From Halostagnicola sp. A-GB9-2 (lineage in GTDB: Archaea; Halobacteriota; Halobacteria; Halobacteriales; Natrialbaceae), in contig NZ_JASJOC010000004.1 of NCBI RefSeq assembly GCF_030068615.1, positions 248,001 to 312,000 on the forward strand: a stretch of DNA of 64,000 bases. The letters run 5' to 3'. Both the position numbers and the translations under genes were made by a program. Positions 1 to 64,000 of the stretch are shown here, piece by piece. The notes under the pieces were generated by a model, which did not search any database, was not told where the DNA came from, and saw nothing but the letters and a program-made list of their open reading frames with translations. Every line of letters starts with the position of its first letter. Position 1 is the first letter of the stretch.

Positions 1-1122
1 AGTGCACCGCAAGGAACGGCACAGGAATACGCCGCGGAACTAGCCGTCGACGAAATCAACGACGACGGTGGAGTGCTCGGAGAGGAGGTCGAACTTCACG
101 TTGCAAACTATCAAGGTTCGCCGACGACCGCCGAGGATCGGTATCTCGAGTTCGTCGTCGACGATAACGTCGATATGACCGCCGGCGTGTTCCAGACGGA
201 GGTCATGCTCGACCTCATGGAGAACATCGCAGAACACCAGGTCGTTCACATCAGCGGCGGAAACACGTCGCCGGAGGTTTCGCGGTACCTCGCGGACGAT
301 TACGATCGATACAAGTACCATTTCAGACCCTACGGAAACGGAGTCCTCTGGGCGGAGTCGGTCGCGGAGTTCGCCGGGTACATGCACGAGGAAGAGGGGT
401 GGGATCGAGTCGCCGTGCTCAACGAGGAGTTCGAGTGGACCCAGCCGTTCTCGGAGGATCTCCCGGACTTGCTCGAGGACCAGGGGATCGAAGTGCCGTA
501 CAACGAGCGCTATCCTGGCGACACGGATAACTTCACGCCGATGTTCGACAGTATCGAGGGAGAAGACGCCGACGCCGTTCTGATGAGCATGGCTCACACC
601 GCCGGTCCCGCACAGATTCAGTGGCGAGACGAGGAACGGGAGTTCGCGATCGCCGGGTTGATCTCACAGATTAACGACCCCGGCGCACACGAGGCGTTCG
701 ACGGTGCGACCGAGTTCGCGATGAGCAACACGCCGGGTGTCCACACCGCGGAACTCACCGATCAAACGATTCCGTTCGCCGAAAACTATTACGACGAGTT
801 CGGCGTCTATCCGAACGATGCCTTCTCCTACGCCACCTACGACGGCATCAAGATGTGGGCCGAAGTCGTCGAGCAAGAGGAGACGACAGATTCCGAAGCG
901 ATCGTTCCGGCGCTCGCGTCGCACACGTACGAGGGTACCCGCGGAACGGTCGCGTTCAACGGCGAAGGAGACGAATTCCCCCACGACGCCCAGTTCGGGG
1001 AGGACCGCCTTCGCCGAGTCAACTTCCAGTGGCAAGTTGACGACGACGGAGACGGCATCCAGGAAGTGGTTTACCCGGAGGATCTGGCAACGGCCGACTA
1101 TCAGGAACCAGAGTGGTTCTGA
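1..1122 (+). CDS. Branched-chain amino-acid ABC transporter substrate-binding protein (5' partial)
   Basis: The frame is open from the first base of the window, so the N-terminus and signal peptide lie outside; 373 residues are visible. It is a periplasmic-binding-protein-like receptor of the LivK / type I fold. The start of the visible part (AVDEINDDGGVLG) is the usual first helix and turn of that family, and the stretch near EEGWDRVAVLNEEFEW is the start of the second lobe. In haloarchaea such proteins are normally lipid-anchored outside the membrane and deliver ligand to the LivH/LivM permeases. The stop is three bases before the livH start, so the two are co-transcribed. The ligand (amino acid, urea or amide) cannot be read from sequence. 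Confidence 0.9.
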   Translation, partial: SAPQGTAQEYAAELAVDEINDDGGVLGEEVELHVANYQGSPTTAEDRYLEFVVDDNVDMTAGVFQTEVMLDLMENIAEHQVVHISGGNTSPEVSRYLADDYDRYKYHFRPYGNGVLWAESVAEFAGYMHEEEGWDRVAVLNEEFEWTQPFSEDLPDLLEDQGIEVPYNERYPGDTDNFTPMFDSIEGEDADAVLMSMAHTAGPAQIQWRDEEREFAIAGLISQINDPGAHEAFDGATEFAMSNTPGVHTAELTDQTIPFAENYYDEFGVYPNDAFSYATYDGIKMWAEVVEQEETTDSEAIVPALASHTYEGTRGTVAFNGEGDEFPHDAQFGEDRLRRVNFQWQVDDDGDGIQEVVYPEDLATADYQEPEWF

Positions 1123-1125
1123 CGA

Positions 1126-1983
1126 ATGGTTGATATCGTCGGTATCGTCGCGAACACGCTCATCCTCGGTTCGCTGTACGCGCTCATCGCGATCGGGTTC
1201 ACGCTGGTGTTCGGCGTCGCCGGGCAGGCGAACCTCGCCCACGGCGGAACCATTACGGTCGGCGCGTTTACCGCATGGTTCGTCGCCGGCATGGGATACG
1301 GCGTCTGGATCGGGCTTGTTGCCGCGACGGTGATGGGAGCGCTCTTCCACGTCGTCTTGCATTCCGTCTTCGTCAAGCACACGGACGACCCGGTTAACGT
1401 CCTCATTATCACGCTCCTGGCCTGGCTGGTCATCGAGTACTCGTTTCGAGCGGCCGTCGGGACCGATCCTCGATCGGTCCCCTCGATGCTCGCCGGCAGT
1501 ACATCGATCGGCGGCGTCTCGTTTCTCTACAACAACCTGCTGATATTCGTCATCTCCTGGCTGTTCATCATCGGGTTGTTCGTGTTCATCAACTACACGA
1601 AAGTCGGACAGGCGATTATCGCGACGGGACAGAACGAAAAGGGCGCGGCGCTGGTCGGCATCAACACGAACCAGATCACGCTCCTCGTCTGGGCGGTGGC
1701 GGGTCTCCTCGCTGGCTCTGCAGGCGTTATGTACGGGACCTTCCGGGCCGCGTCCTACGATATGGGTATGATGCCGCTGGTTCTGGCGTTCGCGATCGTC
1801 ATCCTCGGTGGCATCGGCTCGATTCGGGGGAGCCTCATCGCCGCGTACGTCATCGGCTTTCTCGAGGTGTTCACGACGACCGCCATTTCGCCGCGATTAA
1901 GCGGTATGACGGCGCTGATCGTGATTATCCTCGTGTTGCTCTACAAACCGACCGGCCTCTACGGGCGGGAACTGCCGCACTAA
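1126..1983 (+). CDS. livH: Branched-chain amino-acid ABC transporter permease LivH
   Basis: 285 residues, mostly hydrophobic with about eight predicted membrane segments. The N-terminus (LILGSLYALIAIGFTLVFGV followed by ANLAHGG) is the conserved LivH opening, and the C-terminal AFAIVILGGIGSIRGSLIAA is the family's EAA-like coupling region. It forms the translocation path with LivM and is driven by LivG and LivF. It starts three bases after the binding-protein gene. No livM, livG or livF follows: the next gene is an unrelated transducer, so the rest of the system must be upstream of the window or elsewhere. Confidence 0.92.
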   Translation: MVDIVGIVANTLILGSLYALIAIGFTLVFGVAGQANLAHGGTITVGAFTAWFVAGMGYGVWIGLVAATVMGALFHVVLHSVFVKHTDDPVNVLIITLLAWLVIEYSFRAAVGTDPRSVPSMLAGSTSIGGVSFLYNNLLIFVISWLFIIGLFVFINYTKVGQAIIATGQNEKGAALVGINTNQITLLVWAVAGLLAGSAGVMYGTFRAASYDMGMMPLVLAFAIVILGGIGSIRGSLIAAYVIGFLEVFTTTAISPRLSGMTALIVIILVLLYKPTGLYGRELPH

Positions 1984-2169
1984 GCCGGTTTTCACCTCTT
2001 CTCTCGAAGCTTCGTCGTGGACCCCTCGAGCCGCACCGTCTCTTTCTTCGAGGAGATTGTCTCGCTCTTGAGTGCGCCGCCTCGCTCTCGAGAGAACACT
2101 ACCCGACCACCCTCGGCAAAAGTTTTCGGCCGGTAGATATATTCGGACAGTCTTCCAACAGGTGCGCTA

Positions 2170-3501
2170 ATGACTAGCAGTGAGCTGTTGCTTCCGGATC
2201 GGATCGCTCGCGATGACATGGACAGCGAAGACGAGAACGGTCGGTTGCGAGCGGAACGCGATTTCTGGCGAAACCTCTTCGAAGGGATCGTCGACGAGTT
2301 CCCGGAACCGATCCTCGTCGTCAACGATGGCGGTGCTATCACACACTGGAACGACGCGAGTATGGAACTGACCGGCGTCTCCGAAGCGGACGCGGTCGGA
2401 GAGCAGGCGCTGGATGTGATCGGCACCGAAGGCGTCGAGGAAACCCTGGCGGAGGAGATCGCCAGAAAAGGAACCCCCATTCAGGAAGAACAGATTCGCT
2501 CCGGCGGTCCACCCGACGATCAGTGGCACATCCGCACGGCCGGTGTCCCGCTTCGTTCGCCCGACGGCGAGTCGATTGGCGCGTTCGAGTACATCACCAT
2601 CGTGACGGATCTGGTCGACCAGCGCAACGAACTCGAGGAGATACAGGCGGCGATCAGCGAAACCGTCGACGGCGCGGTTGAGGAGTTGCTTACGGCGGCC
2701 GAGACGAACGCGGAGATCACCGACGACGTTGACGACCTGACCGCACAACAGGTCGAGAACCTCGCCGAAGTTCGCAACGAGATGGAGTCGCTGTCGGCGA
2801 CCGTCGAAGAAATCTCCGCGAGCGCCGAAGCGGTCAGCAACCAGAGCCAGACGGCCGCAGAACTGGCCGCCGATTCCAAGGAAGCGACCGCTGACATCGT
2901 CTCGATGATCGACGAGGTTCGCGGCGCGACCGATACCCTTTCGGAGAGTACGCGAACCCTCGAGCAGCGGATCGAAGAGATCGACAAGGTCGTCGACGTG
3001 ATCGACAAGATCGCCGACGAAACGAACCTGCTGGCCGTCAACGCGAATATTCAGGCCGCGCAGGTAGATGCTGGGGCCGAAGGATTCGGCGTCGTCGCTG
3101 ACGAGGTCAAAGAGCTTGCTGACCAATCGAAAGCGGAAGTCGGGACGATCGAGGACATCGTAAAGGATGTCAGCCAGAACACGACCGAAACGATCGATAG
3201 CGTCGAGACGACGATCAGCCGCGTCGATGAAGCCGTCGAGCGCGCTCGTACGATCGACGACAAACAATCCGAAATCCGGGCCGCCGTCGAGGAAGCCAAT
3301 ACGGGTATCGACCAGATCGCCGGGGCGACGGACGACCAGGCGGCGACCGCCCAGGAGGTCACGACGATGCTCGGCACGTCGGTCAGGCAGATTGAAGAAG
3401 TCGCCTCGGAAATCGAAACGCTGGCCGAAACGAACGACCGGCAGGCCGACAAAGTCCGAGAAGTCCGGGACGAAGTTCGGGACCTCGAGTCGGAGCTGTA
3501 A
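2170..3501 (+). CDS. Soluble PAS-domain methyl-accepting transducer (Htr-like)
   Basis: 443 residues with no membrane segment, so a cytoplasmic sensor. Residues about 28-145 form a PAS domain (GIVDEFPEPILVVNDGGAI, then HWNDASMELTGVS). Residues about 155-443 are a long coiled-coil signalling domain of the methyl-accepting chemotaxis class. The hairpin tip at about 282-312 is recognisable (ADETNLLAVNANIQAA... GFGVVADEVKELAD) but diverged: the usual NASIEAARAGE reads NANIQAAQVDA, changing the Glu and Arg that help contact CheA/CheW. It presumably senses an internal signal and feeds either the Che system or a non-chemotactic partner. A TATA-like GATATATTC lies about 30 bp before the ATG. It is downstream of livH but 186 bp away, so probably separately transcribed. 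Confidence 0.85.
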   Translation: MTSSELLLPDRIARDDMDSEDENGRLRAERDFWRNLFEGIVDEFPEPILVVNDGGAITHWNDASMELTGVSEADAVGEQALDVIGTEGVEETLAEEIARKGTPIQEEQIRSGGPPDDQWHIRTAGVPLRSPDGESIGAFEYITIVTDLVDQRNELEEIQAAISETVDGAVEELLTAAETNAEITDDVDDLTAQQVENLAEVRNEMESLSATVEEISASAEAVSNQSQTAAELAADSKEATADIVSMIDEVRGATDTLSESTRTLEQRIEEIDKVVDVIDKIADETNLLAVNANIQAAQVDAGAEGFGVVADEVKELADQSKAEVGTIEDIVKDVSQNTTETIDSVETTISRVDEAVERARTIDDKQSEIRAAVEEANTGIDQIAGATDDQAATAQEVTTMLGTSVRQIEEVASEIETLAETNDRQADKVREVRDEVRDLESEL

Positions 3502-3550
3502 CCCCGAATCAGAACTGCCCCTTCGAGTCGATAAACGGAAAAACGCGCTC

Positions 3551-5227
3551 CTACTCCTCGAGCGGAAGCCCGTCGTACTCCTCGTCGAAGTCATCACGGA
3601 GTACCTTCTTGTTGAACTTCCCGGTCGTCGTCTTCGGAATCTGCTCCCGGAAGACGATCTTGTCGGGCATCCACCACTTGGGATACCGCTCGAGGAGGTG
3701 CTCCTCGAGTTCGCCGGCGGTCACGTCTTCCGTGTTCGAAACCACGTAGGCGACCGGTCGCTCGTCCCACTTCTCGTGTTCGACGCTGATGACGGTCGCC
3801 TCCTCGACCGCGTCGTGGGCCATCAGTTCGTTCTCGAGTTCGATCGAGGAGATCCACTCGCCGCCGCTCTTGATGATGTCGTCGAGTCGGTCGACGACCT
3901 CGAGGTAGCCGTACTCGTCGATGGTGCCGACGTCGCCGCTCTTGAACCAGCGTCTGGAAGACACGCCGTCCGACTCCCCGGTCGCTTCGCTCTCGGGGAC
4001 GTCGTCGGTGAACGACTGCTCGGTCTGCTCCGGCCGATTGAAGTACTCGTCGATGAGCCAGGGTGATCGGGCCTGAATCTCGCCGGAGGACTCGCCGTCG
4101 TGAGGGACGGGATCACCGTTCTGGTCCCGAAGCCGGATCTGCACGCCGGGTGCGGGAATGCCAGGTTTCATCTGCTGGTGGTACTGCCCGCTTTCGTCGA
4201 GTTCCTCCCTGACTTCGGTGGTCGTCATCGTGTTCACGAGGTGGGGAGCCGCCTCCGTCATCCCGTAACCCTGGTGGATCGGTGCTTCGATCTCCTTGTC
4301 GAACTTCTCCATGAGCCACTCGGGCGGCGAACTGCCGCCGGTCAGAACGCGGTCGAGGCTCTCGAGTTCTACGTCGTCGCGCTCGTCGTAGAAACTCGCC
4401 ATCTCGCGCCAGACGGTCGGCACCGCCGCGGTGACCGTGACGCTCTCGCGGTCGATAAGCGCCGCCGTCTCTTCGGAACTGGTCTTCGGTCCCGGCAGTA
4501 CGAGCTTCGAGCCACAGAACGTCGCGGTGTAGGGGAGCCCCCAACCGTTGACGTGGTACATCGGGACGACGGGCATGACGACGTCGTTTTCGCTGATTTT
4601 GAACACGTCCACGTGGCTGTGGGTGAGCGTGTGCAGGTAGAGCCCGCGGTGCGTGTAGGCCGCGCCCTTCGGGAGCCCCGTCGTTCCCGACGTGTAGCAG
4701 ATCCCGGCCTCGCGTTCCTCGTCGATTTCGGGCCACTCGTAGGCGGCGTCTTGGCCCTCGAGCAGATCCTCGTAGGACCGGACCGGCTCGAGGTCGGTTT
4801 CGGGAACCTCGTCGTCGAGGATCACGTACTCCTCGACCGTTTCTAACTTATTCGCGACGGCTTCGACGGTGTCGACGAACTCGGGATCGACGAAGACGAC
4901 CTCGTCTTCGGCCTCGTTGATGATCTCCACGATGTGCTCTTCGGGGAGCATGTGGTTCGTCATGTGGATGCTCCGACCGCTACAGGAGAGCCCGAAGTAG
5001 AGTTCGTAGTGGCGGTGGTGATTGATCGCCATCACCGACGCTCGACTCCCCAGCTCGAGGCCGAGTTCGTCGAGCCCGTTCGCGAGCTGGCAGATCCGCT
5101 CTTCGGCCTCGCTGTAGGTGTAGCGATGTGTCGTGCCGTCCGCTTCTTCAGAGACGATCTCCTTGTGGCCGAACTGGGAGACCGCCCGATCGAGCATGAC
5201 CTGCAGGGTGAGTTCGTAATCTTTCAT
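3551..5227 (-). CDS. Acyl-CoA synthetase (AMP-forming)
   Basis: 558 residues, ANL superfamily (fatty-acid or aryl-acid CoA ligase). The phosphate-binding motif YTSGTTGLPKG is at about 178-188, the adenine-site motif GYGMTEAAP is mid-protein, the hinge region reads GDVGTIDEYGYLEVVDR, and the C-terminal catalytic lysine is in TTTGKFNK (about Lys537). The enzyme activates a carboxylic acid to acyl-AMP and then acyl-CoA. It is the last gene of a four-gene minus-strand operon and overlaps the DUF35 gene by four bases (ATGA), so translation is coupled. Substrate chain length is not evident; the medium/long-chain acyl ligases annotated in haloarchaea are the nearest in appearance. Confidence 0.92.
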   Translation of the reverse strand: MKDYELTLQVMLDRAVSQFGHKEIVSEEADGTTHRYTYSEAEERICQLANGLDELGLELGSRASVMAINHHRHYELYFGLSCSGRSIHMTNHMLPEEHIVEIINEAEDEVVFVDPEFVDTVEAVANKLETVEEYVILDDEVPETDLEPVRSYEDLLEGQDAAYEWPEIDEEREAGICYTSGTTGLPKGAAYTHRGLYLHTLTHSHVDVFKISENDVVMPVVPMYHVNGWGLPYTATFCGSKLVLPGPKTSSEETAALIDRESVTVTAAVPTVWREMASFYDERDDVELESLDRVLTGGSSPPEWLMEKFDKEIEAPIHQGYGMTEAAPHLVNTMTTTEVREELDESGQYHQQMKPGIPAPGVQIRLRDQNGDPVPHDGESSGEIQARSPWLIDEYFNRPEQTEQSFTDDVPESEATGESDGVSSRRWFKSGDVGTIDEYGYLEVVDRLDDIIKSGGEWISSIELENELMAHDAVEEATVISVEHEKWDERPVAYVVSNTEDVTAGELEEHLLERYPKWWMPDKIVFREQIPKTTTGKFNKKVLRDDFDEEYDGLPLEE

Positions 5228-5766
5228 TGTTCTTCACCTCGTGGTTCGAACCGATAAAAGACCCGCTCCCGTTCAGTCCCGTCGTCGATGTCGACGATCT
5301 TCAGCGAGACCGGATCGCCGATCTCGAGGTCGTCGTACCGAGCGTCGTCGATCCGCGCCGAGAGCTTGACCTCGCCGAGATCGACGATGGCGACGACGAA
5401 CGGCGACGTGTCGTGGTAGCCAAGCGGCGTGCCGCCGCGAGACTCGCTGAACGCGAATAGCTCGCCCTCGTGTGGCAGGTCGACGTACTCGAGGTCGTCG
5501 CTCATACACTCGGGACAGACGATCCGGGGCGGGTAGTGGGTCTCCCCGCACTCGAGACAGCGCGTGGTCGTCAGCCTGCCCTCGTCGAGGTTCTCGTAGA
5601 ACTCGTGGATCTGGGTGTGTTCTGCCGTCTGTCGTTCGTAGAAATCGAGCAGGTCGGGGAGCTCGATCTCCGAGGGGATCGAGACGGTTGTTCTCGGGAC
5701 CGATCCGTTCGCGTCGTTCGAGCCGGACTGATCGGTCGAATCGGTGGAATCTGGTTGCTCCGTCAT
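5224..5766 (-). CDS. Zn-ribbon OB-fold protein (DUF35 family), thiolase partner
   Basis: 180 residues. After a 40-residue acidic, low-complexity start comes a DUF35 rubredoxin-like zinc ribbon (CLECGETHYPPRIVCPECM, four cysteines in two CxxC pairs) and then an OB-fold domain. In archaea and actinobacteria proteins of this family bind thiolase-like enzymes and help channel acyl-CoA intermediates, for example in the acetoacetyl-CoA thiolase/HMG-CoA synthase complex. Four-base overlaps with the thiolase upstream and the ligase downstream support a stoichiometric complex with the thiolase; that partnership here is inference. Confidence 0.88.
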   Translation of the reverse strand: MTEQPDSTDSTDQSGSNDANGSVPRTTVSIPSEIELPDLLDFYERQTAEHTQIHEFYENLDEGRLTTTRCLECGETHYPPRIVCPECMSDDLEYVDLPHEGELFAFSESRGGTPLGYHDTSPFVVAIVDLGEVKLSARIDDARYDDLEIGDPVSLKIVDIDDGTERERVFYRFEPRGEEQ

Positions 5767-6953
5767 TGTGGATCACGCCCCAGCGTCATGACGCTGTGAA
5801 CCGATGCACTGCCGCTCAAGTTGTGGATGAGTCCGGTCGTCGCGTCCTCGACCTGTCGGTCACTCGAGACGGTGCCCTGGAACTGATTCGTGATCTCGAG
5901 GGCCTGCGAGACGCCGGTCGCCCCGAGCGGGTGGCCACAGCCCAGAAGGCCGCCGCGCGGGTTGACCGCGATATCGCCGTCGAGATGGCTTCGACCGTCC
6001 TCGATGAACTGGCCGCCTTCGCCGCGTTCGACCCAGCCGAGTTCCTCGTACTCGATGATCTCGCTGATCGAGAAACAATCGTGGACCTCCGCGACATCGA
6101 TTTCTTTCAGCGGGTCCTCGATGCCGGCCTGATCGTAGGCTTCCTGCGAGGCTTCTCGAGCCTGCGGCCAGCCGTCGTAGGATGGTAGGTTGTTGATCGA
6201 GTTGCCCGCCATCGAGGACTGGCCGCTGCCGGTGATCCAGGCCGGTGTATCGGTTACCTCTCGAGCCTTCTCCTCGCTCATCACGATCACGCCCGAGGCA
6301 CCGTCCGTAATGCCGCTGCAGTCGTAGAGGTGAAGCGGCGGTGCGATTTCGGGCGATTCGGTGACGTCTTCGGGTTCGATTTCCCGCTGGAACTGTGCGA
6401 AGTCCGTCTTCGCCGCGTTGGACTTGTTCTTGGCGGCGACCTGCGAGAGCTGTTCGCGGGTTGTGCCGTACTCGTGCATGTGTCGCTGGGCGTACCAGGC
6501 GAAAAACGGCGGTGCGGAGAGGCCGTTGACGCCGTCGAACTCCCTGTCGAGGACGTTCGACATCGACGCCTGCATCTCGGGCATCTGCTCTTTGCCGAGG
6601 TTCATCTTCTCGACGCCGAGGACGAGCGCGACGTCTAACTGGCCGGCCGCGATGGCGAGCCAGGCGTATCGCAGGGCGGCCTGGCCGCTCGCACAGGCCA
6701 GTTCCGTGCGTGCGATCATCTTCGTCACGTCGATACCGAGCAGTTCCGCAACCATCGGCGCGACGTGGGACTGGAACGCGAACCGTTCGGGCTGGACCGC
6801 GCCGACGAACAGCCCCTCGATGTCCTCGGGGCCGATATCTGGGACGGCGTCGAACGTCGCCTTGCCGCCCTCCTGTGCGAGGTCCTTCCAGCTAGCGTCG
6901 CGGTCACCCCACGACGTTTGCCCGCCGCCGACGATCGCGACGTTGCGTGTCAT
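5763..6953 (-). CDS. Thiolase family protein (acetyl-CoA acyltransferase, SCP-x type)
   Basis: 396 residues, thiolase fold. The nucleophilic cysteine is in RTELACASGQAAL (Cys87); the second-half motifs EVHDCFS and GGLLGCGHPLGATG supply the catalytic histidine and the second cysteine region. It would cleave 3-oxoacyl-CoA with CoA, or run the reverse condensation. The DUF35 partner next door and the HDCFS motif place it with the SCP-x-like thiolases rather than the classical FadA type. It starts three bases after the stop of the dehydrogenase/hydratase fusion, so hydration, oxidation and thiolysis steps are encoded in a row. Confidence 0.92.
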   Translation of the reverse strand: MTRNVAIVGGGQTSWGDRDASWKDLAQEGGKATFDAVPDIGPEDIEGLFVGAVQPERFAFQSHVAPMVAELLGIDVTKMIARTELACASGQAALRYAWLAIAAGQLDVALVLGVEKMNLGKEQMPEMQASMSNVLDREFDGVNGLSAPPFFAWYAQRHMHEYGTTREQLSQVAAKNKSNAAKTDFAQFQREIEPEDVTESPEIAPPLHLYDCSGITDGASGVIVMSEEKAREVTDTPAWITGSGQSSMAGNSINNLPSYDGWPQAREASQEAYDQAGIEDPLKEIDVAEVHDCFSISEIIEYEELGWVERGEGGQFIEDGRSHLDGDIAVNPRGGLLGCGHPLGATGVSQALEITNQFQGTVSSDRQVEDATTGLIHNLSGSASVHSVMTLGRDPQ

Positions 6954-6956
6954 CGA

Positions 6957-8921
6957 TCACTCACCCGTAAACTCCGGATCGCGGTTCTCCCTGAACGCCG
7001 TGACGCCCTCGAGCATGTCGTCGGTGGTCGTCAGCAGGGCGAACGACTGCTTTTCCATCGACAGGCCCGCGTCGAGGCTCGTCTCCTGGCCTTCGTTGAT
7101 GACCTGCTTCGCGGCCTTGAGCGCGACCGGCGGCCCCGAGACCAGATCCGAGACGACGTCGTCGACAACGTCTTCGAACTCGTCCTCGGCGACGGCGTGG
7201 TTCAAGATCCCCCACTCTTCGGCCTCCTCCGCACCGATCTTGAGGCCGCGGAAGACCATCTCCTTCGCTCGGTTCTCGCCGACGAGTCGAACGAGGCGCT
7301 GAGTCGCGCCGCCGCCGGGGATCAGGCCGAGATCCGTCTCGGGCGTACCGATCGTCGATCCTTCCTTTCCGATCCGGATGTCACAGGCGAGCGCGAGTTC
7401 GATACCCGCGCCGAGACAGAAGCCGTCGATCTTCGCGACCGTCGGTCGGTCGAACTCGTAGACGGTCGTAAACACGTCGTCCGGGTCCATGATGTCGACC
7501 GGTTCGCCGGCGGTGAAGCCGGTGATATCCGCGCCGGAGCTGAACGCCCGGTCGCCGGCACCGGAGAAGACGACGCAGCTGACTTCGTCGACGTCGACGT
7601 CGGTCAGCAATCGGTCGATCTCTGCGAACATGTCCTCGGACATCGAGTTCAGCCGTTCCTGGCGGTCGAGCGCCACGTCAAGGACGCCGTCGTCGGTGAG
7701 TTCCCAGTCGAGGTAGTGGTATGGCGGGTCCGTTCGGTAGTCGTAGAACCCTTTGCCGGCGTCTTCGCCGGTGTGGCCTTCCTCGACGAGTTCGACGAGG
7801 TAGTCGGACGGCTCGTAACGGTCCGCGCCGTATTCCTCGTGGAGCGACTCGAGTTTCTCGAGGACGGCGTCAAGGCCGACGCGGTCGCCGCGGCGGCACA
7901 TCCCTTCGGGGAAACTGCCGCCAAGGCGGAGCCCGGTGTCGATCTCCTCGGGCGTCGCGACGTCGTTTCCGATGAGCCACGCCGCGTTGTTGATCATGAC
8001 TGCCTCGGTTCGAAGCGCGTCGAAGTCGCCGGCGTCGCTCGGGCCGTAATCGACGCCGTCGGCGTCCGACGCCTCCCCGTCGCCGTAGTCGTAGAACCCT
8101 TTGCCAGTCTTTTTCCCGAGGTTTTCGTTCTCGACTTTCTCCGCGACTGCGGGTGGAACGGGCTGGTCGGAAGCGTCGCGGAAGTGATAACCGATGTCGA
8201 TGCCGCCGAAGTCGTTGAGTTCGAACGGCCCCATCGGATAGCCCCGTTCGTAGACCATCGTCGCGTCGGCCGTCTGAATGTCCGTCTCGTCGTTCGAGAG
8301 CATCCAGGCCGCCTCTTCCATGAACGGGACGAGGACGGTGTTAACGACGAAGCCGTGGACGTCCTTGCGAACGTGGATCGGGGTCTTGTCGACCGACTCG
8401 ACCCACTCGTAGCCGGCCTGGGCGTACTCCTCGCTCGTTGCTTCGCCGCGGATTACCTCGACGAGATCCATCTTCACCGGCGGGTTGAAAAAGTGAAGCC
8501 CGATGACCTGTTCCGGCCTGTCGGTCGCCATTGCGATCTCCGAAATCGAGAGACTCGAGGTGTTCGACGCTAGAATCGCGTGATCGGGCGCGTGTTCATC
8601 GACCGTCGAGAAGGTATCCCTCTTGATCTCCATCTGCTCGGGAACGGCCTCGATTACGAGGTCCGCATCCGAGACAGCCTCGGGAAGGTCAGTGGTCGTC
8701 TCGATTCGCTCGAGAACGTCTTCGCTGGATTCGTCGATTCGTCCCTTTTCCGCGAGCTTTTCGACGCTCCACTCGATATTTTCGTAGCCCTCGTCGACGA
8801 GGTCTTCCTCGAGATCGCGCATCGTTACGTCGTAGCCACCGATCGCAGCGACCTCTGCGATCCCGTGACCCATGCTTCCTGCGCCGAGAACCGCGACTCG
8901 TCTCACTGTGTCAATCGTCAT
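6957..8921 (-). CDS. 3-hydroxyacyl-CoA dehydrogenase / enoyl-CoA hydratase fusion
   Basis: 654 residues with the dehydrogenase first, the reverse of bacterial FadB. The Rossmann motif GAGSMGHG (Gly13, Gly15, Gly18) binds NAD; two C-terminal dehydrogenase domains follow to about residue 390. The rest is a crotonase domain with oxyanion-hole segments (FSSGADITGF; GAGIELALACD) and both catalytic glutamates in place (GIE and GTPE). It resembles archaeal fusions with crotonyl-CoA hydratase/3-hydroxybutyryl-CoA dehydrogenase activity. I chose the ATG at 8921 over the TTG at 8924: a TATA-like ATATATG at about 8946-8954 lies about 30 bp upstream, as expected for a leaderless message. First gene of the acyl-CoA operon, divergent from the IclR gene. 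Confidence 0.93.
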   Translation of the reverse strand: MTIDTVRRVAVLGAGSMGHGIAEVAAIGGYDVTMRDLEEDLVDEGYENIEWSVEKLAEKGRIDESSEDVLERIETTTDLPEAVSDADLVIEAVPEQMEIKRDTFSTVDEHAPDHAILASNTSSLSISEIAMATDRPEQVIGLHFFNPPVKMDLVEVIRGEATSEEYAQAGYEWVESVDKTPIHVRKDVHGFVVNTVLVPFMEEAAWMLSNDETDIQTADATMVYERGYPMGPFELNDFGGIDIGYHFRDASDQPVPPAVAEKVENENLGKKTGKGFYDYGDGEASDADGVDYGPSDAGDFDALRTEAVMINNAAWLIGNDVATPEEIDTGLRLGGSFPEGMCRRGDRVGLDAVLEKLESLHEEYGADRYEPSDYLVELVEEGHTGEDAGKGFYDYRTDPPYHYLDWELTDDGVLDVALDRQERLNSMSEDMFAEIDRLLTDVDVDEVSCVVFSGAGDRAFSSGADITGFTAGEPVDIMDPDDVFTTVYEFDRPTVAKIDGFCLGAGIELALACDIRIGKEGSTIGTPETDLGLIPGGGATQRLVRLVGENRAKEMVFRGLKIGAEEAEEWGILNHAVAEDEFEDVVDDVVSDLVSGPPVALKAAKQVINEGQETSLDAGLSMEKQSFALLTTTDDMLEGVTAFRENRDPEFTGE

Positions 8922-8945
8922 CAATGGTAACTGCGTGTTTGGTTC

Positions 8946-8960
8946 TCATATATCTTTGGA
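8946..8960 (-). promoter_or_regulatory. TATA/BRE promoter of the acyl-CoA operon
   Basis: On the minus strand the sequence CCAAAGATATATGAG has a purine-rich BRE-like part followed by a TATA-like part centred about 29 bp before the ATG at 8921. That spacing predicts transcription starting at or next to the start codon. Confidence 0.55.
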
Positions 8961-9370
8961 AGCGATAGCCGGTGATTCGCCGCTACCGTCGTTTACCGGC
9001 GGGTAACGGCCAGTCAGTTGCCGCTATCGAGCGTTGTCGGTATCGGTCCGGACAGCCGGTCAGGAGAACGCCCGTCACCCGGGATCCCTACTGTCCAATA
9101 TAGTTGGATACATTGGCTTAGCCCGTGACGATGGTTGTTATCCAGGAAAAATCATGTAATAAACGACGGAGTACGATCCCATTACAATCTTATGTGTGTA
9201 ATTGATGTTGGCGGACGATCTTCACACTGTCTACTTTGCTTGGACGCTATGTGGTTGTTGAGCCAACACTTCTTTACTACTCAGTTTGTACGGCTCTTTA
9301 TGGTGCGTTTTCATCCACCTCGTCTAATATAATCGAACCACTTAACAGACTCAACGTGCCAATTGATACC
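8961..9370. other. Intergenic control region between acyl-CoA operon and IclR gene
   Basis: About 410 bp with no convincing gene. It drops in GC content towards the IclR side. It holds the promoter of the acyl-CoA operon at its left edge, a perfect TCCAA-N5-TTGGA inverted repeat at 9094-9108, and a likely IclR promoter (CGAACC followed by ACTTAAC at about 9334-9346). The open frame running upstream of the IclR start to 9236 is AT-rich and unlike the family, so I treat it as non-coding. Confidence 0.5.
9094..9108. promoter_or_regulatory. Candidate operator, perfect inverted repeat
   Basis: TCCAA, five bases, TTGGA. The arms match exactly. It sits between the divergent acyl-CoA operon and the IclR regulator, where an IclR-type protein usually binds. 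Assignment is by position only. Confidence 0.4.
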
Positions 9371-10132
9371 GTGACTAAATCCACTCCATCACTCACGTCG
9401 GTCCAACGGGTGTTCGAGGTCATCCACCTCCTCTGGGAAACCAACGGTGCAGGCCCGTCCGAAATAGCGACACGAATGGAGATTCCAAAAAGCACCGCGC
9501 ACGTGTACCTCCGGACGCTCGAGACGACCGGCTACGTCGTCAACCAGAACGGCGAGTACTCTCTCAGTTACAAGTTCCTCTCGACGGGGTCGCGGATCAA
9601 GTACCGAAGTAGGATCTATCAGGTTTCGAAGCTAGAGCTCAAGCGACTCACCGAGGCGACTGGCGAACTGGTGACGCTCGTGATCGAAGAGGCGGGTCGG
9701 TCCGTAATCCTCCACGAGGAGTTCGAGGATCAATCCCTCGAGTTGGGAATCTATCCCGGCATGACCCTTCCGACACACTCCCACGCGCCCGGAAAAACCA
9801 TCCTGGCACACATGTCGGACGAGCGCCTCGAGGAGTTTCTCGAGACGCGTGGGCTCCCGCAGGTGACCGATCGCACGATTACGGATCGGGAGACACTTTT
9901 AGACGAACTCGAGACCATCCGCGAGCAGGGATACGCGGTCGATTGGGACCAGCAAGTTAACGGAATGGGGTTGCTCGCCGTCCCAATTATCGTTGAGGGG
10001 GAGTTAGAGGCCTGCATCGGTATCGCAGTGCCGACCGGGCGAATGAAAAACGAGTCTTACCAGCGGACGCTCCTTCAGGAGGCGGAGGAGTCGGCGGATA
10101 CGATCAGGATCAAGTATCGGTACGGTCAGTAG
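9371..10132 (+). CDS. IclR family transcriptional regulator
   Basis: 253 residues from the GTG at 9371, the usual length. An N-terminal winged helix (LTSVQRVFEVIHLL ... PSEIATRMEIPKSTAHVYL) is followed by the IclR effector domain (PGMTLPTHSHAPGKTILAHM and the C-terminal ACIGIAVPTGRM). The frame is open further upstream, but those codons look non-coding; a GTG at 9356 is the alternative start. Divergent orientation from the acyl-CoA operon suggests it controls that operon in response to an acid or acyl-CoA. Activation versus repression cannot be told from sequence. Confidence 0.9.
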   Translation: MTKSTPSLTSVQRVFEVIHLLWETNGAGPSEIATRMEIPKSTAHVYLRTLETTGYVVNQNGEYSLSYKFLSTGSRIKYRSRIYQVSKLELKRLTEATGELVTLVIEEAGRSVILHEEFEDQSLELGIYPGMTLPTHSHAPGKTILAHMSDERLEEFLETRGLPQVTDRTITDRETLLDELETIREQGYAVDWDQQVNGMGLLAVPIIVEGELEACIGIAVPTGRMKNESYQRTLLQEAEESADTIRIKYRYGQ

Positions 10133-10645
10133 GCGAAACGATGGAGTGAGTCGCATGCAGTAATCCGAGGGAGTGGCGTGGACAATATAACAACCAACAA
10201 ACAACTGTATAAATAGGGCATGTATTTTATATAATATTCCCCCGCCAATAACCGATACTCGATAACTCTTCAATATATTTATAAAAATCTAATACGTCCG
10301 AAACTGTGTCCGTAATACCTTATTACGCACTTAGATCACACCGCCCCTGTAAGCATTCGACTCCGCCCGTTTGTCATAGAAGAGAAACCAGTACAGCGAT
10401 GAAATCACTGTATACCCCGTTTACTCTCGGTTATTACGCTACTTTCCTTCAAATCGTTTTTATATTTCATACTACAGTCATAACAAGTATTCTAGTATAC
10501 AATATAAATGGTGGTATCTGTAGCCGGTAATTCGATCAGGAGCATCTCTGATCGCTCGTCTATCGTCTGCTGTTCTCACCGGTTGACTCGGCCACATCTC
10601 TGTTGGGCCGAAACTATAACGCTCCCTCGCTCGAGAGGGAGTCGT
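10133..10645. other. AT-rich intergenic region
   Basis: About 510 bp without a credible gene. From about 10180 to 10510 the sequence is strikingly AT-rich for this genome, with several runs such as TTTTATATAATATT and ATATATTTATAAAAAT. Short open frames here have no haloarchaeal codon bias and no recognisable protein. The right edge holds the A24 peptidase promoter (CCGAAACTATAAC at about 10606-10618). Confidence 0.6.
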
Positions 10646-11749
10646 GTGATAGGTTCGGCTTCGTTGACGGCGGTTCCCGATCTCCTTCGATTGATCGCCG
10701 TTCCGGTATTCGCGTGGGTCGCGTATCGCGATATCAAAACTCGGCGCGTCTCGAGCGGCGTCTGGATTCCGCTGTCGACGCTCGGTGCGCTCTTGCTCGT
10801 CTGGGACGGGTGGCTCGCCTGGAACGCGTCCGATTCGACCGTCTGGTTCGAAGAATTCTTGCTACCGGTAACTGTGAGTCTGGGCTTCGTCGTCCCACTC
10901 GCGTATCTGTTCTGGTGGTTCGGCGGCTTCGGCGGGGCGGACGCCAAGGCGCTGATGGCGCTTGCGTTGCTCTTTCCGACCTTCCCGCAGTACGTCGTCG
11001 GTTCCGTCGGGTTTCCGACGGCGACGACGCCAGTCGGCACGTTCTCCTTTACGATCCTCACAAATGCCGTGCTGATCGGCATCGCCATTCCGCTCGCACT
11101 CGCCGCCCGAAACGCCCTCGCCGGGCGAATCGCACCGGTGATGTTCCTCGGATGGCCCATCTCGTGGGATCGGGCGACCGAAACCCACGGAACGCTTCTC
11201 GAGTCGCCGAGCGTGCTCAACCGCGGCGGACTCGATCTAGATGCCCTTCGGATGTACCTCCGCTGGCGCAACGTCTCTCTCGAGGAGCTTCGCTCGGATC
11301 CCGAGCGCTATCGGGATCCCGACTCGCTCCCCGAGGAACCGAACCAGCCAACCGACGGTGCCGTCGACGCGGCGGTTCGAACCGACGGCGGGGAGCCCCT
11401 CGAGTCGTCGGTTGCCGATGAAGAGACGGAACGAGCGGGCCTCGACGAGGAGTCAGGAGAGGCAGATCTCGACGAGGAGTCGGACCAGTCAACTATCGAC
11501 GGGACGTCGGTGGCCGCCCCCGAAACCGAGCCCACGATCGACGATCCGTGGGGTGCCGAGGCGTTCCTCGAGGACATCGATCACGCGGCTTACGGCACGT
11601 CTGCCGAGTCGCTCCGGTCGGGACTCGAGAGCCTGACGGACGAACGGACGGTCTGGATTTCGCCGGGAACGCCGTTTCTGGTACCGGTCTTCCTCGGACT
11701 GGTAATCGCGCTGGTTTACGGCGATCTTCTGTTCGGTCTGTTCGTCTGA
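10646..11749 (+). CDS. A24 family prepilin/preflagellin peptidase
   Basis: 367 residues from the GTG at 10646, preceded at the right distance by CGAAAC and TATAAC (10607-10618). It is an aspartic membrane protease that trims class III signal peptides of archaeal pilins or archaellins. The two catalytic aspartates are visible: Asp29 in AYRDIKTRRV and Asp99 in GGADAKAL (the GxGD-type motif, here GGAD). Several membrane segments surround them. A long acidic cytoplasmic insert rich in Asp, Glu and Ser (about residues 215-310) comes before a last C-terminal membrane helix, as seen in haloarchaeal members. No pilin genes are adjacent. A longer frame back to 10508 exists but runs through non-coding-like sequence. 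Confidence 0.85.
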   Translation: MIGSASLTAVPDLLRLIAVPVFAWVAYRDIKTRRVSSGVWIPLSTLGALLLVWDGWLAWNASDSTVWFEEFLLPVTVSLGFVVPLAYLFWWFGGFGGADAKALMALALLFPTFPQYVVGSVGFPTATTPVGTFSFTILTNAVLIGIAIPLALAARNALAGRIAPVMFLGWPISWDRATETHGTLLESPSVLNRGGLDLDALRMYLRWRNVSLEELRSDPERYRDPDSLPEEPNQPTDGAVDAAVRTDGGEPLESSVADEETERAGLDEESGEADLDEESDQSTIDGTSVAAPETEPTIDDPWGAEAFLEDIDHAAYGTSAESLRSGLESLTDERTVWISPGTPFLVPVFLGLVIALVYGDLLFGLFV

Positions 11750-11821
11750 GAGCCGGTCCGAGGACTGGTAATGCGATTCGCTATTTTCGGAGAAGGTGTT
11801 GGGGGAGAGGCTACTCACCGC

Positions 11822-12064
11822 TCACGCGAGCAGTCGTTCGTACAGCGGCACGAGAACCGTCCAGAGCACAACGATCGCCCCGCCGCCGATGATAATTCCG
11901 AGCCACAACTCTCCCGTGCCGGTCGGCGGCCCGCTCGCTATCGCGACGTAGGTTCCGACGACCAACAGCACGCACCCCAGCAGCGTCGCCACCTCGAGTG
12001 CCGCCGCGACGGGGTGTTCCCGCGCCAGCGCGGCCAACCTGCTCAATCCGCTTGCCGGACTCAT
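11822..12064 (-). CDS. Small membrane protein, unknown function
   Basis: 80 residues with two predicted membrane helices (VATLLGCVLLVVGTYVAIA and GIIIGGGAIVVLWTVLVPLY) joined by a short polar turn, and a basic N-terminus. I do not recognise a characterised family. It lies downstream of the ABC-2 permease on the same strand with a ~95-bp gap, so it could belong to that exporter, but no sequence feature proves this. Codon use matches the neighbours. Confidence 0.65.
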   Translation of the reverse strand: MSPASGLSRLAALAREHPVAAALEVATLLGCVLLVVGTYVAIASGPPTGTGELWLGIIIGGGAIVVLWTVLVPLYERLLA

Positions 12065-12159
12065 ACTCGAGGCTCACGCTCGAGTGTAAAAACACTCACG
12101 GCAGTTCGATTCGGTCGAGTACCTCCGGGCTGGATCGGGTCGGGGTTCCCGCTACGGAT

Positions 12160-12951
12160 TCACGCCCCGATATCCCCGCGCGAAAACAGCGCTCGAGCGA
12201 TGAGGACGAGTACTGCGGTCGCGATCAGCAGGATCGCCGCGCCGGTCAGGTCGTAGGTGCTCTCGACGAGGATTTCGGTCGGATCGTAGTAGTGCGTCGG
12301 GCTCCCGTTCCCGATCCACCCGTAGTCGTCTGTCCCCACGGTGATCGATTCGATCAGGAAGAGCACGAAGACGACGGCGATGGCGAGTCGATTCGCGACG
12401 GTCGCTCGAGAAACCGTCACCGAGAGCACGAGTCCGATCGCAGTACACGCGAGCAGATAGGGAATCGAGAGGAGGTGGACCATCGCCAGATCCTGGACGG
12501 AAATCGACTCGCCGACGGCGACGACGCCGCCGTAGACGGCCACCGGAACGATGGCGTTGAGCACGAGAACAGGTACAGCAAGGGCGGCGAACGTCTCGAG
12601 GACGACGCGGCCTCGAGAGACCGGAAGCGACAGGACGAGGTCCATCCGGTCGCGTTCGACGTCCTCGGCGACCGAGTTCGCCGCGGCGTAAGCCACGTAG
12701 AGGCCGAGCAGGAGCAACCACATGAACTGGTAGATTTCGACGGCGAGAAAGCCCTCGATCGTCCCGAGGGTTTGAATCCCGAAGGCCTCCTGCATTGCCG
12801 GCGGGTAGGCCTCGACGAGCTCGTCGATGTCGGCGTCCGCGAACGAGGGAAAAAAGCCGATGAACGCCAACGAGAGCACGCCGATTCCGACCGCGAGCGC
12901 GACCGTTCCTCGAAGCCGGCGCTCGGCTTCGTACCGGGCGATCTCAAGCAT
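12160..12951 (-). CDS. ABC-2 type transporter permease
   Basis: 263 residues with about six membrane helices. Start at the ATG at 12951, which overlaps the end of the ATPase gene by eight bases; the frame further upstream lies inside that ATPase and is a shadow. The N-terminal MLEIARYEAERRLRG and the extracellular loop before helix 2, followed by AANSVAEDVERDRMDLVLS and PVSRG, are typical of archaeal ABC-2 permeases of the NatB-like type. With the ATPase it forms an exporter; the substrate (drug, lipid, ion or other) is not evident. Confidence 0.87.
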   Translation of the reverse strand: MLEIARYEAERRLRGTVALAVGIGVLSLAFIGFFPSFADADIDELVEAYPPAMQEAFGIQTLGTIEGFLAVEIYQFMWLLLLGLYVAYAAANSVAEDVERDRMDLVLSLPVSRGRVVLETFAALAVPVLVLNAIVPVAVYGGVVAVGESISVQDLAMVHLLSIPYLLACTAIGLVLSVTVSRATVANRLAIAVVFVLFLIESITVGTDDYGWIGNGSPTHYYDPTEILVESTYDLTGAAILLIATAVLVLIARALFSRGDIGA

Positions 12952-13912
12952 CCGTCTCCTCCGTCGTCGGCTCCGCACTCGGCTCCCTCGTTTCGTCGTC
13001 GACCGTCTCGGCGTCCGCTCGAGCCTCGACTTCCTCGTTCGCGTCTCCGTAGTAGTGCATGAAGATCGTCTCGAGCGCCGGCTCGTCGATTTCGACGTCG
13101 ACCACGTCGTAGCTCGCCAGATGCGAGAGCAAGGCGTTGTACTCGCCCGTATAGGTGAAGGTGATCGACCGGCCGGTCGTCTCGAGTTCGGCCACGCCGT
13201 CGATCGGCCCGAACTCCTTTTCGGGCTCGGCGAGTCGAAGTCGAACCTGCTTCCCGCCGCGGTCGAGCAGGCTCTCGACGTCCTCGAGGGCGACGAGTCT
13301 GCCCTCGCGGAGAATTCCGACACGATCGCAGACGCGCCGAACCTCGCTCAGGACGTGCGAGGAGAAGAAAATCGTCGTTCCGCGGTCGCGTTCGGCTCGA
13401 AGAAACTCGAGCAGCCGCTCCTGTTTCAGCGGATCGAGTCCTGACGTCGGCTCGTCCATGATGACGAGGTCAGGATCGTGCATGAACGTCTGGACGAGCC
13501 CGAGCATCTGCTTGTTGCCGCTCGAGTACTCCCGAATCTCCCGCTCGAGCGGCGGCGTGAACAATTCGAGGAGTTCCTCGCGCCGACCGTCGCCCTGAAC
13601 CGAGCCGAAGTACTCGAGAACCCGTTCTCCGGTCGCCTTCTCGTCGAACCCGAGATCCGCCGGCAGGTAACCGAGTCGACGTTTGGCCTCGATGAGCTCA
13701 CTCTCGTCGCGAACATCCGCACCGAGTACCCGAGCGGTCCCGTCGGTCGGCTCGAGCAGGCCGAGAAGGAGCCTGATCGTCGTGGTCTTGCCAGCACCGT
13801 TCGGGCCCAAAAACCCGAATATCTCGCCCTCCTCGACGGTGAAGGTGAGGTCGTCGGCCCCGAGTACTTCGCCGTAATCTTTCGTCAGGCCGTCGACGTC
13901 GATGGTGCCCAT
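12944..13912 (-). CDS. ABC-2 transporter ATP-binding protein
   Basis: 322 residues from the ATG at 13912. Walker A is GPNGAGKT (36-43), the signature is a YSSGNKQ variant, and Walker B is LVIMDEPTSGLDP; a ~90-residue C-terminal extension ends in an acidic, Glu-rich tail. An ATG 15 bp upstream (13927) is possible, but the promoter CGAATTTAT at 13938-13946 is 27 bp from 13912 and far too close to 13927, so the shorter form fits a leaderless message. Three copies of a 25-bp repeat lie directly upstream of the promoter. Powers the permease encoded next. Confidence 0.9.
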   Translation of the reverse strand: MGTIDVDGLTKDYGEVLGADDLTFTVEEGEIFGFLGPNGAGKTTTIRLLLGLLEPTDGTARVLGADVRDESELIEAKRRLGYLPADLGFDEKATGERVLEYFGSVQGDGRREELLELFTPPLEREIREYSSGNKQMLGLVQTFMHDPDLVIMDEPTSGLDPLKQERLLEFLRAERDRGTTIFFSSHVLSEVRRVCDRVGILREGRLVALEDVESLLDRGGKQVRLRLAEPEKEFGPIDGVAELETTGRSITFTYTGEYNALLSHLASYDVVDVEIDEPALETIFMHYYGDANEEVEARADAETVDDETREPSAEPTTEETDA

Positions 13913-13937
13913 GTGGGCTGTTTCCATCTCACAGGTG

Positions 13938-13946
13938 ATAAATTCG
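13938..13946 (-). promoter_or_regulatory. BRE/TATA promoter of ABC-2 operon
   Basis: On the minus strand CGAATTTAT combines a CGAA BRE core with a TTTAT box centred about 27 bp before the ATG at 13912. Confidence 0.6.
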
Positions 13947-13960
13947 GCTGGCCGTTATCT

Positions 13961-14026
13961 GATCCGGGAACTGGTTGGCGAACTCGATACGGGAATTAGT
14001 TGGCGGACTCGATCCGGGAATTGGCG
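13961..14026. repeat. 25-bp tandem repeat upstream of ABC-2 operon
   Basis: Two full units (13961-13985 and 13986-14010) and a partial third (14011-14026). Each begins GATCCGGGAA or GATACGGGAA and continues TTGGCG then ACTC. The first two differ at only a few positions. They sit immediately upstream of the BRE/TATA of the ABC-2 ATPase, so they are candidates for a cooperative regulator binding array. Confidence 0.7.
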
Positions 14027-14074
14027 GGAAAACGGATCTCTCCGCTCGAGTCGAGCTGAGTTGGTGACGACAGT

Positions 14075-14494
14075 TCAGACTCGAGAGTCGATCTCCTCGG
14101 CGATATCGTCGAGTTCGTCGTCCGACAGATCGGGCGCATCGCCAGCGACGGCGTGGATCGGGCCGCCGCCGTCGCCCTCGAACCGCGGCACGATGTGGCA
14201 GTGAACGTGGGGGACTTCCTGACCGGCCGCCTCCCCGTTGTTGAACGCGACGGTGCTCGCGTCGGCGTCGACGCTCGCTTCGACCTCCGGAACCAGCCGG
14301 TGGACCGTCGCGTAGAGGTCGGTCGCGACATCGTCGGGAACGTCGTTGAGTCGTTCGTACTCCTCTTTGGGAATCACGAGCGTGTGTCCCGGCGCGAGGG
14401 GATTCGCGTCGAGGAAGGCGATCGTAGTCTCGTTTTCGTAAACGATTCGTGCCGGAATGTCGCCGTCGATGATCTGGCTGAAGATCGTACCCAT
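14075..14494 (-). CDS. HIT family hydrolase
   Basis: 139 residues. The histidine triad HVHCHIV (about residues 97-103), with QEVP before it, is intact, and the N-terminal IFSQIIDGDIPARIVYEN is the Hint-branch opening. Such enzymes hydrolyse nucleotide phosphoramidates, dinucleoside polyphosphates or similar nucleotide conjugates. The ATG at 14494 gives the standard family length; the frame upstream of it has no family similarity. Same strand as the uracil-DNA glycosylase 65 bp upstream, possibly one transcript. Confidence 0.92.
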   Translation of the reverse strand: MGTIFSQIIDGDIPARIVYENETTIAFLDANPLAPGHTLVIPKEEYERLNDVPDDVATDLYATVHRLVPEVEASVDADASTVAFNNGEAAGQEVPHVHCHIVPRFEGDGGGPIHAVAGDAPDLSDDELDDIAEEIDSRV

Positions 14495-14559
14495 ACGCGA
14501 GTGTGTGTCGCCTCGACCCAAGAAGGTTACTCGCCTAATTAACAGCCAGCCTGTTTTGG

Positions 14560-15249
14560 TTACTCGAGCACTCCCTCGAGCGTCTCTCGAATCGCCTCGA
14601 GATACTCTTCTGGTTCGTAACCCAGCCGCCCGATCCAAACGTCTTGATACGAGGGGTGCAGAATCGGAATGAGCCAGACCCCAAGGCTCTCACAGTGAAC
14701 CGGCTCGAGGACGGTCTCGAGGAAGCCGTCGATGGACTTGCCCTCCGCCTCGAGGACCGTCGTCGTCGCGTGTTTTCCGGTCGCGAGGACGACTTCGGGG
14801 CCGATCGTCTCGAGTTCGGTCAGCAGGTGGGTGCGGCAGTTCTCCCGTTCCTCGTCGCTCGGCTCCCGGTTGGTCGTCGGATCGTCCGAATCCGCGGGAA
14901 AGCACTTGACGGCGTTCGTGTAATAGGATTCCCCGCCGTAGCCGATCCGCTCGAGCATCGAGCGAATGCGCCGGCCCGAGTGTCTCGAGGTGTAGGCCTT
15001 CCCCGTCCAGTTGCCGCCTCGCCAGCGGTCCGCCGACGGCGTTCCGCGGCCGGGGGCTTCGCCGCTGACGACGATATCCGCCTCGAGGTCGCCAGTTCCC
15101 CACGAGATGCACTCTCGGGAGTCGACGAGTGCGGGACAGCGAGTACAGTCGCGCTCGAGGACGTTTTTCGTGTCCGGGAACTGCGGATCCGCGGCGTCCT
15201 CCGCGCTCGCGCCGGATTTCTCACTCGAGTCGGCGTCGGGTTCGGGCAC
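14560..15249 (-). CDS. Uracil-DNA glycosylase superfamily protein
   Basis: 229 residues from a GTG start. The core begins at CTRCPALVDSR, whose two cysteines with later ones (in VKCFP and ENCRTHL) match the four cysteines of the 4Fe-4S cluster in family 4/5-type glycosylases. SGEAPGRGT is the uracil-pocket/water-activating motif and ILHPSY the C-terminal motif with the DNA-contacting histidine. It would remove uracil from DNA in base-excision repair. The 30-residue Ser/Asp/Glu-rich leader is probably disordered. Which family (4, 5 or a close relative) is not settled by eye. Confidence 0.85.
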   Translation of the reverse strand: MPEPDADSSEKSGASAEDAADPQFPDTKNVLERDCTRCPALVDSRECISWGTGDLEADIVVSGEAPGRGTPSADRWRGGNWTGKAYTSRHSGRRIRSMLERIGYGGESYYTNAVKCFPADSDDPTTNREPSDEERENCRTHLLTELETIGPEVVLATGKHATTTVLEAEGKSIDGFLETVLEPVHCESLGVWLIPILHPSYQDVWIGRLGYEPEEYLEAIRETLEGVLE

Positions 15250-15361
15250 AGTCGACGGTTCGTTATCCAGCGACTCAGCGTTGTCGGATTCGCCCCTCTC
15301 GGTCCGTTACTCGAGTGCTCGAGGGGACAAGTTTACAATCGCCGAGTGACTTACGGAAGCT

Positions 15362-15589
15362 ATGAGAGCGGAACTGCTGATCGAGATCCTTTCGCTACTA
15401 GTCTACACGGTCGCCGCGATCGCCCTTACCGCGGCGGGAATCGTGACCGAGTACGCGAGTATCCAGCACCTCGGGTCCGGTGAAACGATGGTCGCCGTGT
15501 GGCTGGCCGCGCTCGGCGGCGTCATGTTATACGCGGGCGTCTACGGGCTCGGATACCAGAAACTGCTCGCGCGTCTGATGCAATACTAA
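15362..15589 (+). CDS. Small membrane protein, unknown function
   Basis: 75 residues, two predicted membrane helices (LLVYTVAAIALTAAGIV and WLAALGGVMLYAGVYGLGY) with a short extracytoplasmic loop (ASIQHLGSGET). Upstream, GTTTACAATCG at about 15331 gives a TATA-like element about 28 bp before the ATG. Unrecognised family, but codon use and promoter spacing support a real gene. Confidence 0.75.
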   Translation: MRAELLIEILSLLVYTVAAIALTAAGIVTEYASIQHLGSGETMVAVWLAALGGVMLYAGVYGLGYQKLLARLMQY

Positions 15590-15664
15590 CCCGGCTTTCC
15601 TCGCAGGATTCGTGCCGCCGATCCACTTCGCGGTCGTCCGTCCCCGACTTGCAATATCGATTCC

Positions 15665-15671
15665 TCTTTAC
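15665..15671 (+). promoter_or_regulatory. Promoter of ileS
   Basis: TCTTTAC centred 26-27 bp before the ileS ATG at 15695, predicting a leaderless message. Confidence 0.5.
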
Positions 15672-15694
15672 TTCCCCAGCGAATTACGTCACAC

Positions 15695-18600
15695 ATGAGC
15701 AGGTTCGGCGAGGTCGACGACCAGTACGACCCCGAGGCGGTAGAGCAACGGGTCTTCGAGTACTGGAACGACGTCGACGCTTACGAGCAGACGGTCGAGC
15801 ACCGCGCGGACGGCGAATCGTTCTTCTTCGTCGACGGCCCACCGTACACCTCCGGATCGGCCCACATGGGAACGACCTGGAACAAGTCCCTGAAGGACGT
15901 CTACATCCGCTACCTTCGAATGTGCGGCTACGACGTGACGGACCGGCCGGGCTATGACATGCACGGACTCCCGATCGAAACCCAGGTCGAGGAAAACCTC
16001 GGGTTCGAGAACAAAAAAGACATCGAGGAGTTCGGCGAGGAGAACTTCATCGACGCCTGCAAGGAGTACGCCGAGGAGCAACTCGAGGGACTCCAGAGCG
16101 ACTTCAAGTCCTTCGGCGTTTGGATGGACTGGGACGACCCCTACAAGACACTCTCGCCGGAGTACATGGAGGCCGCCTGGTGGGGCTTCTCGAAGGCCGC
16201 AGATCGTGGCCTCGTCGAGAAGGGCCACCGATCGATCTCGCAGTGTCCACGCTGTGAAACCGCCATCGCGAACAACGAAGTCGAGTACGAGGACGTCGAA
16301 GATCCCTCGATCTACGTGAAGTTCGACCTTCAGAATCGAGATGGGTCGATCGTCATCTGGACGACGACGCCGTGGACCATCCCGGCGAACACCTTCGTCG
16401 CCGTCGACGAGGAGGGCGACTACGTCGGTGTTCGGGCCTGGAAAGACGGTGAGCGCGAGGCGCAAAGCGCCTCGGATGAGTCGAGCGGCGATACGCCGCA
16501 AGACGGGGAACTTCTCTACCTCGCCGAAGCCAAACACGAGGAGGTCCTCAAGGAGGGCCGCTACGAGGACTACGAAGTCGTCGAGGAACTGACCGGCGAG
16601 GAGCTAATCGGCTGGTCCTACGAGCACCCGCTCGAGGAGGAAGTGCCCGACCACGTCGACGCCGAGGGAACCCTCGAGGTCTACGCCGGCGACTACGTCG
16701 ATACCCATGGCGACGGCACCGGGCTCGTCCACTCTGCACCCGGCCACGGTGAGGAGGACTTCGACCGCGGAACCGAGCTGGGCTTCCCGATCTTCTGTCC
16801 CGTCGGGGGCGACGGCGTTTACACCGAGGAAGCTGGTACGTACGAAGGTCAGTTCGTCAAGGACGCCGACGAGGAGATCATCGCCGACCTCGAGGACAAC
16901 GACGCGATGCTATCGTCAGGACACGTTCACCACAGCTACGGCCACTGTTGGCGCTGCGACACGGGGATCCTCCAGATCGTCACCGACCAGTGGTTCATCA
17001 CGATCACCGACGTCAAGGACGAGCTTCTCGAGAACGTCGAGGACAGCGAGTGGCACCCAGACTGGGCTCGAGACAATCGGTTCCGGGACTTCGTCGAGGA
17101 CGCACCGGACTGGAACGTCTCCCGCCAGCGCTACTGGGGGATTCCGCTCCCTGTTTGGACGCCCGAAGGACGCGATGACGACGAGGATATGATCGTCGTT
17201 AGCGACCGAGCGGAACTCGCAGAACGCGTCGATCAGGACATCGACGCCGATTCCGTCGATCTGCACAAAGACACCGTCGACGATCTGACGATCACCGAGG
17301 ACGGGACGACCTACACCCGCGTTCCCGACGTCTTCGACGTCTGGCTCGACTCTTCGGTCGCCTCGTGGGGCACGCTGAACTACCCCTCCGAGGAGGAGCG
17401 CTTCGACGAGCTCTGGCCAGCTGACTTCATCCTCGAAGCCCACGACCAGACCCGCGGCTGGTTCTGGTCCCAGCTCGGGATGGGGACGGCCGCGATGGGT
17501 GAGGTGCCGTACGACGAGGTTCTCATGCACGGCCACGCGTTGGACGAGGACGGCCGCAAGATGTCCAAATCGGTCGGCAACGTCGTCGAACCCGACGAAG
17601 CGATCGAGCGCCACGGTTCGGACGCAATGCGGCTGTTCTTGCTCTCGGCGAACCCGCAGGGCGAGGACATGCGCTTTTCGTGGGACGAGATGGCGACGCT
17701 GGAAAACCAGCTCCGGACCCTCTGGAACGTGTTCCGATTCCCGCTTCCGTACATGCGTCTGGACGGCTTCGATCCGAACGAGTCCAGCCTCGAGGCCCTC
17801 GAGGACGACCTCGAGTTAGTCGACGAGTGGATCCTCGCCCGTCTTCAGTCGACCAAGGCCGAGATGACCGAGGCGTTCGAAGACGTCCGTCAGGACCGCG
17901 CACTCGATGCGCTGCTGGAGTTCGTCGTCGACGATGTCTCTCGATTCTACATTCAGGCCGTCCGCGAACGAATGTGGGAGGAAGACGACAGCGCCTCCAA
18001 GGAAGCCGCCTACGCGACAATTTACCGGGTCCTTCGGGAAACGGTCGCCTTGCTCGCACCCTACGCACCGTTCATCTCCGAGGAGATTTACGGCACGCTC
18101 ACCGGCGAGGACGAACATGACACCGTCCACATGTGCGACTGGCCCGCGGTCGAGGAAACCTGGGAAGATCCAGAACTCGAGACCGACGTGGCGCTCCTCC
18201 GTGGCATCGAGGAGGCGGGCGCGAACGCCCGCCAGCAGGCCGGCCGCAAGCTCCGCTGGCCGATCGCGCGAGTCGTGGTCGCGGCCGACGACGACCGCGT
18301 TGTCGAAGCCGTAACCCGTCACACCGACCTGCTCGCGGATCGACTCAATGCCCGCGAGGTGCAGGTCGTTTCCCCCGGCGAACAGTGGGGCGAACTCGCC
18401 TACAGCGCCGAGGCGGACATGAGCGAACTCGGCCCCGCCTTCGGTGGTCGGGCCGGCGAAGTCATGAACGCCCTCAACGAGGCCAACATCGAGGAGCCCG
18501 ATCTCGAGGCGCTCGAAGCAGCGGTCGACGACGTGCTTGAAGACGACGAAGGTCTCGAAGCGTCGATGGTCTCGTTCGTCACCGAAACGCCCGAGGATGT

Positions 18601-18952
18601 CGCCGGAACGGCCTTCGGAACCGACGGCGACGACCGCGGTGTCGTCTACGTCGACGCCTCGCTCACCGAGGACATCGAGAGCGAGGGTTACGCTCGAGAG
18701 GTCATCCGCCGAGTCCAGGAGATGCGAAAGGAACTCGACCTCGACGTCGAGGAGCGGATCGCACTCGAGTTCGAGGTCGAAGACGACCGCGTCGCCGATC
18801 TCGTCGCAGACCACGAGGACCTGATCCGCGAGGAGGTTCGCGCCGACGAACTCGGCTCGCTCGAGGACGGTCACCGAAAGGAGTGGGAGGTCGAAGGCGT
18901 GGCGGTCGAAATCGCGATCGATCCGCTGGCGGCCGCTGAGGCGTCCGACTGA
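15695..18952 (+). CDS. ileS: Isoleucyl-tRNA synthetase
   Basis: 1085 residues, a normal archaeal length. Charges tRNA-Ile and edits misactivated valine. Class I landmarks: GPPYTSGSAHMGT (HIGH-equivalent HMGT, 57-60, the form I recall for haloarchaeal IleRS), GWFWSQ near the active site, and a canonical KMSKS at 622-626. The editing CP1 domain is present (TTTPWTIPANTF). An unusual ~20-residue Glu/Ser/Asp-rich stretch at about 252-272, inside that domain, is encoded by DNA holding a perfect 8-bp inverted repeat (16456-16463 and 16467-16474). The C-terminal anticodon-binding and editing-associated domains look complete. Promoter TCTTTAC at 15665. Confidence 0.97.
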   Translation: MSRFGEVDDQYDPEAVEQRVFEYWNDVDAYEQTVEHRADGESFFFVDGPPYTSGSAHMGTTWNKSLKDVYIRYLRMCGYDVTDRPGYDMHGLPIETQVEENLGFENKKDIEEFGEENFIDACKEYAEEQLEGLQSDFKSFGVWMDWDDPYKTLSPEYMEAAWWGFSKAADRGLVEKGHRSISQCPRCETAIANNEVEYEDVEDPSIYVKFDLQNRDGSIVIWTTTPWTIPANTFVAVDEEGDYVGVRAWKDGEREAQSASDESSGDTPQDGELLYLAEAKHEEVLKEGRYEDYEVVEELTGEELIGWSYEHPLEEEVPDHVDAEGTLEVYAGDYVDTHGDGTGLVHSAPGHGEEDFDRGTELGFPIFCPVGGDGVYTEEAGTYEGQFVKDADEEIIADLEDNDAMLSSGHVHHSYGHCWRCDTGILQIVTDQWFITITDVKDELLENVEDSEWHPDWARDNRFRDFVEDAPDWNVSRQRYWGIPLPVWTPEGRDDDEDMIVVSDRAELAERVDQDIDADSVDLHKDTVDDLTITEDGTTYTRVPDVFDVWLDSSVASWGTLNYPSEEERFDELWPADFILEAHDQTRGWFWSQLGMGTAAMGEVPYDEVLMHGHALDEDGRKMSKSVGNVVEPDEAIERHGSDAMRLFLLSANPQGEDMRFSWDEMATLENQLRTLWNVFRFPLPYMRLDGFDPNESSLEALEDDLELVDEWILARLQSTKAEMTEAFEDVRQDRALDALLEFVVDDVSRFYIQAVRERMWEEDDSASKEAAYATIYRVLRETVALLAPYAPFISEEIYGTLTGEDEHDTVHMCDWPAVEETWEDPELETDVALLRGIEEAGANARQQAGRKLRWPIARVVVAADDDRVVEAVTRHTDLLADRLNAREVQVVSPGEQWGELAYSAEADMSELGPAFGGRAGEVMNALNEANIEEPDLEALEAAVDDVLEDDEGLEASMVSFVTETPEDVAGTAFGTDGDDRGVVYVDASLTEDIESEGYAREVIRRVQEMRKELDLDVEERIALEFEVEDDRVADLVADHEDLIREEVRADELGSLEDGHRKEWEVEGVAVEIAIDPLAAAEASD
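16456..16474. repeat. Palindromic insert in ileS
   Basis: CGAGGCGC, AAA, GCGCCTCG: an exact 8-bp inverted repeat with a three-base loop, within a short in-frame low-complexity stretch of the editing domain. Confidence 0.75.
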
Positions 18953-19090
18953 GGCGATCGTTTTCGGCTCCCACTCGAGGACGGTGCGGTCGATCGAGCC
19001 TTTTCGAGTGTCGTCTTCTCGAGAACCCGTCGCTCAGTGGGAGTTAGAAGATGCAAGGAGGTTGGTTCGACGGCTGTCTACTCGACGTAG

Positions 19091-20194
19091 TTACAGCACG
19101 TGTGTCGATTCTTGTCGATTGTCTGTGTCCTCGATTCCGAGGAACTGTCCGTGAGACGCCCACAGCGCGTCCGTCTCGACAGTCGCGTCGAAGACGATGG
19201 TGTTGCCGCTGCGGTAGATTCCGTCGCTCTCGAGCGACTGTGAACCGGTTGTCGCCTCGGTAACGATGTTACGAACGGTCTCTGCGCTGACTCGATTCGG
19301 ATCGGCGACGATGCCGTATCGGAGACGGCTTCGGTCGGATCCTGCTTGGAGGGCAACACCGGCGGCGCTGGCAGCCCGAATTGCGGATTTGAACGCATCC
19401 GGCGCGTCGGTCAGCCGACTGCAGAGCGAGCGACGCGTATCCGAGCCCAGCGACGCGTATGCGACCGCGTGACCGGAGAGCAGCGACGGGAGCGAACCGT
19501 AGTTCGCACCCGCGACCGTCCCGCTCTGAGTCGGTCGTGACTGACGGTCGGCGTTCATCTCGAGGGCCGTATCAACGTGTGTCCGCGCGTCGGTCTCTCC
19601 GTGATCGTAGCCGACGTAGAGCGTGGAGTCGTCGACGCCGATGGCGTACGGCGAGTCCGCGGCGGCGAACCGATCGACCGTTTCGGGTTCTCGAGTTGTG
19701 GGCGTGATGGAGCGACTCGAGCCGGTTCCCGTCGCTCTCTGCTGATGGGGACCCGCCTCCATTCGATGTTCGTCATCGGTCGACTCGACGTCGGTTAGCC
19801 CGTGCTCTCGCGCTTGTGCCCCGATCGCTTGGCTGTCGAACGAACCGGTTGCGATGGCACAGCCGCCGGTTATCGTTTCGCCGTCGATTGCGGCGCTCGC
19901 GCTCACGCGCTGGATATCCTCGAGCGAGACTGACGAGTACTGCTGTCGGATATCGGTGAGCGCGTTCCCGACCGGACCGGGGAGTCCGACGACGTTCAAT
20001 ACCGGACGTTCGACGCTGGCAGTTACCGTCGTTTCGGCGTCGACGACTGCGCTGGCATCGTATCCGTTCTGCCGGTGTCGCTGAGCCGTCGACGACGACC
20101 CGCCGATCGGCGCGGCACCGGCCGTCCCGCTGGCGATGAGTCCGCCGCCCGCGACCGCGATGGCGCGACGAAGCAGCGACCGTTTCGATAACAT
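19091..20194 (-). CDS. Exported protein of unknown function
   Basis: 367 residues from the ATG at 20194; a longer frame to 20341 overlaps prs and is not credible. The N-terminus (MLSKRSLLRRAIAVAGGG, then LIASGTAGAAP) is a signal peptide with a twin-arginine-like RR and a small-residue cleavage region. The mature part is Ser/Thr/Asp-rich with alternating beta-like and helical segments, including repeated phrases such as YDASAVVDAETTVTAS and YAIGVDDSTLYVGYD. I do not recognise the family. Separate from prs upstream by about 118 bp. Confidence 0.75.
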   Translation of the reverse strand: MLSKRSLLRRAIAVAGGGLIASGTAGAAPIGGSSSTAQRHRQNGYDASAVVDAETTVTASVERPVLNVVGLPGPVGNALTDIRQQYSSVSLEDIQRVSASAAIDGETITGGCAIATGSFDSQAIGAQAREHGLTDVESTDDEHRMEAGPHQQRATGTGSSRSITPTTREPETVDRFAAADSPYAIGVDDSTLYVGYDHGETDARTHVDTALEMNADRQSRPTQSGTVAGANYGSLPSLLSGHAVAYASLGSDTRRSLCSRLTDAPDAFKSAIRAASAAGVALQAGSDRSRLRYGIVADPNRVSAETVRNIVTEATTGSQSLESDGIYRSGNTIVFDATVETDALWASHGQFLGIEDTDNRQESTHVL

Positions 20195-20312
20195 CGATTG
20201 ACAAGAGACGTGATTATCATATAAGCCTACTATCGCGTTTTCTCGTCGAGAAACTCCGCTCCGTTCGTCGTCTCGATTCTGCGCGGGGCGCCACGCTGAG
20301 TACCGGACTGGT

Positions 20313-21161
20313 CTATAGTTCGTTCGCAATCGCGGGCGCAACCGACACCGAACTGACCGTTCGTTCGACCGTGTCGGTTCCGTAAATCGCTTCGACGCCC
20401 GCTCGAGAGAGCTTCGTGTAGGCGTTGCGAGCTAACAACGGGTGGACGCAGGTGATGAACACCCGCTCGACGCCTCGTTCCTCGAGGACGGCGACGGCCT
20501 CGCTCATCGTCGACCCCGTCGCGATGATGTCGTCGGCCACCACGACGTCGCGTCCGGCGACGTCGACGTCGCTCGGAGAGATTTCGACGTCAGTTCCAGA
20601 GTGGCGCGTCTTTTCGAAGTAATCGGTTTCGCCGCCGCCGTAGCCGTCACGGACCGTTTCGGCGAGGTCGATCGCGCCGGCGTCGGGCGAGAGAAAGACG
20701 GGGTCCTCGAGCGCGTCCGGAAGCGGTTCCGAGAGCCGTCCGGCCGCGTCGACGGCCGTCGCCGACGGTTCGAAAAACTCGCAGACGCCTCGTTCGTGGG
20801 GGTTGACGGTCAGGACGCGATCCGCACCCGTCGAGATGGCGCGGGCGACCGCGCGAGCGGAGATCGGATGTCCCTCCTCGAAGGCGTCGTCTTGGCGGCC
20901 GTAGCCCATGTACGGGAGCACCGTGACGACTTCTTCGGCACCCGCCTGGCGAACGGCGTCCTGTAGCTGGAGGAGTTCGATGTGGGCGTCGTTCGAAATA
21001 GTCGATGCGACGACGATAGCGCGCTCACCGGCAAAATCCGGAACCGCGGCGAGCGTTTCGCCGTCGGGAAACCGGTCGTAGGTGGCGGCCGTGAGCGGCT
21101 CCTCGAGAACTCTCGCGAGCGAGGCACCGAGCGACTGTGAGGCGGATCCGCTGACGATCAT
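20313..21161 (-). CDS. prs: Ribose-phosphate pyrophosphokinase
   Basis: 282 residues, the short archaeal form. Converts ribose 5-phosphate and ATP to PRPP for nucleotide, histidine and tryptophan synthesis. Conserved elements: VVTVLPYMGYGRQD (catalytic flexible loop region), VNPHERGVCEFF (HExG-like divalent metal motif), and the PRPP loop VVVADDIIATGSTMSEA. A BRE/TATA pair (CGAAAAC then GGTTTAG, about 21183-21197, minus strand) sits 26 bp before the ATG, indicating a leaderless transcript. Confidence 0.95.
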   Translation of the reverse strand: MIVSGSASQSLGASLARVLEEPLTAATYDRFPDGETLAAVPDFAGERAIVVASTISNDAHIELLQLQDAVRQAGAEEVVTVLPYMGYGRQDDAFEEGHPISARAVARAISTGADRVLTVNPHERGVCEFFEPSATAVDAAGRLSEPLPDALEDPVFLSPDAGAIDLAETVRDGYGGGETDYFEKTRHSGTDVEISPSDVDVAGRDVVVADDIIATGSTMSEAVAVLEERGVERVFITCVHPLLARNAYTKLSRAGVEAIYGTDTVERTVSSVSVAPAIANEL

Positions 21162-21182
21162 ACTCGGTGAGACTGCCCCCGG

Positions 21183-21197
21183 GCTAAACCAGTTTTC
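21183..21197 (-). promoter_or_regulatory. BRE/TATA promoter of prs
   Basis: On the minus strand CGAAAAC followed by TGGTTTAG; box centre about 26 bp from the prs ATG. Confidence 0.55.
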
Positions 21198-21220
21198 GTT
21201 CTTCCACGCGCCCTCATAGA

Positions 21221-21297
21221 GTCGGGTTGCCAGTCATTTCCGGCCATTCGTCACCCCTGATATGGCGAATGACCGGTAAATAGTTACAACGACCCTA
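21221..21297. repeat. Duplicated promoter-start cassette, copy A
   Basis: About 77 bp closely matching 57356-57432 in the same orientation. Shared blocks include CAGTCATTTCCGGC, ACCGGTAAA, AGTTACAAC and GACCCTAT. On the minus strand it reads as a promoter plus start codon (ATGACTGGCAACC), but an extra base shifts the frame and a stop follows after seven codons, so copy A is a dead remnant upstream of prs. Confidence 0.7.
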
Positions 21298-21834
21298 TCA
21301 GTCGTCGGCTTCTTCCGCGTCGTCAATATCACCATCGCCTGGTCCACACGGGCCGCTGTCCGTTTCGGCCGCGATCGTTACGCCGTCGCTGTCTCTGACG
21401 CTAACGTATAGGTTGAAACAGTCCGGATCGTTCCAGTCTGCCGGCGTCACTTCGGTGAACTCGTCGCCGTCGACTCGAGCGACGATCCTGATCGGTCCCG
21501 GCTCGCTCGGCCAGTTTCGTTCGAGCGTCGTGGTATCGCCGCTCGATCCGAGGCTCTCGCTCGTCCAGTCTTCGATTTCGCCGTCGAATTCGACGAGGAC
21601 GTCGACGGTGTGACTCGAGTCGTCCATGTTTTCGACCGTAATATTGCCGAGGACGGTCCCGGTCTGGTCACCGGTTTCGGAGCTCTCGGTTTCGGTCCCG
21701 TCGCCCTCACTGCCACCGCTTTCGTCGTCGCCGCCGTTTTCGTCTTCTTCACCGGAACTCGTACACCCAGCAACCGCACCCATCGTGGTTGCACCCGCGA
21801 CGGCCAGCACGCGCCGCCGTGTTATCTCTGCCAT
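21298..21834 (-). CDS. Tat-exported lipoprotein, unknown function
   Basis: 178 residues. The signal (AEITRRRVLAVAGATTMGAV then AGC) has a twin-arginine motif and a lipobox whose Cys becomes the lipidated N-terminus. A ~35-residue linker rich in Glu, Gly, Ser and Asp follows, then a beta-rich domain (GTVLGNITVENMDDSSHTV) of the type common in haloarchaeal surface lipoproteins. A pair of cysteines near the end (DPDCFNL and SGPCGPG) may form a disulfide. Function unknown. Confidence 0.82.
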   Translation of the reverse strand: MAEITRRRVLAVAGATTMGAVAGCTSSGEEDENGGDDESGGSEGDGTETESSETGDQTGTVLGNITVENMDDSSHTVDVLVEFDGEIEDWTSESLGSSGDTTTLERNWPSEPGPIRIVARVDGDEFTEVTPADWNDPDCFNLYVSVRDSDGVTIAAETDSGPCGPGDGDIDDAEEADD

Positions 21835-21910
21835 TGGAGTCTTCTGAGAATCCCGTCACATTAATCCCCCGTCAGACGTCCGTCATACTCTCGTCGCTCG
21901 CCGGATCGGA

Positions 21911-22801
21911 TTACGCCGGTGGTTCAGGGATCGCAAGCCCTGTAACGCCCGCTACGCCGAGAACGTGCGGTCGCCAGCCGTCCGTATCGGCCGCAAGAAA
22001 CGTTCCCTCCGACGTGATCGCATAGACGGTTTCCCCGTAGCCGAAGCCGACGACGGAATCGCTCGAGTTCGCACCGCTCGCGCGCCGATCTTCGTCCGTT
22101 TGCTCGCCGGACCCCAACTCGCCGTCCCGAATCCATTCGGCCGTTTCGCTCCTGTCGCTCGAGTGCTCGTAGACGACGCCCTCGGAAACCGCGTGCGCTC
22201 GCTCGAGTTCGCCCGGCGGGCTAACCGGGTCGGCCGCGACCGTGTCGAAGGATTCAGATCGAACCTCCATCCAGCCGTTGCCGAGTTTGTACAGCCCCGC
22301 TTCGGTCGCCGCGAGCGGAACGCCGGCCGCGGAGACGTCGCGGACGTCTGTGAGCCCGGCGTGGTCGAGTTCGCCGTCGTGAACGCGGTAGACGCCGTTC
22401 TCGGTTCCCAACAGGTCTCCGTCCATCGCTCGAACGTCGGCTTCTAGCGTTTCGGCGAGCGTTTCCCAGTCTCCCTCGAGTCGGCGGCCGATGCGACCAT
22501 CGGGTCCGGCGGCCAATAGCGCTTCGTCGTGGTAGCTCACGCCTACTGCGGGGCCGAAGTCCATTTCCGCGAACGAGTCGGGATCGGTCGGATCGGCCAC
22601 CAGCACGTCTTCTTCGGTCGCGATCGCGACTGAACCGGGCCCGGCGGCGACATCTCGAGTCTCGCTTCGGTGACAGAGCGAGAACTCGCCGACGGCGCTT
22701 CCGGAGACTTTCACACGGACGACACCCATGGAACTGCCGACGTAGGCGCTGAGCGCACCCTCACTCTCGCCGTAGACGCGTTTTTCGTCGATCGTGGTCA
22801 T
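21911..22801 (-). CDS. HVO_0234-like beta-propeller protein
   Basis: 296 residues from the ATG at 22801; the longer frame to 23266 runs into glmM on the other strand and is a shadow. The protein is built of repeating short blades (for example GVYRVHDGELDHAGL, GLYKLGNGWMEV, VVYEHSSDRSETAEW), each with a hydrophobic-Gly-polar rhythm, consistent with a six- or seven-bladed propeller. No signal peptide, so cytoplasmic. I recall related proteins being named for Haloferax HVO_0234; no activity is established to my knowledge. It is divergent from glmM with 180 bp between. Confidence 0.72.
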   Translation of the reverse strand: MTTIDEKRVYGESEGALSAYVGSSMGVVRVKVSGSAVGEFSLCHRSETRDVAAGPGSVAIATEEDVLVADPTDPDSFAEMDFGPAVGVSYHDEALLAAGPDGRIGRRLEGDWETLAETLEADVRAMDGDLLGTENGVYRVHDGELDHAGLTDVRDVSAAGVPLAATEAGLYKLGNGWMEVRSESFDTVAADPVSPPGELERAHAVSEGVVYEHSSDRSETAEWIRDGELGSGEQTDEDRRASGANSSDSVVGFGYGETVYAITSEGTFLAADTDGWRPHVLGVAGVTGLAIPEPPA

Positions 22802-22981
22802 ACTCGTGCCATCGGCCGGGGGCGTCGAAAGCATTCTGCTTGGCGGCGACGCTGTCGGGTTCGCGGACGATATCGGATGTCGGCGACGCCATTGGTTGCG
22901 ACTACTGTACTCCTTCGAGCGAGCGCTGGACGTGTGCGTTCTCCGGAACCCCTTTGAGGTGTCCGTCCAGACTAGTTCCCA

Positions 22982-24346
22982 ATGAAAGTGTTCGGATCGA
23001 GTGGAACTCGCGGCGTCGCCAACGAGGAACTGACGCCGGAATTCGTCCTGCGCGTCGCAAAGGCTGCGGGGACAGCCTGGGACGTCGACCGCATCGCGAT
23101 CGCTCGAGATACGCGCCACACCGGCCGGATGCTCGCCGATGCGGCGGCCAGCGGAATCGTGAGCACGGGAACGGACGTCGATCGACTCGGCATCCTCCCG
23201 ACGCCGGGCGCGCAGTTCTACGCGGAACGCGAGGGCGTGCCGACCATCGTGATCACGGCTTCGCACAATCCGCCCCAGTACAACGGCGTCAAACTCGTCG
23301 GGAGCGACGGCGTCGAACTGGCGATCGACGACTTAGAGCGAATCGAGGAAGCGCTGCTCGCAGAGTCGTTCGAGGTCGCCGCGTGGGACGAAACCGGACG
23401 AAGCCGTGACGTCGACGGCGTCCGGCGGGACTATATCGACGAACTGCTTGCGACCGTCGACCGAGAGCGGATCGCCGACGCCGACCTGACCGTCGCCCTC
23501 GACCCAGGCCACGGTGCGGGTGCGCTCGTCAGCCCCGAGTTCTTCCGCGAGCTCGGCTGTCGAGTCGTCACCGTCAACAGCCAGGCAGACGGCCACTTCC
23601 CCGGTCGCGACCCCGAGCCCGTTCCCGACAACCTCGAGGATCTCGGCCGGCTCGTTCGCGCGACCGACGCCGATATCGGAATCGCCCACGACGGCGACGC
23701 CGACCGCGCCATCTTCTTCGACGAAACCGGCGAGTACATCGAGGGCGACGCGACGCTGGCCGCACTCGCCGCGGCCGAACTCGAGCCCGGCGATACGACC
23801 GTCTCCGCGGTTAACGTCTCCCAGCGACTGGTCGACGTGGTCAACGACGCCGGTGCATCCATCGAACTCACACCCATCGGCTCGACGAACATCATCACGA
23901 GGATAGAGGAACTCGAGGCCAACGACCGCCGCGTCCCAGTCGCCGGCGAGGGCAACGGCGGCATCTTCTTCCCCGGATTCCGCCTCTCGCGAGACGGGGC
24001 CTTTACCGCCGCCCGGTTCCTCGAGCTTGTCGCCGACCAGTCGGTGAGCGACCTCGTCGAACCGTACGGCGGCTACGCGAACGTTCGACGGAACGTCGAG
24101 TACGACTCGACCGCCGAGCGCGACGCGATGATCGACGCTGCGGCGAACCAGGCCAAAACCTCCGAGGCGGAACTCAACACGCGCGACGGCTACCGACTCG
24201 ATCACGGCGACGCCTGGGTGCTCGCCCGACCGTCGGGAACCGAACCCCTCGTTCGAATCTACGCGGAAGCTCGCGACTCGAGTCGCGCCGACGAACTCGT
24301 GGACGACATGTATCGGGCGTTAATCGAGGCGAAGGACGAGGCCTGA
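22982..24346 (+). CDS. glmM: Phosphoglucosamine/phosphohexomutase
   Basis: 454 residues, alpha-D-phosphohexomutase family. Active-site serine in TASHNPPQYNGVK (about Ser93), metal loop DGDADRAIF, sugar-binding loop GEGNGGIFFPG, and phosphate-binding RPSGTEPLVRIYAEA near the C-terminus. Interconverts hexosamine 6- and 1-phosphates, feeding UDP-GlcNAc for N-glycans and surface polymers; phosphomannomutase or phosphoglucomutase activity is a possible alternative. Starts ATGAAAGTGTTCGG with no gene closely upstream on its strand. Confidence 0.9.
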   Translation: MKVFGSSGTRGVANEELTPEFVLRVAKAAGTAWDVDRIAIARDTRHTGRMLADAAASGIVSTGTDVDRLGILPTPGAQFYAEREGVPTIVITASHNPPQYNGVKLVGSDGVELAIDDLERIEEALLAESFEVAAWDETGRSRDVDGVRRDYIDELLATVDRERIADADLTVALDPGHGAGALVSPEFFRELGCRVVTVNSQADGHFPGRDPEPVPDNLEDLGRLVRATDADIGIAHDGDADRAIFFDETGEYIEGDATLAALAAAELEPGDTTVSAVNVSQRLVDVVNDAGASIELTPIGSTNIITRIEELEANDRRVPVAGEGNGGIFFPGFRLSRDGAFTAARFLELVADQSVSDLVEPYGGYANVRRNVEYDSTAERDAMIDAAANQAKTSEAELNTRDGYRLDHGDAWVLARPSGTEPLVRIYAEARDSSRADELVDDMYRALIEAKDEA

Positions 24347-24381
24347 CTGCGGACCTGCTATCTTTCGACCAGCTTTTTCTT

Positions 24382-24876
24382 TCAGACGTGTCGTGCGCCC
24401 CACCGTTCGGTCGCGAGCAACAGCTGATGGGCGAGCACGAGAACGATGACGGTGAGGACGATTAACGCGCCCTCGAGGACCGTCGTAAGGAGTCCGAGTG
24501 AGACGATCAACGTGGTCGCACAGGCCGGGGGATGACGGGTATCCGTCGCCAGCATTCCGCCCGCGGTGAGCGTCGTCGCGAACACGCCGCTTGCTGCGAG
24601 GCGGAGGCCTTCTATCGACCCCGGTTCCGTCGTCCCCGCCATCGTGATTCCGCCGGCGAGCAGGTGGTAAGCGAGGAGCCCGGCAACGACGCCGATGACG
24701 TGGCCGCCGATCACGCGCCGCGGCGAGGTCGCGTCGCTCTTCTGGAACAGTGCCAGCACGAACGCCGTTGGACCGAGACTCGGAAACAACATCGGGAACC
24801 CCGACAGCCACGCCATCCCCGCTGTGGTCATGATGAGGAGTCCGGTGTGGAGCGTGCTCCCGAGCTGGTCGTCCAT
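24382..24876 (-). CDS. HPP family membrane protein
   Basis: 164 residues with four predicted membrane helices. The family name motif is present in TDTRHPPACATTL, and the N-terminal GFPMLFPSLGPTAFVLA is the conserved first pair of helices. HPP proteins have been linked to nitrite transport in plastids and cyanobacteria; their haloarchaeal role is unknown. The ATG at 24876 fits better than one 30 bp upstream because the extra residues are charged and lie before helix 1. Convergent with glmM. Confidence 0.85.
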   Translation of the reverse strand: MDDQLGSTLHTGLLIMTTAGMAWLSGFPMLFPSLGPTAFVLALFQKSDATSPRRVIGGHVIGVVAGLLAYHLLAGGITMAGTTEPGSIEGLRLAASGVFATTLTAGGMLATDTRHPPACATTLIVSLGLLTTVLEGALIVLTVIVLVLAHQLLLATERWGARHV

Positions 24877-25036
24877 CCTGCTCGAGCGTTCGGACTCGAG
24901 GTACAAACGTGACCGGTTTCGGCCGTCTCGAGCGCCGATCGGAGCGGAGAGCGAGTGTCGATCGGGGCGGAGAGTGAGGCGAAGCGTCGTCCTCAGGGAA
25001 GGCCCGCGCCGTCATCGGCGATCGTGCGGACCGCGA

Positions 25037-25441
25037 TCATGGAACGACCGTCACCGGAACCGTCGCCCGTCGAGTCACCTGTTCTGCGATGCTGCCGAGC
25101 AACACTCTCGAGACGCCCGACCGGCCCTTGCTTCCCATGATGATGCCGTCGACGCTTTCCTCCTCGGCGTACTCGAGGATGGCGTCGCCGGCCGTTCCAT
25201 CGACGACCGCCGTCTCGAGATCAGCGTCGTACTCTGCGGCGAGTCGCTTCGCTTCGTCGAACACCTCTGGTTCGGCATCGGTTCCCGCGATCGCGGGCGG
25301 TTGACCGGCGTAGCCGGCCGCGAGGTCGTCGACCGCGTGAAGGACGGTGATCTCCGCGTCGGGAAAGTGCTCGAGGGCGTACTCGAGGGCCGCGCGTGCG
25401 GGATCGGAGTCGTCGACGGGGGCCAAGAGATGATGTGTCAT
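25037..25441 (-). CDS. Universal stress protein, UspA domain
   Basis: 134 residues, one UspA domain starting MTHHLLAPVDDSDPARAAL. The ATP-binding signature of the UspA subclass, G-x2-G-x9-G-S, is present in GSKGRSGVSRVLLGSIAEQV. Usually a homodimer binding ATP or other nucleotides under stress. The ATG at 25441 gives the family length. Located next to the HPP gene on the same strand (160 bp apart). Confidence 0.9.
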   Translation of the reverse strand: MTHHLLAPVDDSDPARAALEYALEHFPDAEITVLHAVDDLAAGYAGQPPAIAGTDAEPEVFDEAKRLAAEYDADLETAVVDGTAGDAILEYAEEESVDGIIMGSKGRSGVSRVLLGSIAEQVTRRATVPVTVVP

Positions 25442-25560
25442 ACCACGATGTTCGTGCCCGACCCGGGAAAATTCTCCGGAGTTTGCAGCTTCGCCTCGAA
25501 GACGTGGCACATCCCGACGCACTTTTCGGAGAAACGCTTAGGAGTCGGAACTCGAACGTT

Positions 25561-25758
25561 GGGTTCCCGAACTATACGTTCTCGATACGTATTACCGACT
25601 CACAGAAATGTGGGCAACTGGCGGCGAAACATGGTCGAATTACTCGAGAGCGACTCGAGGCCGTCCGTCGGTGGACCGACTACATTCACGATACCCCTCC
25701 CGAAATATGGGGCCACGGCAGAACGCAGTTGTGAACTCTCATCTCGAGAGTGCCCAAT
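25561..25758 (+). pseudogene. Possible frameshifted gene remnant
   Basis: Two pieces in different frames read as one protein-like string: LAAKHGRITRERLEAVRRW plus DYIHDTPPEIWG in one frame to about 25713, then PRQNAVVNSHLESAQ to a stop at about 25758 after a one-base slip. The second piece resembles, from memory, a motif of haloarchaeal uncharacterised proteins. No convincing start upstream. The surrounding gap (25442-25832) otherwise holds only the UspA promoter region. Confidence 0.3.
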
Positions 25759-25832
25759 AAACTGAACTTTCACCTGAACACGAGCATCACGTACGGAATG
25801 TCATACGGCAGTAGCCGAACAACGGTAGTGAG

Positions 25833-26984
25833 CTACACCGGATCGTCGACCTCGAGGGCATTTCGCAACTGTTCGCGCTCTTCTCGAAGGGCCTCGAGTT
25901 CGTCCGCAACCCGTCCGTCCGCCAGTCGCCTGCGTTCGTCGGGGGTGAGCTGAACGACCGCCTGGGCCGCCGTCTGCAGGCGATCGTAGTCGGGATCGCG
26001 AGCGAACAGTCGGACATCTCGCAACAGCGCGACCGTCTCTTCGTCGGCGATCCGGTCGACGAACGGTCGATACTCCCGCGTCCGCCGCTGGAGGACCCCC
26101 GCGGGTCCGGGTGGCCACTCGAGGGTCAACGGCTCGGCGTCGATCCCGTCGAGGAACGTCTGCTGTGTCGCCACCTGTCGTTTGAGTTCGTCCGCGTCGT
26201 CGACGTAGTGAGAGAGCTTCGACCGGGAGTAGTTCGCGTACTCGAGGAGTTCGTCGATCGTGTACTCGCCTGCAGAATTGGTGGCGACGTAGGACTCGAG
26301 ATCCGCGGGCGGTTGCTCGTACCCGACGAATGGGTACCAGCGCGTCCGATCGAGGAAGGCGAAAATCTCCCGCGCGGAGGCCTCGCTTCGGTACGCTTCG
26401 AAGGCCTCGCGGAACGCGTCGTTGTAGCCTTCGATGGGCTCTCGGAGTCGCTCGACCGGCGCGTCGAGATCGGCGTTCGAAAGCTCGAGCAACCGCTCGT
26501 TTTCCGCGAGTTCGTCGTCGATCTCTCGCAGTCGTTTGCTCGCGTTCGTCCTCGCGGCTCTTACCGCCTCGCGAGCGGCTTGGCGTTCGTCGATCAACTC
26601 CGCGTACTGCTTGGCCGGCTCGAGTTCGGCTTCGGCCCTCTCGAAATCGGACTCGCTCAGTCGGCGTTTGTCGATTGCGTCCAGGGACGCCTCGAAGGCC
26701 TCCCTTCCCTTGAGATCGTCCGAGAGCCCCTCCACGAGCGAATCGAACTTTCCCTCGAGTTCGACGTAGGCCTTGAAGTTCTCCTTGCCAGTTCCCGTCG
26801 CCCGATCGACGTACGACTCCAGGAGATCCACCGCGTCCCGGTAGGCCTCGGCAGCGTCCACGACCGCCTCACCGCCGTCGCCCCCTTTCGTTTCGATCTG
26901 TTGTTGTGCCCGCTCGAGCCGGTCTCGGGCCGCCTCGAGCTCCTCGAGTGCGTCGGATGCCGTGCGATGAACGGATTCGCTCAT
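25833..26984 (-). CDS. Coiled-coil protein of unknown function (haloarchaeal)
   Basis: 383 residues, no signal or membrane segment. Long amphipathic helices dominate: about 1-65 (ALEELEAARDRLERAQQQIE), 75-185 (rich in Glu, Arg, Ala heptads) and 265-383. A more globular part lies around residues 190-260 (DRTRWYPFVGYEQPPADLES, then IDELLEYANYSRSKLSHYV), which looks like a helix-turn-helix-like or docking element. I recall haloarchaeal DUF families with this architecture but cannot name a function. Next gene downstream in the minus direction is UspA, 391 bp away; upstream is hisI. Confidence 0.72.
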   Translation of the reverse strand: MSESVHRTASDALEELEAARDRLERAQQQIETKGGDGGEAVVDAAEAYRDAVDLLESYVDRATGTGKENFKAYVELEGKFDSLVEGLSDDLKGREAFEASLDAIDKRRLSESDFERAEAELEPAKQYAELIDERQAAREAVRAARTNASKRLREIDDELAENERLLELSNADLDAPVERLREPIEGYNDAFREAFEAYRSEASAREIFAFLDRTRWYPFVGYEQPPADLESYVATNSAGEYTIDELLEYANYSRSKLSHYVDDADELKRQVATQQTFLDGIDAEPLTLEWPPGPAGVLQRRTREYRPFVDRIADEETVALLRDVRLFARDPDYDRLQTAAQAVVQLTPDERRRLADGRVADELEALREEREQLRNALEVDDPV

Positions 26985-27029
26985 TGGTCTGGGTCCAGTA
27001 AGTTCGCGTCGTTCAGTTAGTTGGCCGAA

Positions 27030-27398
27030 TTATTCGTAGACGGTATCCGGATCGAACACCTTCTCGCCGACGTTCTCGCCCTCGATCGTGCGGTAGAAAC
27101 ACGATCGATGGCCCGTGTGACACGCGCCGCCCTCCTGGTCGACCAGATAGAGCAACGTGTCGGCGTCACAATCGACCCGCACGGCGTCGACCTGCTGGGT
27201 GTGGCCGCTTGTCTTGCCCTTCTGCCACAACTCGTCGCGGCTTCTCGAGTAGTAGTGGGCCACCCCCGTCTCTCGCGTCCGCTCGAGCGCCTCCGGAGAC
27301 ACGTACGCGAGCATCAACACCTCGCCCGTCTCGGCGTCCTGGGCTACGGCCGGAACCAGCCCGTCCTCGCCAAAATCGACCTCGATGCCGTCGTCCAT
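27030..27398 (-). CDS. hisI: Phosphoribosyl-AMP cyclohydrolase
   Basis: 122 residues. Third step of histidine synthesis: opens the purine ring of phosphoribosyl-AMP. Family motifs: [33 protein letters not shown], and the zinc/metal cysteines in [12 protein letters not shown] and [14 protein letters not shown]. It lacks a HisE pyrophosphatase domain, as usual for archaea. The ATG at 27398 fits the family start ([18 protein letters not shown]); the upstream frame is not family-like. Standalone, not in a his operon here. Confidence 0.95.
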
Positions 27399-27558
27399 AC
27401 TCGAGTGGAAGTCCGCCGGGGGCGATAGGTCTTTTGCTGGGCTCGAGATTGTGGGAACGGACGGGTTTCGGTTGGACCGGTAGCGGTTCTCGAGCAAATC
27501 TCGATGGCAGCTGTTATTTTTTCGTAAACGGCGACGAGCCGCTCGAGCGATCCAGATT

Positions 27559-27600
27559 TCGATCCCGTTCTGGGTTTTCCCTGTTGGACCACTGAACTAC
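27559..27600 (-). repeat. Diverged inverted repeat flanking the toxin-antitoxin cluster, left copy
   Basis: Read on the minus strand it begins GTAGTTCAGTGGTC, continues AGGGAAAACCCA and ends ACGGGATCGA. The same blocks occur on the plus strand at 29186-29227. Similarity appears to extend weakly about 15 bp inward (TGCGCTAATACGG versus TTGCAGTAACGG). Both copies point away from the toxin-antitoxin genes. Element type unknown. Confidence 0.65.
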
Positions 27601-27633
27601 AAACCGTATTAGCGCAGTCCCTCTTTCTCGGCA

Positions 27634-27642
27634 CCTTTATTG
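27634..27642 (+). promoter_or_regulatory. TATA box of the TumE/TumA-like operon
   Basis: CCTTTATTG centred about 29 bp before the ATG at 27667, predicting a leaderless message. Confidence 0.5.
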
Positions 27643-27662
27643 TGTTGTGACATGTAACAACA
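27643..27662. promoter_or_regulatory. Palindromic operator of the TumE/TumA-like operon
   Basis: A 20-bp dyad, TGTTGTGACA then TGTAACAACA, matching at 9 of 10 base pairs about the ACATGT centre. It fills the space between TATA box and start codon, so a bound antitoxin would block initiation. Autoregulation is typical for type II systems; binding here is inference. Confidence 0.6.
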
Positions 27663-27666
27663 GTTG

Positions 27667-27990
27667 ATGGGCGATGGTGACGATACCGACGCGAAACACG
27701 TCATGGGGCGTGAGTTCGAGTTCGACGGGACCTACGTCGAAGCCGAGGCGTGGGTTGTTCCGAACTCCGACCGGTATCCGGAAGGCATCAAATACTCGTT
27801 CCAGTACGGAACCACTGATGGCGAAACGATCTTTCGGTACGATAACTTCCCGGACCATCCGGGCGTCGGCCGTCACCACAAACACAACTCAGATGACCCT
27901 GACGACGTTGAAAACGTCGACTTCACCGACCTCGAATCACTCTACAAACGCTTCAAACAGGAGGTAATCGACAATGGAGAAAACTGGTAA
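27667..27990 (+). CDS. TumE-like toxin (DUF6516 family)
   Basis: 107 residues from the ATG at 27667 (a TTG lies one codon upstream). The family hallmark is visible: aromatic/beta N-terminal part (VEAEAWVVPNSDRYPEG, YSFQYGT), then FRYDNFPDHPGVGRHHKHN with the Arg-Tyr-Asp-Asn and clustered His residues expected for a nuclease-type active site. Acidic C-terminal tail ends in a short amphipathic helix. It overlaps the next gene by 17 bases, the usual coupled toxin-antitoxin arrangement, with the toxin first. Assignment as TumE rests on motif similarity; activity is not shown. Confidence 0.72.
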   Translation: MGDGDDTDAKHVMGREFEFDGTYVEAEAWVVPNSDRYPEGIKYSFQYGTTDGETIFRYDNFPDHPGVGRHHKHNSDDPDDVENVDFTDLESLYKRFKQEVIDNGENW

Positions 27991-28393
27991 CACGAACGAC
28001 GATCGGACGTTACATATCCGTTTCAGAACTGGCGATGAACAGCGAGCGCTCGAGACGCTTCGAGCGCTCGACCGAGGCGATGAGCCAGAGCCGTTCTTTG
28101 AGATCGTGTACAGCGATCCGGATGACTTGGCACGGGTAGTTCGGCCGAAGAACCTCGAGTTACTTCGGACCATCGCTCAACACGATCCCAAAAGCATCCG
28201 TGATGCGGCTCGTCTCGTCGATCGGGACGTTCGGCAGGTCCACACGAACTTGGAAGAACTCGAGGAGTTGCGTCTAATCGAGTTCGAGAAAGACGGCAGA
28301 GCCAAGAAGCCGACGGTCTGGTACGACACGATTGCGGTAGATCTGCCACTCGCACACGGCACAAACGCAAATCGAGATGCTGCCGACGTCTGA
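27974..28393 (+). CDS. TumA-like / HVO_A0114-family antitoxin, winged-helix DNA-binding
   Basis: 139 residues. The N-terminal half is a small alpha/beta segment (DDLARVVRPKNLELLRTIA); the centre is a winged helix-turn-helix (DPKSIRDAARLVDRDVRQVH, TNLEELEELRLIEF), and PTVWYDTIAVDLPL forms the wing and C-terminal strand. This matches the haloarchaeal HVO_A0114-type DNA-binding family and the antitoxin partner of DUF6516 toxins. It probably neutralises the upstream toxin and binds the 27643-27662 palindrome. Overlap with the toxin is 17 bases. Convergent with the VapBC-like pair. Confidence 0.75.
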   Translation: MEKTGNTNDDRTLHIRFRTGDEQRALETLRALDRGDEPEPFFEIVYSDPDDLARVVRPKNLELLRTIAQHDPKSIRDAARLVDRDVRQVHTNLEELEELRLIEFEKDGRAKKPTVWYDTIAVDLPLAHGTNANRDAADV

Positions 28394-28491
28394 GTACTGC
28401 AGTAACATTTAGCTCAGTGCAAACAGTTTCAGACAAACTTTTGTTGGGTTAAAGGACCATCGTAGTGCACCATGCGGCTTTACTTTGCTGT

Positions 28492-28872
28492 TCAGTAGTG
28501 CACCGTCTCGAGGCCAGCCACGGCGTCGAAGTCGGAATCCCGGGTGACGAGCGATGCACCGTATCTCCGACAGAGGCCGGCGATTAGAACGTCCCCGCTG
28601 TTGATGGGCTGGCCGCGGTCGACCAGTTCGGATTTAACCAGTGCCGCCTCGGCGGCCGCCCGATCGTCGAACTCGAGTGTGTCGACCCAGTCGAGACTCT
28701 GTTGTGCTTTTTCGATCGAGCTACCGGGGTAGCGGGCGGCACCTTCGTACACCTCGAACATCACGGTCGCTGGCGCGTAGTAGATCGGCGTGTCGTGGCT
28801 CTCGAGAAACGCCGCAGCGTCGTCAACCCCCTCGAGATAGTCGACGAGAAACGTCGCGTCGAGCGCTTTCAT
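28492..28872 (-). CDS. vapC: VapC-like PIN-domain toxin
   Basis: 126 residues, complete PIN fold. Acidic metal-binding residues are visible: Asp5 (KALDATFLVDYL), Glu40 (TVMFEVYEG), Asp94 (INSGDVLIAG) and Asp112 (VTRDSDFDAV). PIN toxins are RNases, often cutting tRNA or rRNA. It overlaps the antitoxin gene by four bases (ATGA), the standard vapBC order with antitoxin first. C-terminus VAGLETVHY is typical. Confidence 0.88.
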   Translation of the reverse strand: MKALDATFLVDYLEGVDDAAAFLESHDTPIYYAPATVMFEVYEGAARYPGSSIEKAQQSLDWVDTLEFDDRAAAEAALVKSELVDRGQPINSGDVLIAGLCRRYGASLVTRDSDFDAVAGLETVHY

Positions 28873-29108
28873 CGGCGGTTTTGAAGCCGCTCCTGTCGCT
28901 CGTCGAAGCCCTCGTTAACGTCTTCGCGGGCCTCGTCAACGGCCTCGCGGAACCCGTCTGCGTCGGCAAACGCGCCGAATCCTTTCATGTGGTCGCGCTC
29001 ACCGCCCGTTATCCGGTTGATCGTGTCCGTGAAGCTCTCATCCTCTCGCTTGTGCGCTTTCAGGTTTTTGTACGCCTCTTCCGTGATAGTCAGACTTTTC
29101 GTCCCCAT
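28869..29108 (-). CDS. vapB: VapB-like antitoxin
   Basis: 79 residues from the ATG at 29108; a frame a further 11 codons upstream crosses the operator and is not used. N-terminal MGTKSLTITEEAYKNLKAHK is a ribbon-helix-helix DNA-binding start seen in haloarchaeal antitoxins; the C-terminal part (DADGFREAVDEAREDVNEG) is an acidic helix expected to wrap the toxin. Upstream operator: perfect GTACAC-N4-GTGTAC at 29111-29126 and another half-site at 29144-29149. Four-base overlap with vapC. Confidence 0.83.
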   Translation of the reverse strand: MGTKSLTITEEAYKNLKAHKREDESFTDTINRITGGERDHMKGFGAFADADGFREAVDEAREDVNEGFDERQERLQNRR

Positions 29109-29110
29109 GT

Positions 29111-29126
29111 GTACACGTAGGTGTAC
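29111..29126. promoter_or_regulatory. Operator of the VapBC-like operon
   Basis: GTACAC, GTAG, GTGTAC: a perfect inverted repeat ending two bases upstream of the vapB ATG. A third GTGTAC half-site is at 29144-29149. A TATA-like CTAATAG on the minus strand (about 29131-29138) lies between, so VapB binding would occlude the promoter. Confidence 0.6.
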
Positions 29127-29185
29127 GTCTACTATTAGCAAAAGTGTACCGGACTCAGGTTCCTCGTTGCAGTAACGGAGAGTTT

Positions 29186-29227
29186 GGTTCAGTGGTCTCG
29201 GAAGGGAGAAAACCCACTACGGGATTG
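29186..29227 (+). repeat. Diverged inverted repeat flanking the toxin-antitoxin cluster, right copy
   Basis: Plus-strand GGTTCAGTGGTC, GGGAGAAAACCCA, ACGGGATTGA, matching the minus-strand copy at 27559-27600. The remaining gap 29228-29426 contains no gene I can support; a further weak match (CTCGATTT...CTCGAGAA near 29295) may extend the repeat outward. Confidence 0.65.
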
Positions 29228-29426
29228 AGGGACATCCCAAATTCGTACTGCCGATGCGATTACTTTCACAGATTCATGTTGACCTACTCCCTCGATTTCT
29301 GTCTCGAGAAAATGCCTCGAGTCCGGTTTACGGACCGAAACCCCGATCCACGATGTGGTGATGGTGGTTGTTTCTTTGTCGGCAACTCGCTGATCGAGAT
29401 TTCGGCTTACCGCCCCGACTCGAGCC

Positions 29427-29609
29427 TTAGTCGGACTCGAGCAGGCCGGGGGCGACGTGACAGCCACAGGGCGTGGCGATGCCGATCGTGGGCTCTTTCA
29501 TCGTGACGAGTGCGACCGGGGTTCCGCAGGTGGGACACTCGACCAGAGACCTCGAATCGGATGTGGCGTCGTCCGATTCAATCTCGAGGTCGTCGCTCTC
29601 GTCGGTCAT
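29427..29609 (-). CDS. Small CPxCG-type zinc-finger protein
   Basis: 60 residues. After a 22-residue acidic start comes CPTCGTPVALVTMKEP and then CGCHVAPG, giving cysteines (and a His) for one zinc site. Very small zinc-finger proteins of this kind are abundant in haloarchaea, where some affect motility, biofilm or stress responses, but no role can be assigned here. Start at the ATG at 29609. Confidence 0.7.
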   Translation of the reverse strand: MTDESDDLEIESDDATSDSRSLVECPTCGTPVALVTMKEPTIGIATPCGCHVAPGLLESD

Positions 29610-29670
29610 AGCTTCCCTCCTGCAGTGATTGTGACTGGTGTCTGTACGTTATTCAGCCGTCGGGCGGGAT

Positions 29671-29680
29671 GTTTATATCC
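29671..29680 (+). promoter_or_regulatory. TATA box ahead of structured-RNA candidate
   Basis: GTTTATATCC, itself inside a small GGGAT/ATCCC inverted repeat (29667-29680). Predicted transcription start about 29700. Confidence 0.45.
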
Positions 29681-29699
29681 CGGTAGAATGAACGTAATC

Positions 29700-29796
29700 A
29701 TGGCTCCGAGCAGACCGCTTGGAAGCCACGCCTCGGGTGCTAGGACACCCGGGGCATTTCAACGCATGCCCCATCACTCGTTGAGGGTGACTTCCA
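29700..29796 (+). ncRNA. Candidate structured RNA with pseudoknot
   Basis: A TATA box lies about 27 bp upstream. The segment can form an outer stem (GGAAGCCAC at 29721-29729 with GTGACTTCC at 29787-29795, one mismatch), hairpin 1 (CGGGTG 29734-29739 with CACCCG 29746-29751), hairpin 2 (GGGCAT 29752-29757 with ATGCCC 29766-29771), and a loop-to-tail pairing (TCAACG 29759-29764 with CGTTGA 29779-29784). A 54-codon frame covers the same bases (29700-29864) but looks non-protein-like. Family not recognised. The rest of 29610-29992 shows only a 13-bp direct repeat near its right end. Confidence 0.5.
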
Positions 29797-29944
29797 TTCT
29801 GTTTGTTGACCTGATGAGACTTATATCTATCCGTCACAGCTCGGGAAAATCGCCATTTCTGTGACCGAATCCGTCCTCGAGGCACTACCTAATTCGTCGA
29901 CTCTCCGTCTCGAGACCGCGCTGTCTGGCAATTGTGGTCCGATC

Positions 29945-29988
29945 GAGCGTAGGCGGTTGCGAGAGAGATTTCGAAGAGCGTAGGCGGT
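29945..29988. repeat. 13-bp direct repeat
   Basis: GAGCGTAGGCGGT at 29945-29957 and again at 29976-29988, period 31 bp, just beyond the stop of the exported-protein gene. Only two copies. Confidence 0.55.
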
Positions 29989-29992
29989 CGGG

Positions 29993-30472
29993 TTAGTCGT
30001 CGGTGACCGTGATGTGGAACGATTCGGTTTCGGCGTTGGCATCGTCTCGAGTTCTATCGGGCCCGCGCTCGACGTCTGCGTGCCACGCCGTGACTGCGTA
30101 CCGATACTCCCCGGACGTTGTGCGGTCGGGTACGCGTACTGGGACCGAAATTTCGACGCTCAATTCGGGCGGCGACCAGTTCCAGTACGGCGGGTCCGCG
30201 TCGTCTTGGCCGACTGGCGAGTCGGAGAAGCTCGCATCGTTGACGTCGAAGACGACGGATTCCGATTCTGGAAGGCTGGAAACGCGCACGCTTCCCGCGT
30301 CGTCGACTCGGAACGTCGCTGTCGTTTTCTCGCCCGGTGTGAGTTCCAACTCTTCGCCCGCGACGACCGGTACCGCATCCGACTCTCCGGTCGGGTTGCT
30401 GTGGACGAGAAGGCCACCGAGACAGATACCTACCCCCGCACAGCCCGAAGCGAGGGCCTGCCGGCGATTCAT
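29993..30472 (-). CDS. Exported protein of unknown function
   Basis: 159 residues. Starts MNRRQALASGCAGVGICLGG, a short twin-arginine-like signal or membrane anchor with a Cys near its end. The mature part is a single beta-sandwich-like domain (LELTPGEKTTATFRVDDAGS ... VEISVPVRVPDRTTSGEYRY), the style of haloarchaeal extracellular Ig-like or CARDB-like domains. TATA-like sequence (CTCAATATAAG region, about 30494-30502) lies upstream of the ATG. Function unknown. The gap beyond it, 30473-30786, contains no gene I can support; it holds a small AAGCGC-N4-GCGCTT palindrome at 30598-30613. Confidence 0.75.
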   Translation of the reverse strand: MNRRQALASGCAGVGICLGGLLVHSNPTGESDAVPVVAGEELELTPGEKTTATFRVDDAGSVRVSSLPESESVVFDVNDASFSDSPVGQDDADPPYWNWSPPELSVEISVPVRVPDRTTSGEYRYAVTAWHADVERGPDRTRDDANAETESFHITVTDD

Positions 30473-30786
30473 GTTACACGGTACACTCTCTCAATATAAG
30501 TTCCCTTTCGAAGGTCAAACCGTGATTTGTCCTTTCGATATCCGTTCTCTCAGCCCACGCTGGGGAACGCGCTGTAACCTGGCGGAGTGAAGGGGCAAAG
30601 CGCGCTGGCGCTTGCGTGGTCATCACAGCGACCCCTATCGTCGCAGGCGATATGTCGCCGTGTGACCGCCAGCGTGCTGAGGGCCTTCGGGGTTACAATC
30701 ACTCTCACTCGAGCCGTTACCGTCTCTCATCAGGAAGAGTGCTCGAGGGCGGCCAAACCGAACCAGAACGATTTCGAAAAGACGAG

Positions 30787-31626
30787 TTACAGAAACGCCT
30801 GAAACAGGAACAACACGGCGTTGTAGCCGCCGTGGATCCACATCACGAGATAGAGGTTTTCGTACTTCTCGTAGAGCCAGCCGAGCACGAGCGACAGCGC
30901 GAGGACGACGCCGAGCGAGACGACAGCTTCGGCGAACGTGGCCGTAAAGTAGGCGGGCAGGTGGATGCTCGAGAACAGCACCGAGGTCAGGACGATCGCC
31001 CCTGCGGAGCCGAACGCGGGGCGCATGTAGTTCTGGATGACGCCCCTGAACAACAGCTCCTCGGCGGGTCCGATGATGAGGATCGAAATCACGGCCAGCG
31101 CGAGGAAGTACGTCGCTGAGGCGTTCTCGTCGATCAGCGAGTGCTCCGAAGCGGGGATCCCGAGCGTGTTGCTGATGATCGAGAGCGCCATGCCGAGCGC
31201 GACGAGTCCGGCGATCGCGATGAGGCTCACGACGAACTGGCGGTTCGTCGGGATCGACAGGCCGAAATCCGATTTCGGGATCCAGCCGCGCATGACCGAA
31301 AGCGCCGCGAGGCCGACCGCGCCCAGTCCCAACATCGCCGACTCCGCGGCGGCCAGGAATACGAACCCGTCTCCCTCGAAGAGGTACTCTACGAGCTCGA
31401 GGTTATCGGTCACCATCAGGCCGATCATGAGCGGCATCATCAGCGCGATACTGCCGGCGAATGCGATGATGAACGCGCCGATGACGTAGCCGACCGAGCC
31501 GGCAATGGCGATCAACCGCGACCGCGACGGGGGTTCTTCGGGCCCTGACACACCGGGGCCAGGATCTTCGGGATCGGAACCGGAATCTTCGGGATCGGAC
31601 GGAGGATCCGATTGGGGGCTGTCCAT
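30787..31626 (-). CDS. CPBP family intramembrane metalloprotease
   Basis: 279 residues. A ~40-residue Asp/Pro/Ser/Glu-rich cytoplasmic leader (repeated DPED and SGSD) precedes about eight membrane helices. The Abi/CPBP motifs are present: EELLFRG (EExxxR), LFSSIHLPAYF (FxxxH) and MWIHGGYNAVLF (HxxxN). Members resemble the CAAX prenyl protease Rce1 and bacteriocin-immunity proteins; substrates in haloarchaea are unknown. Ends well inside the window with no close downstream gene. Confidence 0.9.
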   Translation of the reverse strand: MDSPQSDPPSDPEDSGSDPEDPGPGVSGPEEPPSRSRLIAIAGSVGYVIGAFIIAFAGSIALMMPLMIGLMVTDNLELVEYLFEGDGFVFLAAAESAMLGLGAVGLAALSVMRGWIPKSDFGLSIPTNRQFVVSLIAIAGLVALGMALSIISNTLGIPASEHSLIDENASATYFLALAVISILIIGPAEELLFRGVIQNYMRPAFGSAGAIVLTSVLFSSIHLPAYFTATFAEAVVSLGVVLALSLVLGWLYEKYENLYLVMWIHGGYNAVLFLFQAFL

Positions 31627-31709
31627 ACCTGAATATCAGGGAATCCAACCGATGAATGTGCCGATCCCTGCAGTCCGTGCTCGCATTCCGCACGGAACCC
31701 AAACTTTTC

Positions 31710-31913
31710 ATGGTCGCTCACGATTCTCCCGCCGTGGCTCGAGGACTACTCGCGCGGCTCCGAGCGTGGATCGCCGTCGAAGACCCCGAGGAACGTATCG
31801 TGGGCTCGGGCGACCCCATCACGTCGCCACAGCACAGGCGGTCGCCGGACGCCGAACGCGAACTCGAGCGACTCGAGGACGCCGCCGACGAAAACCGCGG
31901 CGAAGGCCCGTAG
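31710..31913 (+). CDS. Small protein of unknown function
   Basis: 67 residues. Starts MVAHDSPAVARGLLARLRAW, an amphipathic helix, and ends in an acidic helix (ERELERLEDAADEN). No motif recognised. Codon use is haloarchaeal, and an ACTTTTCATGG just before the ATG is only weakly promoter-like. Divergent from the CPBP protease with 83 bp between. Could be a real conserved small protein or chance. Confidence 0.45.
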   Translation: MVAHDSPAVARGLLARLRAWIAVEDPEERIVGSGDPITSPQHRRSPDAERELERLEDAADENRGEGP

Positions 31914-32058
31914 CTCGTTTCGAGTCGTCGCCTCGCCGACGCGTGTCTCCGCGGGCGAGTCGGTCCGTGCTCGGCCAACGTGGGGTTGCACTCGCCGCCC
32001 CGGCATCGTTCGTGCGAATCGACGACCCGACTCTTTCGAAAACCGCACCAACGAGGCT

Positions 32059-32919
32059 ATGTCCCGGTACTCCCAAACCGGAGGTATGCAGCGACGCCAC
32101 CTTCTCGGAACTATTTGTCTGGCTTCTACGGTGTCGGTAGCCGGTTGTCTCGGAGACGATTCCACGACCGCGTTGGATCCGCCGGATCATGACGCGGACC
32201 CCGAAACGTTACCCTATCCGACACACGGCGAGGAACTTCCGACGGCGACGCTGCCGTCGCCGCTTCACGATCGATCGATATCGACGACGGAGTTCCTCGA
32301 GGAACGAGAAACCTTGCTCACCTTCGTCTTCACCCGCTGTCCCGGCCCGTGTCACTCGCTCACCTCGAGTCTCGCACACGTTCAGGCCGACGCGCTCGAG
32401 AACGGCTACGCCGACGAGGTCGCGCTCCTCCCGACGACGTTCGATCCCGAACACGACACCCCCGAAGAACTTCGATCGTTCTCCGAGTCAAACGGTGCGG
32501 ATCCGAACGCCGAGAACTGGCAGTTCCTCCGGCCCGAATCGACATCTGAGGCGGCGGCGGTCATCAACGACGGCTTCGGCGTCGGGTTCGAGGAAGTGCC
32601 GATGGGGGAGGTCAACCACGATGACCACGACGACCAAGAGAGCGCCGATGACCACGATCAGGACAGCGACCACGACGAGCAAGAAAGCCACGACGATCAC
32701 GATCAGGACAGCGACCACGACCACGATGACCAAGAGGAGCAGGAGGGCGACGACCACGATAGCGGCCACGACGACGATGACGAAACGACGTTCGTCCACG
32801 GAAACCTCCTGTTGCTCGTCAACCGCGACGGCTACGTCGAGCGAGCGTACGGTCGCCAACCGCCCCGGCCGGACGAAGTCCTTCGTGACCTCGCCGACGT
32901 GCGCGATCAGTTCGCATGA
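32059..32919 (+). CDS. SCO1/SenC-type copper-chaperone lipoprotein with His/Asp-rich loop
   Basis: 286 residues; an in-frame ATG at 32086 is an alternative start and gives a shorter, equally good signal. Signal QRRHLLGTICLASTVSVAGC has RR and a lipobox Cys. The thioredoxin-like SCO domain has the copper-binding CxxxC in TRCPGPCHS (Cys94, Cys98) and a candidate His ligand in TFVHGNLLLL. Between strand and His ligand is an inserted ~55-residue tract made almost only of Asp, His, Glu, Gln and Ser, encoded partly by a 27-bp direct repeat (32650-32676, 32695-32721). SCO proteins deliver copper to cytochrome oxidase CuA or act in thiol redox. Overlaps the TlpA-like gene by four bases. Confidence 0.88.
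   Translation: MSRYSQTGGMQRRHLLGTICLASTVSVAGCLGDDSTTALDPPDHDADPETLPYPTHGEELPTATLPSPLHDRSISTTEFLEERETLLTFVFTRCPGPCHSLTSSLAHVQADALENGYADEVALLPTTFDPEHDTPEELRSFSESNGADPNAENWQFLRPESTSEAAAVINDGFGVGFEEVPMGEVNHDDHDDQESADDHDQDSDHDEQESHDDHDQDSDHDHDDQEEQEGDDHDSGHDDDDETTFVHGNLLLLVNRDGYVERAYGRQPPRPDEVLRDLADVRDQFA
32650..32721 (+). repeat. 27-bp direct repeat encoding the His/Asp-rich loop
   Basis: Copies at 32650-32676 and 32695-32721, 26 of 27 bases identical, 45-bp period (15 codons), preserving frame. Confidence 0.7.
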
Positions 32920-33431
32920 ACAGACGCGACGTACTCGCGGGTCTCGGAAGCGTCGGTGTGCTCGGCACCAGCGCGGTCGTCTACTCGAGATTTCAAGCCG
33001 ACGGGGACGTCGATCCGGTGACGGTCGAAACGCTCGAGGCTCCCGGTAGCGAAGCCGGCGAGACAACCGTGCCGGAAGCCGGTCGCGTCACGTTTCTCGA
33101 GGTGTTCGCCACGTGGTGTTCGACCTGTCGCGGGATGATGTCGACGTTACAGGAGGTCCACGAACGGACCGACGACGTTCACTTTCTTTCCGTCTCGAAC
33201 GAACCGCTCGGAGCGACCGTCGATCGAACGGACGTGGTGGAGTGGTGGCGGGCACACGACGGATCCTGGACCGTCGGAGTCGACGCGGATCTCGTCTTGA
33301 CGTCCGAACTCGACGTAAGAGCCGTCCCCGCCACGTTCGTTTTCGATGAACAAAATCGGATCGTCAACGCCGACACGGGGACCAAATCGGCCGATACGTT
33401 GCTCGAGTGGATCGAATCCGCACGAGTGTGA
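32916..33431 (+). CDS. TlpA/thioredoxin-like exported oxidoreductase
   Basis: 171 residues. MNRRDVLAGLGSVGVLGTSA is a twin-arginine-like signal/anchor. The thioredoxin fold follows with active site FATWCSTCRGM (CxxC) and the cis-proline segment VRAVPATFVFDEQN. It starts inside the SCO1-like stop codon (ATGA overlap), so the two are translationally coupled. Together they fit a copper-insertion or disulfide-reducing pair acting outside the membrane on a CuA oxidase or c-type/blue-copper protein; that target is inference. Confidence 0.9.
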   Translation: MNRRDVLAGLGSVGVLGTSAVVYSRFQADGDVDPVTVETLEAPGSEAGETTVPEAGRVTFLEVFATWCSTCRGMMSTLQEVHERTDDVHFLSVSNEPLGATVDRTDVVEWWRAHDGSWTVGVDADLVLTSELDVRAVPATFVFDEQNRIVNADTGTKSADTLLEWIESARV

Positions 33432-33506
33432 TCGCGATGGCGTCCTCGGGGGTGTCAAGTTCGCTGACCGCGCGAACGAGAGCCCGGAACGGGGATCCTT
33501 TTCGTC

Positions 33507-33737
33507 GTGAGCCTCGCCGCGTACCGTCGACGGGGCACGACGCAGTACCTCTTCGTTAGCGTCGCCGTCGGGGCGCTGTTCACCCGTTCGATCGTCGGCG
33601 GGGGAACCGTACTCGGCTACGTCCCGATGACGGTCCACCATTTCCTCGAACACAGTCTCGATTTCCTCATCGCGGCGATTATTCTGTACGCCGTGTACGT
33701 CCACGCGCCCGGATCGTTCACCGATGCGGAGTCGTGA
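33507..33737 (+). pseudogene. Truncated small membrane protein
   Basis: 76 codons from a GTG, with helices QYLFVSVAVGALFTRSIV and LDFLIAAIILYAVYVHA and a central TVHHFLEH histidine motif. The frame is open upstream only to a stop at 33465, and the sequence just before the GTG (GTGILFV) reads as the tail of a missing first membrane helix. Haloarchaeal proteins I recall with this HH-LEH layout have three helices, so this looks 5'-truncated. It follows the TlpA-like gene by 75 bp on the same strand. Confidence 0.45.
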
Positions 33738-33957
33738 CGCGTCAAGACGGATCGCGAGCTGTCTACGATGCCGTGAGACATCAGTACGGAACCGTGATGC
33801 GTTGGGACGCACCCGCGCCGCGCCGACCGGCGGTCGCGGGAAAGCGTCGTAGTCGGACGATTCGGCGACTGCGATCCATCTCGACGGTGATTGTTTCAAT
33901 CGCAACTTCGTCTTGAGAACCAACAAAAAACCGCTTCTCGAGAAATACGAGCTCCGG

Positions 33958-35544
33958 TCAGTCCTGGCCGTTCAGGGTGATATCTGCAACGCCGATGATC
34001 CGTTCGTCGGCCTCGAGTTCCTCCCGCGCTTCGTCGGGCACGGCGCTGTCGACGTTGTAGACGGTGAGCGCTTCGCCGCCGATCGTTTCGCGGGCGTTGA
34101 ACATGCCGGCGATGTTGACGCCGTGTTTGCCCATCACCGAGCCGATGAGACCGATGACGCCGGGCTCGTCGGTGTTTCGCGTGATGACCATTCGGCCGTG
34201 GGGGATCGCGTCGACGCGGTAGCCGTCGATGCGGACGATTCGGGGGTCGTTCCCCGCAAAGAGCGTTCCGTCGACGGAGACTTCCGAATCGCCGTTGCCG
34301 ACGGTGACCGAGATCAGGCCCTGGAAGTCCTCGGCCTGTCGGGTCTTCGATTCGGTGACGTCGACGCCGCGGTCCTCCGCGATCTGGGGCGCGTTGACGG
34401 CGTTGACCTGCCACTCGAGGGGTTCGAAGACGCCCTTGAGCGCGCTCGCGGTGACGAACTCGATGTCTTCGTCGGCGATGTCGCCTTCGTAGGTGACCTC
34501 GACGCTCTCGATGCGGCCGTCGAGTAGTTGTGCGGAAACTTTGCCCGCGGTTTCGGCCAGGTCGATGTAGGGTTCGACGCGCGGGAACGCGCTCTCGTCG
34601 ATCGAGGGCGCGTTGAGCGCGTTCGCGACCGGCTCGCCTTCGATGGCGGCGACGACCTGCTCTGCGGTCTGAGTAGCGACGTTCTCCTGGGCGGCTTCCG
34701 TCGAGGCACCGAGGTGTGGCGTGACGATCACGTCGTCGACGTACAAAAGCGGCGAGTCCTCGGAGAGCGGTTCCTCGGCGAAGACGTCGAGTGCGGCCCC
34801 CTCGAGGGTGCCGTCTTCGACTTTCGCCGCGAGCGCGTCCTCGTCGACGACGCCCCCGCGGGCGCAGTTGATCAGGTAGCCGCCCTCGAGCAGTTCGAGC
34901 TCCTCGTCGCTGATCAGCCCTTCCGTTTCGGGGGTCAGCGGCGTGTGAACCGTGACGAAGTCCGCGGCCTCGAGACACTCCTCGAACTCGACGAGCTCCG
35001 CGCCGATGCGGTCTGCGCGGTCCTCGGAGATGTAGGGGTCGTACGCGACGATGTCCATACCCATCGAGTCGAGCTTTTTGGCGACCTCCTGACCGACGCG
35101 GCCGAGGCCGACGACGCCGAGGGTCTTGTCGTCGAGTTCGGTTCCGAGGTAGTCGCTTTTGGCCCACTCGCCGCCTTTGAGGCGGACGTGTGCTTGCGGA
35201 ATCGAGCGCGCGGCCGCGAACGTCATCGCGACGGTGTGCTCGGCGGCGGCTCGAACGTTCCCTTCCGGCGCGTTCGCGACGATAACGCCCTCGTCGGTCG
35301 CAGCGTCGATGTCGATATTGTCGACACCGATTCCCGCGCGACCGACGATAGCCAGTTCTTCGGCGGCCGCGAGGACGTCCTCTGTGACTTCGGTTCCCGA
35401 ACGAACGATCAGTCCGTTGGCGTCCGAAATCTCCTCGAGGAGCGCCTCGCCCTCGAGTTCGTATGCCGTTTCGACTTCGTAGCCGGCGTCCCTGAGTACC
35501 GCCAAGCCCGCGTCAGCGATAGGGTCCGTGACCAGAACCTTCAT
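33958..35544 (-). CDS. serA: D-3-phosphoglycerate dehydrogenase
   Basis: 528 residues, the long bacterial/archaeal form. First committed step of serine synthesis, oxidising 3-phosphoglycerate with NAD. NAD loop GVVGLGRVGQEVAKKL, catalytic Arg in CARGGVVDEDAL, and the Glu/His pair around HTPLTPETEGLI and TPHLGASTEAAQENV. An intervening ASB domain (about 310-445) precedes the C-terminal ACT domain (ITRNTDEPGVIGLIGSVMGK), which usually binds serine for feedback control. Promoter GGGTTTACC (35566-35574, minus strand) is 26 bp from the ATG, so leaderless. Confidence 0.96.
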   Translation of the reverse strand: MKVLVTDPIADAGLAVLRDAGYEVETAYELEGEALLEEISDANGLIVRSGTEVTEDVLAAAEELAIVGRAGIGVDNIDIDAATDEGVIVANAPEGNVRAAAEHTVAMTFAAARSIPQAHVRLKGGEWAKSDYLGTELDDKTLGVVGLGRVGQEVAKKLDSMGMDIVAYDPYISEDRADRIGAELVEFEECLEAADFVTVHTPLTPETEGLISDEELELLEGGYLINCARGGVVDEDALAAKVEDGTLEGAALDVFAEEPLSEDSPLLYVDDVIVTPHLGASTEAAQENVATQTAEQVVAAIEGEPVANALNAPSIDESAFPRVEPYIDLAETAGKVSAQLLDGRIESVEVTYEGDIADEDIEFVTASALKGVFEPLEWQVNAVNAPQIAEDRGVDVTESKTRQAEDFQGLISVTVGNGDSEVSVDGTLFAGNDPRIVRIDGYRVDAIPHGRMVITRNTDEPGVIGLIGSVMGKHGVNIAGMFNARETIGGEALTVYNVDSAVPDEAREELEADERIIGVADITLNGQD

Positions 35545-35565
35545 GCGCGAGTCAATTGCGTCGAT

Positions 35566-35574
35566 AGGGTAAAC
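35566..35574 (-). promoter_or_regulatory. Promoter of serA
   Basis: Minus-strand GGGTTTACC, box centre about 26 bp before the ATG at 35544. Confidence 0.5.
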
Positions 35575-35701
35575 CCTTCCGTTGTGTCCGAAGCTGGCGA
35601 AAGTTGCCGCCGTGGCCGATCAGCCGTTCGATAGCCGTTGACGCCGCCGTCGCGAATCGTTCCCGTTCGTGTGACCATCGGCCTCGGACCATATCCGATC
35701 G

Positions 35702-37951
35702 TCAGGTCGATGTGACATCGGGTTCTGATTCCGTAGCGTCGCGCTCTTCGTACGATCCGTCGTCCGACTGCGAATCCGTCCCTGCTGTAGACTCGGTTTT
35801 CCCTTCGGAATCCGTTCTTCCCGCGGAACCGGTCTCCGTTAGCGGAACGTGACACGCCGACCGCGTCGCTCCGATCTGACGATGGTCGGGTTCTACTGAC
35901 GCACACTCCGGTTGCGCTCTCGGACACCGCGTGTGGAACGCACAGCCGTTGGGCGGCGAGACGGAACTGGGGATCTCGCCCTCGAGGCTGGTTCTGTTCG
36001 ACGCCTCTCCGAGCGACGGAATCGCCTCGAGTAACGCCTCCGTGTACGGGTGCGTCGGCCGACCGAACACCTGCGCGGCGGGGCCGACTTCCATCAACTC
36101 ACCGAGGTACATCACGGCAATGCGGTCCGCGACGTGTTCGACGACATCGAGGTCGTGGGAGATGAGCAGGTACGTGAGACCAAGCTCTTCTTGGAGATCC
36201 AACAGGAGGTTAAGGATCCGCGCTTGCACGGATATGTCGAGCGCCGAGACGGGTTCGTCGAGGACGAGAAGGTCCGGATCGAGCGCGATCGCACGGGCGA
36301 TCGCGACGCGTTGAATCTGGCCCCCGGAAAGCTCGTGAGGATAGCTCTTTGCGTAGCCGGACGCCAATCCGACGCGATCGAGCAGCTTTACAACGCGTTC
36401 CTCCCGACGGCGTTCGCTCCACCCCCGAGCGCGCATGGGTTCGGCGATCGCCGCTTCAACCGTCATCCGCGGGTTGATACTCGACCGCGGATTCTGGAAC
36501 ACGTATCCGACGGTTGCGAGGGTCTCCGCCGACCGTTCGCCGACCGCCCCCATCTCCGCGCCGTCGATGCGGATCTCTCCCGTCGTCGGCGTCTCGAGGC
36601 CGGCGACGAGGCCAGCCACCGTCGACTTCCCGCTCCCGCTTTCGCCGACGAGGCCGAGCGTTTCTCCCGAGCGAACCTCGAGATCGATGTCGGAGACCGC
36701 CGTGAGGGTTCGCTCGTTCCCGAGGATCCGATCGAGGATCGTGCCGTCGAGATCGAACCGCTTGGAGACGCCGTCGCACTCGACGAGGGGCTCCGCGCCG
36801 GAGCGTTCCTCGGCCCGTTCGGTCCGCGACCGCTCGCGACTCGAGGCGGTTTCCCCCATCGAGGGGAAGAGTTTCCCCATTGAGGGATTCGAGTTGCCGC
36901 CCCGAGTTCCGTCCGCTCGACTCGAGTCGAACACGACCGGTTCGGTACACGCCGCGGTCCCGCCGGTGGCTCCGTCGATCTCCACGTGTGGTATCTCGCG
37001 GGTTCGACACGAGTCGGTCGCATGGGGACAACGCGGCGCGAACGAACAGCCGGGTCGCTCCTCGAGCAGGTCGGGGACCGATCCGTCGATCGTGGGTAAG
37101 GACGACTTTCGTTCTGACTCCTGGGTCAAACACTCGAGTAACGCTCGCGTGTACGGATGGCGCGGGTCCTCGAGGATGCGTTCGGTCGGGCCGGTTTCCA
37201 TCACTTCGCCCGCGTACATCACGACGATTCGATCGCAGATGTCGGCGACGACGCCGATGTCGTGGCTGATCAGGACCATCGCGAGGCCGCGCTCGTCGTT
37301 GAGCCGTCGAAGTCGCTCGAGGATCTGTGCCTGCGTCGTCGTATCCAGCGCCGTCGTCGGTTCGTCGGCGATCAGGAGGTCGGGTTCCGAGGCGAGTGCG
37401 ATCGCGAGGCCGGCCCGTTGGCGCATTCCACCCGAGAGTTCGTGCGGATACGCATCGACGCGGTCGTCGGGACTTGCGATCCCAACCGCTTCCATGAGTT
37501 CGACCGCCCGGTCGCGCTTTTCTCGCCAGTCGGACCGGCGGCTGAACAGGGGAGCGTGGAGGTAGTCGAGGAGCCGCTGGGAGTCCGGTTCGTCGTGGAC
37601 CTTGAGCGATTCGGCGATCTGTTCGCCGATATCGAAGACGGGGTTTAACGTCTCTGTTGGGTCCTGAAACACCATCGAGACGGCGTCGCCGCGAAGCCGT
37701 CGAAGCTCCCGGGGCGACGCGTCGGTGACTTCGGTCCCGTCGATCCGGACAGATCCCCGGACGATCTCGCCGGGGTCCTCGAGGCCGACGATAGAGCGGG
37801 CGGTGACGGACTTGCCACAGCCGCTCTCGCCGACGACGCCAACGATTTCGCCGTGGTCGACGGTAAAGGAGACGCCGTCGACCGCGCGAACGATTCCGTC
37901 GTGCGTCTGAAACTGCGTGTGGAGGTTTTCGACGGTGAGTAGTTCGGTCAT
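35702..37951 (-). CDS. Dipeptide/oligopeptide ABC transporter, fused double ATPase
   Basis: 749 residues combining the DppD and DppF subunits. NBD1: Walker [13 protein letters not shown] (about 40-47), signature ELSGGMRQRAGLA, Walker [13 protein letters not shown], with the Cys-rich C-terminal peptide-transporter motif GCSFAPRCPHA. A linker with near-duplicate NPSMGKLF and PSMGETA phrases joins NBD2: [38 protein letters not shown], and a second GCAFHTRCPRA motif. Ends in a ~45-residue Ser/Thr/Glu tail. Energises the permeases encoded upstream; starts three bases after the dppC-like stop. Confidence 0.94.
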   Translation of the reverse strand: MTELLTVENLHTQFQTHDGIVRAVDGVSFTVDHGEIVGVVGESGCGKSVTARSIVGLEDPGEIVRGSVRIDGTEVTDASPRELRRLRGDAVSMVFQDPTETLNPVFDIGEQIAESLKVHDEPDSQRLLDYLHAPLFSRRSDWREKRDRAVELMEAVGIASPDDRVDAYPHELSGGMRQRAGLAIALASEPDLLIADEPTTALDTTTQAQILERLRRLNDERGLAMVLISHDIGVVADICDRIVVMYAGEVMETGPTERILEDPRHPYTRALLECLTQESERKSSLPTIDGSVPDLLEERPGCSFAPRCPHATDSCRTREIPHVEIDGATGGTAACTEPVVFDSSRADGTRGGNSNPSMGKLFPSMGETASSRERSRTERAEERSGAEPLVECDGVSKRFDLDGTILDRILGNERTLTAVSDIDLEVRSGETLGLVGESGSGKSTVAGLVAGLETPTTGEIRIDGAEMGAVGERSAETLATVGYVFQNPRSSINPRMTVEAAIAEPMRARGWSERRREERVVKLLDRVGLASGYAKSYPHELSGGQIQRVAIARAIALDPDLLVLDEPVSALDISVQARILNLLLDLQEELGLTYLLISHDLDVVEHVADRIAVMYLGELMEVGPAAQVFGRPTHPYTEALLEAIPSLGEASNRTSLEGEIPSSVSPPNGCAFHTRCPRAQPECASVEPDHRQIGATRSACHVPLTETGSAGRTDSEGKTESTAGTDSQSDDGSYEERDATESEPDVTST

Positions 37952-37953
37952 AG

Positions 37954-38850
37954 TTACGTGATTTTCTCGCTCGTCGCGTCGTGTTTCGGATCGAGGATGT
38001 CCCGGAGTCCGTCACCGAGAAGGTTGAACCCGAGGACGGTGAGCATGATCGCGACGCCAGGGATGTTTGCGATCCACCAGGCGTCCCGGAGGTAGTGCCG
38101 GCCGGCCGAGAGCATCGTCCCCCATTCGGGCGTCGGCGGCTGTGCGCCGAGGCCGATAAACGAGAGTCCGGCCGTTCCGAGGATGACAGTTCCCAGGTTC
38201 AACGTCGCCAAAACGATGACCGGGCTGGCGACGTTCGGCAGGAGGTGTCGGATCGTGATTCGGAACCGAGAGACGCCCATCAGCTGTGCCGCCTGTACGA
38301 ACTCGCGTTCTTTCGTCGAGAGTACGCTGGCTCGGACGACCCGGGCGTAGGACGCCCAGCCGACGACGGCGAGTGCGATCATGACGTTTCGCAGGCTCGG
38401 GCCGAGGATGCCGGCTATCACGAGCGCGAGGACGAGCCCGGGAAACGCGAGCTGAACGTCGACGAGTCGCATCAGCAGTTCGTCGATCCAGCCGCCCGCG
38501 TACCCCGCGAGTACCCCGATCGTCGTCCCGAGGACGAGCCTGATCGCGGTAACCAAAACGGCGATCCCGAGCGAAAGCCGCGCCCCGTATAATAGTCTCG
38601 AGAAGATGTCTCGCCCGAGCTGGTCGGTCCCGAACGGGTGGGCGAGCGAGGGCCCCTGGAGCCGGTTGGGAACGTCCTGAGCGGCCGGATCGTAGGGGGC
38701 GACCAGCGGGCCGAATACGGCCGCGATGACGAGCGTTCCGACGATAGCCAGTCCCGCGATGTTGAGCGGATCCGCGAGGAACGCACGGAGTTCTCGAGAG
38801 GTTCGTACGTCTCGATACCGTGTCCGGAGGGAACCCACCAGGTCGTTCAC
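37954..38850 (-). CDS. Dipeptide ABC transporter permease (DppC-like)
   Basis: 298 residues from a GTG that overlaps the stop of the DppB-like gene (GTGA, 38847-38850). N-terminal cytoplasmic stretch, membrane helix at about 30-52 (LAIVGTLVIAAVFGPLVAPY), PFGTDQLGRDIFSRLLYGAR typical of DppC/OppC, and an EAA loop (AAQLMGVSRFRITIRHLLPN). Forms a heterodimeric channel with the DppB-like permease. Confidence 0.93.
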   Translation of the reverse strand: MNDLVGSLRTRYRDVRTSRELRAFLADPLNIAGLAIVGTLVIAAVFGPLVAPYDPAAQDVPNRLQGPSLAHPFGTDQLGRDIFSRLLYGARLSLGIAVLVTAIRLVLGTTIGVLAGYAGGWIDELLMRLVDVQLAFPGLVLALVIAGILGPSLRNVMIALAVVGWASYARVVRASVLSTKEREFVQAAQLMGVSRFRITIRHLLPNVASPVIVLATLNLGTVILGTAGLSFIGLGAQPPTPEWGTMLSAGRHYLRDAWWIANIPGVAIMLTVLGFNLLGDGLRDILDPKHDATSEKIT

Positions 38851-39791
38851 GCCGTTTCACCACCCAGGGAGACGCGCGGATCGAGGTACCGATAGCTCGC
38901 GTCGACCAACAGGTTCGTCGCGACGAATATCAGGGCGGTGAACAGGGCGATCCCCTGGACGACGGGGTAATTACGCTCGAAGACTGCATCGACGAGTAAC
39001 ATGCCGAGCCCGGGTCGTTGGAAGACGATTTCGACGACGACCGCGCCGTTGAGGAGCGAACCGAACTGGAGGCCGACGATCGTCACGACGGGAATGATCC
39101 CGTTTCTGAACGCGTGTTTGTAGACGACGATCCGCTCTCGGAGCCCTTTCGTCCGAGCCGTATCGATGTACGGATCCTCGAGAACCTCGAGCATCGAGGT
39201 TCTGACGAGTCGCGTTACGATGGCGGCCATTCCGGTCCCGAGCGTGAGCGCCGGCAAGACGAGTTGGCTGTAACTGCCCGCACCGGCGACCGGGAGAACG
39301 CCGAGCGTCAGCGAGAAGACCAGGATGAGGAGGTAGCCGAGCCAGAAGTTCGGCATCGAGACGCCGATCAACGCGCCGAATTGGCTGGCGTGGTCGACGG
39401 CGGAGCCTCGATGGACGGCACTCAGGACGCCCGTCGGGATCGCAATCACGAGCGCGACCGCCATCGACACGACGGCCAACTCGAGGGTTAGCGGAAGCGC
39501 GTCGACGAGCAGCGTCGACACGGCGGTGTCTGTGTAATACGACGAGCCGAGGTCGCCCCGGAGCACGCCGCTCAACCAGTCGAGGTACTGGATTGGAACC
39601 GGTTCGTCCAAGCCCCGTTCGGCACGGAAAGCGTCGATCTCCTGTTGGGAGGGCTGGCGCTCGAGTTGCTGGCGGAGGATCACCTCAGCCGGATCGCCGG
39701 GTGTCAAAAAGACCAATCCGAAGGTAACGATCGAGACGCCGAACATGACCGCGAGCGACGTTCCGAAGCGATATGCGAGGTAGTTGTACAT
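38847..39791 (-). CDS. Dipeptide ABC transporter permease (DppB-like)
   Basis: 314 residues. N-terminal helix VMFGVSIVTFGLVFLTPGDP is the DppB hallmark, as are GVSMPNFWLGYLLIL and the EAA loop (TARTKGLRERIVVYKHAFRN). About six membrane helices. Fifteen bases separate its start from the binding-protein stop, so it is in one operon with 35702-41354. Substrate is inferred from family: di-/oligopeptides, nickel or sugars are alternatives. Confidence 0.93.
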   Translation of the reverse strand: MYNYLAYRFGTSLAVMFGVSIVTFGLVFLTPGDPAEVILRQQLERQPSQQEIDAFRAERGLDEPVPIQYLDWLSGVLRGDLGSSYYTDTAVSTLLVDALPLTLELAVVSMAVALVIAIPTGVLSAVHRGSAVDHASQFGALIGVSMPNFWLGYLLILVFSLTLGVLPVAGAGSYSQLVLPALTLGTGMAAIVTRLVRTSMLEVLEDPYIDTARTKGLRERIVVYKHAFRNGIIPVVTIVGLQFGSLLNGAVVVEIVFQRPGLGMLLVDAVFERNYPVVQGIALFTALIFVATNLLVDASYRYLDPRVSLGGETA

Positions 39792-39806
39792 CGGTGGGTT
39801 CGCTCC

Positions 39807-41354
39807 TTACGACTCTCTCCGAAGATCGGTCCACTCGGTGAGTCGATCGATGGGGTGGTGGCCGATTCCTTCGATGGCGGCGTCGGCGGCGACGACGTAC
39901 TCCTGAAAGTAAAGCGGGATGACGACTGCTCCCTCCATGATCTGTCGTTGAGCCTCGACATACGCCGTCTCTTTCTCGTCGGGCTCTCGAGACTGGAATC
40001 CCGTCTCGATCAGTTCGTCGACCTCTCCACCGAGGTTGTGGAGGCCAGTTCCCTCGTTCTCGTATCGATCTATGTTGCTGATGCCCAGCGAGTGGAAATT
40101 TTCCCACATGAGGTAGTCGGCCGCCGGACTGTTCGACTGCGATCCTCTGATCCTGAGGTGGAACTCGCCGCTGTCGACGCGGTCGTCGAGGGAGGCCTGC
40201 TCGAGCACTTCGACGTCGATATCGACGCCGATGTCGTCGAACTCTGAGTCGAGTCGCTGGGCGATGAGACCGCCGTCGTCCATGTCGTTTTCGACGAGAC
40301 AGGACAGCGCTTCCCCGTCGTAGCTCGACTCGTCGACGAGCTCTCGCGCGGCGTCGTGATCCCGTTCGTAGTTCGGCAGTTCCTTGTCTGCGGCCCAGTC
40401 GATTACCGTCGAAATCGGCCCGCGAGCCGCGATTCCGATTCCCTCGAGCAACGAATCGACGATCTCCTCCTGCGAAATCGCGTGATTGAGCGCCTGCCGG
40501 AGCGCCGCGTCGTCGGTCGGCTCGTTGTAGAGGTTGACCGAGACGTACGTCGAGCCCGGCGACTGTTCGGTCTCGAGGGCGATGTCGTCGTCCGCTCGGA
40601 ACGAGGAGACGCGACTCTTGGCAGGGTCGTAGATGATATCGACATCCCCCGACTCGAGGAGGTTCGTCCGCGTCGTCGCGTCTTCGGCCGCTCGGAACGT
40701 GAGGCTGTCCGGACCTGGTTCGCCACCCCAGTAGTCCTCGAACGCCGCGACCTCGAGTTGTTGGCCGTTGTCGATCTCCTCTAAAGTGAACGGGCCGGTT
40801 CCGATGACGTTACCCTCCCTGGGTTCGGCTTCGGGCGGATGGATGTCGATCATGTTGTGAGCGATCGTTCCGGGAAACCCGGGGAACGGTTCGGTGTTTT
40901 CGAACTCGACGGTGTAGTCGTCGATCTTTTCGACGCTGTTTGGCTCGAGGTGGAGCCAGCCGTAAACGAAGTCGCCACGCTCGGTCAGGATGTCGTCCTC
41001 GAACGTCGTGACCACGTCGTCGGCGGTCATCTCCTCACCATTGTGGAAGCTGACTCCCTCGCGCAGCTCGAACACCCAGGTGGTGTCGCCGGTCGCTTCC
41101 CAGTCGGTCGCCAGCCACGGCTCGGGCTGCATGTCTTCGGTTCCCCAGACGAGCGGTTCGACGACTCGCGTCCAGTAGGGGCTCATACCGCCCCAGTTGT
41201 CCCACGAATCGCCGGCTCCGGTCGGGTCCATGTGCGGAACGATCGTAAACGTTCCCGGCTCGTCCGTACTCCCTTCCGCACAACCCGCGAGTCCTGAAAC
41301 TGCGGCGGCACCGATTCCACCAAGCAACTGACGACGTGATACTGTCGAGTTCAT
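39807..41354 (-). CDS. Dipeptide-type ABC transporter substrate-binding lipoprotein
   Basis: 515 residues from the ATG at 41354; the upstream open frame is AT-rich promoter DNA. Signal MNSTVSRRQLLGGIGAAAVS then LAGC: twin arginine and lipobox. SBP family 5 (extracellular solute-binding) signatures: AT-level phrase LATDWEATGDTTWVFELREG, VSFHNGEEMTADDVV, and VIGTGPFTLEEID. Anchored outside the membrane, it feeds the DppB/C permeases. Expressed from a promoter embedded in a 10-bp direct repeat (41359-41389), suggesting dedicated control. Confidence 0.94.
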   Translation of the reverse strand: MNSTVSRRQLLGGIGAAAVSGLAGCAEGSTDEPGTFTIVPHMDPTGAGDSWDNWGGMSPYWTRVVEPLVWGTEDMQPEPWLATDWEATGDTTWVFELREGVSFHNGEEMTADDVVTTFEDDILTERGDFVYGWLHLEPNSVEKIDDYTVEFENTEPFPGFPGTIAHNMIDIHPPEAEPREGNVIGTGPFTLEEIDNGQQLEVAAFEDYWGGEPGPDSLTFRAAEDATTRTNLLESGDVDIIYDPAKSRVSSFRADDDIALETEQSPGSTYVSVNLYNEPTDDAALRQALNHAISQEEIVDSLLEGIGIAARGPISTVIDWAADKELPNYERDHDAARELVDESSYDGEALSCLVENDMDDGGLIAQRLDSEFDDIGVDIDVEVLEQASLDDRVDSGEFHLRIRGSQSNSPAADYLMWENFHSLGISNIDRYENEGTGLHNLGGEVDELIETGFQSREPDEKETAYVEAQRQIMEGAVVIPLYFQEYVVAADAAIEGIGHHPIDRLTEWTDLRRES

Positions 41355-41358
41355 CGTT

Positions 41359-41389
41359 TTAATAAGATATGGGAATACATTAATAAGAT
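41359..41389. promoter_or_regulatory. Direct repeat overlapping promoter of the first dipeptide ABC operon
   Basis: TTAATAAGAT at 41359-41368 and 41380-41389, spaced 21 bp (two helical turns). The distal copy overlaps the TATA-like TTATTAATG (minus strand, about 27 bp from the ATG); the proximal copy lies between TATA and ATG. Confidence 0.55.
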
Positions 41390-41832
41390 TTGCTAATTTG
41401 ATTAGTGGTATAATTATAACCAAGGCCGTTTGGTGTGAATGCACTGCGGGTGGGCTCAACGAGACGAAGCGATTGACCGTCGATAGCGGCAACCATGAAA
41501 ATCAGTTTTCAGTAGTGAAAGTTAGATTGTAAAGCTACCGATCGATCACCGCTCACGATGTCCGAACGGCGGAAGAATTCACAGGTGAACGACGGATCCA
41601 CGAAGAACGCTCCCGGCTACTATCGGCGAACGTACTAACCGATGTTCGTCGAGTCGTTTCTGTCGAGAACGAGATCCGTACTAGCGAACTGCAGGCCGTG
41701 TTCCACTGCGTCGTAGCTCAAAATCGGTCGTTCGACCGCTCGAAAAAGGGGTGCGAGGGCCAAACGAATGCCGGAAATTGTGACTGTCCTGGATACAGAA
41801 CGATGTTCTCGAGAAGTGAATCCTGAATGTTC
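41390..41832. other. Intergenic region upstream of the dipeptide ABC operon
   Basis: About 440 bp between the binding-protein promoter and the stop of the symporter gene. Short open frames have no protein-like character. AT-rich next to the promoter (to about 41420), otherwise average. I see no RNA gene or repeat here beyond a CAGTTTTCAGTAGTG-type AT-rich patch. Confidence 0.5.
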
Positions 41833-43176
41833 CTATAGCAGAATCGACCCCCACATCGTAACCGCGACCTGCCCGATCAGGAGCATCAGCGCTCCGCCGA
41901 GTCTCGAGGACATCTGCGCGAACGCCATCAACTCCATTCGCTCGGCGGCCGCGAGGGTCGCGACATCACCCGACCCGCCCATGTTGACCATACAGAGGCC
42001 GCCACAGAGGGCCGCCTCGATCGGGAACATGCCGAAGAGGTAGCCGACGAGTGCGGCACCGACCGCGCCGCCGATGACGACGAGGATCACGATGGCGAAG
42101 TACGTCGGCGTGATCATCTCGATGAGGACGTCGATATCGATGAGCGCCATTCCGATCGCGAGCAAAAGCGGGCCGACGAATCCGGCGACCATGAAGTCAT
42201 AGAAGTGGCCCGCACCGTCTTCTAACCGATCCGGAAACACCTGTGAAACCTTGATTCCGACCGCGAGCAGGATCATGATCGCGAACGGATGAATCGGGAT
42301 GATGTTCGCGAACAGATAGCCGAGTATCAACAGTCCCATCGCGATCATCCACCCCGTGACGATCGTGTCCTCGGTGAGCTCGACGCCGGAATCTTCGGTC
42401 TCGGAACCGGATTCTGGCATCCACTTTTCTTCGGGCATGACGACGCCGTCGCCGCTCAGCGACGGGCGAACCTTCCCGATTCGGTTCGCGATCGCGGCGA
42501 AGAGGATTCCGGCCATATTGCCGAGGATGATCACGGGAGCGATGATCGAGAACATCTGTTCGAAACTCGTCCCCGTCTCGCTCGCGTAGATTTCGCTCAG
42601 CGGGATCCCGCCTGCACCCATCCCACCCCCGAAGACCGGGATCAGTATTGTTAGCAGTGCATCCAGTCCGCCGTAGCCCAGAATCGCCCCCGAAACGTAG
42701 GCCGTCAACGCGGCGACGACCAGCCCACCAACGACGGCTGGAGCGTATATCGGAAGCGCCTTGACCAGATACGACCGCGGCATCGAGAGGATGCTTCCCG
42801 TGATCAACGCGGCGATGAACCAGTCGAGCATGTTCGAGCTATCCTGCAGGAAGCCCTCGATGGTCTGGTACGACTCCGCGGGGATCAGCGAGAAGTAGTT
42901 TATCAGCAGTCCCAACACGAGACAGAGAACGAGTCCGCCGCCGAACCACGTGCGCCAGACTGGAACTCGATCGCCGATAAAGACGGTGATCCCTGATATG
43001 ACGAGCAAGAAGGCTGTCGCGCCGACCATGTCGTCCGGAAGGTCGCCGGTGAAGACGGCGGTGAGTACGGTGAGAAGCAGTGGAAGGTAAATATACAGCG
43101 GGACGCCGTAGGCAATCTCCGCTCGGAGGAGAGATGATTCTGAATTGTTCCAATATTGATTAATTGTATTATACAT
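41833..43176 (-). CDS. 2-hydroxycarboxylate transporter family protein (CitS/MaeN-like)
   Basis: 447 residues, about eleven membrane helices. The two re-entrant hairpin signatures of the 2HCT family are visible: FGGGMGAGGIPLSEIYASE in the first half and CMVNMGGSGDVATLAAAERM in the second (GGSGD). Such proteins are sodium (or proton) symporters for citrate or malate. A TATA-like TATCTTAATG (minus strand, about 43202-43211) is about 30 bp upstream. Divergent from a UspA-type gene. Which acid is moved is not determined. Confidence 0.9.
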   Translation of the reverse strand: MYNTINQYWNNSESSLLRAEIAYGVPLYIYLPLLLTVLTAVFTGDLPDDMVGATAFLLVISGITVFIGDRVPVWRTWFGGGLVLCLVLGLLINYFSLIPAESYQTIEGFLQDSSNMLDWFIAALITGSILSMPRSYLVKALPIYAPAVVGGLVVAALTAYVSGAILGYGGLDALLTILIPVFGGGMGAGGIPLSEIYASETGTSFEQMFSIIAPVIILGNMAGILFAAIANRIGKVRPSLSGDGVVMPEEKWMPESGSETEDSGVELTEDTIVTGWMIAMGLLILGYLFANIIPIHPFAIMILLAVGIKVSQVFPDRLEDGAGHFYDFMVAGFVGPLLLAIGMALIDIDVLIEMITPTYFAIVILVVIGGAVGAALVGYLFGMFPIEAALCGGLCMVNMGGSGDVATLAAAERMELMAFAQMSSRLGGALMLLIGQVAVTMWGSILL

Positions 43177-43362
43177 TCACATTAGCACTGTCAACCCGTA
43201 GCATTAAGATATTCTGATTGAATAGAACATGATTATTTACCATGTGAGGCTGAATAAAAAGACTGAGAATCGGGTATAGATGGTCCCAAAATCAGTTTCT
43301 CCGCAGTTTCGACTTCTTCTTCTCAAAAGATAGTTTTCCTAATGCACTGATAATTGTGTGCT

Positions 43363-43791
43363 ATGGAGAACGTACTGATCGTGCAGACTGGAGACGCGAT
43401 CGATGAGACACTTTTCAAGACGGCAGCAGAACACGTCACGGGAACCGAAAAGGAGGTGCTCGTCTGTGTTTCAATAGATGCCGACCGAATCCAGAACGAA
43501 CTACAACGTCAGGCCAGACCGGATCGAACCCTCGAGGAAATAAAGCGAACCAGACAGGCGAACGCGGCGGACCTCGCGGACGAGGTCTTCGGTTCGAACA
43601 TTCCGTATACGGTTCGCGAAGTCGTCGGACGGATTCCAGACGACATTCTGGAAATCGCGGCGGAACGAGAGTGTGATCACGTCTTCGTGAGCGGAAAAGG
43701 CCGCTCGCCCGCTGGAAAGGCTATTTTCGGTGACGTTGCACAATCGGTGATCCTCGAGTTCGACGGCCCGGTCACCGTTCTCACGTCCTGA
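43363..43791 (+). CDS. UspA-like universal stress protein
   Basis: 142 residues. Starts MENVLIVQTGDAIDETLFKT; the C-terminal half holds DHVFVSGKGRSPAGKAIFGD and SVILEFDGPVTVLT, the UspA nucleotide-binding end, though G-x2-G-x9-G is degenerate. A TAGTTTTCC box centred 28 bp before the ATG implies a leaderless message. Placed head-to-head with the 2-hydroxycarboxylate symporter (186 bp), a pairing that often indicates regulation of, or with, the transporter. Confidence 0.82.
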   Translation: MENVLIVQTGDAIDETLFKTAAEHVTGTEKEVLVCVSIDADRIQNELQRQARPDRTLEEIKRTRQANAADLADEVFGSNIPYTVREVVGRIPDDILEIAAERECDHVFVSGKGRSPAGKAIFGDVAQSVILEFDGPVTVLTS

Positions 43792-43888
43792 CGGCTGACT
43801 ACTACCGTTCTCACGTCCTACCCTGCTCGTGATTGGGTTCGGCATCGCTGGGAGTCCTCGATTTTCGCTTTCGGAGGCCTATTCCCGC

Positions 43889-44785
43889 TCAGACCGTCAC
43901 CATCACCGCGCCGATGACGATCAGTCCGGCACCGACGACGACGCCTCTCGTCACCCGCTCGAGATCCCGGAGCAACACGGCCGCGAACACGAGGGTGAAA
44001 AACGGTGCGGTCGCGACCAGCGGATCCACGATGGCGATTCGGCCCGCCTCGAGTCCCAGTGCGGCCATCAGCGACAACATCGCGACGCTCGTTAGGAGCC
44101 CGGCACCGACGAAATAGGTGTAGCTCTCTCGCGGTCGCGAGAGGATTTTTCGCCGATTCGTGGCGAGCGCGAACGCGACGAGTGCGACCAGCCCTGCCGT
44201 CTCGTTTATCGCCACCGCCTCAAGCGCCGAAATCGGGCTCTCGAGCATCCCGTACCGGCGGGCGACGTTGGCGACGGCGAACGTCACCGCGGCGGCGAGG
44301 GGCCAGAGGAGGTCTCGTGGTTCCCAGCCCGCCAGATCGCCGCCCCTCGAAGTCGTAAGCACCGAGAGGCCGATCACGATCACGACGATCCCGAGGCCGG
44401 TTATCGGCCCGAACGGCTCCTCGAGGACGACCAGCGCGATCAGCGCCGCGAACAGCGGCCGCGTGCTCAAGATCGCGCTGTTGAGACTCGCGCCGACCTT
44501 GTCGACGCCGACGAAAATCGCGATTCGACCGATGCCCGTTCCGATGACGCCCGCGAAAACGAAGACGGCGGCGACCTCGAGCGTTAGCCCCGAGAACGCG
44601 CTCCGGCCGTAAAGAACGACGATGAGGAGCCAGTAAACGGTCGAGTCGACGAGCACGACGACCAGCGACGCCTGAACCGAATCCCCGCCCGCGGCCATGC
44701 CGCGTTTGTCGAAGATCGGGGAGAACCCCCAGAAAAGCGCCGTGAGCATCGCGAGAGCGACGGCCTCGGGAGCGGCCCCCGTCAC
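43889..44785 (-). CDS. EamA/DMT family transporter
   Basis: 298 residues from the GTG at 44785, the normal length; the frame extends upstream only through repetitive low-complexity DNA. Ten predicted membrane helices in two EamA repeats, each ending with a family motif (STRPLFAALIALVVLEEPFG, and ATAPFFTLVFAAVLLRDLE). Such exporters move amino acids or metabolites; the substrate is unknown. A degenerate tandem repeat lies beyond the start (44918-44989). Confidence 0.87.
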   Translation of the reverse strand: MTGAAPEAVALAMLTALFWGFSPIFDKRGMAAGGDSVQASLVVVLVDSTVYWLLIVVLYGRSAFSGLTLEVAAVFVFAGVIGTGIGRIAIFVGVDKVGASLNSAILSTRPLFAALIALVVLEEPFGPITGLGIVVIVIGLSVLTTSRGGDLAGWEPRDLLWPLAAAVTFAVANVARRYGMLESPISALEAVAINETAGLVALVAFALATNRRKILSRPRESYTYFVGAGLLTSVAMLSLMAALGLEAGRIAIVDPLVATAPFFTLVFAAVLLRDLERVTRGVVVGAGLIVIGAVMVTV

Positions 44786-44917
44786 GGCAGACCACGCTCC
44801 GCCGCACCGACCGTCGCTCGAGTCGAGTTCATCGTCGGAGGGTGGGGAGACGAGTCGAATTAGTGTTCCCCTTCCGGACGCTGGTTCCCGCGCCCGTTCC
44901 CGGCTGTTGGCCCCGCC

Positions 44918-44989
44918 CACGCTTTTGGATGTTGCCCTCGCACGCGCTTTCTGATGTTTCCCTCGCACCCGTTTTTTGTGTTGCCCTCG
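44918..44989. repeat. Three degenerate ~24-bp tandem repeats
   Basis: Units at 44918-44940, 44941-44965 and 44966-44989. Each begins CAC, has a T-run and TGTT, and ends GCCCTCG or TCCCTCG. They lie between the EamA gene and the divergent gene at 45050. Confidence 0.55.
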
Positions 44990-45020
44990 CCCGCTCGAGG
45001 AGCGAGATAATGACCAATCC

Positions 45021-45028
45021 TTTATCTG
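45021..45028 (+). promoter_or_regulatory. Promoter of the gene at 45050
   Basis: TTTATCTG, 27 bp (centre to start) upstream of the ATG; implies a leaderless transcript. Confidence 0.5.
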
Positions 45029-45049
45029 TCGACTGCTGACCCACAGTCG

Positions 45050-45547
45050 ATGGTGGGCCGTCGCCCTCAAGGCCGGGGAAACGACGCCGACGAGTACGGT
45101 GTCGACTCCTCGCGGTATACGCTCTCGAGATACCTTTCCCCGTTCGTTCCCGCAGCGCTCGCCAAACGGGCGGTCGTCGTCTCCGTCTCGACTGACCGGG
45201 ACGTGTACGAACGCGGCGACCCCGTCGAGGTAACCGCCGAGTTCAAGAACCGGCTTCCGGTTCCGATCGAACTCTCGACGCCGAGCCAACGCCGTTGGGG
45301 ATGGAGCGTCGACGGCTTCCTTGAGGCGAGCGACGAGCGGCTCTACACTCGATCGTCCCCCTCGACGTTCCGGTTCCGGGGCGGCGAACGAAAACGCGTT
45401 TCGTTCGTCTGGAACGGTCGACTCGAGTACACTCGCGGCCGACACGAATCGGTCCGTCCCGAGCCGGGCAAACACGACATTCGCGTGTTCGTCGCGACAC
45501 AGGGAGAACGCGATCCGAGCGATACGACGACGATCACGCTCGAGTGA
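45050..45547 (+). CDS. Protein of unknown function, beta-sandwich-like
   Basis: 165 residues. The first ~35 residues are basic and unstructured-looking; then a single domain with alternating strands (AVVVSVSTDRDVYERGDPVE, FRGGERKRVSFVW, GKHDIRVFVATQG) like an Ig-type or BsuPI-like domain. No signal peptide. Promoter TTTATCTG (45021-45028) is 27 bp before the ATG. I recall similar haloarchaeal DUF proteins but no function. Confidence 0.75.
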   Translation: MVGRRPQGRGNDADEYGVDSSRYTLSRYLSPFVPAALAKRAVVVSVSTDRDVYERGDPVEVTAEFKNRLPVPIELSTPSQRRWGWSVDGFLEASDERLYTRSSPSTFRFRGGERKRVSFVWNGRLEYTRGRHESVRPEPGKHDIRVFVATQGERDPSDTTTITLE

Positions 45548-45642
45548 GGCCTCGTGACTGTCAGTAGCCGCCGATTTTCTCAACCGAGAGCACCTCACAG
45601 CATGGTTTTATTCTCTGGCGACGTACTGTGTCCGATGACCCG

Positions 45643-45906
45643 ATGACACCTCGAGAAACCTACCCCCAAGAGCGACAACGCGAGCGAACGGGTGACCGCG
45701 CTCGTCGCGCCCAACTCGAGCAGGTCACGGAACGCCTCGAGGCGACGGAAAGACGGCTCACACAGCTCCAAAACACGGTTCGAGCTGTCGCCCGCGAAGC
45801 GGACGTTACGGTGAGCGGACCCTGCGGGCGCTGTGGTCGAGTCAACCTCCTCGTCACGGACGGAACGCTACACTGTCCCATGTGTGGCTATCGTCGATCG
45901 CTGTAG
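45643..45906 (+). CDS. Small coiled-coil zinc-ribbon protein
   Basis: 87 residues from the ATG at 45643; a GTG five codons upstream (45628) is possible but lies too close to the TATA-like TTTTAT at 45606-45611. An N-terminal helix (RRAQLEQVTERLEATERRLT, heptad-like) leads to a C-terminal zinc ribbon with CGRCG and CPMCG. Cytoplasmic; perhaps a dimeric nucleic-acid or protein-binding module. Function unknown. Confidence 0.72.
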   Translation: MTPRETYPQERQRERTGDRARRAQLEQVTERLEATERRLTQLQNTVRAVAREADVTVSGPCGRCGRVNLLVTDGTLHCPMCGYRRSL

Positions 45907-46054
45907 AACTCGCGGCAGATCGTGCGTTTTCCACGATCTCACTACTCTTCTCGAGTCGTGTCTCGTCGGTATCGCTTCAACTAGAAGTCGGCTATCCACG
46001 AAACTCCTCGAAGAGGCGGTCGTGATTGTACCTCAAGGCGTACCGGTGGAGCCA

Positions 46055-47651
<1,597 letters not shown>

Positions 47652-47659
<8 letters not shown>

Positions 47660-48773
47660 CGTCCTCACCTCCGGCACCGCTTCCGGCGGCCGCAACCACG
47701 TCCGGTTCGGCGTCGATCGGCGGGCTCTCGTCGTAGCCGACGTCGAAGGCGTCGCGCTTGAGACAGGCCGACCGGTGCGGGTCACCGTCGACGGTGTCGA
47801 CGACCTTCGGGTCCGGGTGAACGCGCGTACAGACTTCCTTCGCGTCGGGACAGCGCGGATGGAACCGACAGCCCGACGGCGGATTGATCGCCTCCGGCAT
47901 CATGCCCTCGATCGGCTCGAGTTCATCGACCGTTCGATCGGGTCGGGGCATCGAGTTCAACAGCGCGTTGGTGTAGGGATGGCTGGTCTCGTAAAAGAGC
48001 TCGTCGACGGGCGCTTGCTCGACGATTTCCCCGAGATACATGACGTTTACTCGGTCGCAAATCTCGGCAACGACGCCGAGATCGTGGGTGACCCAGATGA
48101 AGCTCGTGCCGTACTTCTCTTGTAGATCATCGACGAGATCCAGAATCTGGCCTTCGACAGTCACGTCGAGGGCCGTCGTCGGCTCGTCGGCGATGATCAG
48201 GTTCGGTTCGCAAGCCAGCGCCATCGCGATGAGCACCCGTTGGCGCATCCCGCCGGAGAACTGGTGGGGATACTCCTCGTAGCGCTCTTCCGGGTCGGGG
48301 ATCCCGACCTCGCGAAGCATCTCGATCGCTTCCTCCTTGGCCGCCGCCCCCTCGAGGTCGCGGTTGAGTTCGATGAACTCCCGAAGCTGTCCGCCGACGG
48401 TAAACACCGGGTTCAGCGACTCCATCGGATCCTGAAAGATGACCGCGATCTCGTTGCCGCGGATCTCCCGGCGCATCCGTTCGGGAGAGAGCATATCCTC
48501 TCGCTCGCGAAGTTCTCCGTCAGGGCCTTCCTCGAGGCCGAAGATCGTCTCGCCGTTGTAGGTGATTTCCCCGCCGACGATTTCGCCCGGGCTATCGATG
48601 AGTCGCATCAGACTCATCGAGGCGACGCTCTTGCCGGCCCCGCTTTCGCCGACCAGCCCGACGATTTCGCCCTCGTTGACTTCGAACGATATTCCGTCTA
48701 CCGCGCGCACTGTGCCTGTTTCCGTGAAGAACTGCGTCTTGAGATTCTCGACGCGTAGGAGTGGTTCAGTCAT
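47652..48773 (-). CDS. dppD: Dipeptide ABC transporter ATP-binding protein DppD-like
   Basis: 373 residues. Walker [13 protein letters not shown] (about 40-51), signature [15 protein letters not shown], Walker [14 protein letters not shown] and the peptide-transporter C-terminal motif [15 protein letters not shown]. Includes a short acidic insert after Walker A ([15 protein letters not shown]). Pairs with the DppF-like ATPase to drive the DppB/C channel; two bases from the upstream dppC-like stop. Confidence 0.95.
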
Positions 48774-48775
48774 TG

Positions 48776-49771
48776 TTAGTCGTCAATTTGGGGATCGAGC
48801 GCGTCCTGGATGCCGTCGCCGAGGAGGTTGAACCCCATAATCGTGATCAAGATTGCGAGTCCGGGCCAGATCGAGAGCCAGATGTTCGAGAGCATGTGCC
48901 CGTGAGACACTCGGAGCATCTCGCCCCAGTCCGGCGTTGGCGGTTGGGCTCCGTATCCGAGGAAGGAGAGCCCCGCGACGATCAGGATCGTCACGCCGAT
49001 CTGCAGGGTTGCATACACCATCACCGGCGCGAAACTGTTCGGGATGATGTGTCTCAGGATGATGTTGTAATCTTTCACGCCTGAGGCGCGCGCCGCTTCG
49101 ATGTAATCCATCTCGCGGACGCTCAACACTTCGCTTCGGATGATTCTGGCGAACACCGGTATGAACGCGATCCCTACCCCGACGATAGCGAACTGAATGT
49201 CCGGACTTCCGCCGCTGATCAGCACCGTAAAGACGATGATGAGGACCAGCGGTGGGATGGCGTAGACGATTTCGACGGATCGCATCAGGATGTCGTCGAC
49301 GATACCGCCGTAGTAACCGGCGACCGCGCCGATGATCGTCCCGCCGAGCAGGCCGATGAGCGTCGAGAAAATCCCGACGCTGACGGACACTTGCGCCCCG
49401 TAGACGATACGGCTGAGATAATCCCGTCCGTCGGGGTCGGTTCCGAGCGGGTGGGTTATCGAGCCGTCGGCGTGGAACACCGGCGGCTGGTTGCCGTCCG
49501 TCTCTCCCGGCGGCGGGATCCGCTCTGGATCCTCGAGAAGCGGGAGCGCTTCCGCGAACGTAAAGTCGGACACTCGCCCGAACGTGATGACCGACAGGTT
49601 GCTGTCGATCGCCGTGTACGCGGAGATGAACAAGACAACACAGACGACGTACAGTCCCCAGCGTGCAGTCGTGTCTTCTAGGACTTTCGAGATCGTATAG
49701 CGCCAGCCGTACTGGTTCTCAGTGCCGCCGCCCGAACCGTCGCCGACTTCGCTCTGTGATTCGATGGACAT
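48776..49771 (-). CDS. dppC: Dipeptide ABC transporter permease DppC-like
   Basis: 331 residues. Acidic cytoplasmic N-terminus, first membrane helix at about 37-57 (WGLYVVCVVLFISAYTAI), a long extracytoplasmic loop (PPPGETDGNQPPVFH), PLGTDPDGRDYLSRIVYGAQ and an EAA loop (AARASGVKDYNIILRHIIPN). Two bases from the DppB-like stop; part of the five-gene operon 46055-52525. Confidence 0.94.
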   Translation of the reverse strand: MSIESQSEVGDGSGGGTENQYGWRYTISKVLEDTTARWGLYVVCVVLFISAYTAIDSNLSVITFGRVSDFTFAEALPLLEDPERIPPPGETDGNQPPVFHADGSITHPLGTDPDGRDYLSRIVYGAQVSVSVGIFSTLIGLLGGTIIGAVAGYYGGIVDDILMRSVEIVYAIPPLVLIIVFTVLISGGSPDIQFAIVGVGIAFIPVFARIIRSEVLSVREMDYIEAARASGVKDYNIILRHIIPNSFAPVMVYATLQIGVTILIVAGLSFLGYGAQPPTPDWGEMLRVSHGHMLSNIWLSIWPGLAILITIMGFNLLGDGIQDALDPQIDD

Positions 49772-49773
49772 GA

Positions 49774-50772
49774 TTATTCTTCCTCCCCGTAGGTCACTCG
49801 CGGATCGATGTAGGCGTAGGAAATGTCAGTGATGATGACGCCGATCACGAAGATGAATCCGATTACGATAGTGATTCCCATGATGAGTTGATAGTCTAAC
49901 TCCTGGATCGCCTCGATCAACAGCCGGCCCATGCCGTTGATGTTGAACACGTACTCGATGAGGACGGCTCCGCCGAGGGCCGTCGAGAGGTTGAGGCCGA
50001 TAATGGTGATGATCGGCAACTGCGCGGGCTTGAAGGCGTGCTTTCGGAGAACCCGCCGCTCCGGAACGCCGTAGGCGCGTGCGAGTTTGACGTACTCTCC
50101 CTGTAACGAGTTGATCATCTGCGTTCGTTCGACGCGCATCAACGTCGCCATCTGGAGTGTTCCGAGCGCGATCATCGGCAACAGGAGGTGCCGTAACACG
50201 TCATAGAAGTGGGCGAGATACCCGAAAAAGCTCGTATCGGCGGGTGTCCGCCACGGATAGACGAGCCCGCTCGAGGGAAGTACGCCGAGAGTGACCGAGA
50301 AGATCACGATCAGCATGATGCCGATCCAGAACGACGGCGTGCTGACCCCGAACAGCGCGACGATTCGCGAAATGTGGTCCGCGGGCTCGTTTCGTCGCTT
50401 GGCGGCCAGAATGCCGAGCGGGATCGACGTCACGATTGCGAACACGTACGCCGAAAGGACGAGCAAGAGCGTCGGTCCGATTCGGTCGAGCATCAGATCT
50501 CGTACTGGTCGGTCGCGGTGAATGCTGTGTCCGAAATCGCCCTGTACCAAGCCGGCCATGTAGTTGAGATACCGCTCGTGGAGCGGTTGATCGAGGCCGT
50601 ATCGTTCTTCGACCGTCCTGACGAGGTCCTCGTCGACTTCCTGTCCGTGGAGCATCAACTGCACCGGGTCTCCGGGTGCGAGATTCGCAAGAATAAACGT
50701 AATAAGCGTAATCCCGATCAGAACAGGGATCGATTGAACGAGTCGGTAGATCGTGTATCGAAGTAGTCTCAT
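49774..50772 (-). CDS. dppB: Dipeptide ABC transporter permease DppB-like
   Basis: 332 residues. N-terminal RLVQSIPVLIGITLITFILA with LAPGDPVQ is the DppB signature, as are GVSTPSFWIGIMLIV and the EAA loop (LARAYGVPERRVLRKHAFKP). About six helices. Lies 82 bp downstream of the binding-protein gene, the widest gap in the operon, room for a processing site or attenuation-like drop in expression. Confidence 0.94.
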   Translation of the reverse strand: MRLLRYTIYRLVQSIPVLIGITLITFILANLAPGDPVQLMLHGQEVDEDLVRTVEERYGLDQPLHERYLNYMAGLVQGDFGHSIHRDRPVRDLMLDRIGPTLLLVLSAYVFAIVTSIPLGILAAKRRNEPADHISRIVALFGVSTPSFWIGIMLIVIFSVTLGVLPSSGLVYPWRTPADTSFFGYLAHFYDVLRHLLLPMIALGTLQMATLMRVERTQMINSLQGEYVKLARAYGVPERRVLRKHAFKPAQLPIITIIGLNLSTALGGAVLIEYVFNINGMGRLLIEAIQELDYQLIMGITIVIGFIFVIGVIITDISYAYIDPRVTYGEEE

Positions 50773-50854
50773 CGAAAGTGTGTGTGCAAGTCTTTCATGG
50801 AACGGTAGCTAAATATTGCCCGAAATCAGTTGCGGTTGGACTGCAGTACGTCGA

Positions 50855-52525
50855 TCAGTCGTCGTCGACCCAGACGTTACTGCCGTCCGAGACGATGTTC
50901 GGGTTGTACTGCATCTGCGGGTGCACGTGCATGTCCTTGACGTACTCCGCAGTGGCCATCGAGTTGTGTTCGGTGTAGGCTGGCAGAGCCGGTAGCTGCT
51001 CAATAACCTCGTCGATGAGTTCGATGTAGAGCTGTTCTCGCTCCTCTTGGTCGGCGGATTCGCGCGCTTCGAGGATCTTGTCGTGGAAGTCGCCCTGTCC
51101 TCCGTAGAAGTGCCCCTGATTGGTACTCTCCTGGCTCTCGTGGAAGTTGGGGTACAGGTAGTAGTCCGGATCCGGACCCCCCGTCCAGCCGACGATGTAC
51201 GCTTCGTAATCGTCCGGGTCGCCGTCGCTGTAGATCGTCTCATCGAGCATCTGGCTGAACTGTCGCGTCTGGACCTCCATGTCGTAGCCGATTTCGTCGA
51301 GGCGCGAGGCGACGCGTTCTGCGAGCGTCGCTCGCTCGTCGTCCGGCGCGAGGAACGTCGGGTTCCAGTCGTCCGGCGCGTGCTCGTCGAGTAATTCCTG
51401 GGCGAGATCCGGATCGTACTCGGGGTAGGCCTCTTCCCACTCGTCGAGCGGGAAGTCCCACAGCTCGTTCGAGATGGGCGATGTCGGCGTCACGATCGGC
51501 ATCGCCGAATTGTTCAGGTACGTCTCGACGTAGTCCGTCATCGAGAACGAGTGTGCGATTGCCCGTCGGACTTCGGGGATCGCCGTCCCTGCTCCCTCGT
51601 TGCAGTTGAAATAGACGTACGTGACGGACGGGCTTTCGGAAACGTGGACGCGAATGTCGTCGTCGTCCTCGAGGTTATCCCAGTCGTCGTTCGGAATGTC
51701 TCCGATCGCGTCGGTTCCGCCGCTCAGCACGTCGCTGACCCGACCCGGATCGTCGACGTTGTCTTCGAACCGAATCTCTTCCATGAGCGGTTCGGGCTCG
51801 TCCCAGTAATCGTCGTTGCGCTCGAGTTCGACGTACTCGTTGTACTCGAAGTCACTCCACATGAACGGCCCGGAGCCGACCGGGTTCGTGTTGAACTCCT
51901 CGCGGTCGTCGGTTCGAGTGTCTTCGGGAACGATCTCGACGGCCTGACTCATCGTCTCCCACGGACCGTACGGATGCTGGAGATCGACCTGCAGTTGGAG
52001 GTCGTCGATTACCTCGATATCGTCGATCATGTCGTAGGAGGAGATGTTCGGCGTTTCCTCTTCGACGGGAGCGCGGAACGAGTGGGCGACGTCCGACGCC
52101 GTCAGTTCGGTTCCGTCGTGGAACTCGATCCCGTCGTGGATCTCGTAGAGATACCGCGTTCCGTCGTTTTCGACGTCCGGATAATCGACGGCCACCTTTG
52201 GCTGTAGTTCCAGATCGTAGTCGTACTCGTAGAGCCCGTCGTAGATCAACATCGCGATCTGCATGCTGTAGGCGTCGTTCGAGACAACTGGATCGAAGTC
52301 CTCGGCCCGCTCGAGTTCCTGCGTGTAGATCATCGAACTGTCTCGTACGGCGTCCGGGTCGTCCGGCTCTTCTCGGTCGTAGTCGTAATCTTCGGGATCG
52401 AGAATTTCATCGTCGCCGTCGTCGTCACCGTTTCCACCGATACACCCTGCAAACGCCGCAGCAGAAGCTGCAACACCGGAGGCGAGCACCCGCCGCCGCG
52501 AAAGGTCTGATAGCTTTTTCGCCAT
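50855..52525 (-). CDS. dppA: Dipeptide-type ABC transporter substrate-binding lipoprotein
   Basis: 556 residues from the ATG at 52525. Signal KLSDLSRRRVLASGVAASAA then AFAGC: twin arginine and lipobox. The mature start is a 25-residue Asp/Gly linker (GNGDDDGDDEILDPEDYDYD). SBP family 5 signatures include YEIHDGIEFHDGTELTASDV and NPVGSGPFMWSDFEYNEYVE. Promoter TATATA at 52553-52558 is centred about 30 bp upstream (leaderless). Second peptide-uptake system in the window; sequence differs clearly from the first binding protein. Confidence 0.95.
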   Translation of the reverse strand: MAKKLSDLSRRRVLASGVAASAAAFAGCIGGNGDDDGDDEILDPEDYDYDREEPDDPDAVRDSSMIYTQELERAEDFDPVVSNDAYSMQIAMLIYDGLYEYDYDLELQPKVAVDYPDVENDGTRYLYEIHDGIEFHDGTELTASDVAHSFRAPVEEETPNISSYDMIDDIEVIDDLQLQVDLQHPYGPWETMSQAVEIVPEDTRTDDREEFNTNPVGSGPFMWSDFEYNEYVELERNDDYWDEPEPLMEEIRFEDNVDDPGRVSDVLSGGTDAIGDIPNDDWDNLEDDDDIRVHVSESPSVTYVYFNCNEGAGTAIPEVRRAIAHSFSMTDYVETYLNNSAMPIVTPTSPISNELWDFPLDEWEEAYPEYDPDLAQELLDEHAPDDWNPTFLAPDDERATLAERVASRLDEIGYDMEVQTRQFSQMLDETIYSDGDPDDYEAYIVGWTGGPDPDYYLYPNFHESQESTNQGHFYGGQGDFHDKILEARESADQEEREQLYIELIDEVIEQLPALPAYTEHNSMATAEYVKDMHVHPQMQYNPNIVSDGSNVWVDDD

Positions 52526-52550
52526 TCTAGCATAGATGGTGCAATATTTC

Positions 52551-52560
52551 ACTATATATG
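52551..52560 (-). promoter_or_regulatory. Promoter of the second dipeptide ABC operon
   Basis: Minus-strand CATATATAGT, centre about 30 bp before the ATG at 52525. The rest of 52526-52815 is AT-rich on the left half and holds no gene I can support. Confidence 0.5.
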
Positions 52561-52815
52561 TTTTGGTAGAGCGCGGATATCCAACGCGATGTTCAGATAT
52601 CCTACCGAGGTGATGCATGCATCAATGTTCCAATTTCACCATTTTACGTGGTTGATTATGATGATGAATATCTGTGTACATCTGGTTACCTATTGTGACT
52701 TTCCGGTCAGTAGCCCCGGGGCCGTAGTTCGTTTCACGACGTTCGTTCGACCGGTCGAGATCGAACCTGCGAGCAACCGATGACCTTTTTCACCCTCCGA
52801 ACACTGTACGTCTGT

Positions 52816-53235
52816 ATGGACTATCGAGCCGTCGAAACCACGGACGAGTACGTCGCCCGCCTCGAGACGGGCTCGGATTGGCGAGCCGAAATCGAAGCTC
52901 TCGCGGCCGACGTCGATGCGGGCGCGGCCTGGTTTACCGCACTCGGCGCCGTCCAGGACGCCGAACTCGCGTTTTACGATCAGGACGACCTCGAGTACTA
53001 CTCGATAGACGCGGACGAGCCACTCGAGGTTGCAAGTTGCGTCGGAAACGTCTCCTGGCTCAACGGGGACCGTTTTGCGCACACGCACGTGGTCCTCTCG
53101 GACGCCGACGGCGAGACGATTTCCGGTCACCTCAACGAGGCGACCGTCTGGGCCGGCGAAGTGTACATGCGCGTCTTCGAGAACGATTTGGAGCGCGAAC
53201 ACGACGAGACGACCGATCTCGATCTCTGGCTCTGA
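52816..53235 (+). CDS. PPC/DUF296 domain DNA-binding protein
   Basis: 139 residues from the ATG at 52816. The PPC (plant and prokaryote conserved) core is clear: WFTALGAVQDAELAFYD, then GDRFAHTHVVLSDADGETIS and GHLNEATVWAGEVYMRVFE. Proteins of this family are trimeric; plant members with AT-hooks bind DNA, archaeal ones lack the hook. The stop is one base before the PolD large-subunit start, suggesting co-transcription and coupled translation with polC. Confidence 0.88.
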   Translation: MDYRAVETTDEYVARLETGSDWRAEIEALAADVDAGAAWFTALGAVQDAELAFYDQDDLEYYSIDADEPLEVASCVGNVSWLNGDRFAHTHVVLSDADGETISGHLNEATVWAGEVYMRVFENDLEREHDETTDLDLWL

Positions 53236-53236
53236 A

Positions 53237-56200
53237 ATGCGCGAGGAAGACCGGCAGTATTTCTCGCGGCTAGAAGCCCAACTCGACGAGGCGTTCGACG
53301 TCGCCGAGACCGCCAAGGAACGCGGCGGGGACCCCGAGCCCGAAGTCGAGATTCCGGTCGCGAAGGATATGGCCGACCGCGTCGAAAACATCCTCGGCAT
53401 CGACGGGGTCGCCGAACGAGTTCGGGAACTCGAGGGCCAGATGAGCCGCGAGGAGGCGGCTCTGGAGCTTGCGAAGGACTTCGCCGAGGGGACCGTCGGC
53501 GATTACGAGACGAAAGCGGGCAAGATCGAAGGCGCGGTTCGAACCGCCGTCGCGTTGCTCACCGAGGGTGTCGTCGCCGCCCCCATCGAGGGCATCGACA
53601 AGGTCGAGCTCCTCGAGAACGACGACGGCACGGAGTTCGTCAACGTCTATTACGCCGGCCCGATCCGCTCGGCCGGCGGGACCGCACAGGCGCTATCGGT
53701 TCTCGTAGGAGATTATACGCGCGCGCTCGTCGGCGTCGACCAGTACAACGCACGAAGCGAAGAGATCGAACGGTACGCCGAGGAAATCTCTCTTTACGAT
53801 AAGGAAACCGGCCTCCAGTACTCCCCGAAGGATCCGGAGACGAAGTTCATCGCGAAACACCTCCCGATCATGTTAGACGGCGAGGCGACCGGCGACGAGG
53901 AGGTTTCCGGCTTTCGCGACTTAGAGCGCGTCGACACCAATTCCGCCCGCGGCGGCATGTGTCTCGTTCTCGCCGAGGGGATCGCGCTGAAGGCACCGAA
54001 GATTCAGCGGTATACTTCTCAGCTTGAGGAGGTCGACTGGCCGTGGCTTCAGGACTTGATCGACGGAACGTACTACGACGACGCGGACGAAGCGGGAGAC
54101 GACGAGTCCGACGCCGACGGCGATGGGGAATCCGACGCCGAGACCGACTCCGAAGCCGGCGTCGAGAAAGCCCAAGCGGCGGACGACGACGCGGGACCGG
54201 TTCGGCCGGACCCCTCGAAGAAGTTCCTCCGGGACTTGATCGCCGGACGGCCCGTTTTCTCACACCCTAGCGCCGAAGGCGGCTTTCGATTGCGCTACGG
54301 TCGCTCGCGAAATCACGGGTTCGCGACCGGCGGTGTTCACCCGGCGACGATGCACCTGGTCGACGACTTCCTTGCCACCGGAACGCAGATCAAGACCGAG
54401 CGACCGGGGAAAGCCCACGGCGTCGTCCCCGTCGATTCCATCGAGGGACCGACGGTCAAACTCGCCAACGGCGATGTCCGCCGCATCAACGACCCTGAGG
54501 AGGCTCTCGAGATCAGAAACGGCGTCGAGGAGATCCTCGACACGGGCGAGTACCTCGTCAACTACGGCGAGTTCGTCGAGAACAACCACCCACTTGCGCC
54601 CGCTTCCTACGTCTACGAGTGGTGGATTCAGGATATGGAGCAAGCCGGCGCGGACGCACAGGCCCTGCTCGACGATCCGCGGATCGACGCGGAGCATCCG
54701 CCCGCCAAGCGGGCCCTCGAGTGGGCCCTCGAGTACGACGCGCCGCTTCACCCCGACTACACCTACCTCTGGCACGATCTGTCCGTCGACGCCTTTTGTT
54801 CGCTCGCGGAAGCCGTCTCGAACGGACGAATCGAGAACGCCGGCGAGACGCTCGTTCTCGAGCGAACAGAGACGGTTCGAGATGCCCTCGAGACCATCGT
54901 TATCGAACACCGCCAGCGGGAGGGCCGACTCGAGGTCGACGACTGGGTTCCGTTAGCCAGGACGCTCGGTGTTACTCGGAACGACGACGGAGACTTCGAG
55001 CGGACATGGGCCGACGACGACCTCTCGGAACGAGCACGTACCTGGGGACGCTCCGCTGGCGACGATACGGAGGCTGGCGACGAGGCGGAAGCCGCTGACG
55101 AGGAGAAAGCGGAGGAGGACAGGACGTACTCCGGCGAGAATGCGATCGAAGCGGTCAACGAGATCGCACCATTTAGCGTTCGGGAACGCGCGCCGACCCG
55201 AATCGGCAACCGGATGGGTCGACCCGAGAAATCCGAAAGTCGCGATCTCAGCCCCGCGGTCCACACGCTGTTTCCGATCGCCGAGGCCGGCGGCGCACAG
55301 CGCGACATCGCTAAAGCCGGTAAACACGCCGAAACGATGGCCGATACGCCCGGCGTCGTCGAGGTCCAGATCGGCCGACACTACTGCGAGACGTGCGACA
55401 CGGAGACGTTCAAAAACCGCTGTCCGGAGTGTGGCTCCCGGACAGAGCCCGACTATCGATGCCCCTCCTGTGACTCGGCGATCGAACCCGACGAAGCCGG
55501 CCGCGTCGAATGCGATCACTGCGAAACCGAAGCCACCTGCGTCGAAAACCGTGAGGTCAACCTCCACGAGGAGTACCGAAACGCCCTCGAGTCCGTCGGC
55601 GAGCGCGAGAACGCCTTCGACATCCTCAAAGGCGTCAAGGGTCTGACCTCCGCGAACAAGATTCCCGAGCCCATGGAAAAGGGGATCCTGCGGGCGAAAC
55701 ACGACGTCTCCTCGTTTAAAGACGGGACCGTCCGCTACGACATGACCGACCTCCCGATCACGTCGGTCCGTGCGAGCGAACTCGACGTCGACGTCGGCCA
55801 ACTACAGGCCTTGGGCTACGAGGAGGATATCCACGGCGAAGCGCTCGTTCACGAGGATCAACTTGTCGAACTCAAGGTTCAGGACGTCGTCCTCTCGGAC
55901 GGCGCGGCAGAACACATGCTCAAGACGGCCGACTTCATCGACGACCTCTTAGAGCAGTACTACGGCCTCGAGCCCTTCTATGAACTCGAGGAACGCGAGG
56001 AACTGGTCGGCGAACTCGTCTTCGGGATGGCACCCCACACGAGTGCGGCAACTGTTGGGAGGGTGATTGGTTTCACGAGTGCAGCTGTCGGATATGCTCA
56101 TCCGTACTTCCACGCCGCAAAACGCCGAAATTGTGATGGCGACGAGGATTGCGTGATGCTCCTCATGGACGGCTTATTGAACTTTAGTATGAGTTTTCTG

Positions 56201-56878
56201 CCAGACCAGAGAGGGGGGAAGATGGATGCCCCCCTCGTGATGTCTTCGCGGATCGACCCCTCCGAGATCGACGACGAAGCCCACAACATCGATATCGTCT
56301 CACAATATCCCCGGGAGTTCTACGAGGCGACCCTCGAGATGGCTGATCCGGGTGAAGTGGACGTCCAAATCGCCGAAGAGACCCTCGGGACGGATCAGGA
56401 GTACACCGGCTTTTCCCACACCCACGACACCACCGACATCGCGATGGGGCCCGACCTCTCGGCGTACAAGACTCTGGGATCGATGATGGACAAGATGGAT
56501 GCCCAGCTCGCGCTCTCGCGGAAACTCGAGGCCGTCGACGAGACGGACGTCGCCGAGCGAGTCATCGAGTACCACTTCTTGCCGGACCTGATCGGCAACC
56601 TGCGGGCGTTCTCCAGACAGGAGACGCGCTGTCTCGACTGCGGCGAGAAGTTCCGCCGGATGCCCCTGACCGAAACCTGCCGGGAGTGTGGCGGCCGGGT
56701 CAACCTCACCGTCCATCAGGGGTCGGTGAACAAGTACATGCAGACTGCGATCGAGGTCGCCGAGGAGTACGACTGTCGCCCCTACACGAAACAGCGACTC
56801 GAGGTGCTCGAGAAGGCTCTCGAGAGCGTTTTCGAGAACGATAAGAACAAGCAATCGGGTATTGAAGACTTCATGTAA
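53237..56878 (+). CDS. polC: DNA polymerase D large subunit (DP2)
   Basis: 1213 residues from the ATG at 53237; the frame open to 53030 lies inside the PPC gene. Catalytic replicative polymerase of euryarchaea, partnered with DP1. N-terminal domain starts REEDRQYFSRLEAQLDEAFD; the two-barrel catalytic region includes NCDGDEDCVMLLMDG (acidic residues around Asp967-Asp971) and RGGKMDAPLVMSSRIDPSE. Zinc-binding clusters: CETCDTETF/CPECG/CPSCD at about 717-765 and CLDCGEKF/CRECGG near 1130-1150. Acidic low-complexity inserts at about 282-325 and 607-630 are haloarchaeal adaptations. No intein, though codon use changes around the known intein site (Asn965/Cys966). Confidence 0.95.
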   Translation: MREEDRQYFSRLEAQLDEAFDVAETAKERGGDPEPEVEIPVAKDMADRVENILGIDGVAERVRELEGQMSREEAALELAKDFAEGTVGDYETKAGKIEGAVRTAVALLTEGVVAAPIEGIDKVELLENDDGTEFVNVYYAGPIRSAGGTAQALSVLVGDYTRALVGVDQYNARSEEIERYAEEISLYDKETGLQYSPKDPETKFIAKHLPIMLDGEATGDEEVSGFRDLERVDTNSARGGMCLVLAEGIALKAPKIQRYTSQLEEVDWPWLQDLIDGTYYDDADEAGDDESDADGDGESDAETDSEAGVEKAQAADDDAGPVRPDPSKKFLRDLIAGRPVFSHPSAEGGFRLRYGRSRNHGFATGGVHPATMHLVDDFLATGTQIKTERPGKAHGVVPVDSIEGPTVKLANGDVRRINDPEEALEIRNGVEEILDTGEYLVNYGEFVENNHPLAPASYVYEWWIQDMEQAGADAQALLDDPRIDAEHPPAKRALEWALEYDAPLHPDYTYLWHDLSVDAFCSLAEAVSNGRIENAGETLVLERTETVRDALETIVIEHRQREGRLEVDDWVPLARTLGVTRNDDGDFERTWADDDLSERARTWGRSAGDDTEAGDEAEAADEEKAEEDRTYSGENAIEAVNEIAPFSVRERAPTRIGNRMGRPEKSESRDLSPAVHTLFPIAEAGGAQRDIAKAGKHAETMADTPGVVEVQIGRHYCETCDTETFKNRCPECGSRTEPDYRCPSCDSAIEPDEAGRVECDHCETEATCVENREVNLHEEYRNALESVGERENAFDILKGVKGLTSANKIPEPMEKGILRAKHDVSSFKDGTVRYDMTDLPITSVRASELDVDVGQLQALGYEEDIHGEALVHEDQLVELKVQDVVLSDGAAEHMLKTADFIDDLLEQYYGLEPFYELEEREELVGELVFGMAPHTSAATVGRVIGFTSAAVGYAHPYFHAAKRRNCDGDEDCVMLLMDGLLNFSMSFLPDQRGGKMDAPLVMSSRIDPSEIDDEAHNIDIVSQYPREFYEATLEMADPGEVDVQIAEETLGTDQEYTGFSHTHDTTDIAMGPDLSAYKTLGSMMDKMDAQLALSRKLEAVDETDVAERVIEYHFLPDLIGNLRAFSRQETRCLDCGEKFRRMPLTETCRECGGRVNLTVHQGSVNKYMQTAIEVAEEYDCRPYTKQRLEVLEKALESVFENDKNKQSGIEDFM

Positions 56879-56944
56879 CTCCACCGTTTGGAAACTGGAA
56901 ACCACCGCCGTCCCTTTATGCAGTTTCGTGTAGACGAGTAGTCT

Positions 56945-57238
56945 ATGACCGACGATACGACACGCCTCGGATTCGGAACGGAAGTCTACGCCGAAGATGG
57001 GACCAAAATCGGACGGATTCGCGGATTCGACGAGGACGGGTTCTACGTCACGCTTCGGGAAGGTCTCGAGGGAATGAGCGTCGAACACGTCCGCTCCGGA
57101 AAGAACTTCGGCGAAGCTGAACTCATGTGGCGTTGCTGGGAGTGCGGTGAGATGGGCAAACTCGATCACGATATTCCGGACAACTGCCCGAACTGTGGTG
57201 CCGACCGGGAGGATATCTATTATTGGACTGAAGATTGA
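56945..57238 (+). CDS. Rubredoxin-like zinc-ribbon protein (haloarchaeal)
   Basis: 97 residues. A PRC-barrel-like N-terminal part (LGFGTEVYAEDGTKIGRIRG, then FDEDGFYVTLREG) is followed by a rubredoxin-like ribbon, CWECGEMGKLDHDIPDNCPNCG, four Cys. I recall haloarchaeal DUF7130-like proteins of this type. Zinc or iron could be bound. Not part of the polC operon by spacing (66 bp) but same strand. A truncated gene on the opposite strand runs into its 3' end. Confidence 0.75.
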   Translation: MTDDTTRLGFGTEVYAEDGTKIGRIRGFDEDGFYVTLREGLEGMSVEHVRSGKNFGEAELMWRCWECGEMGKLDHDIPDNCPNCGADREDIYYWTED

Positions 57239-57239
57239 C

Positions 57240-57371
57240 TGGTGTCGGTGACCCGTCGTCGGAGAACAGCTTCCGACGAATTTCCCGCTGGACCGGATGG
57301 GTGAGTGCACGCAGGAACTCCACCTGACCTTCGGTTCGTCGCCGCTCCTGATGGGGTCGGTTGTCAGTCAT
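57240..57371 (-). pseudogene. Truncated winged-helix-type regulator
   Basis: From the ATG at 57371 about 44 codons read like the N-terminus of an ArsR/MarR-type winged helix (VEFLRALTHPVQREIRRKLF, SDDGSPTP). Beyond that the frame runs antisense into the 56945-57238 gene and loses all resemblance, so the gene is cut at about 57240. Its promoter and first codons are repeated upstream of prs. Confidence 0.5.
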
Positions 57372-57432
57372 TTCCGGCTATTCGCCATCCCACTCTGGCG
57401 ACAAACCGGTAAACAGTTACAACCGACCCTAT
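57356..57432. repeat. Duplicated promoter-start cassette, copy B
   Basis: Matches 21221-21297 in the same orientation; shared blocks TCAGTCATTTCCGGC, ACCGGTAAA, AGTTACAAC, GACCCTAT. On the minus strand a box AACTGTTTACC precedes the ATG at 57371 by about 37 bp. The remaining 57433-57633 has no gene I can support, apart from the panE promoter. Confidence 0.7.
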
Positions 57433-57603
57433 GACAGGATAACGACTATCTGGTCGTCGTGTCCTTTTCGGGACATTCGAGACGACTCTCCGGTCACTCG
57501 AGTTCGGCTTCGCGGTATTCACTACGCCCTCGCCGTCCTGGTATGTGCTCTTCTCGCGGTCACGGCGGTGTTCGACCCGTTCCCGTAACTCGAGACAAAA
57601 ACG

Positions 57604-57610
57604 GTTTTCA
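57604..57610 (+). promoter_or_regulatory. Promoter of panE
   Basis: GTTTTCA centred 27 bp before the ATG at 57634, with an A-rich BRE-like ACAAAAACG upstream. Confidence 0.45.
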
Positions 57611-57633
57611 CCCCGCTCGTTCCACCTCGAGCC

Positions 57634-58539
57634 ATGCGAATCGTCGTCTTCGGAGCCGGAAGCCTCGGGAGCCTGCTCGGCGGAACGCTCGCACGCGAAC
57701 ACGACGTGACGCTCGTCGCTCGCGACGCTCACGCGTCCGCCGTCCGCGAGGAGGGACTCCGAATCGAGGGCGAACTCGAGACTGTCGTTCATCCCAATGT
57801 GACGACCGACGGCACGGACCTCGAGTCAGATATCGCGCTTTTGACAGTAAAATCGTTCGACACCGAATCGGCGGCAAAAACGCTTGCGACGGGGACGTTC
57901 GATGCCGTCTGCTCGCTCCAGAACGGGATGGGAAACGAGGAGACGCTCGGGGCCCATCTGGAGACGACGATACTGTCGGGGACCGCAACGTACGGGGCAA
58001 TGTTGCGAGACCCCGGCGTCGTCGAGTGTACGGGCCTGGGCGATATCGTTCTCGGCCCCAACGGCGGTGGTCAATCCACTCTCGCGGATCGGGTGGGAGA
58101 CGCGTTCGACCGAGCGGGCCTCGAGACGACCGTCGCCTGTGACATGCCGTTTCGTCGCTGGAAGAAACTCGCCGTTAACACCGGCATCAACCCGATAACG
58201 GCGTTGACGGTGGTCGAAAACGGGACGGTTCTCGAGCCGCCGGCGAGTGCGATCTCGCGGGCCGCAACACGCGAAACGGCTCGAGTCGCACGCGAGAACG
58301 GCGTTTCGTTATCGAATAGAGAGGCGCTCGAGGCAGTGAGAACGGTAGCGACGTTGACGCGGAACAACACCTCTTCGATGGCCCAGGACGTACTTGCTGG
58401 ACGCCGAACCGAGATCGACGCGATCAACGGCTACGTGGTCGACCGGGCCGCGGAACGGGGGATCGACGTTCCGACGAATCGACTGCTCACCGAACTGGTT
58501 CGAACGTGGGAACAGGGCCATACGCCGAACCGAACGTAG
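57634..58539 (+). CDS. panE: Ketopantoate reductase family protein
   Basis: 301 residues. NADP-binding GAGSLGSLLGGTLARE at the N-terminus and the ketopantoate-reductase C-terminal domain with the lysine/Asn region RRWKKLAVNTGINPITAL; the end VDRAAERGIDVPTNRLL is the conserved close. Makes pantoate for coenzyme A synthesis; other 2-ketoacid reductase roles are possible. Leaderless promoter as described at 57604. Confidence 0.93.
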   Translation: MRIVVFGAGSLGSLLGGTLAREHDVTLVARDAHASAVREEGLRIEGELETVVHPNVTTDGTDLESDIALLTVKSFDTESAAKTLATGTFDAVCSLQNGMGNEETLGAHLETTILSGTATYGAMLRDPGVVECTGLGDIVLGPNGGGQSTLADRVGDAFDRAGLETTVACDMPFRRWKKLAVNTGINPITALTVVENGTVLEPPASAISRAATRETARVARENGVSLSNREALEAVRTVATLTRNNTSSMAQDVLAGRRTEIDAINGYVVDRAAERGIDVPTNRLLTELVRTWEQGHTPNRT

Positions 58540-58653
58540 CCAACCGGTCGCGAGCACTGCTCGGATCGGAATCTACTTTCGGCGGAACTAACGCAGGTAT
58601 TCAAAAACTAGCGTCGTAATCAACCACGAATCACGTCTGTGGACGACTTTCTT

Positions 58654-59016
58654 TCAGAACGGTGCGGCTGGTCCTTCGTCGGACTCGCCCTCGTCGTCAT
58701 CGACGGTCTCGCCGGGGAACGATGGCGTTGCACCGCCCATGTCGCCACCGCCGCCAGCGCCGGTGTGTGCGTTAACCTTCTCGATTTCGGGAATTTCCTT
58801 GACCATTCGGCTCTTGATCGCCTGAATCGTCATCGGCGAAATACCACAGCCACTGCAGGCACCACCGAGCGCGATGGTAACCTCTCCGGTCTCACGGTCG
58901 AGGTCCTGAATCGCTGCGTTCCCGCCGTGCATCTGAATCTGCGGGAAGTTCCGGCGCAAGAAGTTCGTCACGCTATCTTCGAGGTCGTCTCCGTCGTTCT
59001 GGGTTTCCGTGCTCAT
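58654..59016 (-). CDS. NifU-like Fe-S scaffold protein
   Basis: 120 residues. NifU C-terminal domain with the cluster-binding GACSGCGISPMTI (CxxC) and VTNFLRRNFPQIQMHGGN; a Gly-rich, acidic 35-residue tail follows. Carries or transfers 4Fe-4S clusters. Ends 102 bp before the next gene on the strand; stands alone. Confidence 0.9.
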   Translation of the reverse strand: MSTETQNDGDDLEDSVTNFLRRNFPQIQMHGGNAAIQDLDRETGEVTIALGGACSGCGISPMTIQAIKSRMVKEIPEIEKVNAHTGAGGGGDMGGATPSFPGETVDDDEGESDEGPAAPF

Positions 59017-59118
59017 GAATTCGTGTTGGTGGCGAACGTCCTTAGACCTTCCGCAGTTTGTATTCGGTTTCTTGGCTCAGATTCCCATTTTAGGAGGTGA
59101 CACCGGCAGACGCGTCAC

Positions 59119-59433
59119 TTAAAAATTAAACACTCGCTGGAGCTCGGTTTCGATCTCTTCGACGTGTTTCTCGAGCACCTGCTCGAATCGTTCTTCTTCG
59201 ACGACGACGCCCGCGAGTCGGTCGTAGGGATCGTCCGGCAGTTCCACGTAGAATTCACCGTCTCCCTCGTAAAACGGCTCGCTCTCGTTGAGCACTTGTT
59301 GGTCGATCGCGTGAACGAGTTCGGAGTCGTACTTGTCGTTCATCCGGTTGAACGCGTTCTTGTACGCCTGCTGGAGTTCGGGGAAGTAATTCGCGTACTT
59401 ATCCTCGAACTTCTCGGAGTCGAAGTCGGCCAT
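59119..59433 (-). CDS. DUF5783-like protein of unknown function
   Basis: 104 residues from the ATG at 59433 (MADFDSEKFEDKYANYFPEL). Mostly helical and acidic with a central YEGDGEFYVELPDDPYDRL strand pair. I recall it as a haloarchaeal-specific family (DUF5783). No catalytic motif visible. Upstream frame extension is not conserved-looking. Confidence 0.78.
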   Translation of the reverse strand: MADFDSEKFEDKYANYFPELQQAYKNAFNRMNDKYDSELVHAIDQQVLNESEPFYEGDGEFYVELPDDPYDRLAGVVVEEERFEQVLEKHVEEIETELQRVFNF

Positions 59434-59632
59434 GTCGGGTGAAAGGGTCAGCGTCACCAAAAGTGGGGCGATTAGTTGTTTTGGCACTGCCAGTCTGGGG
59501 TTGCGATTGCCGGATGCTTTTGTTCGTACTCGCTGATATTGTCTCTCTGGCTGATACAGTATCGGGTACCTACATAGGTGGGATGAACTCGCAGGCCAAA
59601 CGAGCACCCCGAGCAGTCGCGTTCGATCTGAT

Positions 59633-60022
59633 ATGACACTAACACAACGGTCCCTTCCGAGGGAGGAACTCCCGCCTAATTGGGGACCGGTCGAGACCAG
59701 CGACGATCGAATCTCGTATCGTCACAGTCGGTCCTCGGCTACGTTATTTGCGGCTCGAGTTTCCGCTCATAGCTCCCATCCGTCGCTCGGTCTAAGTCGA
59801 TGCTGGGAGATCCGGTACCGATACTCGGTCGGCGAGTGTTCGGCGACCGAACGACTCGGGAGCGTCACGACCCGTAGCGCCGCACTCGACGCCCTTCTCG
59901 AGTGTATGCACCACGTCTACGACTCCGTCGACTCACCGGGTAGCCCGCTCGATATCCGCACTGCCCTCGAGTCGGTGTCTCTGCCGGCGCTCATCCCGGA
60001 AGATTCCTCGGCGCTTTCGTAA
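59633..60022 (+). CDS. Haloarchaeal protein of unknown function
   Basis: 129 residues from the ATG at 59633. Two recognisable pieces: an N-terminal LPREELPPNWGPVETSDDRI and a C-terminal helix (SAALDALLECMHHVYDSV). A WEIRYRYSVGE strand pair sits between. Resembles a conserved small haloarchaeal family I cannot name. The gap to the TPP enzyme (60023-60193) is empty. Confidence 0.65.
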   Translation: MTLTQRSLPREELPPNWGPVETSDDRISYRHSRSSATLFAARVSAHSSHPSLGLSRCWEIRYRYSVGECSATERLGSVTTRSAALDALLECMHHVYDSVDSPGSPLDIRTALESVSLPALIPEDSSALS

Positions 60023-60193
60023 CAACTGATCGGAGGGTGAGGATGTTTCATATATCGAAATACGATTCATATCGGGAAAAGACTCTCCTCCTCAGTATTC
60101 GATAGCAATCGTTATCGGAGCGCTACCGCTCGAAACTGATCCCCAGAACCGATTGCGACCCAAAATATGTTCTATGCTACCAATACACGATAA

Positions 60194-61891
60194 CTAATCG
60201 TGGACGAGCACGTCCACCACGTCGGTTCCGTCGTGCTCGAGTGCCTCCTCCAGCGTTGGCTCGAGTTCGTCGGGCGTCTCCACGAGGTGCCCGCGTGCCC
60301 CGTAACTCTCCGCGTTGGCGACGAGGTCGACGGCTGGTTCGAAGTCCATCCCGACGTACTCGAAGTCCTCGTCGGTTCCACCGTAGATATTTTGCATATT
60401 GTCCTTCAGGATCCGGTAGTTGCGGTTGTCGGAGACGACGACCGTCAGATCGAGGTCGTACCGGGCCGCCGTGTAGATGGTGTTCGGGTAGTAGAGGTAC
60501 GAACCGTCGCCGATGTAGCCGATCACGTCGCGTGACTCTTCGCGCATCGATTCGGCCAGGGAGGCACCAACGGAAGCGGGGAGTCCGTAGCCGAGTCCGC
60601 CGCCCTTGTTCGAAATCATCTGTTGTGGCGAAAGCGAGAACCGGGCCAACAGCGGGTACTTCGACGTTATTCCTTCGTCGACGATGTACGCGTTCGGCAC
60701 AACGGCCTCGAGTGCGTCTACGAGTTCGTGTTTCCCCGCCCGGGTTTCGTCCTCCGAGTTCTCGTCAACTCCCATCTCCCTGATGAGCCCCTTCATCGAT
60801 TCTTTTACCGCACGAACGTTCTCGAGTCGGTTCTCGTGTTCGTCTTCGGAAAGCCGATCCGAGACGCGGTCCGCCAGATCAGCCATGACGGTGCCGGGAT
60901 CGCCGAGTATCGCCGCGTCGGCGCGTTGATTCTTCCCCACTTCCCAGGGGGCGTCGCTCAGGTGGATGCAGGTCGCCTCCGAATCGACCAGCGGCTCTTC
61001 GTGGCGCATGAGGGTCGTATTCGTCGATATCCCGGCGAAGACGAGCGTATCCGTACTCATCAACATCGACGCGATGTCCTCATCCGGCGGCACGAAGGAG
61101 ATCCAATGATCGTGATCGGTCGGGAAGTTGATCTCGCAGGCAAGGATTTCGCCGTGGACGCGTGCGCCCGACGCCTCCGCGAGATCGACCGCGGCGTCGA
61201 CTGCGCTCTCACCCGCTCGAGCTACGTGGTCGCCGACGATCATGACGGGGTCGTTCGCCTCCGCCAGCAGGGTCGCGGCGTGCTCGAGCTGGTCCGTATC
61301 TCCGCCGCCGGCGGTGGGAACTGGGCCGAGCGGTTCGATTTCGTCCGGACTGGTCTCCGAGAGCATGACGTCCATCGGGAGCCCGAGGAAGACGGGACCG
61401 GTCGGGGGCGTCAGTGCGACCCGAAACGCCCGGCGAAGCATTGTCGGCAGGGCGGTCACGTCGAGCACTTCGTCGGACCACTTGCAGAACTGCTCGGTCA
61501 TCTCAACGAGTTCGCCCGACAGCAGCGGTTCTTCGTGCCGAAAGTCTCGTTCGTGGTTTCCCGCCGTAACCACGAGTGGCGTTCCGGCCATCTTCGCGGC
61601 GTAGATGTTCCCCAATCCGTGGGCAAGCCCCGGGGTGATGTGGAGGTTTACGACCCCCACAGGGTTGATCGAGGGGTCGTCGTCGGCGTGATACCGTCGC
61701 GTACTGGCGTATCCGGAGGCCATTCCCACCGCCACATCCTCGTGAAGACCCAGGACGTACTCGAGGTCGCTTTCCGAAAGGGCGTTCATCACCGGCAGTT
61801 CCGTCGTGCCGGGGTTCCCGAATACGTGCGAAACGCCGTAGGACTCGAGGGTATCGATGAACAGATCCGCACCTGTGTACGTTGTTGTCAT
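60194..61891 (-). CDS. Thiamine-pyrophosphate-dependent enzyme (benzoylformate decarboxylase/acetolactate synthase-like)
   Basis: 565 residues from the ATG at 61891; an ATG five codons upstream (61906) is an alternative, but the TATA-like CTTTTTGTA at 61917-61925 (minus strand) suits 61891. Catalytic Glu in YVLGLHEDVAVGMASGYA; TPP/Mg motif GDGSYLYYPNTIY followed by DNRNY. The N-terminal FGNPGTTELPVM is typical of benzoylformate-decarboxylase-like members, which lack the FAD site use of acetolactate synthase. Substrate could be a 2-keto acid; unknown. No paired small regulatory subunit is adjacent, arguing against acetolactate synthase. Confidence 0.87.
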   Translation of the reverse strand: MTTTYTGADLFIDTLESYGVSHVFGNPGTTELPVMNALSESDLEYVLGLHEDVAVGMASGYASTRRYHADDDPSINPVGVVNLHITPGLAHGLGNIYAAKMAGTPLVVTAGNHERDFRHEEPLLSGELVEMTEQFCKWSDEVLDVTALPTMLRRAFRVALTPPTGPVFLGLPMDVMLSETSPDEIEPLGPVPTAGGGDTDQLEHAATLLAEANDPVMIVGDHVARAGESAVDAAVDLAEASGARVHGEILACEINFPTDHDHWISFVPPDEDIASMLMSTDTLVFAGISTNTTLMRHEEPLVDSEATCIHLSDAPWEVGKNQRADAAILGDPGTVMADLADRVSDRLSEDEHENRLENVRAVKESMKGLIREMGVDENSEDETRAGKHELVDALEAVVPNAYIVDEGITSKYPLLARFSLSPQQMISNKGGGLGYGLPASVGASLAESMREESRDVIGYIGDGSYLYYPNTIYTAARYDLDLTVVVSDNRNYRILKDNMQNIYGGTDEDFEYVGMDFEPAVDLVANAESYGARGHLVETPDELEPTLEEALEHDGTDVVDVLVHD

Positions 61892-62229
61892 GGCTTGTTC
61901 ACACATTGTTGGGAACCTACAAAAAGCGACGCGTCTCCCGGCCGCGAAGTCGTTTTCTCCCCGATAAACTATACAGTGCTATATTCAATCACGTCTCGTC
62001 GCTCAACTGAGTACGATACTATCCTGATCTCGATTGATGGAAGCGGCGAGTCGAAAGCTCGCCGTCGTCTGTCTGTACGCGGACGGCGTCGCTACTCGAC
62101 GAATTTCACCGTCGGTCGCTGGCCTCGAGGCGGGTCTGCTTTGTCTGATGACTGTCGCCTCGCGGTGGCGTTTCGAGCGGAGCGCTTATGGGTTTGTCAG
62201 TCCTATCGTTGACAGCGACAGTCGGTCAT
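61892..62229. other. Intergenic region between TPP enzyme and PHP gene
   Basis: About 340 bp with divergent promoters at the edges (TATA-like CTTTTTGTA for the TPP enzyme; GCTTATGG near 62184 for the PHP gene). Short open frames here lack family resemblance. Nothing else seen. Confidence 0.45.
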
Positions 62230-62982
62230 ATGAACTCATACCTCCCATTTTCGATCGATTTTCACGTTCACTCCGATGACTCCTACGACGGGCACGAACC
62301 GATCGAGCTCATCTTGGAACACGCCGCGGATATCGACCTCGACGGTGTCGTAATCACGGACCACGACGAAATCGGGGAGTCGCTCCGCGCGGCCGAGCTC
62401 GCCCCGGAGTACGGTCTGGTCGGCATTCCAGGCGTCGAAGTCTCGACCCGACACGGCCACCTGCTGGCTATCGGCGTCGAAGAACGACCGAGTCCGGGCA
62501 TGCCGTTCATGGAGACGGTCGAACACGTGCGCGAATTGGGTGGGATTGCGATCGTTCCCCATCCGTTCCAGCGCTCGCGCCACGGCGTCCGCAAGCGCCG
62601 GATCAAAGACGCCGACGCAATCGAGGTGTACAACTCGATGGTCTTTACCGGCTATCGGAACCGCCGTGCGCGAACGTTCGCCAGAAAGCGAGAATATCCC
62701 CAAATCGGTGCTAGCGACGCTCATTACCTCCCGAACGTCGGAAAGGCCTACACGGAGATTCTAATCGAACCCGAGCGACCGGTGGCGACGAAAGCCGATA
62801 TCGACGGCGACGAACTCGTCGACGCGATTCTCGAGGGCCGAACACAAATCCGCGGAAAGCGCACGCCGATTCACAAAAGTACGGTCCAGTACGCCAAAGG
62901 TGCCGTCCGAAAGTCGACGTACATGCTCACCAAGCGAGCGCCGCTAGTTCCGACCGTTCCCGCTTCGATGGACCGGCCCTGA
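62230..62982 (+). CDS. PHP-domain phosphoesterase
   Basis: 250 residues from the ATG at 62230. Trinuclear metal-site motifs: DFHVHSDDS (HxH), VVITDHDE, GIPGVEVSTRHGH, IVPHPFQ and IGASDAH. The C-terminal ~50 residues (RGKRTPIHKSTVQYAKGAV) are basic. Stand-alone PHP proteins hydrolyse phosphate esters or 3',5' bisphosphates/RNA ends; the precise substrate is unknown. Strand opposite to the TPP gene. Confidence 0.9.
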   Translation: MNSYLPFSIDFHVHSDDSYDGHEPIELILEHAADIDLDGVVITDHDEIGESLRAAELAPEYGLVGIPGVEVSTRHGHLLAIGVEERPSPGMPFMETVEHVRELGGIAIVPHPFQRSRHGVRKRRIKDADAIEVYNSMVFTGYRNRRARTFARKREYPQIGASDAHYLPNVGKAYTEILIEPERPVATKADIDGDELVDAILEGRTQIRGKRTPIHKSTVQYAKGAVRKSTYMLTKRAPLVPTVPASMDRP

Positions 62983-63020
62983 CTTTCTCGAGTCGCGACG
63001 TTTTCCGCTTTAATATCGCT

Positions 63021-64000
63021 CTATTCGAGCTGTTCGCCCACGATCTCGTCGGCTCGCTCGATGAACGCCGACTCTTTCCCGGCGGGAACCGTTGCACCGG
63101 CGGCGACGTCGTGACCGCCACCGTCACCGCCCACTGCCTGTGACGCATCGCTCATGACGACCGAGAGGTCGAGTCCGTTCCTGACGAGGCTGTGGGTCCC
63201 TCTTGCAGAGACCTTGATTTCGACATCCTCGCCGTCGTTCCCTTCCTTTTCGGCGAACGCGAAGATCGGCTTTCCAGTGGTGATTCCGTCGTTGCCCATC
63301 GCCATGCCGGCGACGATTCCCACGATGGTCTCTCGAATGCGGTCGCCTGCGTCGAACCACTGCACGTGCTCCTCGGTCGTTACACCCTCCTGTGTGACCA
63401 GATCGATCCCCTTCGAGAGGTTTTGCCGGTGATTTCGAAGGAGCGTTCGGGCTCTCTCGAGCGCCCCCTCGCGGTTTCCGAGGCAGACGCCCAGCCCGAC
63501 ATCAGCTCTTTCGTATCGCGCTGTAGCGTTTAAGAGCGTGGAAAACTCGCTCGCATCGCGGAGCTCCGTTCCGACCGGTTCGGCGCTTAGCACGTATGAG
63601 GTGCCCACGAGACCGTCGATTTTGGATGCCGGCACGCCGCTCGAGACGGCTCGCTGGACGAGCGCGCTCGCGACGGTTTGTTTTTCCTCGCCGGTCAGCC
63701 CGGACCAGCGCCGCCACTCGCCGTCGCGTTTCAACTCGAGGTCGAGCCCGTCGAGAAATCGGAGCGCGCCGTTCGAGTCGTTCGAGATGCCGGGAATGTA
63801 AACGTCGGTGGAGTACTCGAGCAGTTTCGGCAACGGACGGGTCTGTTTACCGTAAATCGCCAGGTCGGTTGCGGTCTCGAGGACGCCTGCTTCAACGCCT
63901 TCCTCGACGATCCCTTCGTTCGCGCCGTGGAGTTCGCCGCCGGAGGCTTGCATGTCGCCGACGGCTCCGACGACGGCGAGCGCGGCGAGGTCACGATTGT
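63021..64000 (-). CDS. DHH family phosphoesterase, RecJ-like (5' partial)
   Basis: The frame is open to the window edge; 326 codons are visible and the DHH catalytic N-terminus lies outside. The visible part starts in NRDLAALAVVGAVGDMQAS (the conserved RecJ-like helix after motif III) and continues to the DHHA1 domain with the GGDGGGHDVAAGATVP substrate-binding glycines. Archaeal members are single-strand-specific exonucleases, including the GINS-associated GAN nuclease; which subclass this is needs the missing part. Confidence 0.9.
   Translation of the reverse strand, partial: NRDLAALAVVGAVGDMQASGGELHGANEGIVEEGVEAGVLETATDLAIYGKQTRPLPKLLEYSTDVYIPGISNDSNGALRFLDGLDLELKRDGEWRRWSGLTGEEKQTVASALVQRAVSSGVPASKIDGLVGTSYVLSAEPVGTELRDASEFSTLLNATARYERADVGLGVCLGNREGALERARTLLRNHRQNLSKGIDLVTQEGVTTEEHVQWFDAGDRIRETIVGIVAGMAMGNDGITTGKPIFAFAEKEGNDGEDVEIKVSARGTHSLVRNGLDLSVVMSDASQAVGGDGGGHDVAAGATVPAGKESAFIERADEIVGEQLE

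Follow-up and report, generated by a model that had tools for sequence, protein, structure and literature searches.

A minus-strand haloarchaeal RNA leader with two predicted mutually exclusive folds, probably a translational start-codon switch ahead of small zinc-ribbon genes

Within the 64,000-nucleotide stretch of Halostagnicola sp. A-GB9-2 DNA analyzed here (the window), the segment at 29700-29796 raises the question of whether a compact foldable sequence is a functional RNA and, if so, which strand encodes it and what it controls. An earlier note had read it as a plus-strand pseudoknotted RNA with its own TATA box. The elements of that reading are all present in the sequence: TTTATA lies at 29672-29677 on the plus strand, an outer stem joins GGAAGCCAC (29721-29729) to GTGACTTCC (29787-29795) with one C.A mismatch on the plus strand, two GC-rich hairpins occupy 29735-29750 and 29751-29772, and TCAACG (29759-29764) and CGTTGA (29779-29784) both exist as letters. 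The segment outperforms shuffled sequences in folding on either strand (z -3.7 on the plus strand and -4.1 on the minus strand, with 0 of 200 shuffles as good), and the fold is placed far above chance because ten further copies at 72-82% identity (11 close copies in all) occur in the window's own genome and the element recurs across haloarchaea. Conservation among the aligned own-genome copies extends past the reported segment on both sides. The core proposal of an undescribed structured RNA, possibly a riboregulator, is borne out by this recurrence and by compensatory change in a 92-sequence model-fitted alignment, whereas the strand, the TATA box, the pseudoknot, the IS605 connection and the claim that no protein is involved were not upheld.

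The orientation of the RNA can be read from the outer helix, P1, in which the 92 relatives contain 70 G-U cells and 4 C-A cells when read on the minus strand, a wobble count of 70 for that strand against 4 for the plus strand that had been proposed; the corresponding counts are uninformative for helices P4 and P1b. On the minus strand, a TATA-like box precedes P1 at -30 from GGAAG in 81 of 84 non-identical copies, compared with 0-1 in control windows. In the window this box is GATATAAG (29820-29827, minus strand), and its spacing predicts a transcription start at approximately 29797-29799, so that the 5' end of the transcript (29787-29799) would include the P1 5' strand. We assign the element to the minus strand because of the 70:4 ratio together with the near-invariant box. 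In the copies first inspected the neighbor is a small minus-strand protein gene that starts beside the element, and the RNA sits between the promoter and the start codon of a same-strand gene, with a conserved AUG and open reading frames downstream. The element is therefore, with little room for doubt, a structured leader on the minus strand and not a plus-strand RNA. The TTTATA previously taken for its promoter comes from the codons TAT AAA of the first downstream frame (ORF1), read as their reverse complement, and is found in only 25 of 84 copies. Six copies from other haloarchaeal families (L207, L211, L214, L226, L244 and L265) carry an inverted repeat between the TATA box and P1 (for example CCATTA..TAATGG and GGTATGCTATGTAGCAGAAGGT) that is absent from the main Natrialbaceae type and may serve as an operator or form an additional 5' hairpin.

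Read along the minus strand, the TATA box is followed by a three-way junction (P1, P3 and P2), then by a small hairpin, and finally by a start codon at 29701. The helices P1, P1b, P3, P2, P4 and P5 were evaluated with a model derived from 32 copies, to which 92 loci were re-aligned (alignment A5). The P1 5' strand (GGAAGUCAC, 29787-29795, minus) pairs with the P1 3' strand (GAG..GUGGCUUCC, 29721-29734, minus), 95.6% of the P1 pairs being kept and seven of nine showing double changes. P1b, which is also part of the minimum free energy fold, extends P1 through CUC (29783-29785, minus) and its partner GAG (29732-29734), with 79% of cells paired. P3 (GGGGCAU..GAAAUGCCCC, 29751-29772, minus) shows double changes at seven of seven pairs and carries a conserved unpaired GAAA in its loop, a GAAA-like motif being visible by eye in copies of all families. 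P2 (GGGUG..CACCC, 29735-29750, minus) has a variable loop, 99.8% of cells paired and double changes at three of five pairs. Over the whole of A5, 31 of 35 pairs display double changes (230 such cells) and 87.9% of cells are paired; none of 500 shuffles matched any of these measures, and slid controls reached 27-48% paired cells. Since the model shaped A5, this alignment is biased in favor of the structure. An unfitted MAFFT alignment limited to Natrialbaceae (A4) was compatible with the same helices, but only five of its pairs carry double changes, which on that measure is not above shuffles because its sequences are so alike. An alignment-free comparison of P1 in 53 diverged loci, which were chosen by a model that includes P1, gave a score of 25.0 for strands with their own partners and 18.5 with swapped partners (0 of 1000 swaps as high).

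The plus-strand pairing of TCAACG with CGTTGA, which had been proposed as a pseudoknot, was not adopted. The underlying complementarity between J1/3 and L3 scores 17 in the window and at least 13 in only 17 of 92 relatives, so that it is not a general feature; overall it lies slightly above swapped partners (10.8 compared with 10.1, 1 of 1000 swaps), an excess that kinship among the sequences could cause.

A further hairpin, P5 (CGGGAUAUAAACAUCCCG, 29665-29682, minus), lies about 20 nt into the coding sequence of ORF1 and carries the TTTATA on its plus strand. All six of its pairs show double changes in A5, one of them having passed from GC to AU in 32 sequences, and these compensatory changes alter the encoded amino acids. 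P5 could be regarded as a TATA-bearing DNA operator; this reading is the less favored, since P5 shows compensatory change, lies within ORF1 and persists in diverged copies that have no TATA, and we favor an RNA hairpin. In five copies (L018, L045, L048, L057 and L080) a P5 variant, CGAGACAAAAAGGTCTCG, precedes another type of zinc protein (CYRCG...CCPDC), and the P5 sequence and the downstream protein subtype appear to change together.

The statement that the element has no associated protein does not apply to the minus strand, on which the RNA is followed by ORF1 and a gene for a zinc ribbon. The GCCATG that follows P4 supplies the start codon of ORF1, a 31-codon leader frame (MITFILPGYKHPARRLNNVQTPVTITAGGKL, 29606-29701, minus) whose stop overlaps the start of ORF2. 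All 84 of the 84 copies keep the ORF1 frame open over 28 codons, compared with 26 and 13 copies for the other two frames, and among 92 copies the offset between the ORF1 stop and the ORF2 start is -1 (ATGA) in 47, -5 in 10 and -8 in 8. The first 18 codons of ORF1 have position entropies of 0.84, 0.89 and 0.97, with 27% synonymous changes and no clear codon periodicity. Protein-level constraint is disfavored because of this lack of periodicity, and the conserved N-terminus would be better explained by constraint on the RNA combined with an open frame. A Shine-Dalgarno-like GGAGG (29616-29620, minus) precedes ORF2 (29427-29609, minus), which starts within the ATGA of the ORF1 stop and encodes a 60-aa small protein of the CPxCG zinc-ribbon type with the pattern CPxCGxP..GP..PCGC. 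Against Pfam, ORF2 matched no family above the cut-off, a weak match to DUF7837 falling below it, and sequence-based structure comparison returned only weak, generic zinc ribbons. Further downstream on the same strand lie a PIN-domain-like toxin and an antitoxin-like gene (28492-28872 and 28869-29141, minus), the toxin-antitoxin cluster of the earlier note, which show no sign of membership in the leader unit.

Of 108 copies that could be scored, about 90 are followed by a gene for a small CxxC protein, and approximately one copy in six is without a recognizable zinc-ribbon gene at the expected place. In the window's genus a HalOD1-like domain usually precedes ORF2 or is fused to it: among four copies (L012, L013, L016 and L015) the HalOD1-like and zinc-ribbon parts are fused in some and form two overlapping or frame-shifted ORFs in others, and the window's own ORF2 consists of the zinc ribbon without the HalOD1-like part. 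One copy (L017, G000:C1:601759-601939) retains the leader together with an ORF1 that terminates in ATGA; its similarity stops directly after P5 and no zinc-ribbon gene follows, making it an orphaned or re-used leader. In the diverged families the conserved AUG is itself the start codon of the main gene, and these genes include PadR regulators, SWIM proteins, CxxC proteins, one HNH protein and proteins of no recognized kind. The downstream genes share no common metabolic pathway that points to a ligand.

The distribution of the leader is broad within haloarchaea. The window's genome contains 17 model matches at E <= 0.1 (the 11 close copies and six weaker ones), and BLAST found matches in 68 of 121 Natrialbaceae genomes and 21 of 29 genera, often with 6-16 or more copies per genome. 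Every named match in an exact-pattern scan was to Natrialbaceae. In two other haloarchaeal families a wider model recovered the leader at E <= 1e-4 from 52 of 119 and 58 of 116 genomes, one genus having up to 15-27 copies; single weak matches may be false because the E-values are rough. All 11 matching genomes in a phylum-wide draw came from the same order, with none seen outside it. Plasmid-borne copies are on record with the RNA left unannotated, and neither the exact-pattern scan of viral contigs (0 matches) nor phage records yielded the leader. One genus of family f3 (genomes G358, G367, G351, G257 and G343) has 11-27 matches per genome, and the copies inspected precede a different CxxC peptide of 45-48 aa (for example MKGITLRYCNPVVSSMTSTRCARCGQPVARPRAHATGCPSWRVGS); this is an independent expansion of the leader.

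What such a leader might do at its start codon is indicated by the P1 3' strand, for which the sequence offers two complementary partners, the P1 5' strand and the bases immediately upstream of the AUG. In the window the second partner is the P4 region with the pre-start sequence (29699-29720, minus), which includes GGAGCC directly before the AUG (29699-29707). Across the diverged loci, the P1 3' strand and the 12 nt before the AUG of the same locus scored 14.6, compared with 11.8 when partners were swapped (z 7.2, 0 of 1000 swaps as high), and this pairing was outside the search model. Control offsets of -30, -24, +24 and +36 showed no significant excess, and z values of 7.9 and 3.1 were obtained at +3 and +12, offsets that overlap the site or lie next to it. 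The competition for the P1 3' strand thus co-varies across diverged copies. Individual loci maintain it with different sequences, the second strand in each case directly preceding the AUG: GGCUUCC with GGAAGCC (L225), GGGUUC with GAACCC (L226), GGUCUU with AAGACC (L216) and AGGUUC with GAACCU (L251). The main Natrialbaceae type has a discontinuous version of this competing helix (GGCuuCC/GGuuGCC). When the P1 5' strand of the window was blocked, the predicted fold paired the AUG, at -53.5 kcal/mol compared with -61.3 kcal/mol for the unblocked sequence.

These pairings suggest that the leader is likely a translational start-codon switch with two exclusive folds. In fold A, GGAAGYC would pair with GRCUUCC to close P1 around the P3-P2 junction and leave the bases before the AUG free; this would be the on state, in which ORF1 is translated and, through stop-start coupling at the ATGA, ORF2 is translated in turn. 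In fold B, P1 would be open and its 3' strand would pair with the bases directly before the AUG, in Natrialbaceae taking in the AUG as well, so that initiation would be blocked. The strand, the promoter position, the three-way junction, P5, the leader position, the ORF1-ORF2 overlap and the co-varying competition come directly from the computations, whereas the switching itself, its direction, the coupling and the existence of a trigger are inferred. On this basis, the minus-strand leader probably acts in cis on translation of the ORF1-ORF2 zinc-ribbon operon through the two exclusive folds. The choice between A and B may be set by a signal at the junction; candidates are a small ligand, an ion and an RNA-binding protein, for which the encoded zinc ribbon is one possibility.

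Two proposals for this trigger are both compatible with the switch itself. The first, which we advance tentatively, is that the junction binds an RNA-binding protein, most simply the downstream zinc ribbon, which would autoregulate its own translation; the two folds would represent the states with and without protein, and binding could act to open or to shut the switch. Most downstream genes in Natrialbaceae and many elsewhere encode small CxxC or zinc-binding proteins, and paralogous leaders have spread together with paralogous proteins, both in favor of this proposal. Several diverged copies, however, precede PadR regulators or proteins without CxxC, and therefore one autoregulator per gene is not a general solution. 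The second proposal, which we consider somewhat unlikely, is a metabolite or ion riboswitch in which a common ligand, such as the metal ion that the zinc-ribbon genes might suggest, binds the P1-P3-P2 junction and the GAAA, a single aptamer thereby controlling many unrelated small genes. One architecture with a conserved unpaired GAAA does precede several gene types in several haloarchaeal families, and an aptamer-like P1 shares its 3' strand with the helix that would sequester the start codon. Yet few unpaired bases are conserved besides the GAAA, the P1 and P2 sequences differ among families more widely than is usual for one aptamer, and the downstream genes have no metabolic pathway in common.

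Explanations without a leader are highly improbable. A dispersed repeat or mobile-element end without RNA function (MITE-like, or the IS200/IS605 remnant suggested earlier) would account for the many, often widely separated copies per genome, but all helices show compensatory change, promoter and gene positions are fixed, diverged copies keep the structure, and conservation runs on into the genes instead of stopping at element ends; the family shows no tie to IS200/IS605 elements, contexts inspected by eye showing no systematic tnpB and a single tnpB-like fragment, which lies some 3.2 kb away from copy L016. A free-standing small RNA transcribed from TTTATA on the plus strand, which also folds well, is just as improbable given the P1 wobbles, the near-invariant TATA box and the conserved genes on the minus strand, and the loss of TTTATA from most copies (it is kept in the window and the 25 noted above) while compensatory change maintains P5 pairing.

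At the gathering score, neither the window nor 14 related loci matched any of 4227 Rfam families, the best match of the window in a lax search had an E-value of 3, and no description of the leader was found in the open-licence literature; this is apparently a real and undescribed cis-regulatory RNA family. It resembles translational riboswitches in being a cis-acting 5' leader with a junction helix whose 3' strand can instead hide the start, but that strand would pair with bases beside the AUG and not with an obvious Shine-Dalgarno sequence, and the leader is haloarchaeal, with up to 16-27 matches per genome and no Rfam match. Its presumed mode of action resembles that of a translational riboswitch or an autoregulatory leader, ligand binding being putative. 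The fluoride riboswitch is the only experimentally determined natural archaeal riboswitch (PMC8241225, 2021); it too is a structured 5' leader in an archaeon, whereas the leader described here has no Rfam match to crcB and other downstream genes. As in ribosomal-protein-type autoregulatory leaders, the structure lies ahead of small, possibly nucleic-acid-binding zinc proteins, although these are not ribosomal and their binding is putative. ORF2 is of the same CPxCG small-protein type as the C(P)XCG zinc-finger micro-proteins of Haloferax volcanii (PMC6562870, PMC11241148), from which it is set apart by the pattern CPxCGxP..GP..PCGC and its position downstream of both an RNA leader and a leader ORF. 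Structured leaders have been described as untypical in haloarchaea (PMC4983044).

In this family, strong compensatory change is combined with a high copy number per genome and with an alternative fold built into the start-codon region. It thereby offers immediate access to the regulation of leadered mRNAs by haloarchaea in molar salt, and a common point of control over CPxCG zinc micro-proteins, whose roles are for the most part not known. It is quite possible, though short of probable, that the family constitutes a new order-wide haloarchaeal riboswitch-like class, a start-codon switch placed before small zinc-ribbon and regulator genes and answering to a common cellular signal. If so, one junction RNA would be reused up to 16-27 times per genome and would drive a coupled unit of leader ORF and zinc ribbon.
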